Shown one piece after another: positions 1-64,000 of a stretch of 64,000 nucleotides of DNA (position 1 is the stretch's first letter; every line of letters starts with the position of its first letter). The DNA lies in NCBI RefSeq assembly GCF_004099695.1, contig NZ_SCHL01000003.1, positions 1-64,000 on the forward strand. The letters run 5' to 3'. The notes beneath the pieces are model-generated. The model did not search any database, was not told the DNA's origin, and worked only from the letters and a program-made list of their open reading frames with translations. The translations under genes were made by a program, and so were the position numbers. This stretch comes from Methanosarcina sp. MSH10X1 (lineage in GTDB: Archaea > Halobacteriota > Methanosarcinia > Methanosarcinales > Methanosarcinaceae).

Positions 1-990
1 GTTACGGGGCATTCCAGGAACGAGTTGATAGGAACGGACTTTTCGGACTATTTTACCGAGCCCGAAAAAGCCAGAGAGGGTTATCAACAGGTGTTCAGGG
101 AAGGATTGGTACTGGATTATGAGCTTGAAATCCATCACAGGGATGGATATGTTACACCGGTTCTGTATAACGCATCGATTTACAGGAATGAATATGGTGA
201 GGTTATAGGGATTTTTGCTGCAGCACGTGATATTACTGAGCGGAAAAAGGCAGAAAAAATGCTAAATCTGAAATTAGATGAACTTGCTCGCTCAAATGCC
301 GAACTGGAGCAATTTGCTTACGTGTCATCCCACGACTTGCAGGAGCCCTTAAGAATGATAGCAAGCTACCTGCAGCTCTTACAGAGAAAATATCAGGGAG
401 AACTTGACGATAAGGCTGATAAATACATCTATTTTGCTGTGGACGGGGCTTCCCGCATGCAAAACCTGATAAATGATCTCTTAGAGTTTTCGAGAGTAAC
501 CACCAAAGCCAGAGAATTCGAGCCTACGGATTGCAAATCTCTTCTGGATCAGGTAGTTTTTGATTTAGAAATATCTATAAAAGAAAATGAAGCCAGCGTA
601 TCTTATGGTACTCTGCCCGTGGTAATGGCTGATTCCATGCAGCTTGCACAGGTGTTCCAGAACCTTATCAGCAATGCGATAAAATTCCGCAGTGAGAAAG
701 TCCCGGAAATAGAGATTTCTGCAAAGAAAAAGGCAGATAAATGGCTATTCTCAGTACGGGATAACGGAATTGGAATTGATCCCAAATTTTCTCAGAGAAT
801 TTTTGAGGTTTTTAAAAGGCTTCACAAAAAGGAAGATTATCCAGGAACAGGCATCGGACTTTCAATTTGTAAAAAGATCATAGAAAGACACGGAGGGCGT
901 ATCTGGGTAGAATCCGAATTGGGTAACGGTTCGGTTTTCTATTTCACTTTGCCATTAGTCCCTGCGGAAATTCCAGAGACTTTAAAGTAA
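1..990 (+). CDS. PAS-domain sensor histidine kinase, 5' end cut by window edge
   Basis: The frame is open from base 1 and the first residues (VTGHSRNELIGTDF) are the middle of a PAS domain, so the true start lies upstream; the ATG at 25 is internal. A PAS/PAC region is followed by a HisKA dimerisation helix with the H-box SSHDLQEPLRM, then a HATPase domain with the N-box (NLISNAIKF), G1 box (DNGIGID) and G2 box (GTGIGLSICKKI). There is no membrane segment in the visible part. It probably autophosphorylates on the H-box histidine and passes phosphate to a receiver; the stand-alone receiver protein starting at 1079 is the obvious partner. The signal sensed cannot be read from the sequence. Confidence 0.9.
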   Translation, partial: VTGHSRNELIGTDFSDYFTEPEKAREGYQQVFREGLVLDYELEIHHRDGYVTPVLYNASIYRNEYGEVIGIFAAARDITERKKAEKMLNLKLDELARSNAELEQFAYVSSHDLQEPLRMIASYLQLLQRKYQGELDDKADKYIYFAVDGASRMQNLINDLLEFSRVTTKAREFEPTDCKSLLDQVVFDLEISIKENEASVSYGTLPVVMADSMQLAQVFQNLISNAIKFRSEKVPEIEISAKKKADKWLFSVRDNGIGIDPKFSQRIFEVFKRLHKKEDYPGTGIGLSICKKIIERHGGRIWVESELGNGSVFYFTLPLVPAEIPETLK

Positions 991-1078
991 AAATTTAATT
1001 TTTAAATATCCGGTTCAGATTCGATAACTAACTTTGGAAGAACTGAAAATTTTATTTATAGCCAGGAAGGACATAAAA

Positions 1079-1525
1079 ATGAGAACTCACATACCAGCCA
1101 GATCCATAGAGATCCTTTTAGTAGAGGACAGTAAAGGCGATATAGGTTTAATTGAAGAAGTTTTTGAAGATGCGAAAATCGGGAACATTCTTCATATTGT
1201 AGAGGACGGAGAAGAAGCAATCGCCTTTTTACGCGGCGAAGGGCAATTTTCAGGCGTCCCGCGTCCGGATATAATACTTCTGGACTTGAATTTGCCAAAA
1301 AAAGACGGTCGCGAAGTTCTTGAGGAAGTGAAAGGCGATGATGAACTTAAAAATATACCTGTTGTGGTCTTAACGACTTCCAAAGCCGAAGAAGACATAC
1401 TGAAATCTTATAATCTTCATGCCAATGCCTACATCACCAAACCTGTTGACTTCGATCAGTTTATAAAAGTAGTTAAATCCATAGAAAGTTTCTGGCTTGA
1501 GATTGTCAAATTACCATCGAAATAA
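1079..1525 (+). CDS. Single-domain response regulator (Rcp1-like receiver)
   Basis: The protein is 148 residues and consists only of a CheY-like receiver: acidic pair E16-D17, phosphoacceptor D69 in LLDLNLPKKDG, a TTS switch motif and a conserved lysine in ITKPVD. There is no output domain, as in Rcp1-type regulators that pair with phytochrome-like or PAS kinases. The ATG at 1079 is chosen over the in-frame TTG at 1034 because AGGAAGG lies 8 bases before it. It sits between a PAS kinase and a receiver-kinase hybrid, so it probably shuttles phosphate within this three-gene set. Confidence 0.88.
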   Translation: MRTHIPARSIEILLVEDSKGDIGLIEEVFEDAKIGNILHIVEDGEEAIAFLRGEGQFSGVPRPDIILLDLNLPKKDGREVLEEVKGDDELKNIPVVVLTTSKAEEDILKSYNLHANAYITKPVDFDQFIKVVKSIESFWLEIVKLPSK

Positions 1526-1556
1526 CACCAGAATAATCCGGATAGGACGGCCTGAA

Positions 1557-3422
1557 ATGGATGAAAAGATCAAAATCCTGCTTTTTGAGGACAATCCCGG
1601 AGATGCAGGTCTGATTGAAGAGATGCTTGAAGAGTTTGCCGATTTTCTATATGAACTTAGAAACGTTGAGACCCTTAGTGAAGGTTTAAACCTTCTTAAG
1701 GAGAGTACGTTTGATGTAATATTATCTGATCTGGGACTGCCAGACAGCGATGGCATCGATACTTTTCTAGGAATCCATGCAAGGAATTCACGAATTCCCA
1801 TTATAATCCTGACCGGGATAAATGATGAAAGAATAGGAATCGATTCTGTAAAGAAGGGCGCCCAGGACTATCTGGTCAAAGGGCAGGTAGACGGCAGGTT
1901 ATTGAAACGTTCTATCCAGTATTCCATTGAGCGCAAAAAAGCCGAGGAGAAGGTCCAGAATCTGGCGAATATCGTGGAGTCGTCAAATGATGCTATTATA
2001 ACAAAATCTCTTGATGGTATTATTACAAGCTGGAATAAAGGGGCAGAGCATGTATATGGGTATCCGGCTGAGGAAATCCTGGGCAAGCCCGCAGCACTCC
2101 TGATACCATTCTCACTGGTCCAGGAACCGAAAGAATTAATTGAACTGATTAAGCGGGGAAAGAAAATTCGCCAGTATGAGACTTCACGGTTAAGAAAAGA
2201 CGGCAGGATAATAGATGTGTCAATGACCCTTTCTCCGATCTTCGATGTCTCCGGAGAGCTTATAGCTATCTCGGTTATTGCCAGAGATATAACGGAAAGT
2301 AAAAAGGCTGAAGAAAAACTTCAGAAAAGTGAGGAAAGGTACAGGATCGTTACGGAGCAGACAGGTCAGCTCATTTACGAGTACGATACTGAGGAAAATA
2401 AGATTTACTGGGCAGGTGACATAGAGAAAGTTACGGGATATGCTCAGGAAGAATTGCTGAATACCGGCATCAAGCTATGGGCAAATAATGTTCATCCTGA
2501 TGACCAGAGGAAAGTCTGGGATCAGAAAATAATAGACTGCAGCCAGAACATAAAAGACATTGAAAATAAGAGAAATTTTCATCTGGAATATCGCTTTAGA
2601 AGGAAGGACGGAGAATATATCCATATAGAAGATCATGGAGTTTGTCTTCAGAAGGGGAATTATCTCACAAACAAAGTCCTTGGGATAATGAAGGATATCA
2701 CAGAGAGAAAAAAGGCTGAAAATGTCCTGAAAAAGATCGAAGAAGCCCGGAAAAAAGAAATTCATCACAGAATAAAAAATAATCTGCAGGTAATTTCATC
2801 CCTGCTCGACCTCCAGGCTGAAAAATTCGCTGGCAATGACAGCTATAACACTTCAAAAGTCCTTGCAGCCTTCCGGGACAGTCAGAATCGGGTTATTTCT
2901 ATGGCCCTGATTCACGAAGAACTGTACGGGTCAAGAGAAGTCAGTACGCTTAACTTCGGAGCATACCTGCAAAAGCTTACCGAGGAGCTTTTCAGGTGTT
3001 ATAGCGTCGGAGCTTCCGGAGTCCACCTGCTTCTGGAAATCGAGGAAAATATTTTTTTTAATATGGATACCGCAGTCCCGCTGGGGATGATTGTTAACGA
3101 GCTTGTATCAAACTCTCTCAAACACGCATTTCCAGGTGAGAGTACCGGAGAGATCCGGATCAAGCTCTCCAGTGGAGGAAACGGAAAATCCGTCAATGGC
3201 AAGACCGGAGGAAAAAACGAAGAGTGCAAAAACAACTGTTATACCCTGACCGTCTCGGACAACGGAGCAGGTATACCTGAGAGTGTCAGTATAGAAGATT
3301 CCGACACGCTTGGAATACAACTGGTGACGATCCTTGTAGACCAGTTAGACGGAATACTCGAATTGAACAGGGAGTCCGGAACTGAATTTGTTATAGAACT
3401 TACAGTTGAGGAAGATCAGTAA
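1557..3422 (+). CDS. Hybrid receiver-PAS-PAS sensor histidine kinase (HisKA_2 type)
   Basis: The 621-residue protein begins with a receiver domain (phosphoacceptor D58 in LSDLGLPDSDG), continues with two PAS/PAC units (about residues 130-250 and 260-395) and ends with a HisKA_2-type kinase core: the histidine lies in EIHHRIKNNLQVISSLLDLQ, with N-box NELVSNSLKHAF and G-box SDNGAGIPE. A basic, low-complexity insertion (GGNGKSVNGKTGGKNEE) interrupts the ATPase domain. I start it at ATG 1557, where receiver homology begins; an in-frame TTG at 1497 would overlap the previous gene. An N-terminal receiver makes the kinase a likely target of phosphorelay from its neighbours. It has no membrane helices, so it is probably cytoplasmic. 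Confidence 0.88.
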   Translation: MDEKIKILLFEDNPGDAGLIEEMLEEFADFLYELRNVETLSEGLNLLKESTFDVILSDLGLPDSDGIDTFLGIHARNSRIPIIILTGINDERIGIDSVKKGAQDYLVKGQVDGRLLKRSIQYSIERKKAEEKVQNLANIVESSNDAIITKSLDGIITSWNKGAEHVYGYPAEEILGKPAALLIPFSLVQEPKELIELIKRGKKIRQYETSRLRKDGRIIDVSMTLSPIFDVSGELIAISVIARDITESKKAEEKLQKSEERYRIVTEQTGQLIYEYDTEENKIYWAGDIEKVTGYAQEELLNTGIKLWANNVHPDDQRKVWDQKIIDCSQNIKDIENKRNFHLEYRFRRKDGEYIHIEDHGVCLQKGNYLTNKVLGIMKDITERKKAENVLKKIEEARKKEIHHRIKNNLQVISSLLDLQAEKFAGNDSYNTSKVLAAFRDSQNRVISMALIHEELYGSREVSTLNFGAYLQKLTEELFRCYSVGASGVHLLLEIEENIFFNMDTAVPLGMIVNELVSNSLKHAFPGESTGEIRIKLSSGGNGKSVNGKTGGKNEECKNNCYTLTVSDNGAGIPESVSIEDSDTLGIQLVTILVDQLDGILELNRESGTEFVIELTVEEDQ

Positions 3423-3940
3423 AAGCGTTTCAGGAACTCTTTGAGGCTACAGAAAGCTTTGCTACAGAAAACTTTAATTTTTAAACTGGCTTTCATCAAA
3501 AGATCATCGATCAAGTGACCTATCAATAGATAAGTGGTACATCCAACAAGTAACCATCAAGACAAATAGAGTGATCTATCAAGATAAATAGAGTGATCTA
3601 TAGACAAGGTGTTTTATCGATTAAGTGATCTATCAATTACGTGCTCTACCAGAATAGGTCAGGTATGGATTATATGGGATTCCGGATTAATTATTACTTC
3701 ATTTTTGGAGAGGGTGACTGACGGGAAATCGGGACGTTATTCAGAATCGGGGCAAAAGTCTCCGTTTACCCGGATATATGGAGAAACAAATTAGTTTTTG
3801 GCCTTACTTTTAAAAAAGTGAAAATCCTCGTACATATAGCTTTCCGGCAAAATCGGGGCAAAATCCCGAAAAATCCTGCACGTAAGAAAGAAATTTAGCT
3901 TAAATTCACAGAAAACCGGGGAGAAAAAATCATCTTACCA
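3423..3940. other. Intergenic stretch with degenerate short repeats
   Basis: No convincing gene is present. Between about 3490 and 3650 the motif AGTGATCTATCAA and variants (AGTGACCTATCAA, GAGTGATCTATAGA) recur at least five times at irregular spacing. A 61-codon open frame at 3609-3794 is made largely of this repeat material and is not accepted as a gene. Confidence 0.5.
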
Positions 3941-3947
3941 TAAACTA

Positions 3948-3954
3948 TTTATAG
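3948..3954 (+). promoter_or_regulatory. Archaeal TATA box upstream of the structured leader and tRNA-Lys
   Basis: TTTATAG in an AT-rich setting. A start about 25 bases downstream would fall near 3975, directly before the GC-rich folded segment and about 100 bases before the tRNA. Confidence 0.45.
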
Positions 3955-3970
3955 AATAGCTATAATTAGA

Positions 3971-4040
3971 GGGTTGCACCGGTGTAAGAGGTGCTCCCTG
4001 ATGCAGCGGGGCAGCAGGGTGCCATGAAAAAACACCGTTG
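3971..4040 (+). ncRNA. Possible structured small RNA or tRNA leader
   Basis: This GC-rich island lies in AT-rich DNA, about 20-25 bases after a TATA-like box. The core 3996-4018 folds as CCCTG/CAGGG, an A-G mismatch, then TGC/GCA around a six-base loop, with GG/CC closing outside. An ACA followed by three bases occurs at 4032-4037, the place where an H/ACA-type guide would end, but I cannot identify a guide pocket. It may equally be the processed leader of the tRNA-Lys precursor. Confidence 0.3.
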
Positions 4041-4072
4041 TGTAAAGAAGTAAAGATGTCGAAAAAGTAACT

Positions 4073-4149
4073 GGGCCCGTAGCTCAGTCAGGCAGAGCGA
4101 CTGGCTTTTAACCAGTCGGCCTAGGGTTCAAATCCCTACGGGCCCGCCA
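4073..4149 (+). tRNA. tRNA-Lys (anticodon TTT)
   Basis: A full cloverleaf can be drawn: acceptor GGGCCCG/CGGGCCC, D-stem GCTC/GAGC, anticodon stem ACTGG/CCAGT with loop CTTTTAA giving anticodon TTT, and T-stem TAGGG/CCCTA with loop TTCAAAT. The discriminator is G4146 and the 3' CCA is encoded at 4147-4149. It lies on the same strand as, and 85 bases upstream of, rpoH. Confidence 0.97.
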
Positions 4150-4234
4150 TATTCTTTATTATACCCGGCGGAAAGGCCATTCGCGGGAAAGTTTAGCCAA
4201 GTTTTTTTAATACTTTATTTTTGGAGGAAAGGAT

Positions 4235-4471
4235 TTGACAAAATTCAGCCTGCTCGACCATGAGTCGGTCCCTAAACATGAAATAATGTCTGAGGGCGAG
4301 TTAAAGTCTGTTTTAAGCAAGTATTCTATTGAAAAGGAACAACTTCCGAAAATCAAAGTGCAGGATCCTGTTAGTAAAGAAATAGGAGCTGTTATCGGAG
4401 ACGTAGTGAAAATCACAAGAAAGAGTCAAACTGCAGGGGAGGCAGAGTATTACAGACTTGTGATCGAGTAA
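4235..4471 (+). CDS. rpoH: DNA-directed RNA polymerase subunit H
   Basis: This 78-residue protein matches archaeal RpoH, the counterpart of the eukaryotic Rpb5 C-terminal domain, in length and motifs (LLDHESVPKHEIMSEGE, then DPVSKEIGAVIGDVVKI near the end). It forms part of the lower jaw of RNA polymerase, gripping downstream DNA. The start is TTG at 4235, with GGAGG at 4223-4227. It is the first gene of the polymerase series; a gap of about 150 bases separates it from rpoB''. Confidence 0.95.
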   Translation: MTKFSLLDHESVPKHEIMSEGELKSVLSKYSIEKEQLPKIKVQDPVSKEIGAVIGDVVKITRKSQTAGEAEYYRLVIE

Positions 4472-4625
4472 GCGGAGGGGAGTAAACCGCTTGCATGATC
4501 ATGTTTTTCAGGAATGTCTTTTTGAATTCCATGCACCATCGTACGGAAAAATTCAACAACTGCACATCGATCTGAAGATCACAATTTTTTGGTTTTCATT
4601 TTAACAAAGCAAAGAGGGTGCTATC

Positions 4626-6275
4626 ATCGTAGTAGAAACCAGTACACTAGCGCAGGCTTATTTTACGCGGGACAAGATAGTGCAGCACCATATAGACTCA
4701 TTTAACAAGTTTATAGATTACGGGCTGCAAAAAATCATAGATGAACAGAGAATAATAGAAACCGATATCGAGGATACCTACCTGAAACTCGGCAAGATCC
4801 GGGTAGAACATCCTGTGGTAAAGGAAGCAGACGGGGCAATCGAAAAACTCTATCCCAACGAAGCAAGGCTCAGGAACCTTTCGTACTCAGGCCCTCTCTA
4901 CCTTGAAATGAGCGTGGTGAAAGAAGGAGTTGAGTCTGACGTAATGGAAGCAAAAATCGGTCAGCTTCCTATCATGGTCAAATCCAAGATCTGTAATCTT
5001 CCGGGGCTCAGTGAAACCGAAAAAGTCCGCTATGGGGAAGATCCTCTTGACCCGGGGGGATATTTCATTATCGGCGGTACTGAAAGGGTGGTTATGACCC
5101 TTGAAGACCTTGCTCCTAATAAAATTCTTGTAGAGTATGGGGAGAGGTACGGCGATACCATAGAGGTTGCAAAGGTTTTCTCCCAGAAACGCGGATACAG
5201 GGCTCTCGTAATCGTAGAAAGAGGGAGAAAGTCCCTGCTTGAAGTTTCTTTCCCTTCGATCTCAGGCAGAGTATTCTTCATTACCCTTATGAGAGCTCTC
5301 GGGATTGTAACTGACGAAGATATAGTAAATGCAGTTTCAAGTGATCCCGAAATTATCAAGTTCATGCTGGAAAACCTGGAAGAAGCCGAGGTTGAGACCC
5401 AGGAAGAAGCAATCGAGAAAATCGGGGCAAGGGTTGCTGCAGGTCAGGCTAAGGAATACCAGATAAAAAGAGCAAACTATGTCATTGACAGGTACCTGTT
5501 CCCCCACCTTGGAAACGACATGAGGGACAGGGTCTCCAAGGCTCACTTCCTGGCAAGAATGGCTGAATCCTGCTTCGAGCTGGCTCTTGGCAAGCGTTCG
5601 GAAGACGACAAAGACCACTATGCAAACAAAAGGCTGAAACTCGCAGGCGACCTGATGGAAGACCTCTTCAGGGTATCTTTCAACAGGCTTGCAAGAGATA
5701 TAAAATACCAGCTCGAGCGTGCAAACATGAGGAACAGGGAACTGAACGTTGCCACGATAGTCAGGGCAGACGTGTTAACTGACCGCCTGCAACACCCGCT
5801 GGCAACCGGAAACTGGGTTGGTGGAAGAACAGGTGTATCCCAGCTTCTGGATAGGAACGACTATATCTCCACACTCTCCCACCTGCGCCGTGTAATTTCT
5901 CCGCTTTCCCGTGCCCAGCCTCACTTCGAGGCAAGAGACCTGCACGCAACCCAGTGGGGAAGGCTCTGTCCTTCAGAAACCCCTGAAGGCCCGAACTGTG
6001 GCCTGGTGAAAAATTTTGCCGAGATGGTTGAGCTTTCCACAGGAATAGAAGAGACAGACGGCATGAAGAAAATACTCCATGACCTGAACGTCGAGCGTGT
6101 GGTTGTAAAGGTGCCTGAACTTCCTGCCAAGCTGAAAGAAACCTTACTTGATGAATTCGGGGAAGAGATTGTTGAAGAGTTTGAAGAGACCACGGAAGTT
6201 GAAACCAAATACAAAGACGATGAGTTCTACGATTATTCAGATATGGACGATTCCGGATCAATGTTCGGAGATTGA
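4626..6275 (+). CDS. rpoB2: DNA-directed RNA polymerase subunit B'' (N-terminal half of split B)
   Basis: This is the N-terminal half of the archaeal second-largest subunit (lobe and protrusion, fork loop), recognisable by [26 protein letters not shown] and [20 protein letters not shown]. The first ordinary start codon in frame is GTG 4680, but the family-conserved segment [11 protein letters not shown] lies upstream of it, and the frame is open back to a stop at 4602 with no ATG, GTG or TTG. A Shine-Dalgarno-like GAGGGTG at 4614-4620 precedes two ATC codons (4623, 4626), so initiation at ATC is suggested; 4626 is given tentatively and 4680 is the conservative alternative. The acidic C-terminus ends 14 bases before the start of B'. 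Confidence 0.93.
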
Positions 6276-6289
6276 GGGGTCGAGATTAT

Positions 6290-8104
6290 ATGACTAAAGC
6301 AAAAGTATTCATAAACGGGGAGCTTGTCGGAACCCATGACAACCCTGCGGAGCTTGTAGACGAGCTTAGAAAAATGAGGAGGCAGGGGTTCATATCCAGA
6401 CAGGTAAATGTCGCTCTTAACGATAGCACCAGGGAAGTAATTATAAACTCCGATATGGGCAGAGCAAGAAGACCCCTTCTGGTTGTAGAGAACGGAGCTC
6501 TTAAGGTAACTCCTGAGCACGTAGAGAAAATAAAGAACAAAGAAATCAATTTTGACGACCTGGTAAAAGAAGGCTGTGTAGAATACCTCGACGCTGAGGA
6601 AGAGGAAAACGCCTACATCGCACTTTACGAGGCTGATATTGGTCCCAGGCACACACACATGGAGATCGATCCAGAACTTATTCTGGGAATTTCCACGGGA
6701 ATGGTGCCTTATCCGGAACATAATGCATCTCCGCGTAACACCATGGGTGCAGCCATGATAAAGCAGTGTATCGGAGTTGCAACCGCAAACCAGAAACTCA
6801 GACCTGATACCCGTGCCCATGTCCTTCACTATCCTCAGAGGGCGCTTACCAGGACCAGAACCTCGGAAGCAATAGGTTTTGATGACAGGCCCGCAGGCCA
6901 GAACTTTGTCGTTGCAGTCCTGTCCTATGAAGGGTACAACATTGAAGACGCCCTGATTTTCAACAGAGGCTCAATCGACAGAGGTCTCGGGAGAAGCCAC
7001 TTTCTCAGGACTTTTGAAGGTGAAGAAAGAAGGTATCCGGGCGGGCAGGAAGATAAGTTCGAGATTCCCGACTCTGAGTACCGCGGAGCCCGCAGTGCAG
7101 AAGCTTACGCTAACCTGGATACCGACGGGCTTGTAAATCCCGAAACCCCGGTCGGACCTAACGATGTACTGATAGGAAAAACCAGCCCTCCAAGGTTCCT
7201 TGAAGAGCCCTCAGACTTCGGGATTGCAGTCGAGCAGAGAAGAGAAAGCTCAGTCACCATGCGGTCAAACGAAACCGGAATTGTTGACACGGTTATTCTG
7301 ACTGAATCCATTAACGGGACCAGGCTTGCCAAGGTAAAGGTAAGAGACGAAAGGATTCCCGACATAGGCGACAAATTCGCTTCAAGGCACGGGCAGAAAG
7401 GAGTTATAGGTCTTAAAGTTCCGATTGCAGATATGCCTTTTACGGAATCCGGCCTGACTCCGGACCTGATGATTAACCCGCACGCAATTCCTTCCCGTAT
7501 GACTGTAGGACATGTTCTGGAAATGATTGGCGGGAAAGTCGGTTCAATGGAAGGTCGAAGAGTTAATGCAACAGCTTTCTCCGGGGAAAATGAAGAGGAC
7601 CTCAGGGAAGCCCTTAAAAAGCACGGGTTTGCCCATACGGGAAAAGAGGTTTTCTATGACGGAGCAACGGGCAGGATGATTCCGGCAGATGTCTTTATTG
7701 GGGTCATTCTCTACCAGAAACTGCACCACATGGTCACTTCCAAGATGCATGCAAGATCACGTGGGCCTGTACAGGTGCTTACCCGCCAGCCAACCGAAGG
7801 ACGTGCCAGAGAAGGTGGTCTCAGGTTCGGAGAAATGGAGCGTGATGTGCTGGTAGGGCACGGAGCTGCCATGTCATTGAAAGAGAGGCTGCTCGACGAG
7901 TCGGACAAAGTCGTAGAACTTGTCTGTTCTCACTGCGGAATGATTGCAACGTTTGACAAGCAGCGGAATGTCTCTTTCTGCTCTGCCTGCGGGGCTGACA
8001 CGGATATATATCCTGTGGAGATGAGTTACGCATTCAAGCTCTTGCTGGACGAAATCAAATCCCTGGGAGTCGCACCCAGGCTAAATCTTGAAGATGCGGT
8101 ATGA
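6290..8104 (+). CDS. rpoB1: DNA-directed RNA polymerase subunit B' (C-terminal half of split B)
   Basis: The 604-residue protein is the C-terminal half of subunit B, carrying the hybrid-binding and wall regions and the clamp tail. Visible family motifs include [27 protein letters not shown] (the lysine near the active centre), and a C-terminal zinc site CSHC...CSAC. ATG 6290 is chosen because GAGGGG lies 10 bases upstream; an in-frame TTG at 6272 would overlap rpoB''. Splitting of B into B'' and B' is typical of methanogens. It follows B'' directly and precedes A' by 12 bases, so the three are surely one transcript. Confidence 0.97.
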
Positions 8105-8116
8105 GGTGAGGTAAAT

Positions 8117-10759
8117 ATGGCAAACGTACCTCCTATTCCGAAAAGAATTGCTTCTATCAAATTCGGCTTAATGTCCCCGAAAGAGATCCGTAAAATGAGT
8201 GCAACACCCATCATCACGGCTGACACTTATGATGATGACGGGTTTCCGATTGACATGGGGCTTATGGACACAAAACTCGGGGTTATTGACCCCGGGCTTC
8301 GCTGCAAAACCTGCTCAGGTAGAGCAGGCGAATGTCCGGGACACTTCGGGCACATCGAACTTGTTGCCCCGGTAGTCCACGTAGGTTTCAACAAAGTAAT
8401 CCGAAAACTCCTCAGGGCGACCTGCAGGAAATGCAGCAGGATCCTGCTTGAACCTGCACAGAAACAGCATTTTCTGGATCAGCTTACAGGCATTGAGGAA
8501 ATCGGACATATGCCCGACGACCTGATTAACGAGGCATATAAGGAAGCCAGCAAAATAAAGACCTGTCCTTACTGTAATGAGGAACAGCTCGAAATTAAAT
8601 TCGAAAAGCCCAGCGAATATCTTGAAAACGGGGAGAAATTGACCCCTACCGAGATAAGAGACCGTTTCGAAAATGTTCCTGATGAGGATATCCGGGTTAT
8701 CGGGATGGACCCCAAGAATGCAAGGCCTGAGTGGATGATTCTTACAGTCCTGCCCGTACCTCCTGTCACGGTCCGCCCTTCGATTACCCTTGAGTCCGGG
8801 CAGCGCAGTGAGGATGACCTTACCCACAAGCTTGTTGATATCATCAGGATTAACCAGCGTTTCCAGGAAAACAGGGAAGCGGGTGCCCCTCAGCTTATTA
8901 TTGAGGACCTCTGGGAGCTTCTTCAGTATCACGTTACAACCTTCTTTGACAACTCCGTTTCGGGAATACCTCCTGCAAGGCACAGGTCAGGAAGACCCTT
9001 AAAAACTCTTTCTCAGCGTTTGAAGGGTAAGGAAGGGCGTTTCAGAGGAAGTTTATCAGGTAAACGTGTTAATTTCTCTGCCCGTACCGTAATCTCCCCG
9101 GACCCGAACCTGAGCATTAATGAGGTAGGGGTTCCTATGCCTATTGCCCGGACCCTGACAATGCCCGCTGTGGTAACACCCAGGAACATAGAGCAGCTCA
9201 AGATTTATGTACGCAATGGCGAGGATATACACCCCGGAGCAAACTATGTACTGCGTTCTGACGGCAGGCGTATAAAAGTTACCAATATGAATAAAGAGGA
9301 CCTTGCCGAAAAACTGGAGTTCGGATGGGTAGTTGAACGACAGTTGAAGGATGGGGATATCGTTCTCTTTAACAGGCAGCCCTCTCTGCACAAGATGAGC
9401 ATTATGGCTCATTCCGTAAAGGTGCTCCCGAATAAAACATTCAGGCTGAACCCTGCAGTATGTCCTCCGTATAACGCTGACTTTGACGGGGATGAAATGA
9501 ACATGCACGCCTTACAAACCGAGGAGTCCAGAGCTGAGGCAAAGATCCTCATGCAGGTTCAGGAAAATATTCTCTCCCCGCGTTTCGGAGGTCCCATTAT
9601 AGGCGGGATTCACGACCATATTTCAGGGCTTTTCCTGCTGACACGTTTTGAGAATCAGATCCCCGCTCACGACGCTTACGATATTCTCCGAAAGAGCAGT
9701 GCCCGAAGCCTGCCCACGCCTGCAGGGTATGATTCTAATGGAAAGCCCTACTGGACAGGTAAGCAGATTTTCAGCCAGATCCTACCCAAAAACTTGAATA
9801 CGCAGTTCGCAGCCCAGGTCTGCTCACACTGTGACACCTGTAAGAAGGAAGAATGCCCGAACGATGCCTATGTGGTGATACGGGACGGAGAGCTTATTGC
9901 AGGTACCATAGACGAGGCAGCCATCGGAGCATTCAAGGGAAAGATCCAGGACCGTATTATCAAAGAAATTGGTCCCGAAGCCGGATCCCGTTTTGTGGAC
10001 AACATGACGATGCTTGCAATTCGGTCTATCATGCGTACAGGCCTGAGTTTCGGAATAGCTGACGAAGACATTCCGAAAGAAGCCAGGATCCAGATCAATG
10101 AAGTTCTCGGCAAAGCTGAGGATGCCGTGCAGAATCTCATTAAATCTTACCAGAACAAGGAGCTTGAACCCCTTCCTGGAAGAACCCTTGATGAGACAAT
10201 TGAAATGAGCATCATGCAGAAGCTCGGAAAAGCCAGGGACGAGACCGGTAACATAGCAGACAGCCACATGGGGCTTGAGAACCCTGCGGTTATCATGGCC
10301 CGCTCAGGAGCCAGAGGTTCTATCCTGAACCTTACTCAGATGGCAGCCTGTGTCGGACAGCAGGCTGTGCGTGGTGAGCGCATCCGCAGAGGATATGCAG
10401 GCAGGACACTGCCCCACTTCGAAGAGGGAGACCTTGGTTCGGACGCTCACGGGTTCGTTAAGGCAAGCTACAAGAGCGGGCTCAACCCGACAGAGTATTT
10501 CTTCCACGCAATCGGTGGTAGGGAAGGTCTTGTGGACACTGCGGTCAGGACGTCGCAGTCAGGGTACCTGCAGAGGAGGCTTGTTAACGCTCTTCAGGAC
10601 CTGGAGGTTCAGTATGACCTTACAGTCCGGGATACAAGAGGCGTGCTCGTGCAGTTTAAGTTCGGAGAAGATGGGATCAACCCCACAAAAAGTGATTTCA
10701 GCAAACCCGATACAATCCACAGGATTGTCCGCTCGGTAGTAAACAAAGAGGTGGCTTGA
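8117..10759 (+). CDS. rpoA1: DNA-directed RNA polymerase subunit A'
   Basis: The 880-residue protein is the N-terminal two-thirds of the largest subunit. It carries the clamp zinc site CKTCSGRAGECPGHFGH near residue 58, a second Cys cluster (CSHCDTCKKEECP), and the catalytic motif NADFDGDEMNMH, with magnesium ligands D455, D457 and D459. The bridge-helix region appears near the end (IGGREGLVDTAVRTSQSGY). The start ATG follows GAGGTGAGG. Its stop overlaps the next start by one base (TGATG), indicating translational coupling with A''. Confidence 0.97.
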   Translation: MANVPPIPKRIASIKFGLMSPKEIRKMSATPIITADTYDDDGFPIDMGLMDTKLGVIDPGLRCKTCSGRAGECPGHFGHIELVAPVVHVGFNKVIRKLLRATCRKCSRILLEPAQKQHFLDQLTGIEEIGHMPDDLINEAYKEASKIKTCPYCNEEQLEIKFEKPSEYLENGEKLTPTEIRDRFENVPDEDIRVIGMDPKNARPEWMILTVLPVPPVTVRPSITLESGQRSEDDLTHKLVDIIRINQRFQENREAGAPQLIIEDLWELLQYHVTTFFDNSVSGIPPARHRSGRPLKTLSQRLKGKEGRFRGSLSGKRVNFSARTVISPDPNLSINEVGVPMPIARTLTMPAVVTPRNIEQLKIYVRNGEDIHPGANYVLRSDGRRIKVTNMNKEDLAEKLEFGWVVERQLKDGDIVLFNRQPSLHKMSIMAHSVKVLPNKTFRLNPAVCPPYNADFDGDEMNMHALQTEESRAEAKILMQVQENILSPRFGGPIIGGIHDHISGLFLLTRFENQIPAHDAYDILRKSSARSLPTPAGYDSNGKPYWTGKQIFSQILPKNLNTQFAAQVCSHCDTCKKEECPNDAYVVIRDGELIAGTIDEAAIGAFKGKIQDRIIKEIGPEAGSRFVDNMTMLAIRSIMRTGLSFGIADEDIPKEARIQINEVLGKAEDAVQNLIKSYQNKELEPLPGRTLDETIEMSIMQKLGKARDETGNIADSHMGLENPAVIMARSGARGSILNLTQMAACVGQQAVRGERIRRGYAGRTLPHFEEGDLGSDAHGFVKASYKSGLNPTEYFFHAIGGREGLVDTAVRTSQSGYLQRRLVNALQDLEVQYDLTVRDTRGVLVQFKFGEDGINPTKSDFSKPDTIHRIVRSVVNKEVA

Positions 10760-11943
10760 TGAGTATCAGTGAAGCTACAATCGATAGCATGATAAAAGAC
10801 CTGCCTATTCCTACAAATATCCTTAATGCGCTCAGGGAAGACGTCATCCAGGCCGGAGTAAGCAAAAAGGAAATGGAGGAGATTATAGAAAAGGTAATGG
10901 AAGAATATCAGATTTCATGCATTGAGCCCTGTGATGCTGCCGGTGTGATTGCAGCCCAGTCAATAGGAGAGCCGGGTACCCAGATGACGATGCGTACCTT
11001 CCACTACGCTGGTGTGGCTGAGATTAACGTTACTCTCGGTCTGCCCCGTCTTATCGAAATCGTAGATGCCCGGAAAATCCCGAGCACTCCTATGATGACA
11101 ATTGCCCTTTCCAAGGAAGATCCTGAAGATTACGCTTACAACAGGGAGAAAACAAGGGCTCTTGCCTGGGAAATTGAGGCAACCAAAATCGATCATATTG
11201 CTGACGTGACAACTGACCTTTCCCAGATGCAGTTGATAATAGACCTGCATGAAAAAGCAATGGAAAGCAGGAACATTACTATAGACCAGGTAAAGGAAAA
11301 GTTCAATGAAGAACTGAACGTAATGGTTACCATTTCCCCGAACATAGATAACCAGATTATCATTGCCCCGGGAGAGCCTTCTTACAGGGAACTTCTCCAG
11401 CTTGCAAAAAGCATCCATAACGTCACCCTGAAGGGTATAGAAGGGATCAAGCGTGTAGTGGTCAGGAAGGAAGGGGAAGAATATACCCTCTACACCGAAG
11501 GTTCGGCCCTGCGTGAGGTACTTCAGTTCGAAGGTGTGGACAGGACAAGAACAAGCACGAATAATATCAACGAAATTTATGAAGTCCTCGGGGTAGAAGC
11601 TGCAAGAAATGCGCTTATCAAGGAAGCAACCGATACCCTGCGTGAACAGGGTCTTACCGTGGATATCCGGCATATTATGCTTGTAGCCGATCTCATGACC
11701 TGCGACGGAGAAGTAAAACAGATCGGAAGGCATGGAATTTCAGGCGAGAAGGCAAGTGTATTTGCCCGTGCGGCTTTCGAAGTTACGGTCAATCACCTTC
11801 TTGATGCAGGTATGCGCGGGGATGTGGACCAGCTTCAGGGTGTCACGGAAAATATTATTGTCGGCCAGCCGATCCGCATGGGTACCGGGGACGTACACCT
11901 TATAAGTCGAAGAAAAGAGGAAATCAAAGCCGAGGAAGAATGA
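10759..11943 (+). CDS. rpoA2: DNA-directed RNA polymerase subunit A''
   Basis: The 394-residue protein is the C-terminal third of the largest subunit, with the trigger-loop region QSIGEPGTQMTMRTFHYAG and the jaw/clamp tail (DLMTCDGEVKQIGRHGISG). ATG 10759 overlaps the A' stop; GAGGTGG precedes it. A'' pairs with A' to complete the catalytic core. It is followed by a 255-base spacer before L30e, where new promoter elements appear. Confidence 0.97.
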   Translation: MSISEATIDSMIKDLPIPTNILNALREDVIQAGVSKKEMEEIIEKVMEEYQISCIEPCDAAGVIAAQSIGEPGTQMTMRTFHYAGVAEINVTLGLPRLIEIVDARKIPSTPMMTIALSKEDPEDYAYNREKTRALAWEIEATKIDHIADVTTDLSQMQLIIDLHEKAMESRNITIDQVKEKFNEELNVMVTISPNIDNQIIIAPGEPSYRELLQLAKSIHNVTLKGIEGIKRVVVRKEGEEYTLYTEGSALREVLQFEGVDRTRTSTNNINEIYEVLGVEAARNALIKEATDTLREQGLTVDIRHIMLVADLMTCDGEVKQIGRHGISGEKASVFARAAFEVTVNHLLDAGMRGDVDQLQGVTENIIVGQPIRMGTGDVHLISRRKEEIKAEEE

Positions 11944-12091
11944 GGTTTCAGGGCAAAAACCTGAGTCTCAACCTATAATTATTTAAATGTGTAGCCTGAT
12001 AGAACACCAGTCCAGATCAGGTATACATTACCTTTATTAAGCTCAAAAAATCCTGCTGCAGAAACTTGAGTCCGCGGGACTCATAACCAGA

Positions 12092-12160
12092 AAATAAATA
12101 TAAGGCATCAGGTATTTAGAGTACCATATATTCACCGAGCTTGGAAAATCTTTATTAAGA
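12092..12160 (+). promoter_or_regulatory. Likely internal promoters before the L30e-NusA genes
   Basis: Two TATA-like elements, AATAAATATAAGG near 12092 and CTTTATTAAG near 12150, lie in the 255-base gap after rpoA2. The second would start transcripts about 20 bases before the L30e start. This suggests separate expression of the ribosomal and factor genes, in addition to read-through from the polymerase genes. Confidence 0.4.
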
Positions 12161-12174
12161 AAGAGATCGAGTAG

Positions 12175-12495
<321 letters not shown>

Positions 12496-12514
12496 TAAAG
12501 GAGTTGGCAACGTC

Positions 12515-12940
12515 TTGGGTGAAATAAGACTTACTGCAGAAAGCATCCAGTACATTGCGTTATTTGAAAATATGACACGGGCCAAAATTCTCGACTGTAT
12601 CTCTGAAGAGGAGAGGCTCGTATATGTCGTAAAACAGGGTGATATGGGACTTGCTATAGGCAAAAATGGGGAGAATATAAACCGCGTTAAAAAAGCCCTC
12701 GACAAACCCATAGAACTTGTGGAATATTCAGATGACCCTGTCACCTTCCTGAAGAACGCCTTCGGACCCGTGTCCGTGAGTTCGGTAAACATCATAAACA
12801 AAAATGGCAAGCGATTAGCTTATGTAGAGGTACCCAATAAAGAGAAGGGGCTTGCCATAGGCCGCAACGGGAAAAACATTGAAAAAGTAAAGATGCTTGC
12901 CCGTCGCCATCATAATATAGAAGATGTGATCCTGCAGTAA
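12515..12940 (+). CDS. nusA: NusA-like transcription elongation/termination protein (two KH domains)
   Basis: The 141-residue protein contains two type-II KH motifs (GLAIGKNGENINRVKKAL and GLAIGRNGKNIEKVKML), the arrangement of the short archaeal NusA homologue, which lacks the N-terminal polymerase-binding and S1 domains of bacterial NusA. It binds RNA and is thought to act with RNA polymerase on ribosomal or nascent RNA. It starts with TTG 12515 after AAGGAG, 19 bases after L30e, and is followed by S12, the standard archaeal gene order. Confidence 0.92.
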   Translation: MGEIRLTAESIQYIALFENMTRAKILDCISEEERLVYVVKQGDMGLAIGKNGENINRVKKALDKPIELVEYSDDPVTFLKNAFGPVSVSSVNIINKNGKRLAYVEVPNKEKGLAIGRNGKNIEKVKMLARRHHNIEDVILQ

Positions 12941-13029
12941 TCTACCTTAATTTACGTTGATCCATTAATCCGGCGTTGAAAGATATCTGGCATCCAGTAT
13001 GCCTCCAGAAAACTGAGATCAATTTTTAA

Positions 13030-14040
<1,011 letters not shown>

Positions 14041-14068
14041 TCGCTTCTGCGGGTTGCCCGATTTAATA

Positions 14069-14078
14069 ATTCATTATA
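14069..14078 (+). promoter_or_regulatory. TATA-like element before the EF-2 gene
   Basis: TTCATTATATGA in the 71-base gap between S7 and EF-2 is about 35 bases before the EF-2 start codon. It could give EF-2 its own promoter in addition to read-through from S7. Confidence 0.35.
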
Positions 14079-14111
14079 TGACAAATTACATTTGACTAAA
14101 AAGGTATTAGC

Positions 14112-16304
14112 ATGGGACGAAGAAAGAAGATGGTCGAGCGCGTAACGACGCTCATGAATGAGCCGACAAAAATCAGAAATATCGGGATCGTTGCGCACAT
14201 TGACCACGGAAAAACTACATTATCGGACAACCTGTTAGCCGGTGCCGGCATGATTTCAAAGGAACTTGCAGGCCGACAGTTATTCATGGACTCCGATGAA
14301 GAAGAACAGGCAAGAGGTATCACAATTGACGCCTCTAACGTTTCAATGGTTCACAGTTTTGATAATGAAGATTACCTTATCAACCTGATTGACACCCCGG
14401 GACACGTTGACTTCGGTGGGGACGTTACCCGTGCCATGAGAGCTGTGGACGGGGCAGTCGTGGTCGTGGATGCAGTCGAAGGTACTATGCCCCAGACTGA
14501 AACCGTACTGAGGCAGGCTCTCAGAGAACACGTCAGACCCGTACTTTTCGTTAACAAAGTAGACAGGCTGATCAATGAGCTGCAGGTCGATGCCCAGGAA
14601 ATGCAGGTCCGTCTTGGGAAAGTCATTGATCACGTGAACAAGCTCATCAAGAACATGAACCCTGAAAAATACAAGGCAGGCTGGAGAGTAGATGCTGCAG
14701 CCGGAACTGTTGCTTTCGGGTCAGCCCTTTATAACTGGGCAATCAGTGTGCCCATGATGAAGAAAACCGGGATCTCTTTTAATGATGTATACAATTACTG
14801 TAAAGCCGGAGATATGAAGACTCTGGCAGAAAAGTGCCCGCTGCACGAAGCTGTTCTTGACATGGTTATTCACTTCCTGCCAAACCCACTTGACGCCCAG
14901 AAGGGAAGGGTACCTGTTATATGGCACGGAGATGCGAAATCTGAAATCGGAGAGTCCATGACCCATGCAAATCCGGACGGAGATCTTGCGTTCATGGTAA
15001 CTGACATTTCCGTTGATCCGCATGCAGGAGAAGTTGCAACAGGAAGGCTGTTCAGCGGTTCATTTTCCCGTGGTATGGAAGTCTACACTTCAGGCACTGC
15101 AAAGAAGAGCAGAGTCCAGCAGGTAGGTATCTTCATGGGCCCTGAGAGGCTTGAAGTGGAAAAGATTCCTGCAGGAAACATTGCCGCGGTTACAGGTCTG
15201 AAAGAAGCAATCGTGGGTTCCACCGTAACAACTCTTGACGGCATGACGCCTTTTGAAAGCATAAGGCACGTAAGCGAACCTGTGGTGACTGTGGCTGTAG
15301 AAGCCAAGCACACCAAAGACCTGCCCAAACTGATTGAAGTGCTCAGACAGGTCGCAAAGGAAGACCCGACCCTTCAGATCACTCTTGACGAGGAAACCGG
15401 GGAACACCTTATGGCAGGCATGGGAGAACTTCACCTTGAGGTTATTGCCCACAGGATTCAAAGGGACAAGAACGTGGAAATCACCACGAGCAAGCCAATT
15501 GTCGTTTACAGGGAAACCATTAAGAAGAAGATCGAACCTGTAGAAGGAAAGTCCCCGAACAGGCACAACAGGTTCTATATTTTTGTGGAGCCTCTTGACC
15601 TTGAAATTGTCAGCGCTATCAAGGCAGGCGATGTCAGCATGAACATGCCCGAACTTGAACGCAGGCAGAAGCTCATCGAGCTCGGGATGGAAAAAGACGA
15701 AGCAAAAGGCATTGTCGGGATCTTCAATTCCAATATCTTCATTGATGTGACCAAGGGTATCCAGTACCTGAATGAGACAATGGAACTCGTGCTTGACGGA
15801 TTTGAAGAAGTTATGCGTGCAGGCCCGCTCACAAGGGAGCCTGTGGCAAATTTGAAATGCGTGCTCGTAGATGCCAAGCTTCACGAAGACGCAATCCACA
15901 GAGGTCCGGCTCAGGTCATTCCTGCTTCAAGGCAGGCTATTCAGGCAGGTATGCTTATGGCAGATGACACCCTGCTCGAGCCTTACCAGAAGGTTTTCGT
16001 CCAGGTGCCACAGCTTTTAATGGGTGGTGCAACAAAGGAACTTCAGGGCCGCCGTGGAATTATTCTTAACATGACTACGGAAGGAGACCTGGCAATTATC
16101 GAGGCAAGAGTGCCTGTTGCTGAAATGTTCGGATTCGCCGGCGAGATCAGATCTGCAACCGAAGGACGTGCAATGTGGAGCACTGAATTCGGAGGCTTTG
16201 ACATTGTGCCGACCAGCATCCAGAACGAAATTGTTGGCCAGATCAGAGAAAGGAAGGGCCTGAAGAAAGAACTGCCCAAAGCTTCTGACTACCTTTCAAT
16301 GTAA
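14112..16304 (+). CDS. fusA: Translation elongation factor EF-2
   Basis: The 730-residue GTPase translocates tRNA and mRNA on the ribosome. G1 is AHIDHGKT, G3 is [11 protein letters not shown] and G4 is NKVD. His596 in DAIHRGPAQ is the position modified to diphthamide in archaeal and eukaryotic EF-2. The length is typical for archaeal EF-2. A short basic leader (MGRRKKM) precedes the conserved start; the ATG follows AAGGT. It ends in a perfect hairpin that overlaps the stop codon. Confidence 0.98.
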
Positions 16305-16320
16305 GCGGAATTTTCCGCTT
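16303..16320 (+). terminator. Hairpin at the end of the EF-2 gene
   Basis: AAGCGGAA and TTCCGCTT are perfect 8-base complements with a two-base loop, beginning inside the stop codon. A T-rich stretch (TTAATATTTTT) follows. It is probably a transcript end or processing point separating EF-2 from EF-1alpha. Confidence 0.5.
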
Positions 16321-16652
16321 CTCCTTAATATTTTTAAGGTTATACCTGTCTTCAGGCAGGAAGAAAAAAAGTACCCGACTGATCTGGAAGGGAAGAGAAT
16401 CCCTATCGGTTCGGAGATACGGCCAATCGGAAAGCTTTAAGACAAGGTATGCCTATATTGGGGAAAACGTCCAGGCCACTGGAATTCACAGAGTGGCGGT
16501 TCACGAAAGAGTCCGGAAAAGGAAACTGACAATACTGATCGGACACAAGAATATAGAATTGAGTGAATCAATATTGAGATCCGCCCTAATATTAATATAG
16601 TAAATATTTGATATACGAATGAAACTCATCCGAATTACAGGAGAATTATAAT
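16321..16652 (+). promoter_or_regulatory. EF-1alpha upstream region
   Basis: No gene is seen in these roughly 330 bases. The last 80 bases are AT-rich, with TTAATATAG near 16593 and TTTGATATACG near 16609, either of which could be the TATA box of the strongly expressed EF-1alpha gene. The middle part (16380-16530) is purine-rich and I recognise nothing in it. Confidence 0.4.
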
Positions 16653-18265
<1,613 letters not shown>

Positions 18266-18276
18266 ACGAGAAAAAA

Positions 18277-18335
18277 GACAGGTTACAGAAACCCTCTGTA
18301 CCCGGTCTTGCAAACTTCTTTTTCACTTCTTTATT
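18277..18335 (+). terminator. Probable terminator after S10
   Basis: GGTTACAGA and TCTGTACC pair with one bulge, flanked by partially complementary GACAGG/CCGGTC, and are followed by T-rich CTTCTTTTTC and TTCTTTATTTC. It closes the polymerase/ribosomal block before the oppositely oriented DUF4139 gene. Confidence 0.5.
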
Positions 18336-18436
18336 TCAGAATATCCTTTTTCCCTCAATGCAAATTTTGAGGAAACTGCCGGAGGCCGTCAATTCAGACG
18401 CATTCTCCGCCAGCATCTCTACAAATTTTGCCCCCC

Positions 18437-18494
18437 TTTTATCGCCGGATATCCTTTTTACCGCCGAACGTCCTTTTTATCGCCGGATATATCC
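18437..18494. repeat. Three imperfect 19-21-base repeats
   Basis: TTTTATCGCCGGATATCC, then TTTTTACCGCCGAACGTCC, then TTTTTATCGCCGGATATATCC, placed in the convergent gap after S10 and just past the end of the DUF4139 gene. They could contribute to termination; no other role is evident. Confidence 0.5.
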
Positions 18495-18513
18495 TCAGAA
18501 ATGAAGTATATTC

Positions 18514-20043
18514 TCAGAAACGGCGCTCTACGGTGTAAGAGACGAGCTTCGTGCCTCTGGCTGGCACCGTTACTCTGAATTCGACGGTAAAGGCGTCAAT
18601 TTCTTCATAACTGTCCGAGCTTTCCAGAATTTCCCATTCTCCGTACAGGTGTTCCACAACCGTGACAGCCTGATCCTCAGATTTACTGTTATTAAGTTCA
18701 ATCTGATAGGTGACCCGCTCTACGTTGTCACTAATGCGCTGGTAATTGGTTTCGTTCCGCCTGGCTGTCAGATCAAAGGCCGAACCTACAGTAACTCTTA
18801 ACTCCCCGCTTTCAGGAGTATGTCTTATCCTGTCTTCCCCGATGAACTGAAGCCCTCCTGAAGCATTATCACTGTAAATTCTAACGACTCCTGCCGGAAG
18901 AGGCATTCCAAGCCCGCTTTCGTTTGTGTTTTGAAGAGTAAGGTAAGCCAGGATTTTCTCGCTCACAGAAATATCATAGATTAGTTTCTTTTCTACAGGC
19001 ACGGAATCGGCAGACAGCAGGGAAATCTGCTTTGCCTGGTTGTTTTCCAGAGTTACCGGGTTTTCAAGAGTATAAAAATGATACTCAAAAAATGGCTCTT
19101 CTACAAAAGGCGCTTGCGACACAGTTTCATCAGCCACGGCTTTTTCTTCCATAACAGGAGTTATTGGCTGCGAGACACGGTTAATCTGACCCGAGACAAG
19201 CCTCAGGACTGCATTTTCGTAAGTCAGCCCTGCCCTGTTGTCAATACTGGCCCAGCCCCGAATATCTGCTTCGGTGTTCTCCGCATTACTAATAAGGACA
19301 TAAGCCGCTTCCCAGTTCATACCGCTCGTCAGGTAGGAGATTGTAAGCTCCCGGGTCCCGGATACAGGAGAATAGATCTGCCAGATGAGAGCAGGTCTTA
19401 CCGAAAGCCCCGACGAATCTGCAAGCTCGGCTTTTGAGAAATCTTCAAGTACCACAACTTCTCCTGCTTCGGTACTCAGGACAACGCTGTTGCCTGCATG
19501 GCTCAACAGTATACCGGTGTACATCTCACCGTTCCTGTCAGTTACATTGACCTCCCTGCCAAGATATTTCTCAAGCAAACTCGAACTGTTCAAAACGTCG
19601 TATTCATAGTTCTGCTCAAGTATAACAGTATCCTCATTCTCCGGGTCCTCAATGATAACGGAAGTGGGGTCGATCCCGGAAGGAATATCCGTGTACGCAA
19701 CCTGATTTATCCCGTTTTGCAGCCTGATCTCCCGTCTTTCCTTCACAAGGGCGATTCCCTGTTCATAAACCGTAACTTCAGAATTTTCCACAACCCCGCC
19801 ACCAGCTTCTGAGGTTAAATTTCCAGAAATATCTGAGACCCGATTTTCTGCGACCCCCGGTGGCCTGATTACGGTTTCAATGACTGCACTTGTATTAATT
19901 GCAGTTGTATTACTTACGGGCTCATTTGCTGGCTCATATTCCTGAGCCATAACTCCCGTACTCTGGGGAATCCAGTTTGAAAAAAGCAGTATTCCCCCAA
20001 GAACTCCCAGTATAAGCCAGACGAAAAGTTTCTTCACTCCCAT
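18514..20043 (-). CDS. Secreted/anchored DUF4139-domain protein
   Basis: The 509-residue protein has an N-terminal hydrophobic segment (LFVWLILGVLGGILLF) acting as a signal peptide or anchor, followed by a threonine/asparagine-rich linker. The main part resembles the DUF4139 family: YEQGIALVKERREI, ISYLTSGMNWEAAYV, then GWASIDNRAGLTYENAVLRL. The function is unknown; several members are surface proteins. I start it at ATG 20043 rather than TTG 20061, because a TATA-like TATATAAAA is centred about 23 bases upstream, which would give a leaderless transcript starting at that ATG. It stands alone, convergent to the S10 operon. Confidence 0.75.
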   Translation of the reverse strand: MGVKKLFVWLILGVLGGILLFSNWIPQSTGVMAQEYEPANEPVSNTTAINTSAVIETVIRPPGVAENRVSDISGNLTSEAGGGVVENSEVTVYEQGIALVKERREIRLQNGINQVAYTDIPSGIDPTSVIIEDPENEDTVILEQNYEYDVLNSSSLLEKYLGREVNVTDRNGEMYTGILLSHAGNSVVLSTEAGEVVVLEDFSKAELADSSGLSVRPALIWQIYSPVSGTRELTISYLTSGMNWEAAYVLISNAENTEADIRGWASIDNRAGLTYENAVLRLVSGQINRVSQPITPVMEEKAVADETVSQAPFVEEPFFEYHFYTLENPVTLENNQAKQISLLSADSVPVEKKLIYDISVSEKILAYLTLQNTNESGLGMPLPAGVVRIYSDNASGGLQFIGEDRIRHTPESGELRVTVGSAFDLTARRNETNYQRISDNVERVTYQIELNNSKSEDQAVTVVEHLYGEWEILESSDSYEEIDAFTVEFRVTVPARGTKLVSYTVERRF

Positions 20044-20128
20044 ACTATTAATGTAATTCAATTTTATATATGTGATTTTATCGAGAATTCAGGGGAAGTT
20101 AAGTGTGAGTTTGGTTAAGTATTACAAT

Positions 20129-20747
20129 TTAAGAACCTGACTGCAGGACACTGCCAGCATTGGAATCCATCTTAATAATTGATTGAGATGAAACTTCAAT
20201 TAATCCCTGCTCAAAAAGTCGGCTTAATCCAAAATAACATACTTTTCCAGATGGGATTCCATCTATCTGTGCTTTCAGGGAGGAAGATTGGGAAACAATA
20301 TCGTTAACAGTGCGGCTTACATCACACATATTCAAAAGTTCCTCTGAAAGGGGGCTTAAAACTTGAACATCGATTTCCAATCCCTTCCGATTCGCCTCCT
20401 GGAAAGCAATCGTGACATTTTTATCAGGAACTTGTTTAAGGTCTTTTTTATCTCTCAAACATCGAATAAGTTCGTTATAATCTATACTTAGTTGAGCTAC
20501 ATGTAACCCTCTGGATTTATATGAAAAAGTGGTTAAACTGAAAATCTCAAGCTTCTCAGGTGACTCAATGATAGGGTCGCTCTTCCTGGTTGAAAAAAGG
20601 TTTCGATCTTAACAACTGAAGAGATAACGTTTTTGCTGCCGCCATCTCGTTGATATAATAAGTCAGAGCAAATTCACTGAAGTCCCTGGAGAATTGTCTA
20701 TTAAGATAATACGGCTTCTTACTGGCATTCAAATCCGGGTTATCCAT
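20129..20747 (-). pseudogene. Unrecognised gene split by a frameshift
   Basis: Two open frames on the minus strand appear to be one gene. The upstream part starts at ATG 20747 (MDNPDLNASKKPYYLN) and ends at 20565. A second frame, open from about 20608 to 20129 and with no ATG, continues it. The two overlap at a run of six T (minus strand; six A at 20593-20598 on +), where loss or gain of one base would fuse ...LLRSKPF to STRKSDPIIESPEK. The repaired product would be about 205 residues. Its C-terminal part (LSPLSEELLNMCDVSRTVNDI, then LFEQGLIEV) looks like a small winged-helix domain of the PqqD/DUF2063 sort, which is inference only. It may be a pseudogene, a sequencing slip or programmed slippage. 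Confidence 0.55.
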
Positions 20748-21259
20748 GAGCTTGTTAGTTCTCCATGTCCTCTATCAAAAACATTTAACATATCTCTGCT
20801 ATCCTGTAAGAGTGCAAGTGGAAGCCAACGAAACCAGACCTGTATATAAGTGACGAAATCCCGAATCTCTTTGAAGTATGATCGGTCCATTTTTCGTTAG
20901 ATAGGAAAAATGGCATCAGAAAGATATATCGTAAATAAATGTACTTACCGGAAGCAGGATGAACATAAATATTTTTGAAACTTCATGTTTACCCAAACTG
21001 TGAATTATGTTTATGATTCTCGAACAAGTTTCGCAAAAAAGCAGGGCTATACACTAAATTCCAGCAGAAAAGATCTTAAATACAGAATAACTAATTGATT
21101 CCAGAACCGAGGCTACAATTGCCTTTGCAACGGTAATAATAATTTTTAGTAAAAAAATGAAGTAGAGAATTTTACAAATTTTGTCATAGTCTACTCCTTA
21201 AAAGCCAGTACCCGGGTTTACAGGCATTTAAGAAATCTTTGTAAGCGAAAGATCAAGTT
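20748..21259. other. Intergenic, nothing recognised
   Basis: About 510 AT-rich bases without a plausible coding frame. I see no RNA gene, long inverted repeat or tandem repeat in this stretch. Confidence 0.4.
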
Positions 21260-21661
21260 TTATTTCAGCAGCTTTAATGCATCCCTGCAAGCTGCGACTG
21301 CAGGCGCTCCTGAGGTTATGAATATAACATCCATAAGCTCCATTATTTCCTCTTTGGTTGCCCCGTTCTTGAGTGCACTCTGCATCTGCACAACCGTGCA
21401 CCTTTCACACTGCTTGGATGCAACGACCGCAAGTGCTACAAGGATTTTAGTTTTTGCAGGCAGGGCGCCGTCCGAGAGTAACTTTTTATCGCACCGGTTA
21501 TATTTTTTAAGTGACTCACTGTCAAGTTCTCCAAGGATTTCAAGAATGTGCGGCGTAAAACCCAGCTTGCTACTCATACTTTCCAGTAACTCTTCGTGTT
21601 CTAAATCCTTGTGTTCTTCCCGGCGTCCTCCCCCACAACATCCTTTCCCATGTTCTTCCAT
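21260..21661 (-). CDS. AhpD-like / carboxymuconolactone decarboxylase family protein
   Basis: The 133-residue protein has a Gly/Cys-rich N-terminus ([15 protein letters not shown], a possible metal or redox site) and a CMD/AhpD core with a redox pair CERC in [15 protein letters not shown], then [15 protein letters not shown]. AhpD-like proteins are disulfide reductants for peroxiredoxins or related thiol systems. The start is ATG 21661, with GGGGGTT upstream; an in-frame start seven codons earlier is less likely. It shares the minus strand with the TrmB-type regulator 70 bases upstream, which may control it. Confidence 0.8.
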
Positions 21662-21731
21662 ATTTGTTAACCCCCATGGCAATTAATCGGCTATTAATTA
21701 TATGGTAATATTGTATCTGTATGTATGTTAT

Positions 21732-22577
21732 TTATCTATTCCTGAAGCTGCTGAACTCGTCTTTTGACAATTTTTCAAGATCAAACTCTACTCCCCCGTT
21801 CCAGAGGAGTTCGAATTCCTTACCCAGATTTTTTGCAAGCCCTGTGTCCCAGATTTTTACGACCGAAAGGATGCGGTCACTGTCGTGGGGATGAAGCTGA
21901 AACAGCACCACGACATTCTCATCAATGATACCGAAACAGGAGTTAAAGCTCTCGGCAAGCCTTATTTCCATGCCTTTTTTGAATTTATCAAACTTTTCTT
22001 CTCCCTGCCTTGAAAGCAAGGAGGAAAGTGCTGTAAAGCGGGGAGATATTAGCAGCCTGATTTTGATGCCCCGGTCAATGGCTTTTAAGATTTCAGGCAG
22101 CAAGCTTGAAACGATGGGCATTGCAAAGGTAGGAGGAATTAAACACACCGATTGTTTTACCTCCCCATATACAGAAATCGCAAACTTCCTGATTTCAGAC
22201 TCAGTTACAGCAGTCGTCCAGAAAATTTCGTCTTTTTGCTTTTGAATCGGCACATTTTTCAGAATCTGTTTTGCCTCCCTGACAGAGTTTTCCAGGACAG
22301 AAATTTCTCTTTCGATCTCGACTTTTCGCCTCTCAAAGAAGGAACTTAAAGCCATTTCAGGATCAATTGCCCTGAATTTTTTAGGCCTTGAAACCTGGAC
22401 TTCTATAAAACCCTTTCCTGCCAGAGACTCGAGCACTGTATAGATCTTACCATAGGGCACGTCAGCATCCCTGCAGATAATATTTGCCCCACAGACCCCG
22501 AATTTTAAGAGAGAAAGATATGCAGCTGCCTCATAAGCCGTCAGCCCGATATCCTGAAGAAGCCTTTTCTTTTGCAT
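21732..22577 (-). CDS. TrmB-family transcriptional regulator
   Basis: The 281-residue protein begins with a TrmB-type winged helix (LLQDIGLTAYEAAAYLSLL, then DVPYGKIYTVLESLAGKGFIE) and a coiled-coil-like helix, followed by a larger C-terminal domain typical of the full-length family, which often binds a ligand. ATG 22577 is chosen because the HTH homology begins there; the frame is open for 35 further codons upstream, but they are AT-rich and unlike the family. It is divergent from the SnoaL-like gene, with a TTTA microsatellite between them, and is upstream of the AhpD-like gene on the same strand. Confidence 0.82.
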   Translation of the reverse strand: MQKKRLLQDIGLTAYEAAAYLSLLKFGVCGANIICRDADVPYGKIYTVLESLAGKGFIEVQVSRPKKFRAIDPEMALSSFFERRKVEIEREISVLENSVREAKQILKNVPIQKQKDEIFWTTAVTESEIRKFAISVYGEVKQSVCLIPPTFAMPIVSSLLPEILKAIDRGIKIRLLISPRFTALSSLLSRQGEEKFDKFKKGMEIRLAESFNSCFGIIDENVVVLFQLHPHDSDRILSVVKIWDTGLAKNLGKEFELLWNGGVEFDLEKLSKDEFSSFRNR

Positions 22578-22687
22578 GTGTAACTCAACAATTAAGAACT
22601 TAAAAACATTCCTAAAAATAAAATTTAATCCGGAAATCTTTATTTTCCATAACTCGAAATGCTTTTTGATATTTCTTCTCAAAATTT

Positions 22688-22752
<65 letters not shown>

Positions 22753-22815
22753 ATGAGAGCATAATTCTTACACTAAATTTGAAATAGTCAATATACCTTT
22801 TTATAAGAAAAAGAG

Positions 22816-23256
22816 ATGAGTAAAAATATGTATACAGAAGAGAACAAAGCAATAGTTTGCCGATTCTTCGAAGAAGGACCTTCTAAGGGAAATATAAATG
22901 CTGCTGATGAATTGCTGTCACCTGATTTTTCAATGCATGTACCTCTGCCTGCATCTTCGGGGATTGAAGGAATAAATGAAGTGATTACCACATGCAGGGC
23001 AGCCTTCGAGCATCTCAATGTTACAATTGAGGACATGGTTGCTGAAGGTGATAAGGTGGTTGCCCGTTTTACAGCTCGAGGTGTACATAAAGGCAATTTC
23101 ATGAATTTACCGGCTACAGGAAAGCCGGTAACCATGACTGGCATAGAGATTTTCCGCATTAAAGATGGTAAGATTGCTGAGTTATGGGGCGAGGTTAATC
23201 TTCTTGGACTAATGCAGCAGCTAGGTATTTTTCCCGTGCCTGGTCAACAGGATTGA
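22816..23256 (+). CDS. SnoaL-like (NTF2-fold) protein
   Basis: The 146-residue protein is a SnoaL/ester-cyclase-type member of the NTF2 fold: an N-terminal helix (ENKAIVCRFFEEG), DELLSPDFSMHVP, GDKVVARFTARGVHKG, and TGIEIFRIKDGKIAELWGEVN. Such proteins are common and chemically diverse, so the substrate cannot be inferred. It is divergent from the TrmB-type regulator, and control by it is plausible. The ATG lies in AAAGAGATGAG with no strong ribosome binding site. Confidence 0.8.
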   Translation: MSKNMYTEENKAIVCRFFEEGPSKGNINAADELLSPDFSMHVPLPASSGIEGINEVITTCRAAFEHLNVTIEDMVAEGDKVVARFTARGVHKGNFMNLPATGKPVTMTGIEIFRIKDGKIAELWGEVNLLGLMQQLGIFPVPGQQD

Positions 23257-23539
23257 TTTTGGTCAGGTGTCCTGGAAATTTGATCAGTATAGGGAGTTGA
23301 AATTCAATAATATACAGAAATGGAGATATATGCAACTTGAAAAATAAAAATATAATGGTTTTATTATAAATTCTGGGATGATATTAACTTGGTATATACA
23401 GTATTATTGACGGACAACTCTATTAGTGCCCGGATAGTGAAACTGCATCGGGTAAACCCTCACAGGTTTATCCGGATAAGATTATCATAGTTATTAAGCG
23501 AGAGAGATAAAGTTATTTTCGAATATACGGGGGAGTAAG

Positions 23540-24094
23540 ACGAAACCGACGGATGACTTAAGAGAGGAGCACAGAGCTGTTAAACTGATGCTGAGAATTC
23601 TTGATGGCATATGCACAAATCTAGAAGCCGGGAAAAATGTCAGGCAAGAACACCTTGACGGGCTTATAGAATTCATGAGAGTATTCGTTGACAGATGCCA
23701 CCATACAAAGGAGGAGGCTTACCTTTTTCCGGAGATGGAAAAAGCAGGAATTTCAGGCTCAGAAGAGTTAGTAGGCTCACTCAAGAAAGAGCACGAACAG
23801 GGAAGACAGCATGTAAACAGAATAGAAAATGCACTTCTGGGAAAAGAAGGCGATAGAAAGCTGCCGACCATAATTGAGAGTTCGAGAGCTTACATTCAAC
23901 TTCTGACCGCTCATGTCGAAAAAGAAGACAATAAGCTTTTCCCGTTGGCTGATACCTACCTCCCGGAAGTTGCACAGAAAGATTTGCTCGAACACTTTGA
24001 AACTGTGGAAACCCAAATAATAGGCCCTGGCAAACATGAAGAGTTCCACAGGTGGCTGCACACTATGGAAGAAATCTATGCAACATCAGAGTAA
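23540..24094 (+). CDS. Hemerythrin-like domain protein, probably starting at a non-standard codon
   Basis: The protein (about 184 residues from 23540) is a helical-bundle hemerythrin/HHE domain with the iron-ligand pattern: REEHRAVKLM, then VDRCHHTKEEAYLFP, later TAHVEKEDNKLFP and HEEFHRWL. Such proteins bind di-iron for oxygen or peroxide sensing or storage. The first ordinary start, ATG 23588, would delete the leading ligand segment REEH. The frame upstream has no ATG, GTG or TTG before a stop at 23495, but ACG 23540 (then KPTDDLREEH) is exactly where the family begins and has GGGGGAG five bases before it. It may be a mutated start, an ACG start or a sequencing error. Confidence 0.75.
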   Translation, partial: TKPTDDLREEHRAVKLMLRILDGICTNLEAGKNVRQEHLDGLIEFMRVFVDRCHHTKEEAYLFPEMEKAGISGSEELVGSLKKEHEQGRQHVNRIENALLGKEGDRKLPTIIESSRAYIQLLTAHVEKEDNKLFPLADTYLPEVAQKDLLEHFETVETQIIGPGKHEEFHRWLHTMEEIYATSE

Positions 24095-24102
24095 GCAGCA
24101 GA

Positions 24103-24398
24103 ACCGCAAGCCTTTTCAAAAAATAGCTTGACCGCAAGCCTTTTCAAAAAATAGCTTGACCGCAAGCCTTTTCAAAAAAGGCTTGAGCGAAAATCCTGAT
24201 TTATCGAAACCGGTGTAACCGGAGCGTGATAAACCGGCGAAACGCAAGCCTTTTCAAAAAAGGCTTGAGCGAAAACCTGTTGAGAAAAGGTTTTATCGAA
24301 AACTCTGATTTATCGAAACCGGTGTAACCGGAGCGTGATAAACCGGCGCAACGGTTTCGGCGCAACGGTTTCGGGTCAACGGTTTCGGGTCAACGGTT
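24103..24398. repeat. Palindromic dispersed-repeat cluster between convergent genes
   Basis: Three near-identical 28-base units start at 24104, 24132 and 24160 (CCGCAAGCCTTTTCAAAAAA...). The palindrome CAAGCCTTTT-CAA-AAAAGGCTTG occurs twice in full. A longer segment containing ATCGAAACCGGTGTAACCGG is present twice (about 24197 and 24310), ending in four CAACGGTTTCGG-type units. The cluster fills the gap between the convergent hemerythrin and MATE genes and probably ends both transcripts. The same elements recur in reverse orientation at 34209-34370. Confidence 0.9.
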
Positions 24399-24416
24399 TA
24401 TTCAGATCAGAAAAGG

Positions 24417-25877
24417 TTAGAGAGAAGAGTCCTGCCTGCTTGAGGCTAAGATTCCCTCTACTCTTGTTAAGGGCTCGGTTTTTAAAAGGGCTCTCAGGAA
24501 GTATTTTGCCCAGAGATACATCAATAGTGAGCCTATTCCGTTGCCTATGACTATTCCCCACCAGGCTCCGACCTGCCCCATATCAAAGGTGAAGGCCAGG
24601 AGCGCTGCAAAGAACGGGGTAAAGACAATAGTTCTTAGGAGGGTTGCAATTAAAGAATTCACGCCTTTTCCTGCGCCCTGGAAAAAGGAAGAGGAAAATA
24701 GACCAAGTGCAACTGTGGGATAGAAGATAGACATCACACGAAGGAAATGGGCAAGATCGGCGGTTATATGGGCTCCCCCTTCCGATTGTGTGAATATGGA
24801 CGCGATAGGCATGGCAAAGGCAAATATGAAAGCTCCGGCTACACACTCTATAAAGACTCCGATCTTTGTTGAGTAGGAAAGAGCAATCTTTGCCTTTATG
24901 TAATCATGGGCTCCTATTGCGGCTCCGCTCACGGAAATAACGGCAGTTGATATTCCCATCAGGGGAGCCATTGCAATTGTCGCGATTCTCCATCCAGTTG
25001 AATAAACTGCAACTCCGTCTGTACTGCTTACAAGCACAATAATGTAGTTTATGAATAGCATTGACAGAGACATGGATAGCTGCTGGGCTGAAGCCGGAAG
25101 CGCAACACCGAAGATCTCTTTTACAATGCCTTTTTCAAAGTGGAAATCCTTGAAATCGAAAGCTACATAGGTATCCTTCCTGAAGAACAGCCAGTTTGCC
25201 ATCATAAGGCTAGATATCCCTATAGATAATACAGTTGCCCAGGCTGCTCCTTCAATTCCCATATCCAGGGTATAAATGAATATCGGATCCAGAATGACAT
25301 TCAGGACTCCTCCAGCAATCATAGCCTGCATCGCTCGCTTCGAGTCCCCTTCGCTTCGGAGAATCGCATTGGCGGCATTGGAAAAGAAGATTACAATGCT
25401 TCCAAGGAAAATAGCCCTGGCGTATCCAACTGCAAGTCCTGTAGTTTTTCCAGCTCCTGCTAGGGCGAAGAGTTGAGGGGCAAAGATATAAAACGGAATT
25501 GTAAATACAATCGAGAGCAGCGTAATTATGATTATGGTATGCACAGCTACATTGTCTGCACCGGCTTTATCTTTTGCTCCTATCATACGGGAGATTGCAG
25601 ACCCTCCACCTATACCTATCCCGTTGGATAAAGCCATGCTGATGAAGAAAAAAGGGAACACGAAACCCATTGCTGCAAGGGCGTCGGCTCCAAGCCCGGA
25701 AACCCAGTAAGTATCAACCAGGCTGTATATTGTCTGCACGGACATGGCGATAACCATCGGGATTGACAGCTTCACTATAGCTTTTTTAGGGTCTCCCTGT
25801 AGTGTTTTTACACCAGTTGTCTCTTTTTTCCCTGTATGCCCGGCAGAAGTTTTATTTTTATTTTGCTTACGTTTCAT
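24417..25877 (-). CDS. MATE-family multidrug/cation exporter
   Basis: The 486-residue protein is an integral membrane exporter with about twelve helices in two homologous halves: LSIPMVIAMSVQTIYSLVDTY and a glycine-rich segment NGIGIGGGSAISRMIGA in the first half, and AVISVSGAAIGAHD and SSFFQGAGKGVNSLIAT in the second. A basic N-terminal tail (KRKQNKNKTSAGHTGKK) is probably cytoplasmic. MATE proteins export cationic compounds using sodium or proton gradients. It is a close paralogue of the exporter at 41483 but has no regulator gene beside it. Confidence 0.92.
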   Translation of the reverse strand: MKRKQNKNKTSAGHTGKKETTGVKTLQGDPKKAIVKLSIPMVIAMSVQTIYSLVDTYWVSGLGADALAAMGFVFPFFFISMALSNGIGIGGGSAISRMIGAKDKAGADNVAVHTIIIITLLSIVFTIPFYIFAPQLFALAGAGKTTGLAVGYARAIFLGSIVIFFSNAANAILRSEGDSKRAMQAMIAGGVLNVILDPIFIYTLDMGIEGAAWATVLSIGISSLMMANWLFFRKDTYVAFDFKDFHFEKGIVKEIFGVALPASAQQLSMSLSMLFINYIIVLVSSTDGVAVYSTGWRIATIAMAPLMGISTAVISVSGAAIGAHDYIKAKIALSYSTKIGVFIECVAGAFIFAFAMPIASIFTQSEGGAHITADLAHFLRVMSIFYPTVALGLFSSSFFQGAGKGVNSLIATLLRTIVFTPFFAALLAFTFDMGQVGAWWGIVIGNGIGSLLMYLWAKYFLRALLKTEPLTRVEGILASSRQDSSL

Positions 25878-26705
25878 TTATTACATCTTCCTTAATGACT
25901 CACTAAAAACAATTCTTCAAATTTGCAGTCCATTGCCTGTAATCTTCTGCCCTTTATATTCCGATTACTGGCAGATATCCTGAGGACCGACAGCCCTTTA
26001 ACAATCCTTCTTCCATTCATTCCTGGCACACATATTCATACTTTAATGCGCTGCAACGGTATGACTCAATGCCTGCGTCTTTGTGCAGTTTTTTCACTAT
26101 AACCCTCAAAAGCCCCGTAAAACTCTCACAGAATTCCTGAAGCACATTGAGGACGTGATCAGGGTTGGAGAACATAATTAAAATGACGTTTTTCCCCACT
26201 CTTTAATGTAAGTAACCGGATGTTCGGGCTTGATTACTTAATTTTTCAAATTCGTATTGTTCGATTTCTAACTAAATACCGTGGATAATATATATACCTT
26301 TTGAATCAGTATAAAAAATAGTAACAAATCAATGATTAAGTAGCTCATCGTGCAAAAGTTTCCGGCATTTCCAAGTTTATTAAAAGCCTCTCATAAAAAA
26401 TTGGTCAGGATGCACGAAAAATAAAGATGAAGATCAGGATAAAAGTCTTCCCTTCGGTGAAAGGTCTTTCAAGTTTTTAAGTCGATGCCGGGCTCAAACC
26501 CTCAGATTCGATTTTCATTTGCAGGATCTCATAATCTTCTCTTTCCCGAAAGGAATCTGTAATAAGATTATAAACAATAAACTTATCTTCTCCTTAAATC
26601 TCAGGTTATAATAAAGATATCTGATATCAGGTCATGATAAAGGTACCTGATATGCGGTTATAATTTGAGAAAGGTTTCGTACTGTGGTCACGATCCGGGA
26701 AAATA
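25878..26705. other. Intergenic with one doubtful small ORF and short direct repeats
   Basis: This AT-rich gap holds the doubtful ORF at 26017-26199. Around 26604-26662 it has two to three imperfect 26-base repeats of the type GGTTATAATAAAGATATC / GGTCATGATAAAGGTACC, close to the 3' end of the methyltransferase gene. Confidence 0.4.
26017..26199 (-). CDS. Hypothetical small protein (60 residues), doubtful
   Basis: This open frame starts with GTG 26199. The composition looks protein-like (ILIMFSNPDHVLNVLQEF, then GLLRVIVKKLHKDAG) and is amphipathic-helical, but I recognise no family and see only a weak ribosome binding site. It could be a real small protein or the remnant of a larger gene. 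It stands alone upstream of the MATE exporter on the same strand, separated by about 140 bases. Confidence 0.3.
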   Translation of the reverse strand: MGKNVILIMFSNPDHVLNVLQEFCESFTGLLRVIVKKLHKDAGIESYRCSALKYEYVCQE

Positions 26706-27425
26706 TTACGAGATCTTCGATAATATTGCATGATATCGGTACTCGTAGTACATTGATTTTATATATTCCATAGTAAAACCATTGTTCCTGGCAATTTTTC
26801 CAATCAGGTACGGACTGTGGGCGTCCCCGATTATATCCCTGGGACGGTTTCTCAGGATCACCGACAGTTGCGTTAAACACACGAAACCAATTTTAGGCAA
26901 GGTATTCCGGAGTTTGAAGTTCTGTGAGAACCACCCCATTCTCCACAAAGAATAAAGCCTGGGATCGATTATATCAAAAAAGGCTATCTTTCCTCCATCA
27001 TTCAGATAACCTGAGGCATTACGGATAAAAGCATCTATCTGTTCGGGCATCAGGTACTGAACCACTGCCGTTGCCGTAATCCGGTCAAACGATGAATTTA
27101 ATCTTTTCCACATTGTTTTGTCATCGGCAAGGATTAAATCTACATTTTTATAATTTTGTTCCCAGATCTTCTTTTCCGCTTCAAAAAGCATCGAACTTGA
27201 GAAATCTACGCCTACTACTCTCTCATAATTTGGCACGTAATATATCAGAAGCTCTCCCGCACCACACCCAAAATCAAGCAGAGATTTCCCTCCGCTTAAG
27301 TGAAAAAGTTTCTCTTTAGCCTCTTTGTAAAGAAATTCCTCTATAGGATACCTGTGGCCTCCATTTTTTTTATCCGAAAAATATTCTGTGCAGGAAAACT
27401 TCGGTTTATTAAATGCCATTTCCAT
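26706..27425 (-). CDS. SAM-dependent methyltransferase
   Basis: The 239-residue protein is a class I methyltransferase: motif I is SLLDFGCGAGELL, followed by VVGVDFSSSML (acidic residue binding the SAM ribose), LILADD and LNDGGKIAFFDI (post-motif). The C-terminal half, rich in aromatic residues, would bind the substrate, which I cannot identify. ATG 27425 is preferred (GAGGG nine bases upstream); a TTG further upstream extends the frame by 18 codons. It stands alone in repeat-rich DNA. Confidence 0.85.
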   Translation of the reverse strand: MEMAFNKPKFSCTEYFSDKKNGGHRYPIEEFLYKEAKEKLFHLSGGKSLLDFGCGAGELLIYYVPNYERVVGVDFSSSMLFEAEKKIWEQNYKNVDLILADDKTMWKRLNSSFDRITATAVVQYLMPEQIDAFIRNASGYLNDGGKIAFFDIIDPRLYSLWRMGWFSQNFKLRNTLPKIGFVCLTQLSVILRNRPRDIIGDAHSPYLIGKIARNNGFTMEYIKSMYYEYRYHAILSKIS

Positions 27426-27795
27426 TCCGAGTAACCCTCTTTGCTTTGTCTTCCCCACTTCACTGATGTATATTTGCAATTAGATGAAGGTGAAAAATGA
27501 TTACATCTCTTTGAAGTCTATCTAGAAAAACATGTCTGGTATTATCAATATCACGTTATTTTATCTAGCTATTGAAACATTTGCCCTGAAAATGAGTCAT
27601 GAACTACTATCGGAAGCTGTATTACTTAACGTAAAACTATAGGATATATAATCTGGATTCTATAAAATATATTTATCTTACCGCTCATATGAAGAATTAC
27701 AGGAATCTTTAATCCCAGGGGTATCAACTTATAAAAAGAGTTGTGCCTTTCGTTATGCAGGCAGAGAACGTAAGTCGTTTCAAGTTGTATAATCC

Positions 27796-27875
27796 AGTAT
27801 AGAACATTGAAATGATGTATAGAGCATTGAAATGATGTATAGAGCATTGAAATGATGTATAGAGTATTGAAATGA
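27796..27875. repeat. Four tandem 20-base units beside a promoter
   Basis: The unit TGTATAGAGCATTGAAATGA is repeated four times (first copy GAACATTG, last GAGTATTG). The array ends 58 bases before the start codon of the dehydrogenase at 27933. With a 20-base period, each unit lies on about the same face of the helix, and each contains a TATAGA motif. No spacers are present, so it is not a CRISPR array. Confidence 0.9.
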
Positions 27876-27932
27876 TAATTATACATAAATGAAGTTCAGA
27901 ATAATACTGATAAATCCAGGGGATAAGATTAA

Positions 27933-29066
27933 ATGGAGGATATGTTCAGATTTGCAGATGAGCTTGGGCCATTTAAGATCATCCATATTTACGAACCGTC
28001 AGTTGACCTGAAAGCGGTTCTTGTAGTAGACAATATTGCGCGGGGTCCTGCTCTCGGAGGGGTTCGGATAGCTCTGGATGTAAGTACCGAGGAATGTTTC
28101 AGGCTGGCAAGAGCTATGACCCTCAGGAATGCAGCTGCAGACCTTCCTTACGGGGGCGGGAAGCTTGTTATGTACGGTGACCCGCGAATGCCTCGGGAAA
28201 AGAAAATACAGATGCTTCGAGCCCTTGCCAGTTCTCTCCGATACATGAAGGAGTACATTTTCGCCCCTGATATGGGAACGGATGAGTTCTGCATGGCCTG
28301 CATAAAAGATGAAATCGGAAGGGTGGTAGGTCTTCCCTGTGAGGTTGGGGGAATTCCTCTTGATGAAGTCGGGGCTACAGGCTGGGGACTTGCACAGGCT
28401 ACCGAAGTGGCTTTGCAGTACTGTAATTTTAAGCTGAATGGAGCTCGCATTGTTGTTCAGGGCTTTGGGGCAGTTGGGAAACATGCTGCTCGTTTCCTCA
28501 CTAAGAAGGGAGCTGTTCTTGTAGGAGTTGCTGATTCCCGGGGTGCAGTCTACAATCCCGACGGGATTGACACGGATACTCTGATAAGGCTAAAGAACGA
28601 AGGAAAAAATGTGCTTGACTATCCGGAGGGAAGAAAGCTCGACAGTAATGCAGTTATCTCCATTCCCTGCGACATATGGATCCCGGCAGCCCGTCCAGAT
28701 ATAATCAACGAGAGCAATGTCCATCTTCTGAATACTAAACTGGTTATTGAGGGAGCAAACATTCCGATCACAGAAGGAGCGGAAAAAATTCTCTATGAGG
28801 CGGGTGTTCTTTACGTTCCGGACTTTATCGCAAACGCAGGCGGTGTAATCTGTGCGGCATCGGAGTATCAGGGAGCTACCCAGTGCGCAGCTTTCGGGTC
28901 AATTGAAGAGAAGGTGAGAAACAATACGGCTCAGGTGCTGGAAACTGCAAAAACGAAAGGTATCCTGCCAAGGGAAGCTGCAGTCCAGCTTGCTGTAAAA
29001 AGAATTAAGCAAGCCATGAAATACAGGCGCTGGTCAATCTTTTCTTCGGCTCCCGGGTTTGTATAA
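27933..29066 (+). CDS. Glu/Leu/Phe/Val-type amino acid dehydrogenase
   Basis: The 377-residue protein has the family's two domains: an N-terminal substrate domain with GPALGGVRIA, the catalytic lysine in LPYGGGK and the aspartate in FAPDMGTDE; and a Rossmann NAD(P) domain with VVQGFGAVGKHAARFL and later EGANIPIT and ANAGGVICAASEY. At 377 residues it is shorter than typical hexameric glutamate dehydrogenases (about 420), and closer in length to leucine dehydrogenases, so the substrate is uncertain. It would link amino acids and 2-oxo acids with ammonia. The start ATG follows CAGGGGAT, with the 20-base tandem array just upstream. Confidence 0.88.
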   Translation: MEDMFRFADELGPFKIIHIYEPSVDLKAVLVVDNIARGPALGGVRIALDVSTEECFRLARAMTLRNAAADLPYGGGKLVMYGDPRMPREKKIQMLRALASSLRYMKEYIFAPDMGTDEFCMACIKDEIGRVVGLPCEVGGIPLDEVGATGWGLAQATEVALQYCNFKLNGARIVVQGFGAVGKHAARFLTKKGAVLVGVADSRGAVYNPDGIDTDTLIRLKNEGKNVLDYPEGRKLDSNAVISIPCDIWIPAARPDIINESNVHLLNTKLVIEGANIPITEGAEKILYEAGVLYVPDFIANAGGVICAASEYQGATQCAAFGSIEEKVRNNTAQVLETAKTKGILPREAAVQLAVKRIKQAMKYRRWSIFSSAPGFV

Positions 29067-29127
29067 CCTTCATATAATCTATAATTTCTCTAAACCATTT
29101 AAGTCTCCGGCTGTCCAGGATTCTTTT

Positions 29128-30516
29128 TCACCTTAAATTGGATTCCGGCTTATTTTTTCCTCCGCACAGAACTGCTGCCGCCCTGACCACGCTATCCGGG
29201 GTAAAAAAGACCGGCATCCCGGCGGCTGTAAAAGCTGAAGCCATTTCCCGGCTGAATTTTCCTCCCGGAGAACAGATAAGAACCGGCTTTCCGCAGCTGT
29301 CTGCAAAGTCCCGGATCTTTTCCGCAACGTCCGGGGTAAGAAGGGGCGGGCCCCAGAGCAGGCTGACGATTGCAAGATCATAGCCTTCTCCGAAAGCCTC
29401 CTGAAGGGCAGCAATATAATGCTCATTTCTTACACTGCCTGTCAGGTCTACAGGATTTTTTACGGAAGCAAAAGCCGGAAGTTTCTTTTTGAGCTTTTCT
29501 ACGGTCCGGCTGGCTATTTCCGGAGCCCTGAGCCCTGCTTCTTCACAGGCATCGGCGATGGAAATTCCTATTCCGCCTCCGTCAGTTATAATGAGAATTC
29601 TCTTTCCTTGAGCCAGCGGATACCTGTTCAGGACTTTGCAGGCATCTTTTAATTCTTCATAACTTGCAACTTCTATTACACCTGCTTTCCTGAAAGCGGC
29701 TTCATAAGCTTCATATCTCCCGCTGACAGCCCCCGTATGTGAACTGGCCGCTCTTGCACCTGGTTCCCGCTTTCCGACTTTGAGAGCTATGACAGGCTTT
29801 TTTTGTACACATCCGGAAGCAGCGGCAATGAACCGGCGTCCGTTTCCCACAGACTCTATGTAAAGGGCGACGGCTTTTGTTGCGTCGTCACCTGCCAGGA
29901 ACTCAAGGCAGTCGCTCTCGTCCACATCCACTTTATTTCCGTAGCTTACTACCCTTGCAACCCCTGCCCCCTCGTTAGCCAGTTCGTCCATAATCATAGC
30001 GGCAAAGGACCCGCTCTGGGTAAGTACCGAAACCCCGTTTCTGGCAGGCCTTTCGACCTTACCGCTGGTTATAAAAAAGGTGTCCACTTTTGTAATCGTA
30101 TCGTAGATCCCAAGGCAGTTAGGGCCCATAGCCCTTATCCCTTTCTCGTTTAAAATTTCTTTCAGACGGATTTCCAGTTCCTTTCCTTCGGGTCCGATTT
30201 CCCGAAATCCGGAACTGATAATTATCGCTCCTTTTACGTTCTCCACAGAGCCGTTGAGGATTTCAAGAACAGCAGGTGCTGGCACTGCAAAAACTGCTAT
30301 ATCGACTCTGTTCTTTATTTCATCCAGGCCTGGATAACATTTAAGCCCCCTGATCTCCTGGTAGCCCGGATTTACGGGATATATCTTTCCCTGAAACCCC
30401 ATTCTCAAAAGGCTGTCCAGGATAGTGTAAGAAAGTTTTTCGGGATTTGGCGATGCTCCTATCAGAGCTATGCTTTCAGGCTTGAAGAAAAAACCAATAT
30501 GTCCTTCAGTGATCAT
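29128..30516 (-). CDS. Acyl-CoA synthetase (NDP-forming) alpha subunit
   Basis: The 462-residue protein has a CoA-binding domain (IALIGASPNPEKLSYTIL) followed by the succinyl-CoA-ligase-like domains, with the phosphorylated histidine in ARAASSHTGAVSG. This is the alpha subunit of ADP-forming acetyl/acyl-CoA synthetases, which make ATP from acyl-CoA. No ATP-grasp beta subunit gene adjoins it, unlike many two-gene loci; the partner may be encoded elsewhere, or the protein may act in another context such as protein acylation. ATG 30516 has only a weak ribosome binding site. It is convergent with the dehydrogenase at 27933. Confidence 0.88.
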   Translation of the reverse strand: MITEGHIGFFFKPESIALIGASPNPEKLSYTILDSLLRMGFQGKIYPVNPGYQEIRGLKCYPGLDEIKNRVDIAVFAVPAPAVLEILNGSVENVKGAIIISSGFREIGPEGKELEIRLKEILNEKGIRAMGPNCLGIYDTITKVDTFFITSGKVERPARNGVSVLTQSGSFAAMIMDELANEGAGVARVVSYGNKVDVDESDCLEFLAGDDATKAVALYIESVGNGRRFIAAASGCVQKKPVIALKVGKREPGARAASSHTGAVSGRYEAYEAAFRKAGVIEVASYEELKDACKVLNRYPLAQGKRILIITDGGGIGISIADACEEAGLRAPEIASRTVEKLKKKLPAFASVKNPVDLTGSVRNEHYIAALQEAFGEGYDLAIVSLLWGPPLLTPDVAEKIRDFADSCGKPVLICSPGGKFSREMASAFTAAGMPVFFTPDSVVRAAAVLCGGKNKPESNLR

Positions 30517-30761
30517 TTATGCCCATCCGAGTAATCTGCAGATCATATCCAGATTACAGTTCTGAGCTTAAATATCTACACTTAATAAATTTCGGCTTCA
30601 TAATCCTCGGAAATAGAGAAAGTATGGAAGGTGCCAGAAGATAGGGAATAACTCATTACAGGATTACCCGCCTTGAGCCGGAAGAGACTCAAAGCACGGA
30701 AATTCCCTTTACTCTGCCTTTTATTTCTTGAATAAACCGAATTTTTCCTCCGCAGGTGCGC

Positions 30762-31118
30762 TCAGCGGTCACAGTACATACAAACTGCCCTTTCACATTC
30801 CTCGTTCTCGAATTTCCATTTTAATCCCCAGCGTTTGATCGCCTGTATTATTTTCACGAAATCCATCCCGCTCTCGGTCAGGTAATATTCGGATTTCGGG
30901 GGGTTTGTCGAGTCATCAACCTTCTTTCCAATCAAACCTTCCGTTTCCAGCTCTGTCAGCCTCTCTGAGAGGATTTTCGGAGTTATGTAGCCGAGTTTTC
31001 TTTTGAGTTCGTTAAATCGTTTTTCCTTCTTTTCCCCTTTGTGCAGTTCCAGAAGGATATGGATTGTCCATCTTTTACCAATGATATTCATGGTCTTGTA
31101 GACTGTGCAGTCTTTCAT
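30762..31118 (-). CDS. HxlR-type transcriptional regulator with cysteine-rich ends
   Basis: The 118-residue winged-helix protein fits HxlR (TMNIIGKRWTIHILLELHKG, LGYITPKILSERLTELETEG, YYLTESG). A cysteine at residue 4 (MKDCTVY), just before the DNA-binding domain, and three more in the tail (EECERAVCMYCDR) suggest thiol or Fe-S sensing of redox state, which is inference. A TATA-like sequence centred near 31145 would put transcription start at or next to the ATG, giving a leaderless message. It is divergent from the sulfite-reductase-like gene, with an inverted repeat between the two promoters. Confidence 0.87.
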   Translation of the reverse strand: MKDCTVYKTMNIIGKRWTIHILLELHKGEKKEKRFNELKRKLGYITPKILSERLTELETEGLIGKKVDDSTNPPKSEYYLTESGMDFVKIIQAIKRWGLKWKFENEECERAVCMYCDR

Positions 31119-31151
31119 AGTATAAACATAGAAACTGTCTAATATATAAAT

Positions 31152-31187
31152 TAGTATCTCTTATATACTGGTATCAAAAGGATACTA
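31152..31187. promoter_or_regulatory. Inverted-repeat operator between divergent promoters
   Basis: GTATC-AAAAG-GATAC at 31171-31185 is a perfect inverted repeat with 5-base spacer; TAGTATC at 31152-31158 is also complementary to GATACTA at 31181-31187. The elements lie between the TATA box of the HxlR gene (31142-31148) and that of the sulfite-reductase-like gene (TTTTATAAAAT, about 31197-31208), a natural place for the HxlR protein to bind both promoters. Confidence 0.6.
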
Positions 31188-31258
31188 TTATAAATTTTAT
31201 TTTATAAAATCTGTATGAAGTATACTGGAAAAGTCCAGCGAGTTTGGAGAGATCAGCT

Positions 31259-31918
31259 ATGAAAGACAACTTACCGGAAAAAGGTGCAATCGTTCAGAGA
31301 GACCGTGAAACCTATGCAATAGCTCCTCACCTCCCCGGAGGAATTGTGGACCCGAAAACCCTCATGAAGATCGCTGAAGTTGCGGAAAAGTACGGGGCTG
31401 CTGCCCTCAAGATGACTTCTGCCCAGAGAATTGCAATCGTGGGCCTGAAAGAGGAAGACCTTGATAATGTGTGGGCTGAGCTTGACATTAAGCCCGGCGC
31501 AGCTATAGGGCTTTGCGTAAGAAGCGTAAAGTTCTGTCCGGGAACGACCTTCTGCAAGCAGGGAAAACAGGATGCAGTAAGTCTGGGTCTCAAACTGGAT
31601 GAGAAGTACCACGGGATGCCCATGCCTTCCAAATTAAAAATGGCGGTTTCCGGCTGTCCTAATTCCTGCGCTGAACCTGCTATCAAAGATATAGGGGTAA
31701 TGGGCACTGCCAGAGGGTATACCTTAATGGTCGGAGGTTCTGCGGCGGCGACTCCAAGACTTGCCGAGGTTGTCGCAAAAGAGTTATCCGAAGAAGAAGT
31801 GCTTGAGGCAATCGATAGAATCATTAATTTCTATAAAAATTCCGGCACGAAAAAGAGACTTGGAAGATTCATTGAAGATATGGGACTTGAGAGCTTCAAA
31901 ACCCGGGTAGACCTGTAA
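31259..31918 (+). CDS. Small sulfite-reductase-like (siroheme/4Fe-4S domain) protein
   Basis: The 219-residue protein carries one nitrite/sulfite reductase half-domain (LPGGIVDPKTLMKIAEVAEK) and one siroheme-4Fe-4S domain with four cysteines: C-x5-C in KFCPGTTFC and C-x3-C in SGCPNSC. This matches the small Dsr-like proteins of methanogens, whose reaction is not settled; they lack the second half and ferredoxin insertions of true dissimilatory enzymes. ATG 31259 follows GGAGAGAT; an in-frame start at 31244 is less likely. A strong terminator follows, so it is probably transcribed alone under the divergent HxlR regulator. Confidence 0.88.
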   Translation: MKDNLPEKGAIVQRDRETYAIAPHLPGGIVDPKTLMKIAEVAEKYGAAALKMTSAQRIAIVGLKEEDLDNVWAELDIKPGAAIGLCVRSVKFCPGTTFCKQGKQDAVSLGLKLDEKYHGMPMPSKLKMAVSGCPNSCAEPAIKDIGVMGTARGYTLMVGGSAAATPRLAEVVAKELSEEEVLEAIDRIINFYKNSGTKKRLGRFIEDMGLESFKTRVDL

Positions 31919-32022
31919 AACCGGGTAAACCTGGACTCGTACATACAGTTCTTAAATCGTTTCATACAGTGTTTAGAAAGCCTGGGCTGCTGCCTTTAAA
32001 AAGTTCATTCTGTGAGTGCCCC

Positions 32023-32056
32023 TAACCCCTGATTTTACCCGGGGTCTCAGGGGTTA
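32023..32056 (+). terminator. Terminator hairpin after the sulfite-reductase-like gene
   Basis: TAACCCCTGA and TCAGGGGTTA form a perfect 10-base stem around a 14-base loop, followed by AAATTTATA. It separates the sulfite-reductase-like gene from the downstream cupin group. Confidence 0.6.
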
Positions 32057-32091
32057 AAATTTATACCGGTTAGCAGTCAGTTCCTGAAGTA

Positions 32092-32271
32092 ATGGAAAAG
32101 TTTGTACTGATCAGGCATATATGGGACGAATGTCAGAATGGAATGTACAGGGAGAAAGAACAATCGAAAAGTAATGAAGGAATCAAGGTTAGCCTGGAAA
32201 TTTCTGATACAGGCTATCCCGGCTCAGTGCCGGAAGATAAACAAATTATGGTCAAAGGGGAAAATAAATGA
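32092..32271 (+). CDS. Possible 59-residue protein translationally coupled to the cupin gene
   Basis: This open frame begins at ATG 32092 (MEKFVLIRHIWDECQNG) and ends with a TGA that overlaps the cupin ATG in an ATGA arrangement. Four-base overlaps of this kind usually mark coupled genes, which favours a real product. The second half is polar (GSVPEDKQIMVKGENK). I recognise no family. The ribosome binding site is weak (CTGAAGTA), so it is uncertain. Confidence 0.4.
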   Translation: MEKFVLIRHIWDECQNGMYREKEQSKSNEGIKVSLEISDTGYPGSVPEDKQIMVKGENK

Positions 32272-32606
32272 AAGTTATTGAGATGAAATCCTCACCTGAA
32301 AAGCCGAACCCTCACAATGTGAGCGTCCGGACGCTCTACGATACCGAACATGCCCAGGCAGTACACATAGAACTCAAATCCGGGGAAGCTTTAAAGAAAC
32401 ATATCACTCCTGTAGACGTATTTTTTTACGTGCTTGAAGGAAAGGGGGTTGTTGAGATCGGGGATGAGACGCAGGAAGTCAGCCGGGATATGTTGATAGA
32501 AAGTCCTGCAAAAATTCCTCACCGCCTTTTGAATCCCAGAGATGGGATTTTCAGGGTGCTCGTTGTTAAAGCTCCAAGGCAAACCGAGTCTACACGCCTG
32601 CTGTAA
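32268..32606 (+). CDS. Small cupin-domain protein
   Basis: The 112-residue protein is a single cupin barrel: HIELKSGEALKKHITPVDVFFYVLEGKG forms motif 1 (ligands partly kept: H in KKHITP, E in VLEGKG) and KIPHRLLNP motif 2 (H). Such stand-alone cupins bind metal or small ligands and are functionally diverse. It overlaps the 59-codon frame upstream by four bases and is followed after 22 bases by the CGGC-domain gene, suggesting one transcript. Confidence 0.82.
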   Translation: MKVIEMKSSPEKPNPHNVSVRTLYDTEHAQAVHIELKSGEALKKHITPVDVFFYVLEGKGVVEIGDETQEVSRDMLIESPAKIPHRLLNPRDGIFRVLVVKAPRQTESTRLL

Positions 32607-32628
32607 GAGCCGATAGGGTTGTACAAAC

Positions 32629-32973
32629 GTGACTGGAAAAACAAAGCCTGAAAAGATAGCCGTTGTTCGCTGTGACCTGGTCTCGGAGACCTGCCCTGGC
32701 GTGGGCTGCTTCAAAGCCTTCAACGAAAGAAAATCCAGCTTTGAGGGGTATGGGATGGATACGCAGATGATTGCATTCTTCACGTGTGGGGGTTGCTCGG
32801 GAAGGAGAGTCTACCGGCTGGTTAAAGCCCTGAAAAAGCATGGGCTGGATGCTGTGCATCTCAGTTCCTGCATGCTTCTGGAAGACAGCTACCCGAAATG
32901 CCCCAATCTGGATAGTATCCGAAAGACAATCAGGGACGCGGGCATAGAGATTGTAGAAGGCACTCACCACTGA
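32629..32973 (+). CDS. CGGC-domain protein
   Basis: The 114-residue protein has the name-giving FFTCGGCSGRRV motif plus further conserved cysteines (VVRCDLVSETCPGVGC, HLSSCMLLEDSYPKCP). The spacing suggests a metal or Fe-S site. The family is found in anaerobic bacteria and archaea and its function is unknown. The start is GTG 32629, with AGGGT upstream. It is 22 bases after the cupin gene. Confidence 0.85.
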   Translation: MTGKTKPEKIAVVRCDLVSETCPGVGCFKAFNERKSSFEGYGMDTQMIAFFTCGGCSGRRVYRLVKALKKHGLDAVHLSSCMLLEDSYPKCPNLDSIRKTIRDAGIEIVEGTHH

Positions 32974-33154
32974 AAATTAATTTTAACCTGTTAATCGCTT
33001 AAATAAGTTCACACAAGCATTTTCAGCAATACGTACCCGCTTATCAGGGCACCAGGCACGGGGAGTAAAGATAGAAGCGCTATTCTGTGCCCTGGCTCTC
33101 TCGTAATTGAAAATGGTTGCGAGATAGAGACCGGGTTTTCACCTGTGAAGCTTT

Positions 33155-33188
33155 TCGCAGATATAGCTTTTAAAGAATATATCTGCGA
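33155..33188. promoter_or_regulatory. Long perfect inverted repeat
   Basis: TCGCAGATATA (33155-33165) and TATATCTGCGA (33178-33188) are perfect 11-base complements separated by 12 bases, in the 312-base gap between the CGGC gene and the next ORF, about 100 bases before its start. There is no T-run after it, so it looks more like an operator than a terminator. Confidence 0.5.
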
Positions 33189-33285
33189 GAATAAATTTTA
33201 ATGAAATGAATAGAATTTTGATGAAAATTTATGATATTAAAAACGAATTTACACATATAATTCGAAAATATGCCAGGTCGATAAA

Positions 33286-33741
33286 ATGAGCCATGATGTA
33301 ACTCGGGACCGGAAAATCGAAGAGGATGAGAACTACGAGGGCGCAGACCTCGAACTCAGGGACATTCCCCTTCCAAACACGGGCAATATCCTGTATTCAA
33401 TTCTAAATTCTTTAAACCACAATATTGCAAATTTTTATGCTTATACGAAATTCAGGGACTATCTTTCTGAAAACACTCTGGATGCGGAACTGCTCCAGAG
33501 AAGCATGAGTATTCACAGGGATTTCTCAGCCCTGCTCCTGCATACCAAAGAAGAAATGGTACTTATTTACCCGGAGCTTCTGGAAAGAGCTGAAAAACTG
33601 CTGTCTAGAGGAGAAACAGGTATAGACTTTATAGGTTATACTCGTAAGATGTGCAAACTAATAAACGATTACAAGAAAATGCTATACAGGGAAGGCTACT
33701 TGCCGGATCTTAGGATTAAACTGTCATTGAGCGACATCTGA
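33286..33741 (+). CDS. Hypothetical helical protein (151 residues)
   Basis: I do not recognise this protein. It has a charged N-terminus (MSHDVTRDRKIEEDENYEG), then a probable helical bundle (LYSILNSLNHNIANFYAYTK, LHTKEEMVLIYPELLERAEK, YTRKMCKLINDYKKMLY). There is no signal peptide or membrane segment and only one cysteine. The bundle, with scattered His and Glu, is loosely reminiscent of hemerythrin- or ferritin-like folds, but ligand spacing does not support either. The ATG follows CAGGTCGAT. The ferredoxin gene is 68 bases downstream on the same strand. Confidence 0.6.
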   Translation: MSHDVTRDRKIEEDENYEGADLELRDIPLPNTGNILYSILNSLNHNIANFYAYTKFRDYLSENTLDAELLQRSMSIHRDFSALLLHTKEEMVLIYPELLERAEKLLSRGETGIDFIGYTRKMCKLINDYKKMLYREGYLPDLRIKLSLSDI

Positions 33742-33809
33742 GTTTGGGATTTCGCCATACAATATAAACAAAATATTTTTACACAAAAATCCTGAAGGGG
33801 GTCAGTTTA

Positions 33810-34178
33810 ATGGTAAAACGAATGATAGTAAAAATTGACGAGAAAAAATGTACGGGCTGCGGAAAATGTGTCGCACCCTGTGCCGAAGGTGCTATTAAAA
33901 TCATTAATGGAAAAGCAAAGGTCGTATCCGAAGAACTCTGTGACGGCATGGGCTTCTGTCTCGGGGTCTGTCCTGAAGGCGCCCTCTCGGTCGAAGAAAG
34001 ATATACCGTCGAGTTTAACCGTGAAAAAGCAGAAGCCCAGCCCAGACAAAAGGACATCTCTATCCAGTGCTTCTCCTGCGGGGCCGGCGAAGATACCAGC
34101 TACCTTCTCCCCCTCAGGCACAACATGCAAAGCCTGTGGGTATGTACCCGCTGCCTTCCCAAACTAATTCACGGTTAA
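33810..34178 (+). CDS. Ferredoxin-type 4Fe-4S protein
   Basis: The 122-residue protein has a first cluster motif CTGCGKCVAPC followed by AEGAIKI, then a second site CDGMGFCLGVCPEGAL with irregular spacing (C-x5-C-x3-C), and in the C-terminal part two CxxC pairs (CFSCG, CTRCLP). It probably carries one or two 4Fe-4S clusters plus a possible zinc or thiol site, and acts as an electron carrier. ATG 33810 follows GGGGGT. It closes the redox-flavoured group and is followed by the dispersed palindromic repeat. Confidence 0.87.
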   Translation: MVKRMIVKIDEKKCTGCGKCVAPCAEGAIKIINGKAKVVSEELCDGMGFCLGVCPEGALSVEERYTVEFNREKAEAQPRQKDISIQCFSCGAGEDTSYLLPLRHNMQSLWVCTRCLPKLIHG

Positions 34179-34208
34179 TTCATTCAATTTCCGGACCAAA
34201 ACTATTGT

Positions 34209-34370
34209 TCCGCGACCGTTGCGCCTCGACCGTTGCGCCGGTCGATCACGCCCCGGTTACACCGGTTTCGATAAAGCATGCGTTTTTGATAAAACTTTTT
34301 TCCAAAAAGTTTTCGCTCAAGCCTTTTTTGAAAAGGCTTGCGGTCAAGCTATTTTTTGAAAAGGCTTGCA
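34209..34370. repeat. Second copy of the dispersed palindromic repeat, reverse orientation
   Basis: This segment carries the reverse complement of elements at 24103-24398: CGACCGTTGCGCC units, GGTTACACCGGTTTCGAT, and the palindromes GCTCAAGCCTTTTTTGAAA and CAAGCTATTTTTTGAAAAGG. It follows the ferredoxin gene, and the hairpins could act as its terminator. Confidence 0.9.
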
Positions 34371-34406
34371 TTGAAGAGGAGGATTCCTGTCAGGTCAGGT
34401 TAAAGC

Positions 34407-34490
34407 CAGACTGGTTATCTGCATCAGGGCAGCCACGATATGCCATTCAGACTGGTTATCTGCATCAGGGCAGCCATGCTACTGCCATTA
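34407..34490. repeat. Two copies of a 29-base repeat, 41 bases apart
   Basis: CAGACTGGTTATCTGCATCA... is present at 34407-34435 and 34448-34476 with identical 29-base cores; the following TGCCATT is also shared. This looks like a recent local duplication in non-coding DNA. Confidence 0.85.
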
Positions 34491-35099
34491 TATGTCGTGT
34501 TTTCGATATATCCGGAGATGATGCTAAATTCCTGTACCTGAGCCAGTATTAACTCAGAATAGTCAGGCTTGTACCTGATAGTGACATCAACGGGCGCCAT
34601 GAAGCCAATCCGATGAAGGCCGGATAAAGTCATTCAATTCCTCGTTTTGCACCCTGGGTCTTGAAAATATTACGTGGTATTAGCATATAATATTATACAG
34701 ACAGGAATTGTGACTTGAGATTTGGGATAAATTCTATCAGGATGTTAACTGCCCAGCATGATAATGTGTAATTCAAATATTGAGAGGAATAAAAAGGTAT
34801 ATTCAAACCGCTAGCCGGATACAAAAAGTACGATTCAAACACAGGAGAATCAGGCTCGGGAAGCAATATTGCCCTATTAGCTCAACCCTCCTTTAAAACT
34901 ATTGTTACTGTTAGTAGAATTTTCAGGATATTATCAAAAAGGGCGAAAGTGAATTAAACCAAAATGTTCAATACCTGCTGGAAAATATTGATTTGAATTG
35001 AACCTGCTTGGTAGAAATCAATATTAAGAATTTTGAAAAAACATTTTTCAAAAAACTATTGTACAGGTAATTTAATACCCCTAAAAGGAGGTATAAAAG
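34491..35099. other. Intergenic, promoter region of the next gene at its end
   Basis: About 600 AT-rich bases with no accepted gene. The last part contains AAAAGGAGGT (35083-35092) as the ribosome binding site of the following PGF-CTERM gene. I see no other defined element. Confidence 0.4.
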
Positions 35100-35924
35100 T
35101 TGAAAAAATATTTGCCCACACTATTGATGTCGATCTTTATTCTTGGGGCTATATTATCCAGCGCGGTTGCAGGTGCGACCGATAATAGCCCAATAGCGAG
35201 TGATACGGCATCAAAGATATTAAAAACCAATGAATCCACCAATCAATCCGTAAATAAATCTGCCAATCAATCCGTAAATAAGTCCATCAATAATTCAGTA
35301 TCCGTGAACGAGACGTGCCTTACCAATGTAAGCAATACTACAGCAGAACCCATCGCAACCGTTCCCGTAGCTGAACAGAAGTTCAGGGTTGGCCCTACAG
35401 TCGTTTTGAGGCCGGTTAATGATGTTATAACCGAAAACGAAGATGGTCTTGTTGAACTTTATATTGATAACCCATCCCTCAATGAAGTAACTCTGAACGT
35501 AGACGCAAGGATCAGCGTACCCGCTGGAATTCACGTTTACGGACAGGGCTTTGCTCAGACTGGTGCCGCAGGTACGGTCTATGGAGTATTTTCCGTGCCC
35601 CCGGGAAGCGCCCGGACAATCTACATTAACATTAAAGGAGAGAAAGTAGGCAGCTCTACAGTACACTTCAGCGGTCTGTACTGGCCTGGAGATAATAAGG
35701 ATGATTACAACCCGATTTCGCTCAGCCATCCCTTTGTAGTTGAGCAGGCATCCAGAAATCCCGGAGAAGCTCCAAACCTTGAGGAAACCGGCCCCGAAAA
35801 CCCCGGCTCTGAGGATAACGGAGGAGTAAAAGCCGAAGGAGAAGGCTCGTTTAGTGCGCCAGGGTTCGGATTACTGATCGCTGCTATAGGCCTGTTAGGA
35901 GTTTATGCTGCTAAGAGGAAATAA
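35100..35924 (+). CDS. Secreted PGF-CTERM anchored protein, asparagine-rich
   Basis: The 274-residue protein has a signal peptide (LPTLLMSIFILGAILSSAVA), a low-complexity segment of N-x-S repeats (NQSVNKSANQSVNKSINNS; many N-glycosylation sequons), then a beta-sandwich-like domain (about residues 95-215) and an acidic linker. It ends with the sorting signal APGFG, a hydrophobic stretch and KRK, the PGF-CTERM pattern cut by an archaeosortase and lipid-anchored at the cell surface. TTG 35100 follows AAGGAGGT. The sandwich domain resembles that of the next protein (36091) in length and in its position before the anchor. Confidence 0.82.
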   Translation: MKKYLPTLLMSIFILGAILSSAVAGATDNSPIASDTASKILKTNESTNQSVNKSANQSVNKSINNSVSVNETCLTNVSNTTAEPIATVPVAEQKFRVGPTVVLRPVNDVITENEDGLVELYIDNPSLNEVTLNVDARISVPAGIHVYGQGFAQTGAAGTVYGVFSVPPGSARTIYINIKGEKVGSSTVHFSGLYWPGDNKDDYNPISLSHPFVVEQASRNPGEAPNLEETGPENPGSEDNGGVKAEGEGSFSAPGFGLLIAAIGLLGVYAAKRK

Positions 35925-36090
35925 TTCAGGTTAAAAGAGAGTTTTAAACGCAATTTCAGGAAAAAATAAATACATTTTTCCTGCTTTTTATTATTTCAAA
36001 AAGTTACAGAAAGTCATCCCCAATCTGGGAAAACCTTTCACTTAAAGTTGACCGGATGTTTACAGATGGCAGCCCAAAAAAGGTGGTAGA

Positions 36091-37227
36091 ATGTCTGAGA
36101 GGGCTATTTTAAAAACTCTAATAATTTGTCTCTTAATCGGTTGTTTCCTTGTAAGCAACATTTCGTGTGTATATGCGTCAGAAGCTTCGGCAGATTCTTA
36201 CGAGAACAAAACGAAGCTCTCAAAAGAAGAAATGCAGTCTCCAGAGGAGGAAGCACAGAATTCCGGAGAGGAGTTACAACCCTCAGAAGATACAGACACA
36301 CAAACCTTAGAAAACGATGAGACCGAAGACACAGGCGTACAGCCTTTCGAAGGCGAAGATACACAAACCTCTGAAGATGCGGGAGTAGAACCTGCTAAAG
36401 AAACCGAAGTAAGTTCCCCGGAAAATCCTGAAGTGGAACCCTCTGAAGAAAACGGAGCAAATCTCCCGGAAAATGCTGAAGTGGAATCCGCTGAAGAAAG
36501 CGGAATAAATTCAGAGAATAATGAAACTGTGGCTTCAGAGAACACGGAAACCCATTCTTCGTGGGATGCGGAAATGCCTGAAGAGACAGGAACGCAAACA
36601 TCAGGAGAAGCACAGGTCTCAGAGGATACCGAAAGCGAATCTTCATATCATAGAGGAAACTCATACCACATAGAACGCTCAGAGTATACTAAGATCGAGA
36701 ACAATTACGTACAGTCTGAACCTGCGCAGGAAGCAGTCCCAGAAAACTCAGGATCAAACGAAAATTCAAAGCCTGTACCAACCTCTGCGAGTGTCAGTCT
36801 CCACGGTGAAAAGACCCGGGTTGTTTCCGGAGAAGATATTCTGCTTAGGCTTTCAGCCGTTAATCTTATCACAAAACCTGCCATGCATGTTCAGGTCATT
36901 ATTATCCCTCCTTCAGGAATGAGTGTTTCTTCCTCGGAGTTTGTCCAGTCGGGCGCAGGCCAGTATACGACAACATATGAGCTGGATCCCGGACAGGGCA
37001 GAGATATTGAAGTAAGGATTGAAACCAACCAGCCTGGAGACTTTAATGTCAAAGGCAGAGTAGTCTATTATTTCGGCGACGATATTGGGAATGCAGAGGA
37101 TAATACGCTCGACCTCCCCATACAGGTGGAAGCAAAACCCCTCACTGTGGAAGAAAGCCTGCCAGGATTCACACTGGCGAGCCTGGCATTCATATTCATT
37201 GCCGTATTTATCTTAAAAAGACGTTAA
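36091..37227 (+). CDS. Secreted PGF-CTERM protein with a long acidic repeat region
   Basis: The 378-residue protein has a signal peptide (IICLLIGCFLVSNISCVYA), then about 190 residues of Glu/Ser/Thr-rich imperfect repeats (SEENGANLPENAEVESAEE type), a beta-sandwich-like domain (SVSLHGEKTRVVSGEDILLR to about residue 350), and a C-terminal LPGFTLASLAFIF...KRR PGF-CTERM signal. The acidic, hydroxyl-rich stalk would hold the domain away from the membrane and is probably glycosylated. ATG 36091 has AGGTGG upstream. It lies 166 bases after the previous PGF-CTERM gene on the same strand. Confidence 0.82.
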   Translation: MSERAILKTLIICLLIGCFLVSNISCVYASEASADSYENKTKLSKEEMQSPEEEAQNSGEELQPSEDTDTQTLENDETEDTGVQPFEGEDTQTSEDAGVEPAKETEVSSPENPEVEPSEENGANLPENAEVESAEESGINSENNETVASENTETHSSWDAEMPEETGTQTSGEAQVSEDTESESSYHRGNSYHIERSEYTKIENNYVQSEPAQEAVPENSGSNENSKPVPTSASVSLHGEKTRVVSGEDILLRLSAVNLITKPAMHVQVIIIPPSGMSVSSSEFVQSGAGQYTTTYELDPGQGRDIEVRIETNQPGDFNVKGRVVYYFGDDIGNAEDNTLDLPIQVEAKPLTVEESLPGFTLASLAFIFIAVFILKRR

Positions 37228-37498
37228 AACAATAAATCGCTGAAGATAATAAACACGCTGGATATACAAAGTAATTAAATTGCGTTAAAAATTACATAAG
37301 CTATCTTTCAGAATATGAGATCAATGTGCCTGAAAAAAGCACATTTGCCTCAGATTCCGTAAAAAGCGGAAAGTCTGTAAATTTAATCCGTCCTGCAAGA
37401 AAAGGTTGTTAAAGTTATTTTTAGAAGGCAGGCTTTGTTATTGTGAGAGCATAAAATTGAAAGTTGCCTGTAGAACAGGCAACTGCATGAATTCTAAA
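37228..37498. other. Convergent gap, no gene seen
   Basis: The short 3' gap between the acidic PGF-CTERM gene (+) and the rhodanese gene (-). No clear terminator with a long stem is visible. Confidence 0.35.
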
Positions 37499-38179
37499 TC
37501 AGATAAGGTCTTTAAGATGGACTGTGGATTCATGGATCAGGTAATCGGCTTGAGCAGAATCCAGCCTGCCCTCAGCTTTCGTTTCATTAACGAAATCATT
37601 AAAAGTGCCAATTTTCTCTATAGCTTTAGCATCGTTTCCTTTTTCAAGATAACAGAGTATGTTGCTGATTTTCGCATTGAGAGCGGTTTTGACTGGTTTA
37701 TCTACACAGTCAAGCTCATCAACGAAACTGCTTTCAACCGGATATCCTGCATCTATCCAGGCTTTGATCCCGTCCTCCATATTATTAACGTTCTTGTAGC
37801 CAGCATTTACCAGAATTTTGCTTGCGTTGACACTTCGGGTTCCGGTCTTGCAATAGACAAGTATCTTTGCATTACATTTGGGTAATAACTGATCATTCGT
37901 TCGATTTGCCAGCAGTTCCTCATACGGCAAAACTGGCTCTCCGGGTGGGTTCTTAAGGCTCGCTACCGGTATCAATACCGCTCCTTTGATATGCGCTGCA
38001 TGGAATTCATCAGGGGTACGTACATCAAGAATGAAGACACTATCCTCTTCGATCATTTTCTTAGTATCATTAACACCGACATTCGTGTACGTAATATCCT
38101 TGGCTGCTGCAACACCTGGTGCGATTATGAGAAAAGCAAAGAGAATTGCAGCAAGATATGGTAAATACTGCTTATTCAA
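37499..38179 (-). CDS. Secreted rhodanese-like sulfurtransferase
   Basis: The 226-residue protein starts with a signal peptide (LPYLAAILFAFLIIAPGVAAA), then a rhodanese domain: FILDVRTPDEFHAAHIKGAV and the active-site loop VYCKTGTRS with the catalytic cysteine. A C-terminal helical extension of about 80 residues (NAKISNILCYLEKGNDAKAI) is additional to the usual domain. It probably moves sulfane sulfur outside the cytoplasmic membrane. The start is TTG 38179, with GGAGGG well placed upstream. Confidence 0.85.
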   Translation of the reverse strand: MNKQYLPYLAAILFAFLIIAPGVAAAKDITYTNVGVNDTKKMIEEDSVFILDVRTPDEFHAAHIKGAVLIPVASLKNPPGEPVLPYEELLANRTNDQLLPKCNAKILVYCKTGTRSVNASKILVNAGYKNVNNMEDGIKAWIDAGYPVESSFVDELDCVDKPVKTALNAKISNILCYLEKGNDAKAIEKIGTFNDFVNETKAEGRLDSAQADYLIHESTVHLKDLI

Positions 38180-38670
38180 TCAAATCCCTCCATTTTATCC
38201 AGTTATATACACCTGAATTTTGAGTTTTTTGGATAATTACTCAAAGCGGACTGACGCCCAGACCTGAGTAGTTATCCAGAGCGGGCTATTTATTCAAACA
38301 GACTAACTATTATTAAAGTCCATAGTCGGAAGTAGTATCCATAAGTATAGATTATTTACTTTATTTGCCGATACCATACAGATATGTACGTATCAACTAT
38401 CATTATTGTACAATTGATTGGTACAAAAAAGCAAGAACCCAAAATCCGGATATTAATAAAATAGGATGTGTTAGCTTAAAACATATATATTGTTATGAAT
38501 AATTGTTTCATATAACAGATTTAGTTTATGGATCGCCTGAGATGTCTTTATTTTATCTGAACAACTCCGGTTATATAGTATATTCAGAGATCTTATCTAA
38601 TTGATGGGAAATCTTTAGATAGTATACCAACTTGCATCATCTTTTTTAATTTTAAGACCAGATTAATTCT
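38180..38670. other. Intergenic, nothing recognised
   Basis: About 490 AT-rich bases upstream of the rhodanese gene. It contains the gene's probable promoter, but I cannot single out a TATA box. A short repeat (CAGAGCGGGCT / CAAAGCGGACTGAC) near 38245-38290 is the only structure seen. Confidence 0.35.
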
Positions 38671-38772
38671 TTTCCTTACTGATTGATTTTATACTTCAAC
38701 GAAGTAAGAAGTAGAATATATTTTCCTTATTGATTGATTTTACACTTCAACGAAATAAGAAGTAGAACATTA
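38671..38772. repeat. Two tandem 51-base repeats
   Basis: TTTCCTTACTGATTGATTTT... (38671-38721) is followed by a near-identical copy (38722-38772) differing at a few positions. No gene is associated. Confidence 0.85.
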
Positions 38773-38814
38773 CAGGAACAATGAGATTCATAAAAAGAAA
38801 GAACAATCATGATA

Positions 38815-38935
38815 GAAAAAAGGAAAAAAGAAAGAGGAAAAGAGAAAAAAGAAAGAGGAAAAGAGAAAAAAGAAAGAGGAAAAGAGAAAAAAGAAAGAGG
38901 AAAAGAGAAAAAAGAAAGAAGAAAAGGGAAAAAGC
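38815..38935. repeat. Purine-only 21-base tandem array
   Basis: About five copies of a 21-base unit AAAAAAGAAAGAGGAAAAGA(G), all A and G on the + strand. The strict strand asymmetry could favour triplex or unwound structures. Translation would give a Lys/Arg/Glu-only repeat, and I do not accept a gene here. Confidence 0.88.
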
Positions 38936-39079
38936 GGACTTTTCTCACAAGAATAAATTGAAAACCATAACTACCACAAACCTATGGTTTTCAATTAATG
39001 CTCAAATACCTCATTGTCAGCCTTTGTCCTTAGTTCAGGGCTAAAGACCGGATTAAGACCGAAGCGTACCTTTCCGTTT

Positions 39080-40891
39080 TTACATCTCAAACCTTGTCAT
39101 AACTCCATGCAGTTCGTCAGTAGGGAGCCTGTAAAACTGAACAAACGAGGGTGACAACTTCTTAATTACGGAAAAGATTCTCCAGACTATATTACTGGTA
39201 AATATATCTTCTACTCCGTAGAAAATTGTTTTTTCATAAATGCCCTGGTCTTTCAGAATCTGTTCGACGTCAACGATTTCCATATATCCTGCTCTTATTT
39301 CAAAAACTTTTAATCCTTTTGCCGGTTCTGCCGTAAACGAGCTTTCTACTCCAAAAGGACTGTCAGACTTAATAATTGAAATAAAAATATTATTTTCGTA
39401 AATAATGTTATTTTTAAACATTACATGGGAAATATATTGAGGAACTCTGGTTATATCCCGTGTAAAGAAAAGTGCAGTCCCTTTAATTTTGTTTTGAGTG
39501 ACATATAGACGATTATATTTCTCAAGAAAATCCTCAGCCTTCATGAGCTTCATCAGTGAATAGAGTCTCTTCTGTCCTGATGTGTATATAATTATGAGGG
39601 AGAAGATAAAGAGTGCTATAATAATGGACCAGTAGCCTCCATGTGGGATTTTGTAGCTGTTTGAGAGAAGGAACACTATGTCGATAAATGTTATAAATAG
39701 CGAAATCGCGGCTTTGGTCATATGCTTTCTGTAATAAAATATCGAGGTCATCAGTATACCTGTTATCGACATAGTTCCCGTAACTGCCAGTCCATATGCA
39801 GCCGCAAGGTTGCTCGATTCTTTAAACAAAAGCATCATAAATAATACAGCGATTAAAAGCATCCAGTTTACTGCACTTATATATATCTGTGACTTAAGTA
39901 CCCCGGAGGTATAATCAATTTTTAGCATTGGCATTACCCGGGTAGTTATTCCCTGATATACTATGGAGAACATGCCGCTTATCATAGCCTGAGAAGCGAT
40001 AATTGTAGCTATAATGCTCAGGATAAGGAATGGGATATATATCAGGTGTGCCTGCTGATTTACCATCTCGAATAACACATTTCTGGAATCCGGATTCCGG
40101 ATAAGAAATGCACCCTGCCCGAGATAATTCAATAACAGTGCTATGAACACGAATCTCCAGGCTTTCAAAATAGGCTCTCTCCCCAGGTGACCCATATCGG
40201 CATATAATGCCTCACCCCCTGTAGCACACAGGATTACTTCCGATAACACAAAAAATCCCGTAATCCCGTTATCCAGGAGAAAACTGATAGCATAATAAGG
40301 ATTAATGGCTTTAAGCACAGCCGGGGTATAAAAAATCGAAGCAATGCCTGAAAATGCAATAACTGCAAACCATAAAACCATTATAGGCCCAAAGACCCAT
40401 GTAATCTTTTCTATTCCTTTACTCTGAATTGAAAAAAGTGCTATTGCAATTGCGCCGGCAATAAGCACAATAACGCCCTGTCCTATATCTTCAAACTCGG
40501 GAATAATCCGCAGTCCTTCGACCGCGCTCAATATACTTATGGCAGGTGTAATCACTCCGTCTCCCATAAGAAAAGATGTCCCTATATACGCTAACAAAGT
40601 GACAAAAGCCACACTTCTACCCGATTTAAGAAGCGGGAGAAGCAGTTCTTTTAAGACGATCGTTCCTCCCTCACCTTTTTTACCCAGGCTCATGGCAAGC
40701 CAGGCATATTCCATGGTCACAAGTATGATAAGTGTCCAGATAATTAAGGACAAAACCCCTATTACGTGGGCTTCTGTAGGTCTTGTTAGGAGGAAAATAA
40801 CTGTCAGGGTATATATAGGACTTGTCCCGATATCTCCAAAAACAAGCCCCATAGAGTTGATTACTCCCCTGAAATTATGGTTACCAGACAT
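39080..40891 (-). CDS. kup: Kup-family potassium transporter
   Basis: The 603-residue protein is a Kup/HAK/KT potassium uptake permease: the N-terminal signature GLVFGDIGTSPIYTL, about twelve membrane helices, conserved LMGDGVITPAISILSAVEGL and ATGGEALYADMGHLG, and a C-terminal cytoplasmic tail of about 150 residues (FFTRDITRVPQYISHVM). It takes up potassium, probably with protons. The ATG has little ribosome binding site (AGAGAATATA). It is divergent from the MATE exporter gene at 41483, with a tandem array in the shared upstream region. Confidence 0.94.
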   Translation of the reverse strand: MSGNHNFRGVINSMGLVFGDIGTSPIYTLTVIFLLTRPTEAHVIGVLSLIIWTLIILVTMEYAWLAMSLGKKGEGGTIVLKELLLPLLKSGRSVAFVTLLAYIGTSFLMGDGVITPAISILSAVEGLRIIPEFEDIGQGVIVLIAGAIAIALFSIQSKGIEKITWVFGPIMVLWFAVIAFSGIASIFYTPAVLKAINPYYAISFLLDNGITGFFVLSEVILCATGGEALYADMGHLGREPILKAWRFVFIALLLNYLGQGAFLIRNPDSRNVLFEMVNQQAHLIYIPFLILSIIATIIASQAMISGMFSIVYQGITTRVMPMLKIDYTSGVLKSQIYISAVNWMLLIAVLFMMLLFKESSNLAAAYGLAVTGTMSITGILMTSIFYYRKHMTKAAISLFITFIDIVFLLSNSYKIPHGGYWSIIIALFIFSLIIIYTSGQKRLYSLMKLMKAEDFLEKYNRLYVTQNKIKGTALFFTRDITRVPQYISHVMFKNNIIYENNIFISIIKSDSPFGVESSFTAEPAKGLKVFEIRAGYMEIVDVEQILKDQGIYEKTIFYGVEDIFTSNIVWRIFSVIKKLSPSFVQFYRLPTDELHGVMTRFEM

Positions 40892-41110
40892 ATTATATTC
40901 TCTGTGTTTTGTGATTCATTTGGATAAATCTGTTTTTAACAAAAGATCATAAACGTGTAAACATGAGGCTATAAGTTGCAATTTTCACGTTTAAAAAGAG
41001 TAGAAAAACAAAGAAGATTTATATAACTTTTGACTCGTTATGAAATTATTATTTTTTTACTTAGATTATAAATATTAATTTGAATTTCTGCAAACTTTAT
41101 TACTTAATCC

Positions 41111-41215
41111 GATAGAATAAATATTGCGTATGATAGAATAAATATTGCGTATGATAGAATAAATATTGCGTATGATAGAATAAATATTGTGTATGATAGA
41201 ATAAATATTGCGTAT
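41111..41215. repeat. Five tandem 21-base units between divergent genes
   Basis: GATAGAATAAATATTGCGTAT is repeated five times with one substitution (TTGTGTAT in the fourth). The array lies in the 590-base divergent region between kup (-) and the MATE gene (+), about 220 bases from kup and 270 from the MATE start. The period is two helical turns. No spacers are present, so it is not CRISPR. Confidence 0.92.
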
Positions 41216-41482
41216 ATTTCATTATGCTGGAGATTATTATTCTGTATGTTAAGTCGATTTCCAATCAACTAATTCTGTTTTTTTATTTATCCGTATCCTA
41301 AACCGTACGGATAAATATGTATTTACCCGTAGATATTTCCTTCACTGTATTCAATCCGGGTAAAAAGTGAAAAAATCCGGTAAGTGAGGAAATAGTAAGG
41401 AAATATTAAAGACAGAAGAAACCAGAAAAGAACAGACAAAGGGACTGAAGTTTAGAGATAGCGGGAAAAACGGCGGGAAAAA

Positions 41483-42928
41483 ATGAGCAGGAAGCCATTA
41501 ACCGGAAGCCAAGGAACGGAAGAATACTCAGGGGAAATCAGGGGCGAAAAAGAAGGAATCCTTCAGAAAACAACAGAAGGAGTGAATATTCTCCTCGGAG
41601 ATCCCAGGAAAGCCGTTGTCAAACTCTCAGTTCCCATCATAGTCGCCATGTCAGTACAGACCATATACAGCCTTACCGATACCTTCTGGGTTGCAGGGCT
41701 TGGAGCTGATGCGCTGGCTGCTGTCGGATTTGCGTTTCCCTTTTTTCTGATCCAGATGGCGCTTACAAGCGGGCTGGGAGTTGGCGGGGGATCTGCGATT
41801 TCCAGGCGGATCGGAGCCCGAGATAAGGCAGGCGTGGACAACGTTGCCCTGCATACCTTAGTGATAATGCTTACCCTGACAGTTGCACTTACCGCGCTCG
41901 GACTTGCTTTCGTGGAAGATCTTTTTATGTATAGTGGCGCCGGAGAAACGACAGAACTCGGAGTGGAGTATGCCAGGGTGTTTTTTGCAGGGAGTTTTGT
42001 ATTCTTCTTTACGAATGTGGCAAATTCTATCCTGAGAAGTGAAGGGGATTCAAAAAGAGCTATGCAGTCAATGATTCTTGGCTCAGGCTTAAATGTGATA
42101 CTCGATCCGATTTTTATATATACCCTGGGGTTCGGGATTTCAGGAGCCGCCCTGGCAACAGTCGTCGCTTACGCCAGTTCCGGATTGCTGATGTTCTACT
42201 GGTTCTTCATCAAAAAAGATACTTATGTAGCTTTCAGGTTCAGTTCCTTCAAATTCGACAGGGCGATAGTAAAGGATATTTTCAGGGTAGGAATACCCTC
42301 CTCGGTTGAGCAATTCGCCCTGGCGCTGACCGCACTTATAATGAATGTTATAATTGCTACTGTTAACAGTACGGACGGAGTTGCGGTCTATGCCACAGCC
42401 TGGAGAGTAACAGGCATAGCCGTTACACCCCTGATAGGAATTTCAATATCCATGGTCTCAATTGGCGGAGCTGCTTTCGGGGAAAAGAACTTTAAAAAAG
42501 CCCGAAATGCCTTTCTTTATGCAGTTAAAATCGGTTTTCTGGTAGAAGCCGCAATTGCGGCTCTTGTGTTCATTTTTGCTCCGGAAATCGCCGCAATCTT
42601 TACACAGACTGAGGATGCCGCCCGAATCGCACCTGAGCTGACAAAACTTCTTAAAATAATGACAGTATTCTATCCCGCAGTTGCCTTCGGGATGCTCTCC
42701 GCTTCTTTCTTCCAGGGCGCAGGAAAAGGCACAAGCGCTCTTATAGCTACGCTTTTGCGAAGCCTTGTTATGACCCCCCTCTTTGCCTCACTTTTTGCAT
42801 TCGGATTCGGCTGGGGACTTCCCGGCGTCTGGTGGGGGCTTGTTGCGGGTACTGTGATTGGTTCAATGTTTACTTTTGCATGGGCACAGACCTACCTGAA
42901 CTGTCTGATGAGAGCGGATAAGAATTAA
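41483..42928 (+). CDS. MATE-family multidrug/cation exporter (second copy)
   Basis: The 481-residue protein is a MATE exporter with about twelve helices. It is a close paralogue of the protein at 24417-25877: shared LGDP(R/K)KA, AMSVQTIYSL, GLGADALAA, GGGSAISR and SFFQGAGKG. A hydrophilic N-terminal tail of about 35 residues precedes the first helix. The start is ATG 41483. MarR- and TrmB-type regulator genes follow on the same strand and may respond to the exported compounds. Confidence 0.92.
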   Translation: MSRKPLTGSQGTEEYSGEIRGEKEGILQKTTEGVNILLGDPRKAVVKLSVPIIVAMSVQTIYSLTDTFWVAGLGADALAAVGFAFPFFLIQMALTSGLGVGGGSAISRRIGARDKAGVDNVALHTLVIMLTLTVALTALGLAFVEDLFMYSGAGETTELGVEYARVFFAGSFVFFFTNVANSILRSEGDSKRAMQSMILGSGLNVILDPIFIYTLGFGISGAALATVVAYASSGLLMFYWFFIKKDTYVAFRFSSFKFDRAIVKDIFRVGIPSSVEQFALALTALIMNVIIATVNSTDGVAVYATAWRVTGIAVTPLIGISISMVSIGGAAFGEKNFKKARNAFLYAVKIGFLVEAAIAALVFIFAPEIAAIFTQTEDAARIAPELTKLLKIMTVFYPAVAFGMLSASFFQGAGKGTSALIATLLRSLVMTPLFASLFAFGFGWGLPGVWWGLVAGTVIGSMFTFAWAQTYLNCLMRADKN

Positions 42929-43176
42929 AGAATCACTGATTTTATTGAAAGTACCGAACCCGAATCATAAAATATAAATAGAATTTAGATATCTAGTAAG
43001 AAATCAAACAATTAGATAATTGAATAATAAGATACTGAACAATACTATTCTGAAGATGAAATTGAAACAACTATGCTCAGGACTCTTCATGTGAGTTCTG
43101 GATTTAAAGATTCATTAGAATTCCTTTCAATTCATCATCTTAATCCAGACTGGAAAAAACCCTGACTGTGATACTA

Positions 43177-43635
43177 ATGAAGGAAGAAAGCATAACCGAA
43201 ACAGTAAAACTTCAGTTTGAAATGGTTCATCTGTTTCATAAAAACTTTGCCAGAATTTTTCACCAAACCGGAAATAGCCCGCATAACCTGAATAAAAACC
43301 AGAATCGAGCAATTATGATCATCGGGGCAATAGATAATATTATGCCTACAACCCTGGGAAAGTGCCTTGATCTTCAGAAGGGAAGCCTCACAAGCATGAT
43401 CGATGCCCTGGAAAGAGAGGGGCTTGTCTGCAGGAAAGGAGACCCCGAGGACCGGAGAAAAACGCTTATTTCTCTCACGGAAGAGGGGAAAGCTTACAGG
43501 GAATGGTTCATGAGAGAACTTGGAAAAAGTGTTTCCGAGATTCTCAGAAGGCTTGGTGAGGATGATATTCTTGCATATCAGGAAAGCCTGAGAACAATGC
43601 TTGCACTACTGAAGAAGCTTGATGAAACCGCCTGA
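43177..43635 (+). CDS. MarR-family transcriptional regulator
   Basis: The 152-residue protein is a MarR-type winged-helix dimer: NRAIMIIGAIDNIMPTTLGK, recognition-helix region LQKGSLTSMIDALEREGLV, wing CRKGDPEDRRKTLISLT, and N- and C-terminal dimerisation helices. MarR proteins commonly repress exporter genes and release on binding lipophilic ligands, which fits the MATE gene upstream. ATG 43177 is preferred (TGTGAT five bases before it) over GTG 43168. Confidence 0.88.
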   Translation: MKEESITETVKLQFEMVHLFHKNFARIFHQTGNSPHNLNKNQNRAIMIIGAIDNIMPTTLGKCLDLQKGSLTSMIDALEREGLVCRKGDPEDRRKTLISLTEEGKAYREWFMRELGKSVSEILRRLGEDDILAYQESLRTMLALLKKLDETA

Positions 43636-43661
43636 GTAAAAAATCGTGCCGGAGGCCTGCA

Positions 43662-44006
43662 ATGCATACCAAACTCATAGGCAAACTCAAGAAACTGGGG
43701 TTTACGGAAAATGAGGCAAAAATCTACGTCGGACTCCTTAGCTTGAATGAAGCTACTGCCCGGGAAATACATGAATTTACCCATGTGCCCAGGCCAAAAA
43801 TTTATTCTGTGCTGGAAAGGATGGCAAAAAAAGGGTATGTGGAAGTCAAAAAAGGAACTCCAGCCTGTTTTAGAAGCATAGACCCTGAAAGGCTGACCGA
43901 AAGGCTCAAAGCTGAATTCCTTTTTTCCCTGAATGAGACCTTAAAAGAACTTAATTCCACAGGCAATCAAAAGACAAACGCTATGAAACTGGAGTCTGCA
44001 CCTTAA
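43662..44006 (+). CDS. Short TrmB-type HTH protein
   Basis: The 114-residue protein consists only of the TrmB N-terminal winged helix and a short helix: KKLGFTENEAKIYVGLLSL, then HVPRPKIYSVLERMAKKGYVE, FRSIDPERLTERLK. The C-terminal ligand domain of full-length family members (present in the regulator at 21732) is missing, so it is either a short DNA-binding adaptor or a truncated gene. It starts 26 bases after the MarR gene and is probably co-transcribed. Confidence 0.8.
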   Translation: MHTKLIGKLKKLGFTENEAKIYVGLLSLNEATAREIHEFTHVPRPKIYSVLERMAKKGYVEVKKGTPACFRSIDPERLTERLKAEFLFSLNETLKELNSTGNQKTNAMKLESAP

Positions 44007-44755
44007 AGCGTATAAATCTTAGCTTTTGGGAGTGTTTTCCTGGAAGGCATAAATCCAGGAAATAAAATTCTGCTCTCGGTTAAAAATGAAAACCGGGTCT
44101 CATTCAGAATTTTTATCTTATTTTAAACTTATTTATAAAACTTGGTTGTATAAAGCCACCCAGCCTGAAGAGATTGCCAGATAAACTGCATTAATAAACG
44201 AACTTTTTTTCCAATCAAAAAGCATTAAACGCCTTTGCTTTTAATTTGTTGTCTACAAACCGAGTCTTTGGAAAGCCAATAGGATAGGGTATGCTTCGGG
44301 ATATCCGCTCAATTTAAAGAAATAGCAGTATTCTCAAACAGGATTTCCATAGCATAGAATTCCATCCCGTTTCTGTTCTCCGGCGCCAGGAAAGTTGATT
44401 TTAAAATGGAAGGTTCAGCTCCATCCCCACCTGGAAGAACACTGCTCTTGACCCTCTGCGCTGCCGGGAATAACTGTATTTCAGAACAAAACGCTGCCAT
44501 CGATATTATAAGAAAGCCAGATTCATGAATTCGAATCCAGACTCTTGATGAGGAAGATTTTAAATAAATAATGTGAGATGGTCATAAGCGCAAAGCCAAT
44601 ATATTCAATTTTGCATACGTAGCTGGGCTCTATAAAGTACCAGCACTCAAAACCAGATACGCTTTTAAAAATGCAACTGGCTCAATATATTATTTTAATT
44701 ATGATAAAGTGTGGACAGTGTAACTAGATAGTAAAAACATGGATATTGAGTGGAA
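44007..44755. other. Long intergenic region
   Basis: About 750 AT-rich bases. A 63-codon open frame at 44309-44500 (-) has no ribosome binding site and matches nothing I know, so it is not accepted. The last 60 bases hold the promoter of the following gene, with ATATTATTTTAATTATG as the AT-rich core. Confidence 0.4.
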
Positions 44756-46618
44756 ATGAAGACAAAAAGACAAAAACTGATAGCCATACTTCTCGTAGCT
44801 AGCCTGATAGCATTCATACCCCTTGTATCAGCAGCTCCTTCAGGAACATCAGAAACCACAGTAGTAGAAGCCGCAAAAAGCTGGCTTGGGGTCAAATCCG
44901 TACATGGCGGCAGCAACAGATCGGGCATTGACTGCTCTCACCTGGTATTTGAAATTTACAAACAGGCCGGAGCCAGCGACATAGTGTTCCAAACTGTACC
45001 CAATATGAAAAAGAATTCGAATTATGTTAATACAACTTCTCCTACCCCGGGAGATATAATCTTCTGGAAAAAAGACATCACAAAAAACAACAGAACCTAC
45101 TGGCTTGTAAGCCATGTGGGAATATACATCGGAAATGAACAGTTCATAGACACGTCTTTTGATACGAAAACAGTTGCCATAGAAAGTGTTAGCGGTGTGT
45201 ATAAGGACGGAATGCCGTATTATGCAAAGTGGATCACTGACGGAGATAAAACGAGTACAAAGGAAGAACCTGTAATTGCCAATAATAGCGGTCCAAATGC
45301 CAATAATAGCGGTCCAAAGCTGCCAGTCGCTGCATTCTCTGTATCCCCTACCTCTGGAAAAGCACCACTGGAAGTAGCATTTACCGACAGCAGTACAGGT
45401 GCAACTTCCTGGGCCTGGGACTTTGGAGATGGAAGTGCTTCAACCGAACAGAATCCAGCGCACAATTATCTTTCAGAAGGAAACTATATCGTTGTCCTGA
45501 CCGCAAACAATGAAAGTGGCTCGAGCTCAAAAACTTTAAATATAGTTGTACAGGCAGAGCGGAGTCAAGAAGGTGTGCAGGCAGAACCTGTGCGGGGAAC
45601 ACAGAGCCAGGAAAAAATTGTTCTTTTAGCAGACTTTAATGCAGATCCTGCCTTCGGCTATGCTCCCCTTTCGGTTCAGTTTACGGACCTATCCCGAAAC
45701 GCAACAGCCTGGAACTGGGATTTCGGAGACGGAGAAAGTTCAACCGACCGAAATCCAGCGCATACCTATTACTCAGCAGGAAACTATAATGTCAACCTGA
45801 TGGTGAGCAATGGAACCGAAATTGCCTCAAAAATTAGTACAATAAATGTGATGGAGGAAAGCGGTTCCAGCGACAGTAGCAGTGGAAGCAGCAGCAGTGG
45901 CGATAGCAGCAGTGGCGGCGGCAGACATCACAGTTCTGGCGGTGGAGGCGGCAGTGGCGGATCTCCCGAGCCTGCGAAGAACGTCCGGGTAAAAGAGATC
46001 TCACAGATCTTTATTCCCAATGGAAAGGATGTAAGTTTTAATTTTATAAAGAACGAAACCTGTATTGAATCAATAACTTTCCGATCAACAAAAACCGCCG
46101 GAAAAACCACTACAATAGTAGAGGAACTGAAAAATAAATCAAGCCTGATTCCCGGGCTTCCTGAAGGTATAGTCTACAGGTCATTCAATATCTGGCTCGG
46201 AAATGGCGGTTATGGCAACTCAAAAAGCATTGAAAATGCATCTGTAAATTTTAAAGTCAATACCTCATGGGTACATGAGAATAATATAAACAGGTCATCT
46301 GTTGTGTTGAATAAGTATGATGACAGGAAAGAAGAATGGGTGAAGCTGCCAGTGAAACTTACAGGTGAAGATTATCAGTTTTTGCATTTTACAGCAAACG
46401 TGCCCGGTTATTCTTCCTTCGCAATAACCTGTGCAGAAGATGAACGCAATACAATGGCTGCAGAGCCTGCTAAAACCGCTACTAACGGTACTGCAGGAAG
46501 TAATGCAAGCACGGTTGAAAACAAAATTCCCGAAGAAAACAAAAACGCTCCGGGATTCAGTATAATTAGCGGGATTGTATGTTTAGTCTTTATCTTCTTG
46601 CATAGTAAAAAAAGATAA
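44756..46618 (+). CDS. Secreted NlpC/P60-PKD-PKD-PGF-pre-PGF protein with PGF-CTERM anchor
   Basis: The 620-residue protein has a signal peptide (LIAILLVASLIAFIPLVSA), an NlpC/P60 cysteine-peptidase domain with the catalytic Cys in SGIDCSHLVF and His in VSHVGIYIGN, and two PKD domains (WAWDFGDGSASTEQNPAH; WNWDFGDGESSTDRNPAH). A Ser/Gly-rich linker with HH follows, then a PGF-pre-PGF domain (about residues 410-560), and finally APGFSIISGIV...KKR, the archaeosortase signal. ATG 44756 follows GAGTGG; GTG 44750 is possible. Methanosarcina has no murein, so its substrate is unclear: a surface polysaccharide-peptide, or foreign cell walls. Confidence 0.88.
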   Translation: MKTKRQKLIAILLVASLIAFIPLVSAAPSGTSETTVVEAAKSWLGVKSVHGGSNRSGIDCSHLVFEIYKQAGASDIVFQTVPNMKKNSNYVNTTSPTPGDIIFWKKDITKNNRTYWLVSHVGIYIGNEQFIDTSFDTKTVAIESVSGVYKDGMPYYAKWITDGDKTSTKEEPVIANNSGPNANNSGPKLPVAAFSVSPTSGKAPLEVAFTDSSTGATSWAWDFGDGSASTEQNPAHNYLSEGNYIVVLTANNESGSSSKTLNIVVQAERSQEGVQAEPVRGTQSQEKIVLLADFNADPAFGYAPLSVQFTDLSRNATAWNWDFGDGESSTDRNPAHTYYSAGNYNVNLMVSNGTEIASKISTINVMEESGSSDSSSGSSSSGDSSSGGGRHHSSGGGGGSGGSPEPAKNVRVKEISQIFIPNGKDVSFNFIKNETCIESITFRSTKTAGKTTTIVEELKNKSSLIPGLPEGIVYRSFNIWLGNGGYGNSKSIENASVNFKVNTSWVHENNINRSSVVLNKYDDRKEEWVKLPVKLTGEDYQFLHFTANVPGYSSFAITCAEDERNTMAAEPAKTATNGTAGSNASTVENKIPEENKNAPGFSIISGIVCLVFIFLHSKKR

Positions 46619-46990
46619 AGCAATATAAATTATAGTAGGGTGTGAGGGTTAATGATCTAATTCTGGCAGGCGGGCTAATCCGCCTTTTGTAACCGGAACG
46701 GAGAACTACCCTCAGGCTTACCGCCTCTATTATACCCGATCCCGGGGAACTTTCTTTAATCGAGACCCGATCTGGCAATACCCACTATCGTTACTGAACC
46801 CCTCCTTTTTGAGTTCACCCGGACCTGACTTTTTACTGGAATAAAGCTTTTCTTTCTTTTAAACTGCAAACAGCGGTTTTTAGTTCATTTAAACAACTAT
46901 TTATTATGCACAGGTAAAAGAGCCTGCTTAACCATAACAGAATTGAGAGAAAACTCAGAATGAAACCTGAAAGTTTCAGAGGGAAAGATA
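46619..46990. other. Intergenic, nothing recognised
   Basis: About 370 bases between the NlpC/P60 gene and yjbQ. Some GC-rich stretches (46670-46760) contain no convincing coding frame or stem. The promoter of yjbQ is probably near ACTATTTATTATGC (about 46898). Confidence 0.35.
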
Positions 46991-47386
46991 GTGAAACTTA
47001 AAATTGAGACTTCCATGCGCGTTGAACTTATAGACATTACTTCAGAAATCCAGGAAGAAATAAGAAAGAGCGAAATATCTGAAGGCATATGCCTTATCAG
47101 CACGCAGCATACTACCGCGGGCATAATAATAAACGAGAATGAAAGAGGGCTAAAAGAAGATATCCTGAATCTTTTAAACAAGCTGGTGCCCGCAGGCGCG
47201 GGATACAGCCATGACCGCATAGATAACAATGCCGATTCCCACCTCAGGGCTGTACTGCTTGGAGCAAGCGAGGCGCTGCCTGTTTCGGGAGGAAAGCTTG
47301 AGCTTGGAACCTGGCAGAGAATTTTTTTTGCAGAAATGGACGGGCCAAGATTCAGGACCGTAAATATTACGCTTTTAAGGGCTTAA
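46991..47386 (+). CDS. YjbQ (UPF0047) family protein
   Basis: The 131-residue protein is a complete YjbQ-family barrel with the conserved STQHTTAGIIINENE, DNNADSHLRAVLLG and LGTWQRIFFAEMDGPR motifs. Family members show weak thiamine-phosphate synthase activity, but the main role is unsettled. The start is GTG 46991. It is convergent with purF, 45 bases away. A ThiD-ThiN gene lies 2.5 kb further on, so a thiamine link is possible but not shown by operon structure. Confidence 0.9.
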   Translation: MKLKIETSMRVELIDITSEIQEEIRKSEISEGICLISTQHTTAGIIINENERGLKEDILNLLNKLVPAGAGYSHDRIDNNADSHLRAVLLGASEALPVSGGKLELGTWQRIFFAEMDGPRFRTVNITLLRA

Positions 47387-47431
47387 TACAGCAAGGATCA
47401 AAAATAATGAAAGAATAGTGAGGGAAGTTCC

Positions 47432-48883
47432 TTACGAATTGCCTGGAGCTATTCGGGAATCTTCCGAGTTGTTAAAATCGTCCAGGCGCATCTGCTTCCT
47501 TCTGCAGTTTTCTCCAGGGATTTCCACCGGGTACTCACCTGTGAGGCAGCCAATGCACATGTCGTTCTTATCGCATTCCAGAGCCCGCATGAGCCCGTCA
47601 ATACTCAGGTATCCGAGGGAATCTGCGTTAATCAGGCTTTCGACCTCTTTAATGGTCTTATAAGAAGCGATAAGTTCCTGCCTGGTAGCCATATCTATAC
47701 CCAGGTAGCAGGGAGCAATAATTGCAGGACTTCCCACCCTTGCATGAACTTCTGACGCGCCTGACCTGCGGACCATATCTATAATCCGCCTGGAGGTTGT
47801 ACCCCGGACAATACTGTCGTCAACCAGAACCACACGTTTGCCTTTAACGTTATCGTGGATGGCATTCATTTTGAGCCTTACTGCGGTTTCACGCAGTTCC
47901 TGGCCAGGCAGGATAAATGTTCGTCCGATATAACGGTTCTTCATCAGGCCTTCCAGATATTTGATGCCTGATTCCCTGGCATAGCCGATTGCCGACGTAA
48001 TCCCGGAGTCCGGAACAGGAGAAACAATGTCTGCGTCAACCTGATGTTCTCTGGCGAGTTCACGCCCTATGTTTTCCCGTACCTTATAGACAAGCTTTCC
48101 GTCAATCACGGAATCGGGCCTTGCAAAGTAAATAAACTCAAACACGCAGTGTGCAGGATGGGGTTCGCATCCGACCTGGTGGCTCTCAAAGCCGTCACCC
48201 GTAAAGACCATTACCTCGCCTGGCCTCACATCCCTTATAAGGGTGCCATTGAGAGTATCAATGGCTACACTTTCAGAGAAAATTCCGTATCCACCATCGA
48301 CTTCCCCGAAACAGAGAGGTTTGAATCCGAAAGGATCCCGCACGGCATATAGATTGCCGTCGATGTGGATTACCAGGGAGAAAGAGCCGACAAGCTTACG
48401 CATGACGTTCCTGATTGATTCTACAGGCCCGTGTCTTATCAGTTCTTTTACGAGAAGATGACCAATGACCTCGGTATCGGAATCGCTGATAAAAATGCGT
48501 CCTTCGCACTCCAGTTCGTCCTTAAGGGTCTTGGCATTAACCAGGTTTCCGTTATGGGCAATTGCTACTGTCCCGCCCTTGAAATTCAGGACAAAGGGCT
48601 GACAGTTTTCGATTTTTGATCCTCCGGTAGTTGAGTAGCGGACATGCCCTACTCCTATGTTACCGATCAGACGTCCCAGGGAATCCTTGTTATACACATC
48701 AGGAACAAGACCCATGCCTTTTATGGAATGAGGGGACGTACCGTCATAGACCATTATGCCAGTGGATTCCTGTCCTCTATGCTGGAGGGCATACAGGGCG
48801 TAATACAGCTTGAATGCAACAGAATTGGATTGGGGCCTGTCGCCTGGTAGAATTATGCCTGCAACGCCGCACTCTTCTTTCAA
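47432..48883 (-). CDS. purF: Amidophosphoribosyltransferase
   Basis: The 483-residue enzyme performs the first committed step of purine synthesis, making phosphoribosylamine from PRPP and glutamine. Cys5 (MKEECGVAGI) becomes the N-terminal nucleophile after removal of a four-residue propeptide. The PRPP motif is VVLVDDSIVRGTT. Cysteines in PAHCVFEF, IAPCYLG and DMCIGCLTGE match the 4Fe-4S ligands of the Bacillus-type enzyme. TTG 48883 follows GGAGGTC. It is 49 bases after the L37e gene, probably in one transcript with it and the Sm-like gene. Confidence 0.96.
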   Translation of the reverse strand: MKEECGVAGIILPGDRPQSNSVAFKLYYALYALQHRGQESTGIMVYDGTSPHSIKGMGLVPDVYNKDSLGRLIGNIGVGHVRYSTTGGSKIENCQPFVLNFKGGTVAIAHNGNLVNAKTLKDELECEGRIFISDSDTEVIGHLLVKELIRHGPVESIRNVMRKLVGSFSLVIHIDGNLYAVRDPFGFKPLCFGEVDGGYGIFSESVAIDTLNGTLIRDVRPGEVMVFTGDGFESHQVGCEPHPAHCVFEFIYFARPDSVIDGKLVYKVRENIGRELAREHQVDADIVSPVPDSGITSAIGYARESGIKYLEGLMKNRYIGRTFILPGQELRETAVRLKMNAIHDNVKGKRVVLVDDSIVRGTTSRRIIDMVRRSGASEVHARVGSPAIIAPCYLGIDMATRQELIASYKTIKEVESLINADSLGYLSIDGLMRALECDKNDMCIGCLTGEYPVEIPGENCRRKQMRLDDFNNSEDSRIAPGNS

Positions 48884-48932
48884 TTTTGACCTCCGGTGCA
48901 GGTAAAAAATAGAAAAAGTGGAACAGACAGGG

Positions 48933-49124
<192 letters not shown>

Positions 49125-49254
49125 TTAATTTGTTAGAGCAATATTCGTAATCTGAAGCGGTTATGTTTTTCTGAATTCACTCTCTGCGGCCAGTCACAAT
49201 AAGTCCTGTTACTCACCGAGGTTTAACGATAATAGATGAAGGGCTTGATATAGA

Positions 49255-49912
<658 letters not shown>

Positions 49913-51259
49913 ATGACAGAAAAACACCTAGCAGTAAAAACCCCGGTTGTTATGACTATTGCAGGCTCGGACTCAGGAGGAGGAGCCGGAATTGCTGCGG
50001 ATTTGAAAACCTTTGCAGCCCTTGGAGTGCACGGAACCTGTGCCATTACATCGGTTACTGCCCAGAATACTACAGGTGTTCTGGAGACCTTCGACCTTGC
50101 TCCTGAAGCGGTCGCCAGCCAGATCGAGGCTGTCTGTTCCGATATGGAAGTCAGGTGGGCAAAGACCGGCATGCTTGCCTCATCGGAGATTATAAGAGAG
50201 GTTGCAAAAGAGGTCAGGAAGCATGGACTTTTCCTCGTAGTGGATCCTGTTATGGCTGCGGAGGCAGGAGGTGACCTGCTGCGAAAAGAAGCCCTCTCTG
50301 TCCTTACCGAAGAATTGCTGCCCTTCTGCAGGGTTACCACGCCCAATGCATCCGAAGCAGGCGCACTTGCCGGAATAGCGGTCAAAACCTCCGAAGATGC
50401 GGAAAGAGCAGCAAGGAAAATTGCGGATCTCGGGGTAGAGGCTGTTATTGTTACGGGAGGGCACCTGGATGCCACAGACCTGCTTTATGAAGCAGCTTCT
50501 GACACTTTTACCCGTGTTCGGGGCACTTTCGTTAAAGGGGGAACACATGGGTCGGGCTGCACTTATTCTGCGGCATTGACCGCCTTCTTAGCCACCGGAG
50601 AGAGTCTGGAAGGGGCTGCAAGGAAAGCAAAGGAATTCGTTAAGCAGGCGATCCTTAAGAGCCGTCCTGCGGGCAGGGGAGTAAGCCCTGTAAACCAGCT
50701 TGGAGTAATTCTGGAGAAAAAAGAGCGCTACCTGGTCTTAAGGGAATTAAAAGAGGCGGTTTCAATCCTTGAGGACAGCCCTGATTTTCCAGAACTCATT
50801 CCTGAAGTAGGCTGCAACTTAGCAATGGCTATTCCCGAAGCTGACAATTACCAGGATGTTGCGGCAGTCGAAGGTAGGATAGTTAGAAAACGAGGCCGGA
50901 CAGTTCCGGTAGGTTGTGTAGATTTCGGAGCCAGCAGGCATGTAGCAGGGATTATTCTTTCTGCCCTTCGCTATAAGCCTGAAATAAAGGCGGCAATCAA
51001 CGTGAGATACTCCGAAAAGGTTCTTGCAGCCAGCAGGGAAATGAAGCTTGGGATTTCTTTCTTTGACAGGGCTGAAGAACCGGAAAACACAGGTACTATG
51101 GACTGGGGCACAGCCGAAGCAATTAGAAAATATGGAGGCGTGCCAAAAATCATATATGATAAAAGCGGCTCCGGAAAAGAACCAATGATATACCTGCTCG
51201 GCGCAGGTGCGGTTGAAGTGGCAACGCTTGCTGTAGAGCTTGCTGAAAAGATACGGTAA
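49913..51259 (+). CDS. ThiD-ThiN fusion: HMP(-P) kinase / thiamine-phosphate synthase
   Basis: The 448-residue bifunctional enzyme has an N-terminal ThiD kinase (about residues 1-260: [30 protein letters not shown], and the [14 protein letters not shown] catalytic loop) phosphorylating hydroxymethylpyrimidine, joined to a C-terminal ThiN domain (about 270-448: [44 protein letters not shown]) that joins pyrimidine and thiazole phosphates. ThiN replaces ThiE in many archaea. The start ATG follows AGAGAGAAAC. It is monocistronic as far as can be seen. Confidence 0.93.
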
Positions 51260-51595
51260 GAATCAGGCTGGAAATCAGTTGCTTCAGACAAGTGAGCGGA
51301 CATCCTGAAACTGAATGAAGCTCCCGGAGACGAATAAGGATATTTAAATCCTGTTCTGGTTCTGGCTGCTTTCCCTTTTTTCTATCCCTGGTTTTAACCA
51401 CTTATTTCCTCTCCGGTTTTCTCCATCTAACTGTTTTCCGTTTTCCATTCCTATTTTTGATAAGCAGTTTTCCTGAGGTCATCCTGTTTTCTTGAAAGTA
51501 CATAGATGGGATTCGAATGCCTGAAGTGTAAGATAAGTAACACTTATATACATCGAGGTGCGATTTTGTGCATAAACGAATGAAGGAGAAAACCT
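51260..51595. promoter_or_regulatory. Upstream region of TrpB2
   Basis: No gene. TTATATACATCG near 51544, about 50 bases before the start codon, is the probable TATA box; AAGGAG (51583-51588) is the ribosome binding site. No leader peptide with tandem Trp codons is apparent. Confidence 0.4.
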
Positions 51596-52894
51596 ATGGA
51601 ACAGACCAAGATAATCCTTGACGAGAACGAAATGCCCGGACAGTGGTATAATGTCCTTTCAGACTTATCTTCTCCTATCGAACCGCCTCTTGACCCCAGA
51701 ACCTGGGAGCCTATAAGTCCAGAAGCTCTTGAGCCGATATTCGCAAAAGCGCTTATCAAGCAGGAAATGAGCGAAGAACGGTTTATCGATATCCCTGAGG
51801 AGATACTCGAGATATACAAACTCTGGAGACCCAGTCCACTCTACAGGGCTCACAGGCTGGAAAAAGTTCTCAAAACCCCTGCGAAAATATACTATAAATA
51901 TGAAGGGGTAAGTCCAGCAGGCAGCCATAAGACGAACACCTCAATCGCCCAGGCTTACTATAACATGAAAGAAGGAACCGAGAGAATGACAACCGAGACC
52001 GGGGCAGGGCAGTGGGGAAGTGCATTATCTCTTGCCTGCAACTACTTTGACCTCGATTGCAAAGTTTATATGGTCCGTTCCAGTTATTACCAGAAACCTT
52101 ACCGAAAATCCCTGATGACAGTCTGGGGAGGAAATGTTGTTCCCTCACCCAGCCCGGACACGGAGTTTGGGAGAAAAATTCTTAAAGAACAGCCGGAAAC
52201 CCCGGGAAGCCTGGGAATAGCAATCAGTGAAGCCGTAGAGGATGCAATCGCGCACGATAATACGAAATACTCTCTCGGAAGCGTGCTTAACCATGTCATA
52301 CTCCACCAGACAATAATCGGGACTGAAAGCAAAAAACAGCTTGAGAAGGTTGAAACCTATCCTGATATAGTTATAGGCTGCTGCGGGGGAGGAAGCAATC
52401 TTGCAGGAATCTCCCTTGAGTTTATTAAAGATAGGCTGGAAGGAAAGGGCAATACAAGAGTAATTGCAGTTGAGCCCTCGGCATGCCCGACCCTGACCGA
52501 AGGGGAATACAGGTACGACTACGGAGATACTGCAGAGATGACCCCACTTTTGAAAATGTATACCCTGGGTCACAAGCATGTGCCACCTGCCATTCATGCA
52601 GGCGGCCTCCGCTATCACGGGGACTCCCCAATCATAAGTAAACTCTGCGCTGAAGGGTTTATTGAAGCTGTTTCATATGATCAGTATCCGGTATTTGATG
52701 CAGGTGTGCAATTCGCACGGACCGAAGGCATAGTTCCTGCTCCGGAATCTTCCCATGCCATCCGCTGTGCAATTGACGAAGCCCTCAAATGCAAACAAAC
52801 CGGGGAAGAAAAAACTATACTCTTCAACCTGAGCGGACACGGGCATTTCGACATGAGTTCCTACGATAAATATTTCAACAAAGAACTCACCTGA
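51596..52894 (+). CDS. Tryptophan synthase beta chain, TrpB2 type
   Basis: The 432-residue protein is a PLP enzyme of the TrpB2 class, recognisable by the longer N-terminus and by [13 protein letters not shown]. The PLP lysine lies in [11 protein letters not shown] and the phosphate loop is [10 protein letters not shown]. TrpB2 makes tryptophan from indole and serine, and often lies outside the trp operon, as here, acting without TrpA. ATG 51596 follows AAGGAG. Confidence 0.94.
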
Positions 52895-53096
52895 AACAGC
52901 CGGAAAAAGAACTAAAATTGTGCAGGATTCAAGCAGGATGCTTTTAAAGCATCCATTCATAAAACCGGGAATCTCTGGACACTGAGTAAAGAAGAAAACG
53001 TCAATAAAAACTAAACTGATCCCGTACTGCTGCGATCACATGGCGACCCCAGAGATTCTCCGATTTTTCGTAATCCGAAGCGGAACTCGGGTGGCT

Positions 53097-53504
53097 CTAC
53101 TCCGGATCTCTCTTGCTCAGAATGTAAGAAACCATCATAGGATTGAGCTTGCTCTCCTGCGCTACCTTCTCAGCAATCTTCTCAACTGAAGTCCCTTCAG
53201 CCTTCATACTTCTTATTTTTGAAATCAAGGAAGGAGGAATAGTATAGTACTCGTTAATATCTTTCCTGTGCCCCCATACATCCCCTTCAAGGAGTTGAAC
53301 CTTTTGCATTTCCAGAAACATCTCTATAGCTCTTGAAATTGTCCTTCTATATGATTTAGGAAGCTGAATCACCTCCAATTTCGGACAGGTCTCAACAAGC
53401 AGGAAAACATCTTTATTTGACGGTCTGAATGCGAGATGTACAACCTTCTCATTCGGATTCAGTGACAGAATTTCATTTCTTGAACTGACAACTCTTATTT
53501 TCAT
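53097..53504 (-). CDS. DUF1699 family protein, paralogue 1
   Basis: The 135-residue protein of unknown function has a conserved N-terminal half (MKIRVVSSRNEI, VVHLAFRPSNKDV, QLPKSYRRT, EGDVWGHRKDINEYY) and a C-terminal stretch (AEGTSVEKIAEKVAQESKLN) with the look of a small helix-turn-helix. ATG 53504 follows GGGGGATC. It is one of three copies in the window. The second copy is 690 bases upstream on the same strand with a repeat array between. DNA or RNA binding is an inference from the C-terminus only. Confidence 0.8.
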   Translation of the reverse strand: MKIRVVSSRNEILSLNPNEKVVHLAFRPSNKDVFLLVETCPKLEVIQLPKSYRRTISRAIEMFLEMQKVQLLEGDVWGHRKDINEYYTIPPSLISKIRSMKAEGTSVEKIAEKVAQESKLNPMMVSYILSKRDPE

Positions 53505-53522
53505 ACAGATCCCCCGACCCAA

Positions 53523-53969
53523 AACTTAATTAAAGAATCAATAAAATAAGTTACACGACTTTATTTAAATAATTTTCCTATGTATACTCGTTGGCTTTCT
53601 CCCGTTAGTTTTAGAATACTTGAAAAAAAGGCATATAGGAAAGCAAAAATAAAACAACTAAGAAAAAACAATACATTTAAACCTTAAATGTTTATAAATT
53701 AATTTTACCGGTCTTACTAAATATAAAAAGAGGGTTTTGTAAAATTCTTTATTGTTTTGTAAAGGTTCTTTATTATTTATGCACAGTAGAAGAGCATATA
53801 AAGGTCCTACATCTAACAAAAGCTAAATAATTGATCCAGTACTGCAAATCCAGAAAAGGTTAAGAAAAGTATACATTAGATGGAAGTTCCAGCGGAACTC
53901 CATCCTGAAAGAAGGATTCGTATCTTAAGGAAAAGCTTTTAGAAAACTTCCAGGACCTTTTTAAAGATA
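53523..53969. other. AT-rich upstream region of DUF1699 paralogue 1
   Basis: No gene. TTATTTAAATAATTTT near 53561 is probably the promoter core of paralogue 1. GTAAAATTCTTTATTGTTTT and GTAAAGGTTCTTTATTATTT form a short imperfect direct repeat near 53739. Confidence 0.4.
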
Positions 53970-53970
53970 C

Positions 53971-54090
53971 TGTTCCTGTTTATTCCTGTCGAAGATAAAT
54001 CCATTTTATTCCTGTTTATTCCTGTTAGAAGATAAATCCATTTTATTCCTGTTTATTCCTGTTAGAAGATAAATCCATTTTATTCCTGTT
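53971..54090. repeat. 37-base tandem repeats between DUF1699 paralogues
   Basis: The unit is two TATTCCTGTT blocks followed by AGAAGATAAATCCATTT, present three times (53971, 54007, 54044) plus a partial fourth; single TATTCCTGTT blocks occur again at about 54107. It lies 100 bases past the 3' end of paralogue 2. There are no unique spacers. Confidence 0.9.
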
Positions 54091-54191
54091 CTGAGGCCGG
54101 TCCGTTTATTCCTGTTCGCCATCCTTCACAGGACACAACCTGAAAATGGCATAAAGGCGTATCCCGGAGGGATGGCGAAAGAATTTACGGA

Positions 54192-54599
54192 TTAATCCAC
54201 GATTTTCTTGCTCAGGATATAAAGGATCATGTCCGAGTTTAATTTGCTTTCCCGCGAAAGCTTTTCGGCAATGACCTCATTGGTAAAGCGGTCGGCTTTT
54301 AATTCCTGAATCTTTTCCAGAACATTCTGAGATACATTATAATATTCGTTTATGTCCTTCCTGTGCCCCCATACGTCTCCTTCCAGAAGATTTATCTTCT
54401 GCATCTCCAGGAACATCTCTATTGACTTGGAAACAGTCCTTCTGTAAGATTTAGGAAGCTGTATCGCTTCAATTTTCGGACATGTTTCCGCAAGCATGAA
54501 TACATCCCTGTTAGATGGTCTAAAAGCAAGGTGAATAACCTTCTCATTCGGATTCAGGGTAGGAATTTCCTCCCGTGAACTAACTACTCTGATTTTCAT
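54192..54599 (-). CDS. DUF1699 family protein, paralogue 2
   Basis: The 135-residue protein is close to paralogue 1 over the N-terminal half (VIHLAFRPSNRDV, QLPKSYRRT, EGDVWGHRKDINEYY) and more divergent at the C-terminus (ADRFTNEVIAEKLSRESKLN), where the helix-turn-helix-like part differs. ATG 54599 follows GGGGATG. Its 5' end is 100 bases from the 3' end of hisD on the same strand. Confidence 0.8.
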   Translation of the reverse strand: MKIRVVSSREEIPTLNPNEKVIHLAFRPSNRDVFMLAETCPKIEAIQLPKSYRRTVSKSIEMFLEMQKINLLEGDVWGHRKDINEYYNVSQNVLEKIQELKADRFTNEVIAEKLSRESKLNSDMILYILSKKIVD

Positions 54600-54701
54600 A
54601 CGCATCCCCACTCTCTTTTTAAGAATTAAATTTTCATTTATTTAAAAATCAAATTTTGTTTACGCATTTACATTTTATATACATATCGATTAGCAGAAAT
54701 A

Positions 54702-55994
54702 TTATTTACAGGGTTTGTACCCAAAGCGAGTTCTAATAGCATCAGCATGTGCCTGTAAACCCTCCTCCTCGGCTAATGCGATTATAGTTTCTTTCAGACT
54801 TTCAAGCCCACTCTTGCTGATTTTCTGGATACTCGAGTACTTGATAAAGTGGTTGATATTCAAACCCGAATACACTCTGGCGTATCCGGCAGTAGGAAGC
54901 ACGTGATTGGTTCCTGAGGCGTAATCCCCGACTGGGACAGGAGAATAATTTCCTATAAAAATCGATCCTGCATTTTTAATTCTGTTCAGTACGGAATCCG
55001 GGTCCGAGACCATAATCTCAAGGTGTTCGGGCGCAAACTTATTGCTGAAACCGATACACTGTTCCAGGGAGTCTGCCGTGAGAATTGCGGCATTTTCTAG
55101 AGAAGCTTTTACAATGCTGCTTCTTGCAGCCTGTTCAGCCTGAACAAGCACTTCTTTTTTTACAGCTTCTGCCAGCGTATCCGAACACGTGACGAGTATC
55201 GAGACTGCACTTGGATCATGTTCAGCCTGCGCTATAATATCCGACGCAGCCATAACAGGATCTGCCGACTCATCTGCAATAATGAGCACTTCGCTTGGGC
55301 CCGCAGGGAAATCAATCTCTGCAACGTTCCTGATCTGCATTTTTGCAGATGTGACAAAAACATTTCCAGGCCCTACAATTTTGTCCACCTTTGGAACCGT
55401 TTCGGTCCCATAAGCCAATGCCCCAATAGCCTGCACGCCGCCGAGTTTGAAGACTTTATCGGCTCCTGCAACCTTTGCGGCAGCAAGCGTAAGCGGGTGT
55501 ATGGAACCGTCCTGCCTTGGGGGCGTACATACAATTACCTGCTCCACTCCTGCAACCCTGGCGGGGATTACAGTCATGAGCACGGTTGAGGGATAGGAAG
55601 CCCGCCCTCCCGGAGCATACGCACCCACGCTTTCCAGAGGTGTTGCTTTTTGGCCCAGCACAATTCCCGGCCTGAGTTCCATGAACCAGGTAGCTTCAGG
55701 GAGCTGAGCTTCGTGGAAAGCCTTTATGTTTGAGGCTGCGGATTTAAGGTGATCCAGAAGTTCGGGACTTATATCGGAAAGGGCCTTTTCGAACTCCTCC
55801 TCACTGACCCCAAAATTTTCAAGTTCGACTTTATCGAATTTAGCCGTATATTTCCTGAGTGCGGCATCGCCTTCAGCACGCACATCCGAAAGCACGGCTG
55901 AAACGGTTTTCGCTACATCCTCAAGCCCGGATCCCCGGGAGAGCAATTTCTGCATTTCAGCTTCCGAAACATCAGATAACTTTTTGAATAACAT
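54702..55994 (-). CDS. hisD: Histidinol dehydrogenase
   Basis: The 430-residue enzyme oxidises histidinol to histidine in two NAD-dependent steps. Motifs include [54 protein letters not shown] and [13 protein letters not shown], containing the zinc and catalytic His/Glu residues. ATG 55994 gives the usual family length; the frame is open about 48 codons further upstream, but that stretch is unlike the family. No other his genes adjoin it. Confidence 0.95.
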
Positions 55995-56201
55995 CGTGAC
56001 CATCTCTGAAATAACCTGACAGGACCTTATAAAACCTGAAACCTGAAAACTTAATATAAACCTGTTAACCTGATAATCCAATCCCATTAAATCCCTGCCC
56101 TCATTTAATATTTTATCCCTTCTTGAGCCGGTTAACAAAGCAGAGAAGACCTTAAAAAAGACCTGAATTATCAGGAGATAAAAGGAATGAGGCAGGTAGA
56201 A

Positions 56202-58391
56202 TTAATAATCACTGATTGTTTTTTGCCCAGCGGAAGGACTTTTCTCAGAAGGTTCGGGCTCAACAATTTCATTAACTGCTTCTGTGACGCCTATCTGCTT
56301 AAAAATCCTTTCTGCGATCTTCGGCCCAAGAAGAGTGGCGACTTTTGCAGGATCTGCCCCTGCAAGTTCTGCTGAAGACCTGAAGCCTGCCTCGTAAAGT
56401 CTCCTTGCTCTCACGCGCCCTATGCCTCTGATATCGAGCAGGTCCATAAGTTCCGGGGCTGCCCCGTAGCGGATCCTCTTCTCAAGTTCTGCGGCTTCTT
56501 TTGCCCCCTTGAGACCAAGGAGCCTGGCAAGCTGGGCAGTGACATGTATTATCCATTCCGCAATATCCGCAATTGCATGAATATCCCCCTCTCCTGTGCC
56601 GAATTTTGAGCAAATTTCATTTTCGGATTTCTCATGGATCCAGTCAACCAGAAGCAGAGAAGTCTTAACCTCTCCCAGGAACCATTCATATTCCGTAATA
56701 TTGAAAGGGCTGGGCACCTTTACGAATTCACCGGCGTGAGCCATTACATAATCGTTAATGTCCTGATAATCCTGATTCCGCATATAGAGCAGGCGCATAT
56801 CAGGCGTACTGCAAATAAGGTGCAGCAGAGTGAGCTCCGTGAGGGTTTCCGCTTCTTTAAGACCCTTTGCAATGCGGGAGGCTGACAGTGGATCGATATA
56901 GAGTCTTGAGACAAGTTTTCCGAAGCCTGTAGAAATAAGGGCATCGGTTTTCTCAAGCATTTCCTCCTGGCGCAGGAAGTTCAGGCACTCATCCACAACC
57001 GTAGAAAGCCCGAAGTTCGAGTACTGGAAAGCGAAGAATGTTGCCTCCAGAAAATCCATTAATTCTTCTTTTGTCCTTGCAAAGCCATTGGAAATCGTAG
57101 AAAGCACATGGGTTCGGAGGGCATTTTCGGTTCCGAGCTTGGACCAGATATCTTCGGCACCGGCTTCGATATAGTTCTCAAAAAGAAATAGAAATTCCTC
57201 ATTTGATTTTGCAACAAGTACAGCCTCTCCGTAAGGGTCAAGCCTCGGCCTTCCTGCCCTGCCTGCCATCTGCTTGTACTCGAGCACAGGAATAGGCTGC
57301 ATTCCGCTTTCCGAGGAATAGCGCCGATAACTCCTGATAATTACCCGCCGCGCAGGCAGGTTGAGCCCGGCTGCAAGAGTTGGAGTGCTTGAAATCAGCT
57401 TTATTTTTCCAGCCCTGAACCCATCCTCAACAAGCTCTCTTAGAGGTGTGGTAAGCCCGGCATGATGAAAAGCCGTTCCTGAGCGGACGCAGGCTGCAAG
57501 GTTCATTGAAATATCGGTTTCACTGTTTTCAAGGATTTCATCCGCAATTCCTGCCAGAACCTCTCTGTCCTCTACAGAAAGCGTCTTTTTAACGGAGGAA
57601 GCTGCTTTTTTCGCAAAAGCCATGCAGTTTTTCCTGCTGCTTTCGAAAACCAGGCACTGTCCGCCTTTTCTGAGGGTATCCAGTGCAAGATTTACAGCTT
57701 CATCTTTTGTAGACTTCTCAACAGGCTTTTCCCAATCCTTGCAGTAGAATGTACCATTAAAGAATACTCCTTCCCGAAGTTCGGTAGGTCTCCATTCACT
57801 TACTACAAGTTCAGCTTCCAGCCAGGCTGCAAGTTCATCGGCGTTCCCGACAGTTGCAGACAGCGCCAGAATCTGGCAGGAAGGGTTCATTCTCCGGAGC
57901 TTTGCAAGGGTAACCTCAAGCGTGGGCCCCCTGTCCGCAGAATCAATAAGATGCACCTCATCTGCTACAACTACTGAAATTTCCTGCATCCAGGCAGTCT
58001 CGTTCCTGAGCAGGGAATCGGTTTTTTCCGATGTCGCAACAATAATATCATTTACCCCCAGTCCTTCATCCCGCAGGTCGTAGTCTCCCGTAGAGATTCC
58101 AACTCTTATACCGAGCTCCGAAAATTCCCGAAATCGCCTGAATTTCTCGGAAGCGAGAGCTCTGAGAGGCACGATATAAAGCGCCTTTCCTCCTGCCATG
58201 ATGGACTTCAGCATCGCAAGCTCGGCAAGGAGAGTCTTTCCCGAAGCCGTTGGGATTGCAGCAAGCAAGTTTCTTCCTTCAAGCAGCCCTTTTTCAACGG
58301 CTTCAGCCTGAGGGGGGTAAAGTTCCAGAATCCCGGAGTCGAGATAAAACCGTTTTACTTCGTCGGGCAGATCGAGACTTTCTATATTCAT
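56202..58391 (-). CDS. Hel308 superfamily 2 DNA helicase
   Basis: The 729-residue ATP-dependent 3'-5' helicase acts at stalled replication forks. It has the Q motif ([15 protein letters not shown]), Walker [10 protein letters not shown], Walker B DEVHLID, motif III LSATVGN, motif [14 protein letters not shown], a winged helix and ratchet domain, and a C-terminal helix-hairpin-helix ([19 protein letters not shown]). The last residues, GQKTISDY, resemble a PCNA-interacting (PIP) motif ending at the stop. ATG 58391 is chosen over an in-frame ATG six codons upstream, as the family starts at [12 protein letters not shown]. Confidence 0.95.
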
Positions 58392-58501
58392 TGAAAACCA
58401 GCAACTCACACATTGGATAAAATACTATTTTTAAATTGCTCTCATTAACGAAAAAATATTTTCTGCACAATCTCTTCAAAACATATGCAAAAGACTCTGC
58501 A

Positions 58502-58543
58502 AAGTTCCGGGTTCCCGGTTAAGGGAACCAGATTCAGGAACTT
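58502..58543 (-). terminator. Two-tier hairpin after the ABCE1 gene
   Basis: AAGTTCC/GGAACTT encloses GTTCCC/GGGAAC, both perfect, in the 206-base gap between the ABCE1 stop and the Hel308 start on the minus strand. A weak T-run follows on that strand. It is likely a terminator or processing structure. Confidence 0.45.
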
Positions 58544-58597
58544 TTCAAACTGACATAATATTAATGTTAGTCTAACTGATTTAATGGTCTGGAGAAT

Positions 58598-60364
58598 TTA
58601 ATTACCAGCCGAATAATAGTAATTTCCACTCTCCTTCTGTTCCCTGTCAAGCCTTGAGCCAAGATTATTCACACGCGGACGCCTTGTTTCCTCGTCCCGG
58701 CGGAAGGTTATGCCCAGGTTTTTCAGGAATCTGTTCATGCCGGCTTCCATGCTGAACGGGCCATGCGCTTCACCGTATATCGAGGGTTTGCCTTCGAAAA
58801 CCATTAGGCGCTGGCTCAACATATCTACCATGTAGATATCATGGTCTACAACAAGGGCTGTTTTCTGATTACTTTCAGCAAAGCGGTTAATGACTTTTGT
58901 GACCATGGAACGCTGTTCCACATCCAGGTGGGCACTGGGCTCGTCCAGAATATAGAGGTCGGCTTCCTGAGAAAGGCAGGCTGCAATTGCTACCCTTTGC
59001 AGTTCTCCGCCACTTAGATCCGTAAGCAGGCTGTCATAGATCTTTTCAAGCTGGAGCGGATTCGAAATCTCGACCTCGTAGTAACTTGTCCCGAACTGCT
59101 TTGAGATCCCACGCAGGAAGTCCTGTACGCTAACCGGAGTATCGGCTTTAATGTACTGAGGCTTGTAAGAAATCTTGACATCTATGCCTGGGTCACCCTC
59201 ATCAGGCTTGATTTCCCCGGCAAGGATTTTTACGAAGGTAGACTTTCCTATTCCGTTCGGGCCCACTATTCCGAGCACTTCGCCTTCCCGAAGGCTGCCG
59301 CCTGTGGCTTTCAGGGAGAAGCCGTCCCCGAATTTCTTTGAAAAACCGTTAAAAGTAACCATTGATCTTAACTGGTAGTCTTCTCTTGGAGGGTGGACTT
59401 CAAATTTAATGGCTTCAGGCCGGATCCTTATGTTTTCCTCGGGGAGGTAACCTTTAAGATACTGGTTGATCCCAACACGTACACTCTTCGGAAGAGTGAC
59501 CACACCAAAAGCTGCAGGCTCTCCATAAGCAATATGGATTACATCTGTAAGCATATCAAGGATTGCAAGGTCGTGTTCTACCACAAGTACAGCCCTGTCC
59601 TTTGAAATCTTCTGGATCAGGCGGGCAACATTAATCCTCTGGTAGATGTCGAGATAAGGACTGATTTCGTCAAAGAAGTAGAACTGGGTATCCCTGGCTG
59701 CACATGCTGCGATTGCCACACGCTGCAATTCCCCACCGCTCAACTCCGAGATTTTCCTGTCGATTACTCCTCTCAGGTCAAGGTAATCAATAAGCTCATC
59801 AAGAATTCCCCTCTCATCGGTTTTTCCAAGCAGTTCGGAGGTTTTTCCTTTGAAAGCCTTAGGTATCAGGTCCACATACTGGGGCTTCTGGGAAACCCGG
59901 ACCTTTCCGTCCGCTACAGCCTTGAAATAGTCGTAAAGCGCGCTTCCGGCGTAGTGCTCAAGCACAGTATCCCAATCGCCTTTTTCCTGTCCGAAGTTCG
60001 GGATTAAAGCTCCTGAAAGAATTTGAACGGAGGTACTTTTTCCTATCCCGTTAGGGCCGAGAATTCCTGTTACTTTTCCTGTCCTGGGCACAGGCAGCCC
60101 GAAAAGGGCAAAACCGTTCGGTCCATACCTGTGAGTCGGCTCCTTCAGAGCTTCAGGAAGCCCTATAATCATAATAGCTTTAAAAGGGCATTTGTTAACG
60201 CAAATCCCGCAGCCTACACAGAGTTCCTCGGAAACGACGGGTTTTCCGCCGTCCTCAAAAACAATCGTCTCGTCCCCTGTCCGAACCCTCGGGCAGTACT
60301 TCTCGCACTCTTTGCTGCACCGTCTGGGCTGACATCTATCTTTATTAAGTATAGCTATTCTCAT
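58598..60364 (-). CDS. ABCE1/Rli1 ribosome-recycling ATPase
   Basis: The 588-residue protein splits terminated ribosomes into subunits. Two N-terminal 4Fe-4S clusters are bound by CQPRRCSKECEKYCP and CVGCGICVNKCPFKA. Two ATPase domains follow, each with Walker A GPNGIGKST and signature LSGGELQRVAIAA, and Walker B (FYFFDEISPYLD; LYILDEPSAHLD). Length and order match archaeal ABCE1. ATG 60364 follows CGGGGAC. It is on the same strand as Hel308, with a hairpin between them. Confidence 0.97.
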   Translation of the reverse strand: MRIAILNKDRCQPRRCSKECEKYCPRVRTGDETIVFEDGGKPVVSEELCVGCGICVNKCPFKAIMIIGLPEALKEPTHRYGPNGFALFGLPVPRTGKVTGILGPNGIGKSTSVQILSGALIPNFGQEKGDWDTVLEHYAGSALYDYFKAVADGKVRVSQKPQYVDLIPKAFKGKTSELLGKTDERGILDELIDYLDLRGVIDRKISELSGGELQRVAIAACAARDTQFYFFDEISPYLDIYQRINVARLIQKISKDRAVLVVEHDLAILDMLTDVIHIAYGEPAAFGVVTLPKSVRVGINQYLKGYLPEENIRIRPEAIKFEVHPPREDYQLRSMVTFNGFSKKFGDGFSLKATGGSLREGEVLGIVGPNGIGKSTFVKILAGEIKPDEGDPGIDVKISYKPQYIKADTPVSVQDFLRGISKQFGTSYYEVEISNPLQLEKIYDSLLTDLSGGELQRVAIAACLSQEADLYILDEPSAHLDVEQRSMVTKVINRFAESNQKTALVVDHDIYMVDMLSQRLMVFEGKPSIYGEAHGPFSMEAGMNRFLKNLGITFRRDEETRRPRVNNLGSRLDREQKESGNYYYSAGN

Positions 60365-60768
60365 AATAGTCCCCGAAAATTACGTTTTTTCCTTGATTTT
60401 TTCCTTGATTTATCAGATAAGATGGAATACGTACCTGCTGAAATTTTCAAGAGAGGCGCGTGACAATATTGATATTTGCTATAGTAGAGAGCAATTATCA
60501 CGGCAGGGCAATATAATAATGTAAAGGTACCCTATTGAAAAATTTATTGTACATATACAGCAGTTTCGGTTATGAAATACCTGCTCTGGTATATGAACCG
60601 TTGGACGATTGCGGGCGTGGAATCGCCCCGGAGTTTAATTGAGTAAACAGGCGGATTTGGCAAAGTGAACGGGCAAATCAATCTTACAGGAGAAACCAAT
60701 CTCACAGGAATTTTGTAAATCAAATAGAAAAATCTGTAACAAAAAGCTCTGTAGTAAAGAAACCTGTA
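60365..60768. other. Intergenic upstream of ABCE1
   Basis: About 400 bases with no gene. A short direct repeat CAATCTTACAGGAGAAAC / CAATCTCACAGGAA occurs near 60678-60712. I cannot single out the TATA box of ABCE1. Confidence 0.35.
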
Positions 60769-60769
60769 T

Positions 60770-60799
60770 AAAAGGCTTTCAATTTCAGGAAAGCCTTTT
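60770..60799 (-). terminator. Terminator after the small membrane protein gene
   Basis: AAAAGGCTTTC and GAAAGCCTTTT form a perfect 11-base stem with an 8-base loop; reading on the minus strand it ends in TTTTAT. It lies 31 bases after the stop of the gene at 60831. Confidence 0.65.
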
Positions 60800-60830
60800 G
60801 CAGTTCAGGAAAGAAGATTTAAAGAAGATT

Positions 60831-61244
60831 TTAATTCAGCAGGAGAGTCCAGACAACAAGGAAGAAATCAAGAATTACGAACTCTACGTAAAACCAGTCC
60901 TTGAATTTGAATTCCTTTGTGTTGATCTTGAGTTGAGGGTAGATGAGTTTCTGTAGGTAGTACGTAACCCCAATAACGATCATAATTATGGCATACCAGA
61001 GCCTGTCTTCTCCGGTTCCGTAGAGGCGGAAACATAAAATTCCTGCGATTGTGCCAAGTACTCCCGCTACTATTGTTTTTACAATTCCGTCCCTGTGCTC
61101 CTTTTGCTTTTCTTCAGGTGTCCTTTCCTTAATAAAGCTCTTCTTTTCCGGAGTCTCAACCTTTGCGACAGGCCCTTCTGCAGCAGCCTGTGTAATTTTT
61201 GCGGGTTCTTTTCTGGACTTTGACTTGGGGGTTTGCTTACTCAA
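60831..61244 (-). CDS. Small membrane protein, possibly EMC6-like
   Basis: The 137-residue protein has a basic, Lys/Pro/Glu-rich cytoplasmic N-terminus (about 60 residues) and three hydrophobic segments (IVKTIVAGVLGTIAGILCF, WYAIIMIVIGVTYYLQ, FVILDFFLVVWTLLLN). The layout recalls the archaeal EMC6/Rab5ip-like membrane proteins implicated in membrane protein insertion; this is tentative. TTG 61244 is preferred (GGAGAG eight bases before); an upstream in-frame TTG at 61268 has no such site. Confidence 0.7.
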   Translation of the reverse strand: MSKQTPKSKSRKEPAKITQAAAEGPVAKVETPEKKSFIKERTPEEKQKEHRDGIVKTIVAGVLGTIAGILCFRLYGTGEDRLWYAIIMIVIGVTYYLQKLIYPQLKINTKEFKFKDWFYVEFVILDFFLVVWTLLLN

Positions 61245-61524
61245 GCTGTATACTCTCCTGAACGGCAATTAACATTCCCGGGATGTAATCGTAGTCAGGA
61301 TCTAATCTCAGTTAAAATTAGACCTGAATATTAAGATCTGAACTCGCAGATCCGTGCTATCAGATTAAGATCATTATATTTAAATTATTAGAATTAAATT
61401 ATTGAAATAAGATTCTCACAACTGAACTATTTTGAATAAATAAATGGATCGGATAACGAAATAAATTGTTGAAAGCAGATAATTGAGATCAAATTATGAG
61501 ATTTAAAAACTGGATTTCACAGCT
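61245..61524. other. Intergenic, AT-rich
   Basis: About 280 bases between the small membrane protein gene and the nuclease-like gene, both on the minus strand. AT-rich with TTATATTTAAATTATTAG near 61374 as the likely promoter core of the membrane protein gene. Confidence 0.35.
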
Positions 61525-62544
61525 TTAAATAAATCCATTGCTTAAAACATTACCGATCTGATCTATGGATATCGAATCGATTCCTATTGAATTTAAATGT
61601 TTTGAAAACTTTGAAGGCCTATGCCCTCCAGGGTGATAGACAAGCGTAACTTCGGGCGAAAGTTTCCTGACCATGTTTTCAAGCCCGCAGGCATCAAGAT
61701 GGTCGCTTATCCGGATTGTGGGATAGGGATAATCCATGCGGCAACTGAGCACATACTTTTTCATATTCCAGGGAAGCTTGTCAAGGTCCCAGGGAGCGAC
61801 TACGAAAACTGCGTCTTCCTCTCCGGAGTCAAGCCCTGCCAGTTCCCCGGCATTCTCAAGCATGCTGCGGGTAAGAGCTCTTGTCCTGGCCTCCATGCGG
61901 ATCGCCCCGTCGTATCCAAAGCCTCTTATAAGTTCAACTGCGCGCTGGGCTTTCCCGAATTCGTATGCTCCGAAGGCAACCGGCCCGTTTTGAAAAAGCG
62001 CAGATTTCATGCCTTCGAGATCATCTGCAAAATGGCATGAGGGATCGGCCGGGTCTCCATAGTTAGCCTCAGTAATAAGGACGTCACAGGGAGGAAGCCC
62101 GTCTGCATCTTTGATATCCCCTGTAACCAGAATCCTTGTACCTACGTCGTTTTCCCAGTAAAAAGCCGTTGCTCCTACCGTATGTTCCGTGGGGAAAGTC
62201 TTTACTTTTGTTCCTTCGATATCGATTTCATTCCCAAGCCTGAACGTGCTGCCCGCGTATTTCCTGTCATGCCGGATTTCAAGCGCCACTGCGGTTTTTT
62301 CCGAACAGACGGCATTGGGAGAGAGCATAGCCGATTTTCCGTGATGGTCGGAATGGGCATGGGTAATGAGATAGGCATCGGGCTGGAGATGCTTTCCAGG
62401 CGTGCGGGTAGTGTCAACGGAAAAGGTGCGCAAGTCCCCGGCACAGTCCCTGAACCGGATGGAAATATGCGGTTTAAAAGTCCCGCGAGAGTTGCGCTGC
62501 CTGAGCGCCAGCACACCAAGATCAATAAGTTTTTTAGAAATCAC
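61525..62544 (-). CDS. Metallo-beta-lactamase-fold nuclease-like protein
   Basis: The 339-residue protein has the metal-binding motif THAHSDHHGK, further ligands in FPTEHTVGA and VTGDIKDADG, and a beta-CASP-like segment (GAYEFGKAQRAVELI, later VYHPGGHRPSKF). It resembles archaeal proteins annotated as mRNA 3'-end processing or exonuclease-related, so RNA or DNA is the likely substrate. GTG 62544 is chosen because AAGGAT lies just before it and family similarity starts there; the frame is open for 32 more AT-rich codons upstream. Confidence 0.82.
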   Translation of the reverse strand: MISKKLIDLGVLALRQRNSRGTFKPHISIRFRDCAGDLRTFSVDTTRTPGKHLQPDAYLITHAHSDHHGKSAMLSPNAVCSEKTAVALEIRHDRKYAGSTFRLGNEIDIEGTKVKTFPTEHTVGATAFYWENDVGTRILVTGDIKDADGLPPCDVLITEANYGDPADPSCHFADDLEGMKSALFQNGPVAFGAYEFGKAQRAVELIRGFGYDGAIRMEARTRALTRSMLENAGELAGLDSGEEDAVFVVAPWDLDKLPWNMKKYVLSCRMDYPYPTIRISDHLDACGLENMVRKLSPEVTLVYHPGGHRPSKFSKHLNSIGIDSISIDQIGNVLSNGFI

Positions 62545-62966
62545 GTAAATCCTTGAGGAAATAATACTTAAGATATTTAAGCTTAGGGAAAAGCTGTAGA
62601 TTCGTATACATCTTGAGACATAAAAATATGAAATTAGCATTGAAGCCAGATCAGACTTGTTTCAAATAGAGCCGGAATCTCTAAAATAAAATCAATACCT
62701 GAGAAATTCAAAACCACGGGAGATCAGTTATTCCCCGGATGCAAGCCTTTTTAAAAAGAGCGTAAAAGAACTTAATAAATAAGAAAAAGTCTCGAGATCT
62801 TGAAAAGTAAACCTCAGTTATGCTTTAATGTTTTTTACTTCCTCCTGAAATCAGCCTTTTCCAAAAAAAATTAAGCCGGAGATCGGACCGCAAAAGCGCG
62901 AAAGCTTCGACATCTTTACGGTCGATCCCCAGTAAAGCATCCGATAGCATCCTTACCCTGCCCGGA
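62545..62966. other. Intergenic, nothing recognised
   Basis: About 420 bases between the nuclease-like gene and DUF1699 paralogue 3, both on the minus strand. The fragment GCAAGCCTTTTTAAAAAG near 62742 resembles a decayed half of the dispersed palindromic repeat seen at 24103 and 34209. Confidence 0.35.
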
Positions 62967-63374
62967 TCAGGCAGAGGCTTCCTTGGTGATGATATAAGCA
63001 ACCAGTTCGGGATTAAGCTTGCTTTCCCTTGAGACCCTTGCTTCAATATCCTCAGTGGATCTGCCTTCTGACCTCATCTCCTTTATTTTTTCAGTAACCG
63101 AGGACGGAATGGTGTAATATTCGTTTATATCTTTTCTGTGACCCCATACATCACCTTCGATGAGCTGGATTCTCTGCATCTGAAGGAACATTTCTATGGA
63201 TTTTGAAACTGTGGCCATATAAGATTTGGGTAACTGAATTACCTCAAGTCTCGGGCAGGTCTCAACCAGTCCCAAAACATCCTTGTTCGACGGCCTGAAA
63301 GCCAGGTGAACAACACGCTCATTAGGGTTAAGTGTAAAGATTTCTTCTCTGGAACTAACCACTCGGATTTTCAT
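62967..63374 (-). CDS. DUF1699 family protein, paralogue 3
   Basis: The 135-residue protein matches the other two copies over VVHLAFRPSNKDV, QLPKSYMAT and EGDVWGHRKDINEYY; the usual YRRT is changed to YMAT here, altering a conserved basic pair. The C-terminal part (SEGRSTEDIEARVSRESKLN) keeps the helix-turn-helix-like pattern. ATG 63374 has GGGAAGAG upstream. The function is unknown. Confidence 0.8.
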   Translation of the reverse strand: MKIRVVSSREEIFTLNPNERVVHLAFRPSNKDVLGLVETCPRLEVIQLPKSYMATVSKSIEMFLQMQRIQLIEGDVWGHRKDINEYYTIPSSVTEKIKEMRSEGRSTEDIEARVSRESKLNPELVAYIITKEASA

Positions 63375-64000
63375 GTTTTTCTCTTCCCACTGTAAATTTT
63401 TTTACGTTTTTACATTGATATAAGTAGGACATACTGACTATAAATATTTATCTCATTCAACTAACATTATTTAGATAGTATTCTCGATTTTCTATCCGCA
63501 AAATATTTTTTAGATCCTCCAACACAGAAAAGGAAAATGGAGCGCATGCAATTATTACGAATCGTTTTCTATTTTGATTCCCTTTTCACCATTGCTACTT
63601 ATAGAATTTTTTCTTAGTAACTGATATAATTATTATTGTTCTTATGAAGATATCATATCTTTTCACCAGGTAGCCTCAGCAAGACATTTTCAGTCTTAAT
63701 GAGGGAAATTCGGTTACGGATAAGTTTGTTAAAAATGGCCCGCAGTGGGCAGTGGAGCACAGAAAGGAGCTACCTAAACGTTTCACATAAAAGAAATGAA
63801 ATTTATCTGAAAAAGAAATGAAATTTATCTGAAAAAAAATAAGGCTCATCTGTGAAAGAAATAAAGATCACTGAAAAAGAAATAAACTTGCTACAAAGGA
63901 AATAGGATTTACCCATAAGCAAATAAAAGCTCGTAAAGAAATAGTCAGATCTGGAGATATATTTTCACTTAAATTTTCAGTCGCATGAGCTATAAGAAAG
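63375..64000. other. AT-rich upstream region with degenerate 21-base repeats
   Basis: No gene is seen up to the window edge. TATAAATATTTATC near 63440 may be the promoter core of DUF1699 paralogue 3. From 63780 to about 63930, variants of AAAGAAATGAAATTTATCTGA repeat, first exact and then increasingly degenerate. Confidence 0.4.

Follow-up and report, generated by a model that had tools for sequence, protein, structure and literature searches.

We found that the hxlR-reductase intergenic region of Methanosarcina sp. MSH10X1 contains three AGTATC-N5/6-GATACT dyads (Table 1), and that this repeat is a real, deeply conserved putative operator array. The best reading is that the array serves an HxlR-family repressor that senses through thiols or an Fe-S site and acts on its own gene and on a predicted siroheme reductase/Hcp detoxification regulon. 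As far as the literature searched shows, this points to a regulon that is undescribed; no paper on the Methanosarcina HxlR regulator was found, which is weak evidence given that few subscription papers were covered. All coordinates refer to the window, i.e., the whole stretch of 64,000 nucleotides that was analysed, unless a contig or locus is named.

Table 1 Features of the hxlR-reductase region in the window
Feature	Position	Strand	Description
hxlR	30762-31118	-	118-aa HxlR-family winged-helix regulator; Cys4 and C108-X4-C113-X2-C116 tail
Whole regulatory element (profile R1)	31119-31191	+	E 3.6e-18, the better of two genome matches
Predicted operator site 1	31119-31136		AGTATAAACATAGAAACT, AGTATA-AACATA-GAAACT; AGTATC-N6-GATACT type, imperfect; touches hxlR start codon, between hxlR TATA box and ATG
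hxlR TATA box	31141-31150	-	Between sites 1 and 2; TTTATATATT; TATATAAA at 31143-31150, reading TTTATATA towards hxlR
Predicted operator site 2	31153-31169		17-bp dyad AGTATCTCTTATATACT
Predicted operator site 3	31170-31186		17-bp dyad GGTATCAAAAGGATACT; holds the originally predicted inner repeat; adjoins site 2
Candidate reductase TATA boxes	31187-31208	+	TATTATAAA, TTTTATAAAA; AT-rich TATA adjoining site 3 is conserved in Methanosarcina
Small siroheme sulfite/nitrite reductase	31259-31918	+	219 aa; PF01077 E 1.8e-33, PF03460 E 1.1e-17; P590-like size and domains
Cupin, candidate co-regulated gene	32268-32606	+	PF07883; after reductase in Methanosarcina, after hcp in other genera
CGGC-domain protein, candidate co-regulated gene	32629-32973	+	PF08821 E 4.9e-35

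The original prediction of an inverted-repeat operator in this region was correct yet incomplete: there are three dyads rather than one, and the third dyad and the wider regulon had been missed. Its inner repeat, GTATC-AAAAG-GATAC, was found at 31171-31185. The outer TAGTATC/GATACTA pair is also present (31152-31158 and 31181-31187), but its members are best taken as the far arms of two neighbouring 17-bp dyads. The three dyads begin 0, 34, and 51 bp into the element, with the gap taken up by a TATA box. These are also the usual starts among the elements compared, giving a 17-bp ladder in which the TATA box is the second rung, and spacers of 6, 5, and 5 bp across the three dyads were found in 44 of 46 hxlR elements and 27 of 32 other elements. 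In simulated sequence with the dinucleotide make-up of the window, 0.125 dyads with at most one mismatch are expected per 64 kb, and a tandem dyad pair (17-18 bp spacing, at most two mismatches) arose in none of 40 simulations of the window. Dyad scores were 30.1 and 29.3 of 36 compared to ~21 in shuffles, and lay above all shuffles; they are descriptive only, because the elements had been found through similarity. A one-mismatch dyad elsewhere in the window (19069-19085, AGTATAAAAATGATACT) falls within a long open reading frame and is likely due to chance.

Across 30 Methanosarcina genomes, MSH10X1 included, the first ~73 bases upstream of hxlR have a mean identity of 94%, compared to 65% for the next 55 bases and 65% for the 75 bases preceding the reductase start, while the intergenic length ranges from 137 to 467 bp. 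The conserved block stops at the third dyad and the adjoining TATA-like stretch. Site 1 was 94-99% conserved in the 30 genomes, and a perfect dyad of its type, AGTATC-N6-GATACT, occurs in the CGGC elements of Methanohalophilus; site 3 is degenerate in Methanolobus and Methanococcoides. The element also abuts hxlR in these three genera, Methanosalsum, Methanimicrococcus, and others, but the divergent gene varies. In Methanolobus and Methanococcoides the reductase lies opposite hxlR; Methanohalophilus, Methanosalsum, and Methanimicrococcus have hcp in this position, two loci outside Methanosarcina have a CGGC gene, and one locus has Fsr, an F420-dependent sulfite/nitrite reductase with FrhB and NIR_SIR domains. 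We checked for loss of the repeat where the gene pair is kept, and the element was conserved wherever the pair occurs.

The HxlR protein matched PF01638 with an E-value of 1.1e-23 (83.3 bits, curated cut-off 20.8), which places it among the HxlR/DUF24 domain proteins. Foldseek searches with its model retrieved HxlR, QsrR, YodB, and HypR (7bze, 4hqe, 5hs7, 4a5n; E ~3e-6), confirming the family fold, and the nearest named sequences are from Methanosarcina. The cysteine-rich tail noted in the original prediction is real and conserved: the CX4CX2C motif was kept in 64 of 64 HxlR proteins, a set whose search pattern demanded Cys4 and which is therefore independent for the C-terminal motif only. The conservation of Cys4 accordingly rests on an alignment in which all four cysteines were invariant (13/13 members). 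Cys4 aligns with a cysteine of the HxlR structures 7bzd/7bze, i.e., the N-terminal redox cysteine is present. HxlR is an ordinary family member in its fold, and its cysteine set and target set are unusual. In the sequence, Cys4 and the CX4CX2C tail permit either a disulfide switch or a metal or Fe-S site. YodB uses a disulfide switch. The tail is disordered in the AlphaFold model (pLDDT <50), and the model therefore supports no metal-site argument. Formaldehyde sensing by HxlR requires a Cys-X-Lys pair in helix 1 (PMC7835342). Unlike the formaldehyde-sensing HxlR, the archaeal protein has V, I, or L at residue 6 of the alignment; as there is no Lys two residues past Cys4, the corresponding crosslink is unavailable, and a formaldehyde-sensing role was rejected.

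The two opposing TATA boxes that had been predicted hold for Methanosarcina. The hxlR box lies ~25 bp from the hxlR ATG and no Shine-Dalgarno sequence is apparent, which makes the proposed leaderless hxlR message plausible. In other genera, a single box within the element seems to serve. The box was oriented towards hxlR in most hxlR elements (35/46), and most of the other elements had it facing the target (24/32). On the opposite side, the reductase more likely starts at ATG 31259, with GGAG just 5' of it, than at TTG 31244. The protein contains the NIR_SIR and ferredoxin-like half domains expected of a siroheme reductase, and its best NCBIfam match, nitrite reductase NirB, fell under the cut-off. 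It is likened to P590, the small siroheme sulfite reductase of Methanosarcina barkeri, in size and NIR_SIR domains; no description of the regulation of P590 was found in the literature. As to the CGGC gene further downstream, a gene of this kind lies opposite hxlR in four loci (L033, L038, L140, L146).

A genome search with single dyads (at most two mismatches) was too weak, returning 82 sites in the MSH10X1 genome versus 49 in the reversed control, and many one-mismatch sites fell within open reading frames. The tandem-dyad pattern, applied to 31 Methanosarcina genomes, recovered the hxlR site together with another locus that recurred upstream of hcp and had not been searched for. We then used the sequence-only profile R1 (75 positions), derived from 20 hxlR-side elements; no free-standing hcp promoter was part of the input, with hcp being the divergent gene in some of the 20. 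At E <=0.05, R1 had two matches in the MSH10X1 genome, the hxlR site and a region upstream of hcp (C52:35652-35740, E 1.1e-5). Over 186 genomes of the order, 101 had a match, 98 of them in one family, and the matches in the three genomes outside that family were weak (0.003 to 0.009). Among the best 150 elements from the 186 genomes, 135 were located at hxlR, hcp, or both, with hxlR on the left in 89 and hcp on the right in 61; the distance from hxlR to the element was 1-2 bp in 83 of the 89. The other 15 include DUF166-CGGC genes of Methanohalophilus, a second reductase, cooS, ppcA, a contig end, hcp just past the distance limit, and two loci without assigned target (L196, L206). The predicted operator upstream of hcp suggests that the HxlR-linked element could control this gene, a function of the HcpR/NsrR class.

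We propose that HxlR dimers would bind the three AGTATC-N5/6-GATACT sites of the ladder (0, 34, 51) around the TATA box and block TBP, TFB, and RNA polymerase. The genes so repressed would be hxlR, the divergent siroheme reductase gene, and a distant hcp gene with the same element. HxlR would be released, and detoxification by the reductase and Hcp induced, when Cys4 and the CX4CX2C tail react with reactive nitrogen species (nitrite-derived NO or hydroxylamine being the likeliest), so that a disulfide forms or a metal or Fe-S site is damaged. That reductase and hcp are under repressive control of an HxlR-bound operator array, irrespective of the signal, appears moderately likely. Repression as such, rather than activation, is quite likely from the position of the sites, which flank the box or lie between box and start codon: site 1 is placed in this way at hxlR and, given the box polarity towards the target, sites 2 and 3 in the hcp elements. 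However, in the hcp elements site 1 immediately precedes the forward box, and an operator placed upstream of the TATA box could work in activation as well. HxlR might then recruit TBP/TFB to the reductase and hcp promoters, like Bacillus HxlR, which activates transcription on formaldehyde (PMC7835342); with the other placements being typical of repression, we consider such an activator rather unlikely.

The original prediction took redox or sulfur compounds as the signal. The sulfur part is weakened, since the same operator is found at hcp and hxlR faces hcp in several genera, and reactive nitrogen is for this reason a better common denominator: what siroheme reductase, Fsr, and Hcp share is the chemistry of nitrite, NO, and hydroxylamine. 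In bacteria, NO reduction is the function ascribed to Hcp (PMC10210160). Siroheme sulfite reductases commonly accept nitrite as well, and both nitrite and hydroxylamine are substrates of a related enzyme (PMC9295563). Against this, no NO source is known in methanogens (PMC10210160), and the presence of ppcA and cooS beside some elements does not agree with nitrogen stress as the sole theme. Overall, we give reactive nitrogen as the signal an even chance or slightly less. It is still more tentative, and on balance doubtful, that HxlR is a dedicated archaeal NO/hydroxylamine sensor with an Fe-S or thiolate site built from Cys4 and CX4CX2C, i.e., an unrelated counterpart of HcpR/NsrR acting through a three-rung ladder that encloses the TATA box.

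The same regulator might instead be a general thiol/electrophile or oxygen sensor like YodB, HypR, and QsrR, with Hcp and the reductase serving oxidative-stress defence. Fold, family, and the position of Cys4 would agree with this, and a connection between Hcp and oxidative stress has been made (PMC10210160); however, catalase, peroxidase, or quinone reductase genes were not recognised directly beside the elements examined, which were partially annotated, and we regard a general redox sensor as unlikely. Distinctly less probable is sulfite or another sulfur oxyanion as the signal, with the reductase detoxifying sulfite and Hcp being co-induced. Sulfite would be in line with the NIR_SIR domains of the reductase, the Fsr gene opposite hxlR in one locus, and the sulfite reductase activity with which P590 of M. 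barkeri was obtained (cited in PMC9295563), but hcp is the commonest distant target and takes the place of the reductase opposite hxlR in several genera, and we know of no role of Hcp with sulfite.

Returning to the proposed repressor, an hxlR orthologue was found in 96 genomes of the family and a strong element in 94 of these, counts that carry limited weight because they partly reflect shared ancestry and nearly all positives lie in one family. Neither hxlR nor the element was present in any genome searched of one genus (g4), and the R1 search found no element in three genomes that have hcp and lack hxlR. Eight of the 31 Methanosarcina genomes had no hcp match and still kept hxlR and the element. 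One genome (95% complete) has the element and hcp, with hxlR not detected. The idea of a single regulator for both promoters receives strong support from comparative genomics, the element being tied to the hxlR start codon, and HxlR is very probably its binder. A different binder, with hxlR merely one target, is very improbable: linkage alone is no proof of binding and shared ancestry accounts for part of the co-occurrence, but the element abuts the hxlR start (83/89), adjoins hxlR paralogues, and is absent where hxlR is absent.

In fold, domain, N-terminal cysteine position, and putative dyad operators, archaeal HxlR resembles HxlR, YodB, and HypR of B. subtilis and QsrR of S. aureus, and HxlR/DUF24 regulators are, as predicted for the archaeal one, often autoregulated or located beside a divergent target. 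Unlike the bacterial regulators, it has an extra CX4CX2C tail, an archaeal host, and siroheme reductase and hcp as predicted targets. The predicted regulon logic, hcp together with nitrite/NO-related reductases, is like that of the bacterial HcpR, NsrR, and DNR; these are heme or Fe-S sensors of the CRP/FNR or Rrf2 families, and homology to HxlR is not implied. There is no consensus on what Hcp and the small siroheme reductases do physiologically in methanogens; a 2023 study described the function of HCP in these archaea as an open question and proposed M. acetivorans as a tractable model (PMC10210160). The shared operator and a named regulator tie Hcp to the siroheme reductase and make the question testable, and the well-conserved three-site operator provides a system for studying archaeal transcription control.

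Further arrangements were observed at individual loci. In some Methanosarcina (five loci), the whole hxlR-element-reductase unit is tandemly duplicated, and the element of the copies has diverged but is kept. The element adjoins ppcA (PEP carboxylase) on its hxlR side in five loci; one genome (G030) has ppcA with its own element apart from hcp, and another (G014) kept the ppcA element and has no hcp. In some species the regulon may include ppcA. Two elements lie upstream of a carbon monoxide dehydrogenase-like gene (Prismane/CODH family), and three in Methanohalophilus upstream of a DUF166 gene followed by a CGGC gene. A good element at L196:2950-3020 has no obvious target on its right side and a small HTH-like gene on its left. 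Finally, four Methanosarcina hcp genes, second copies in three genomes and the sole copy in one, have a degenerate element in which site 1 and the box are recognisable and sites 2 and 3 have decayed.
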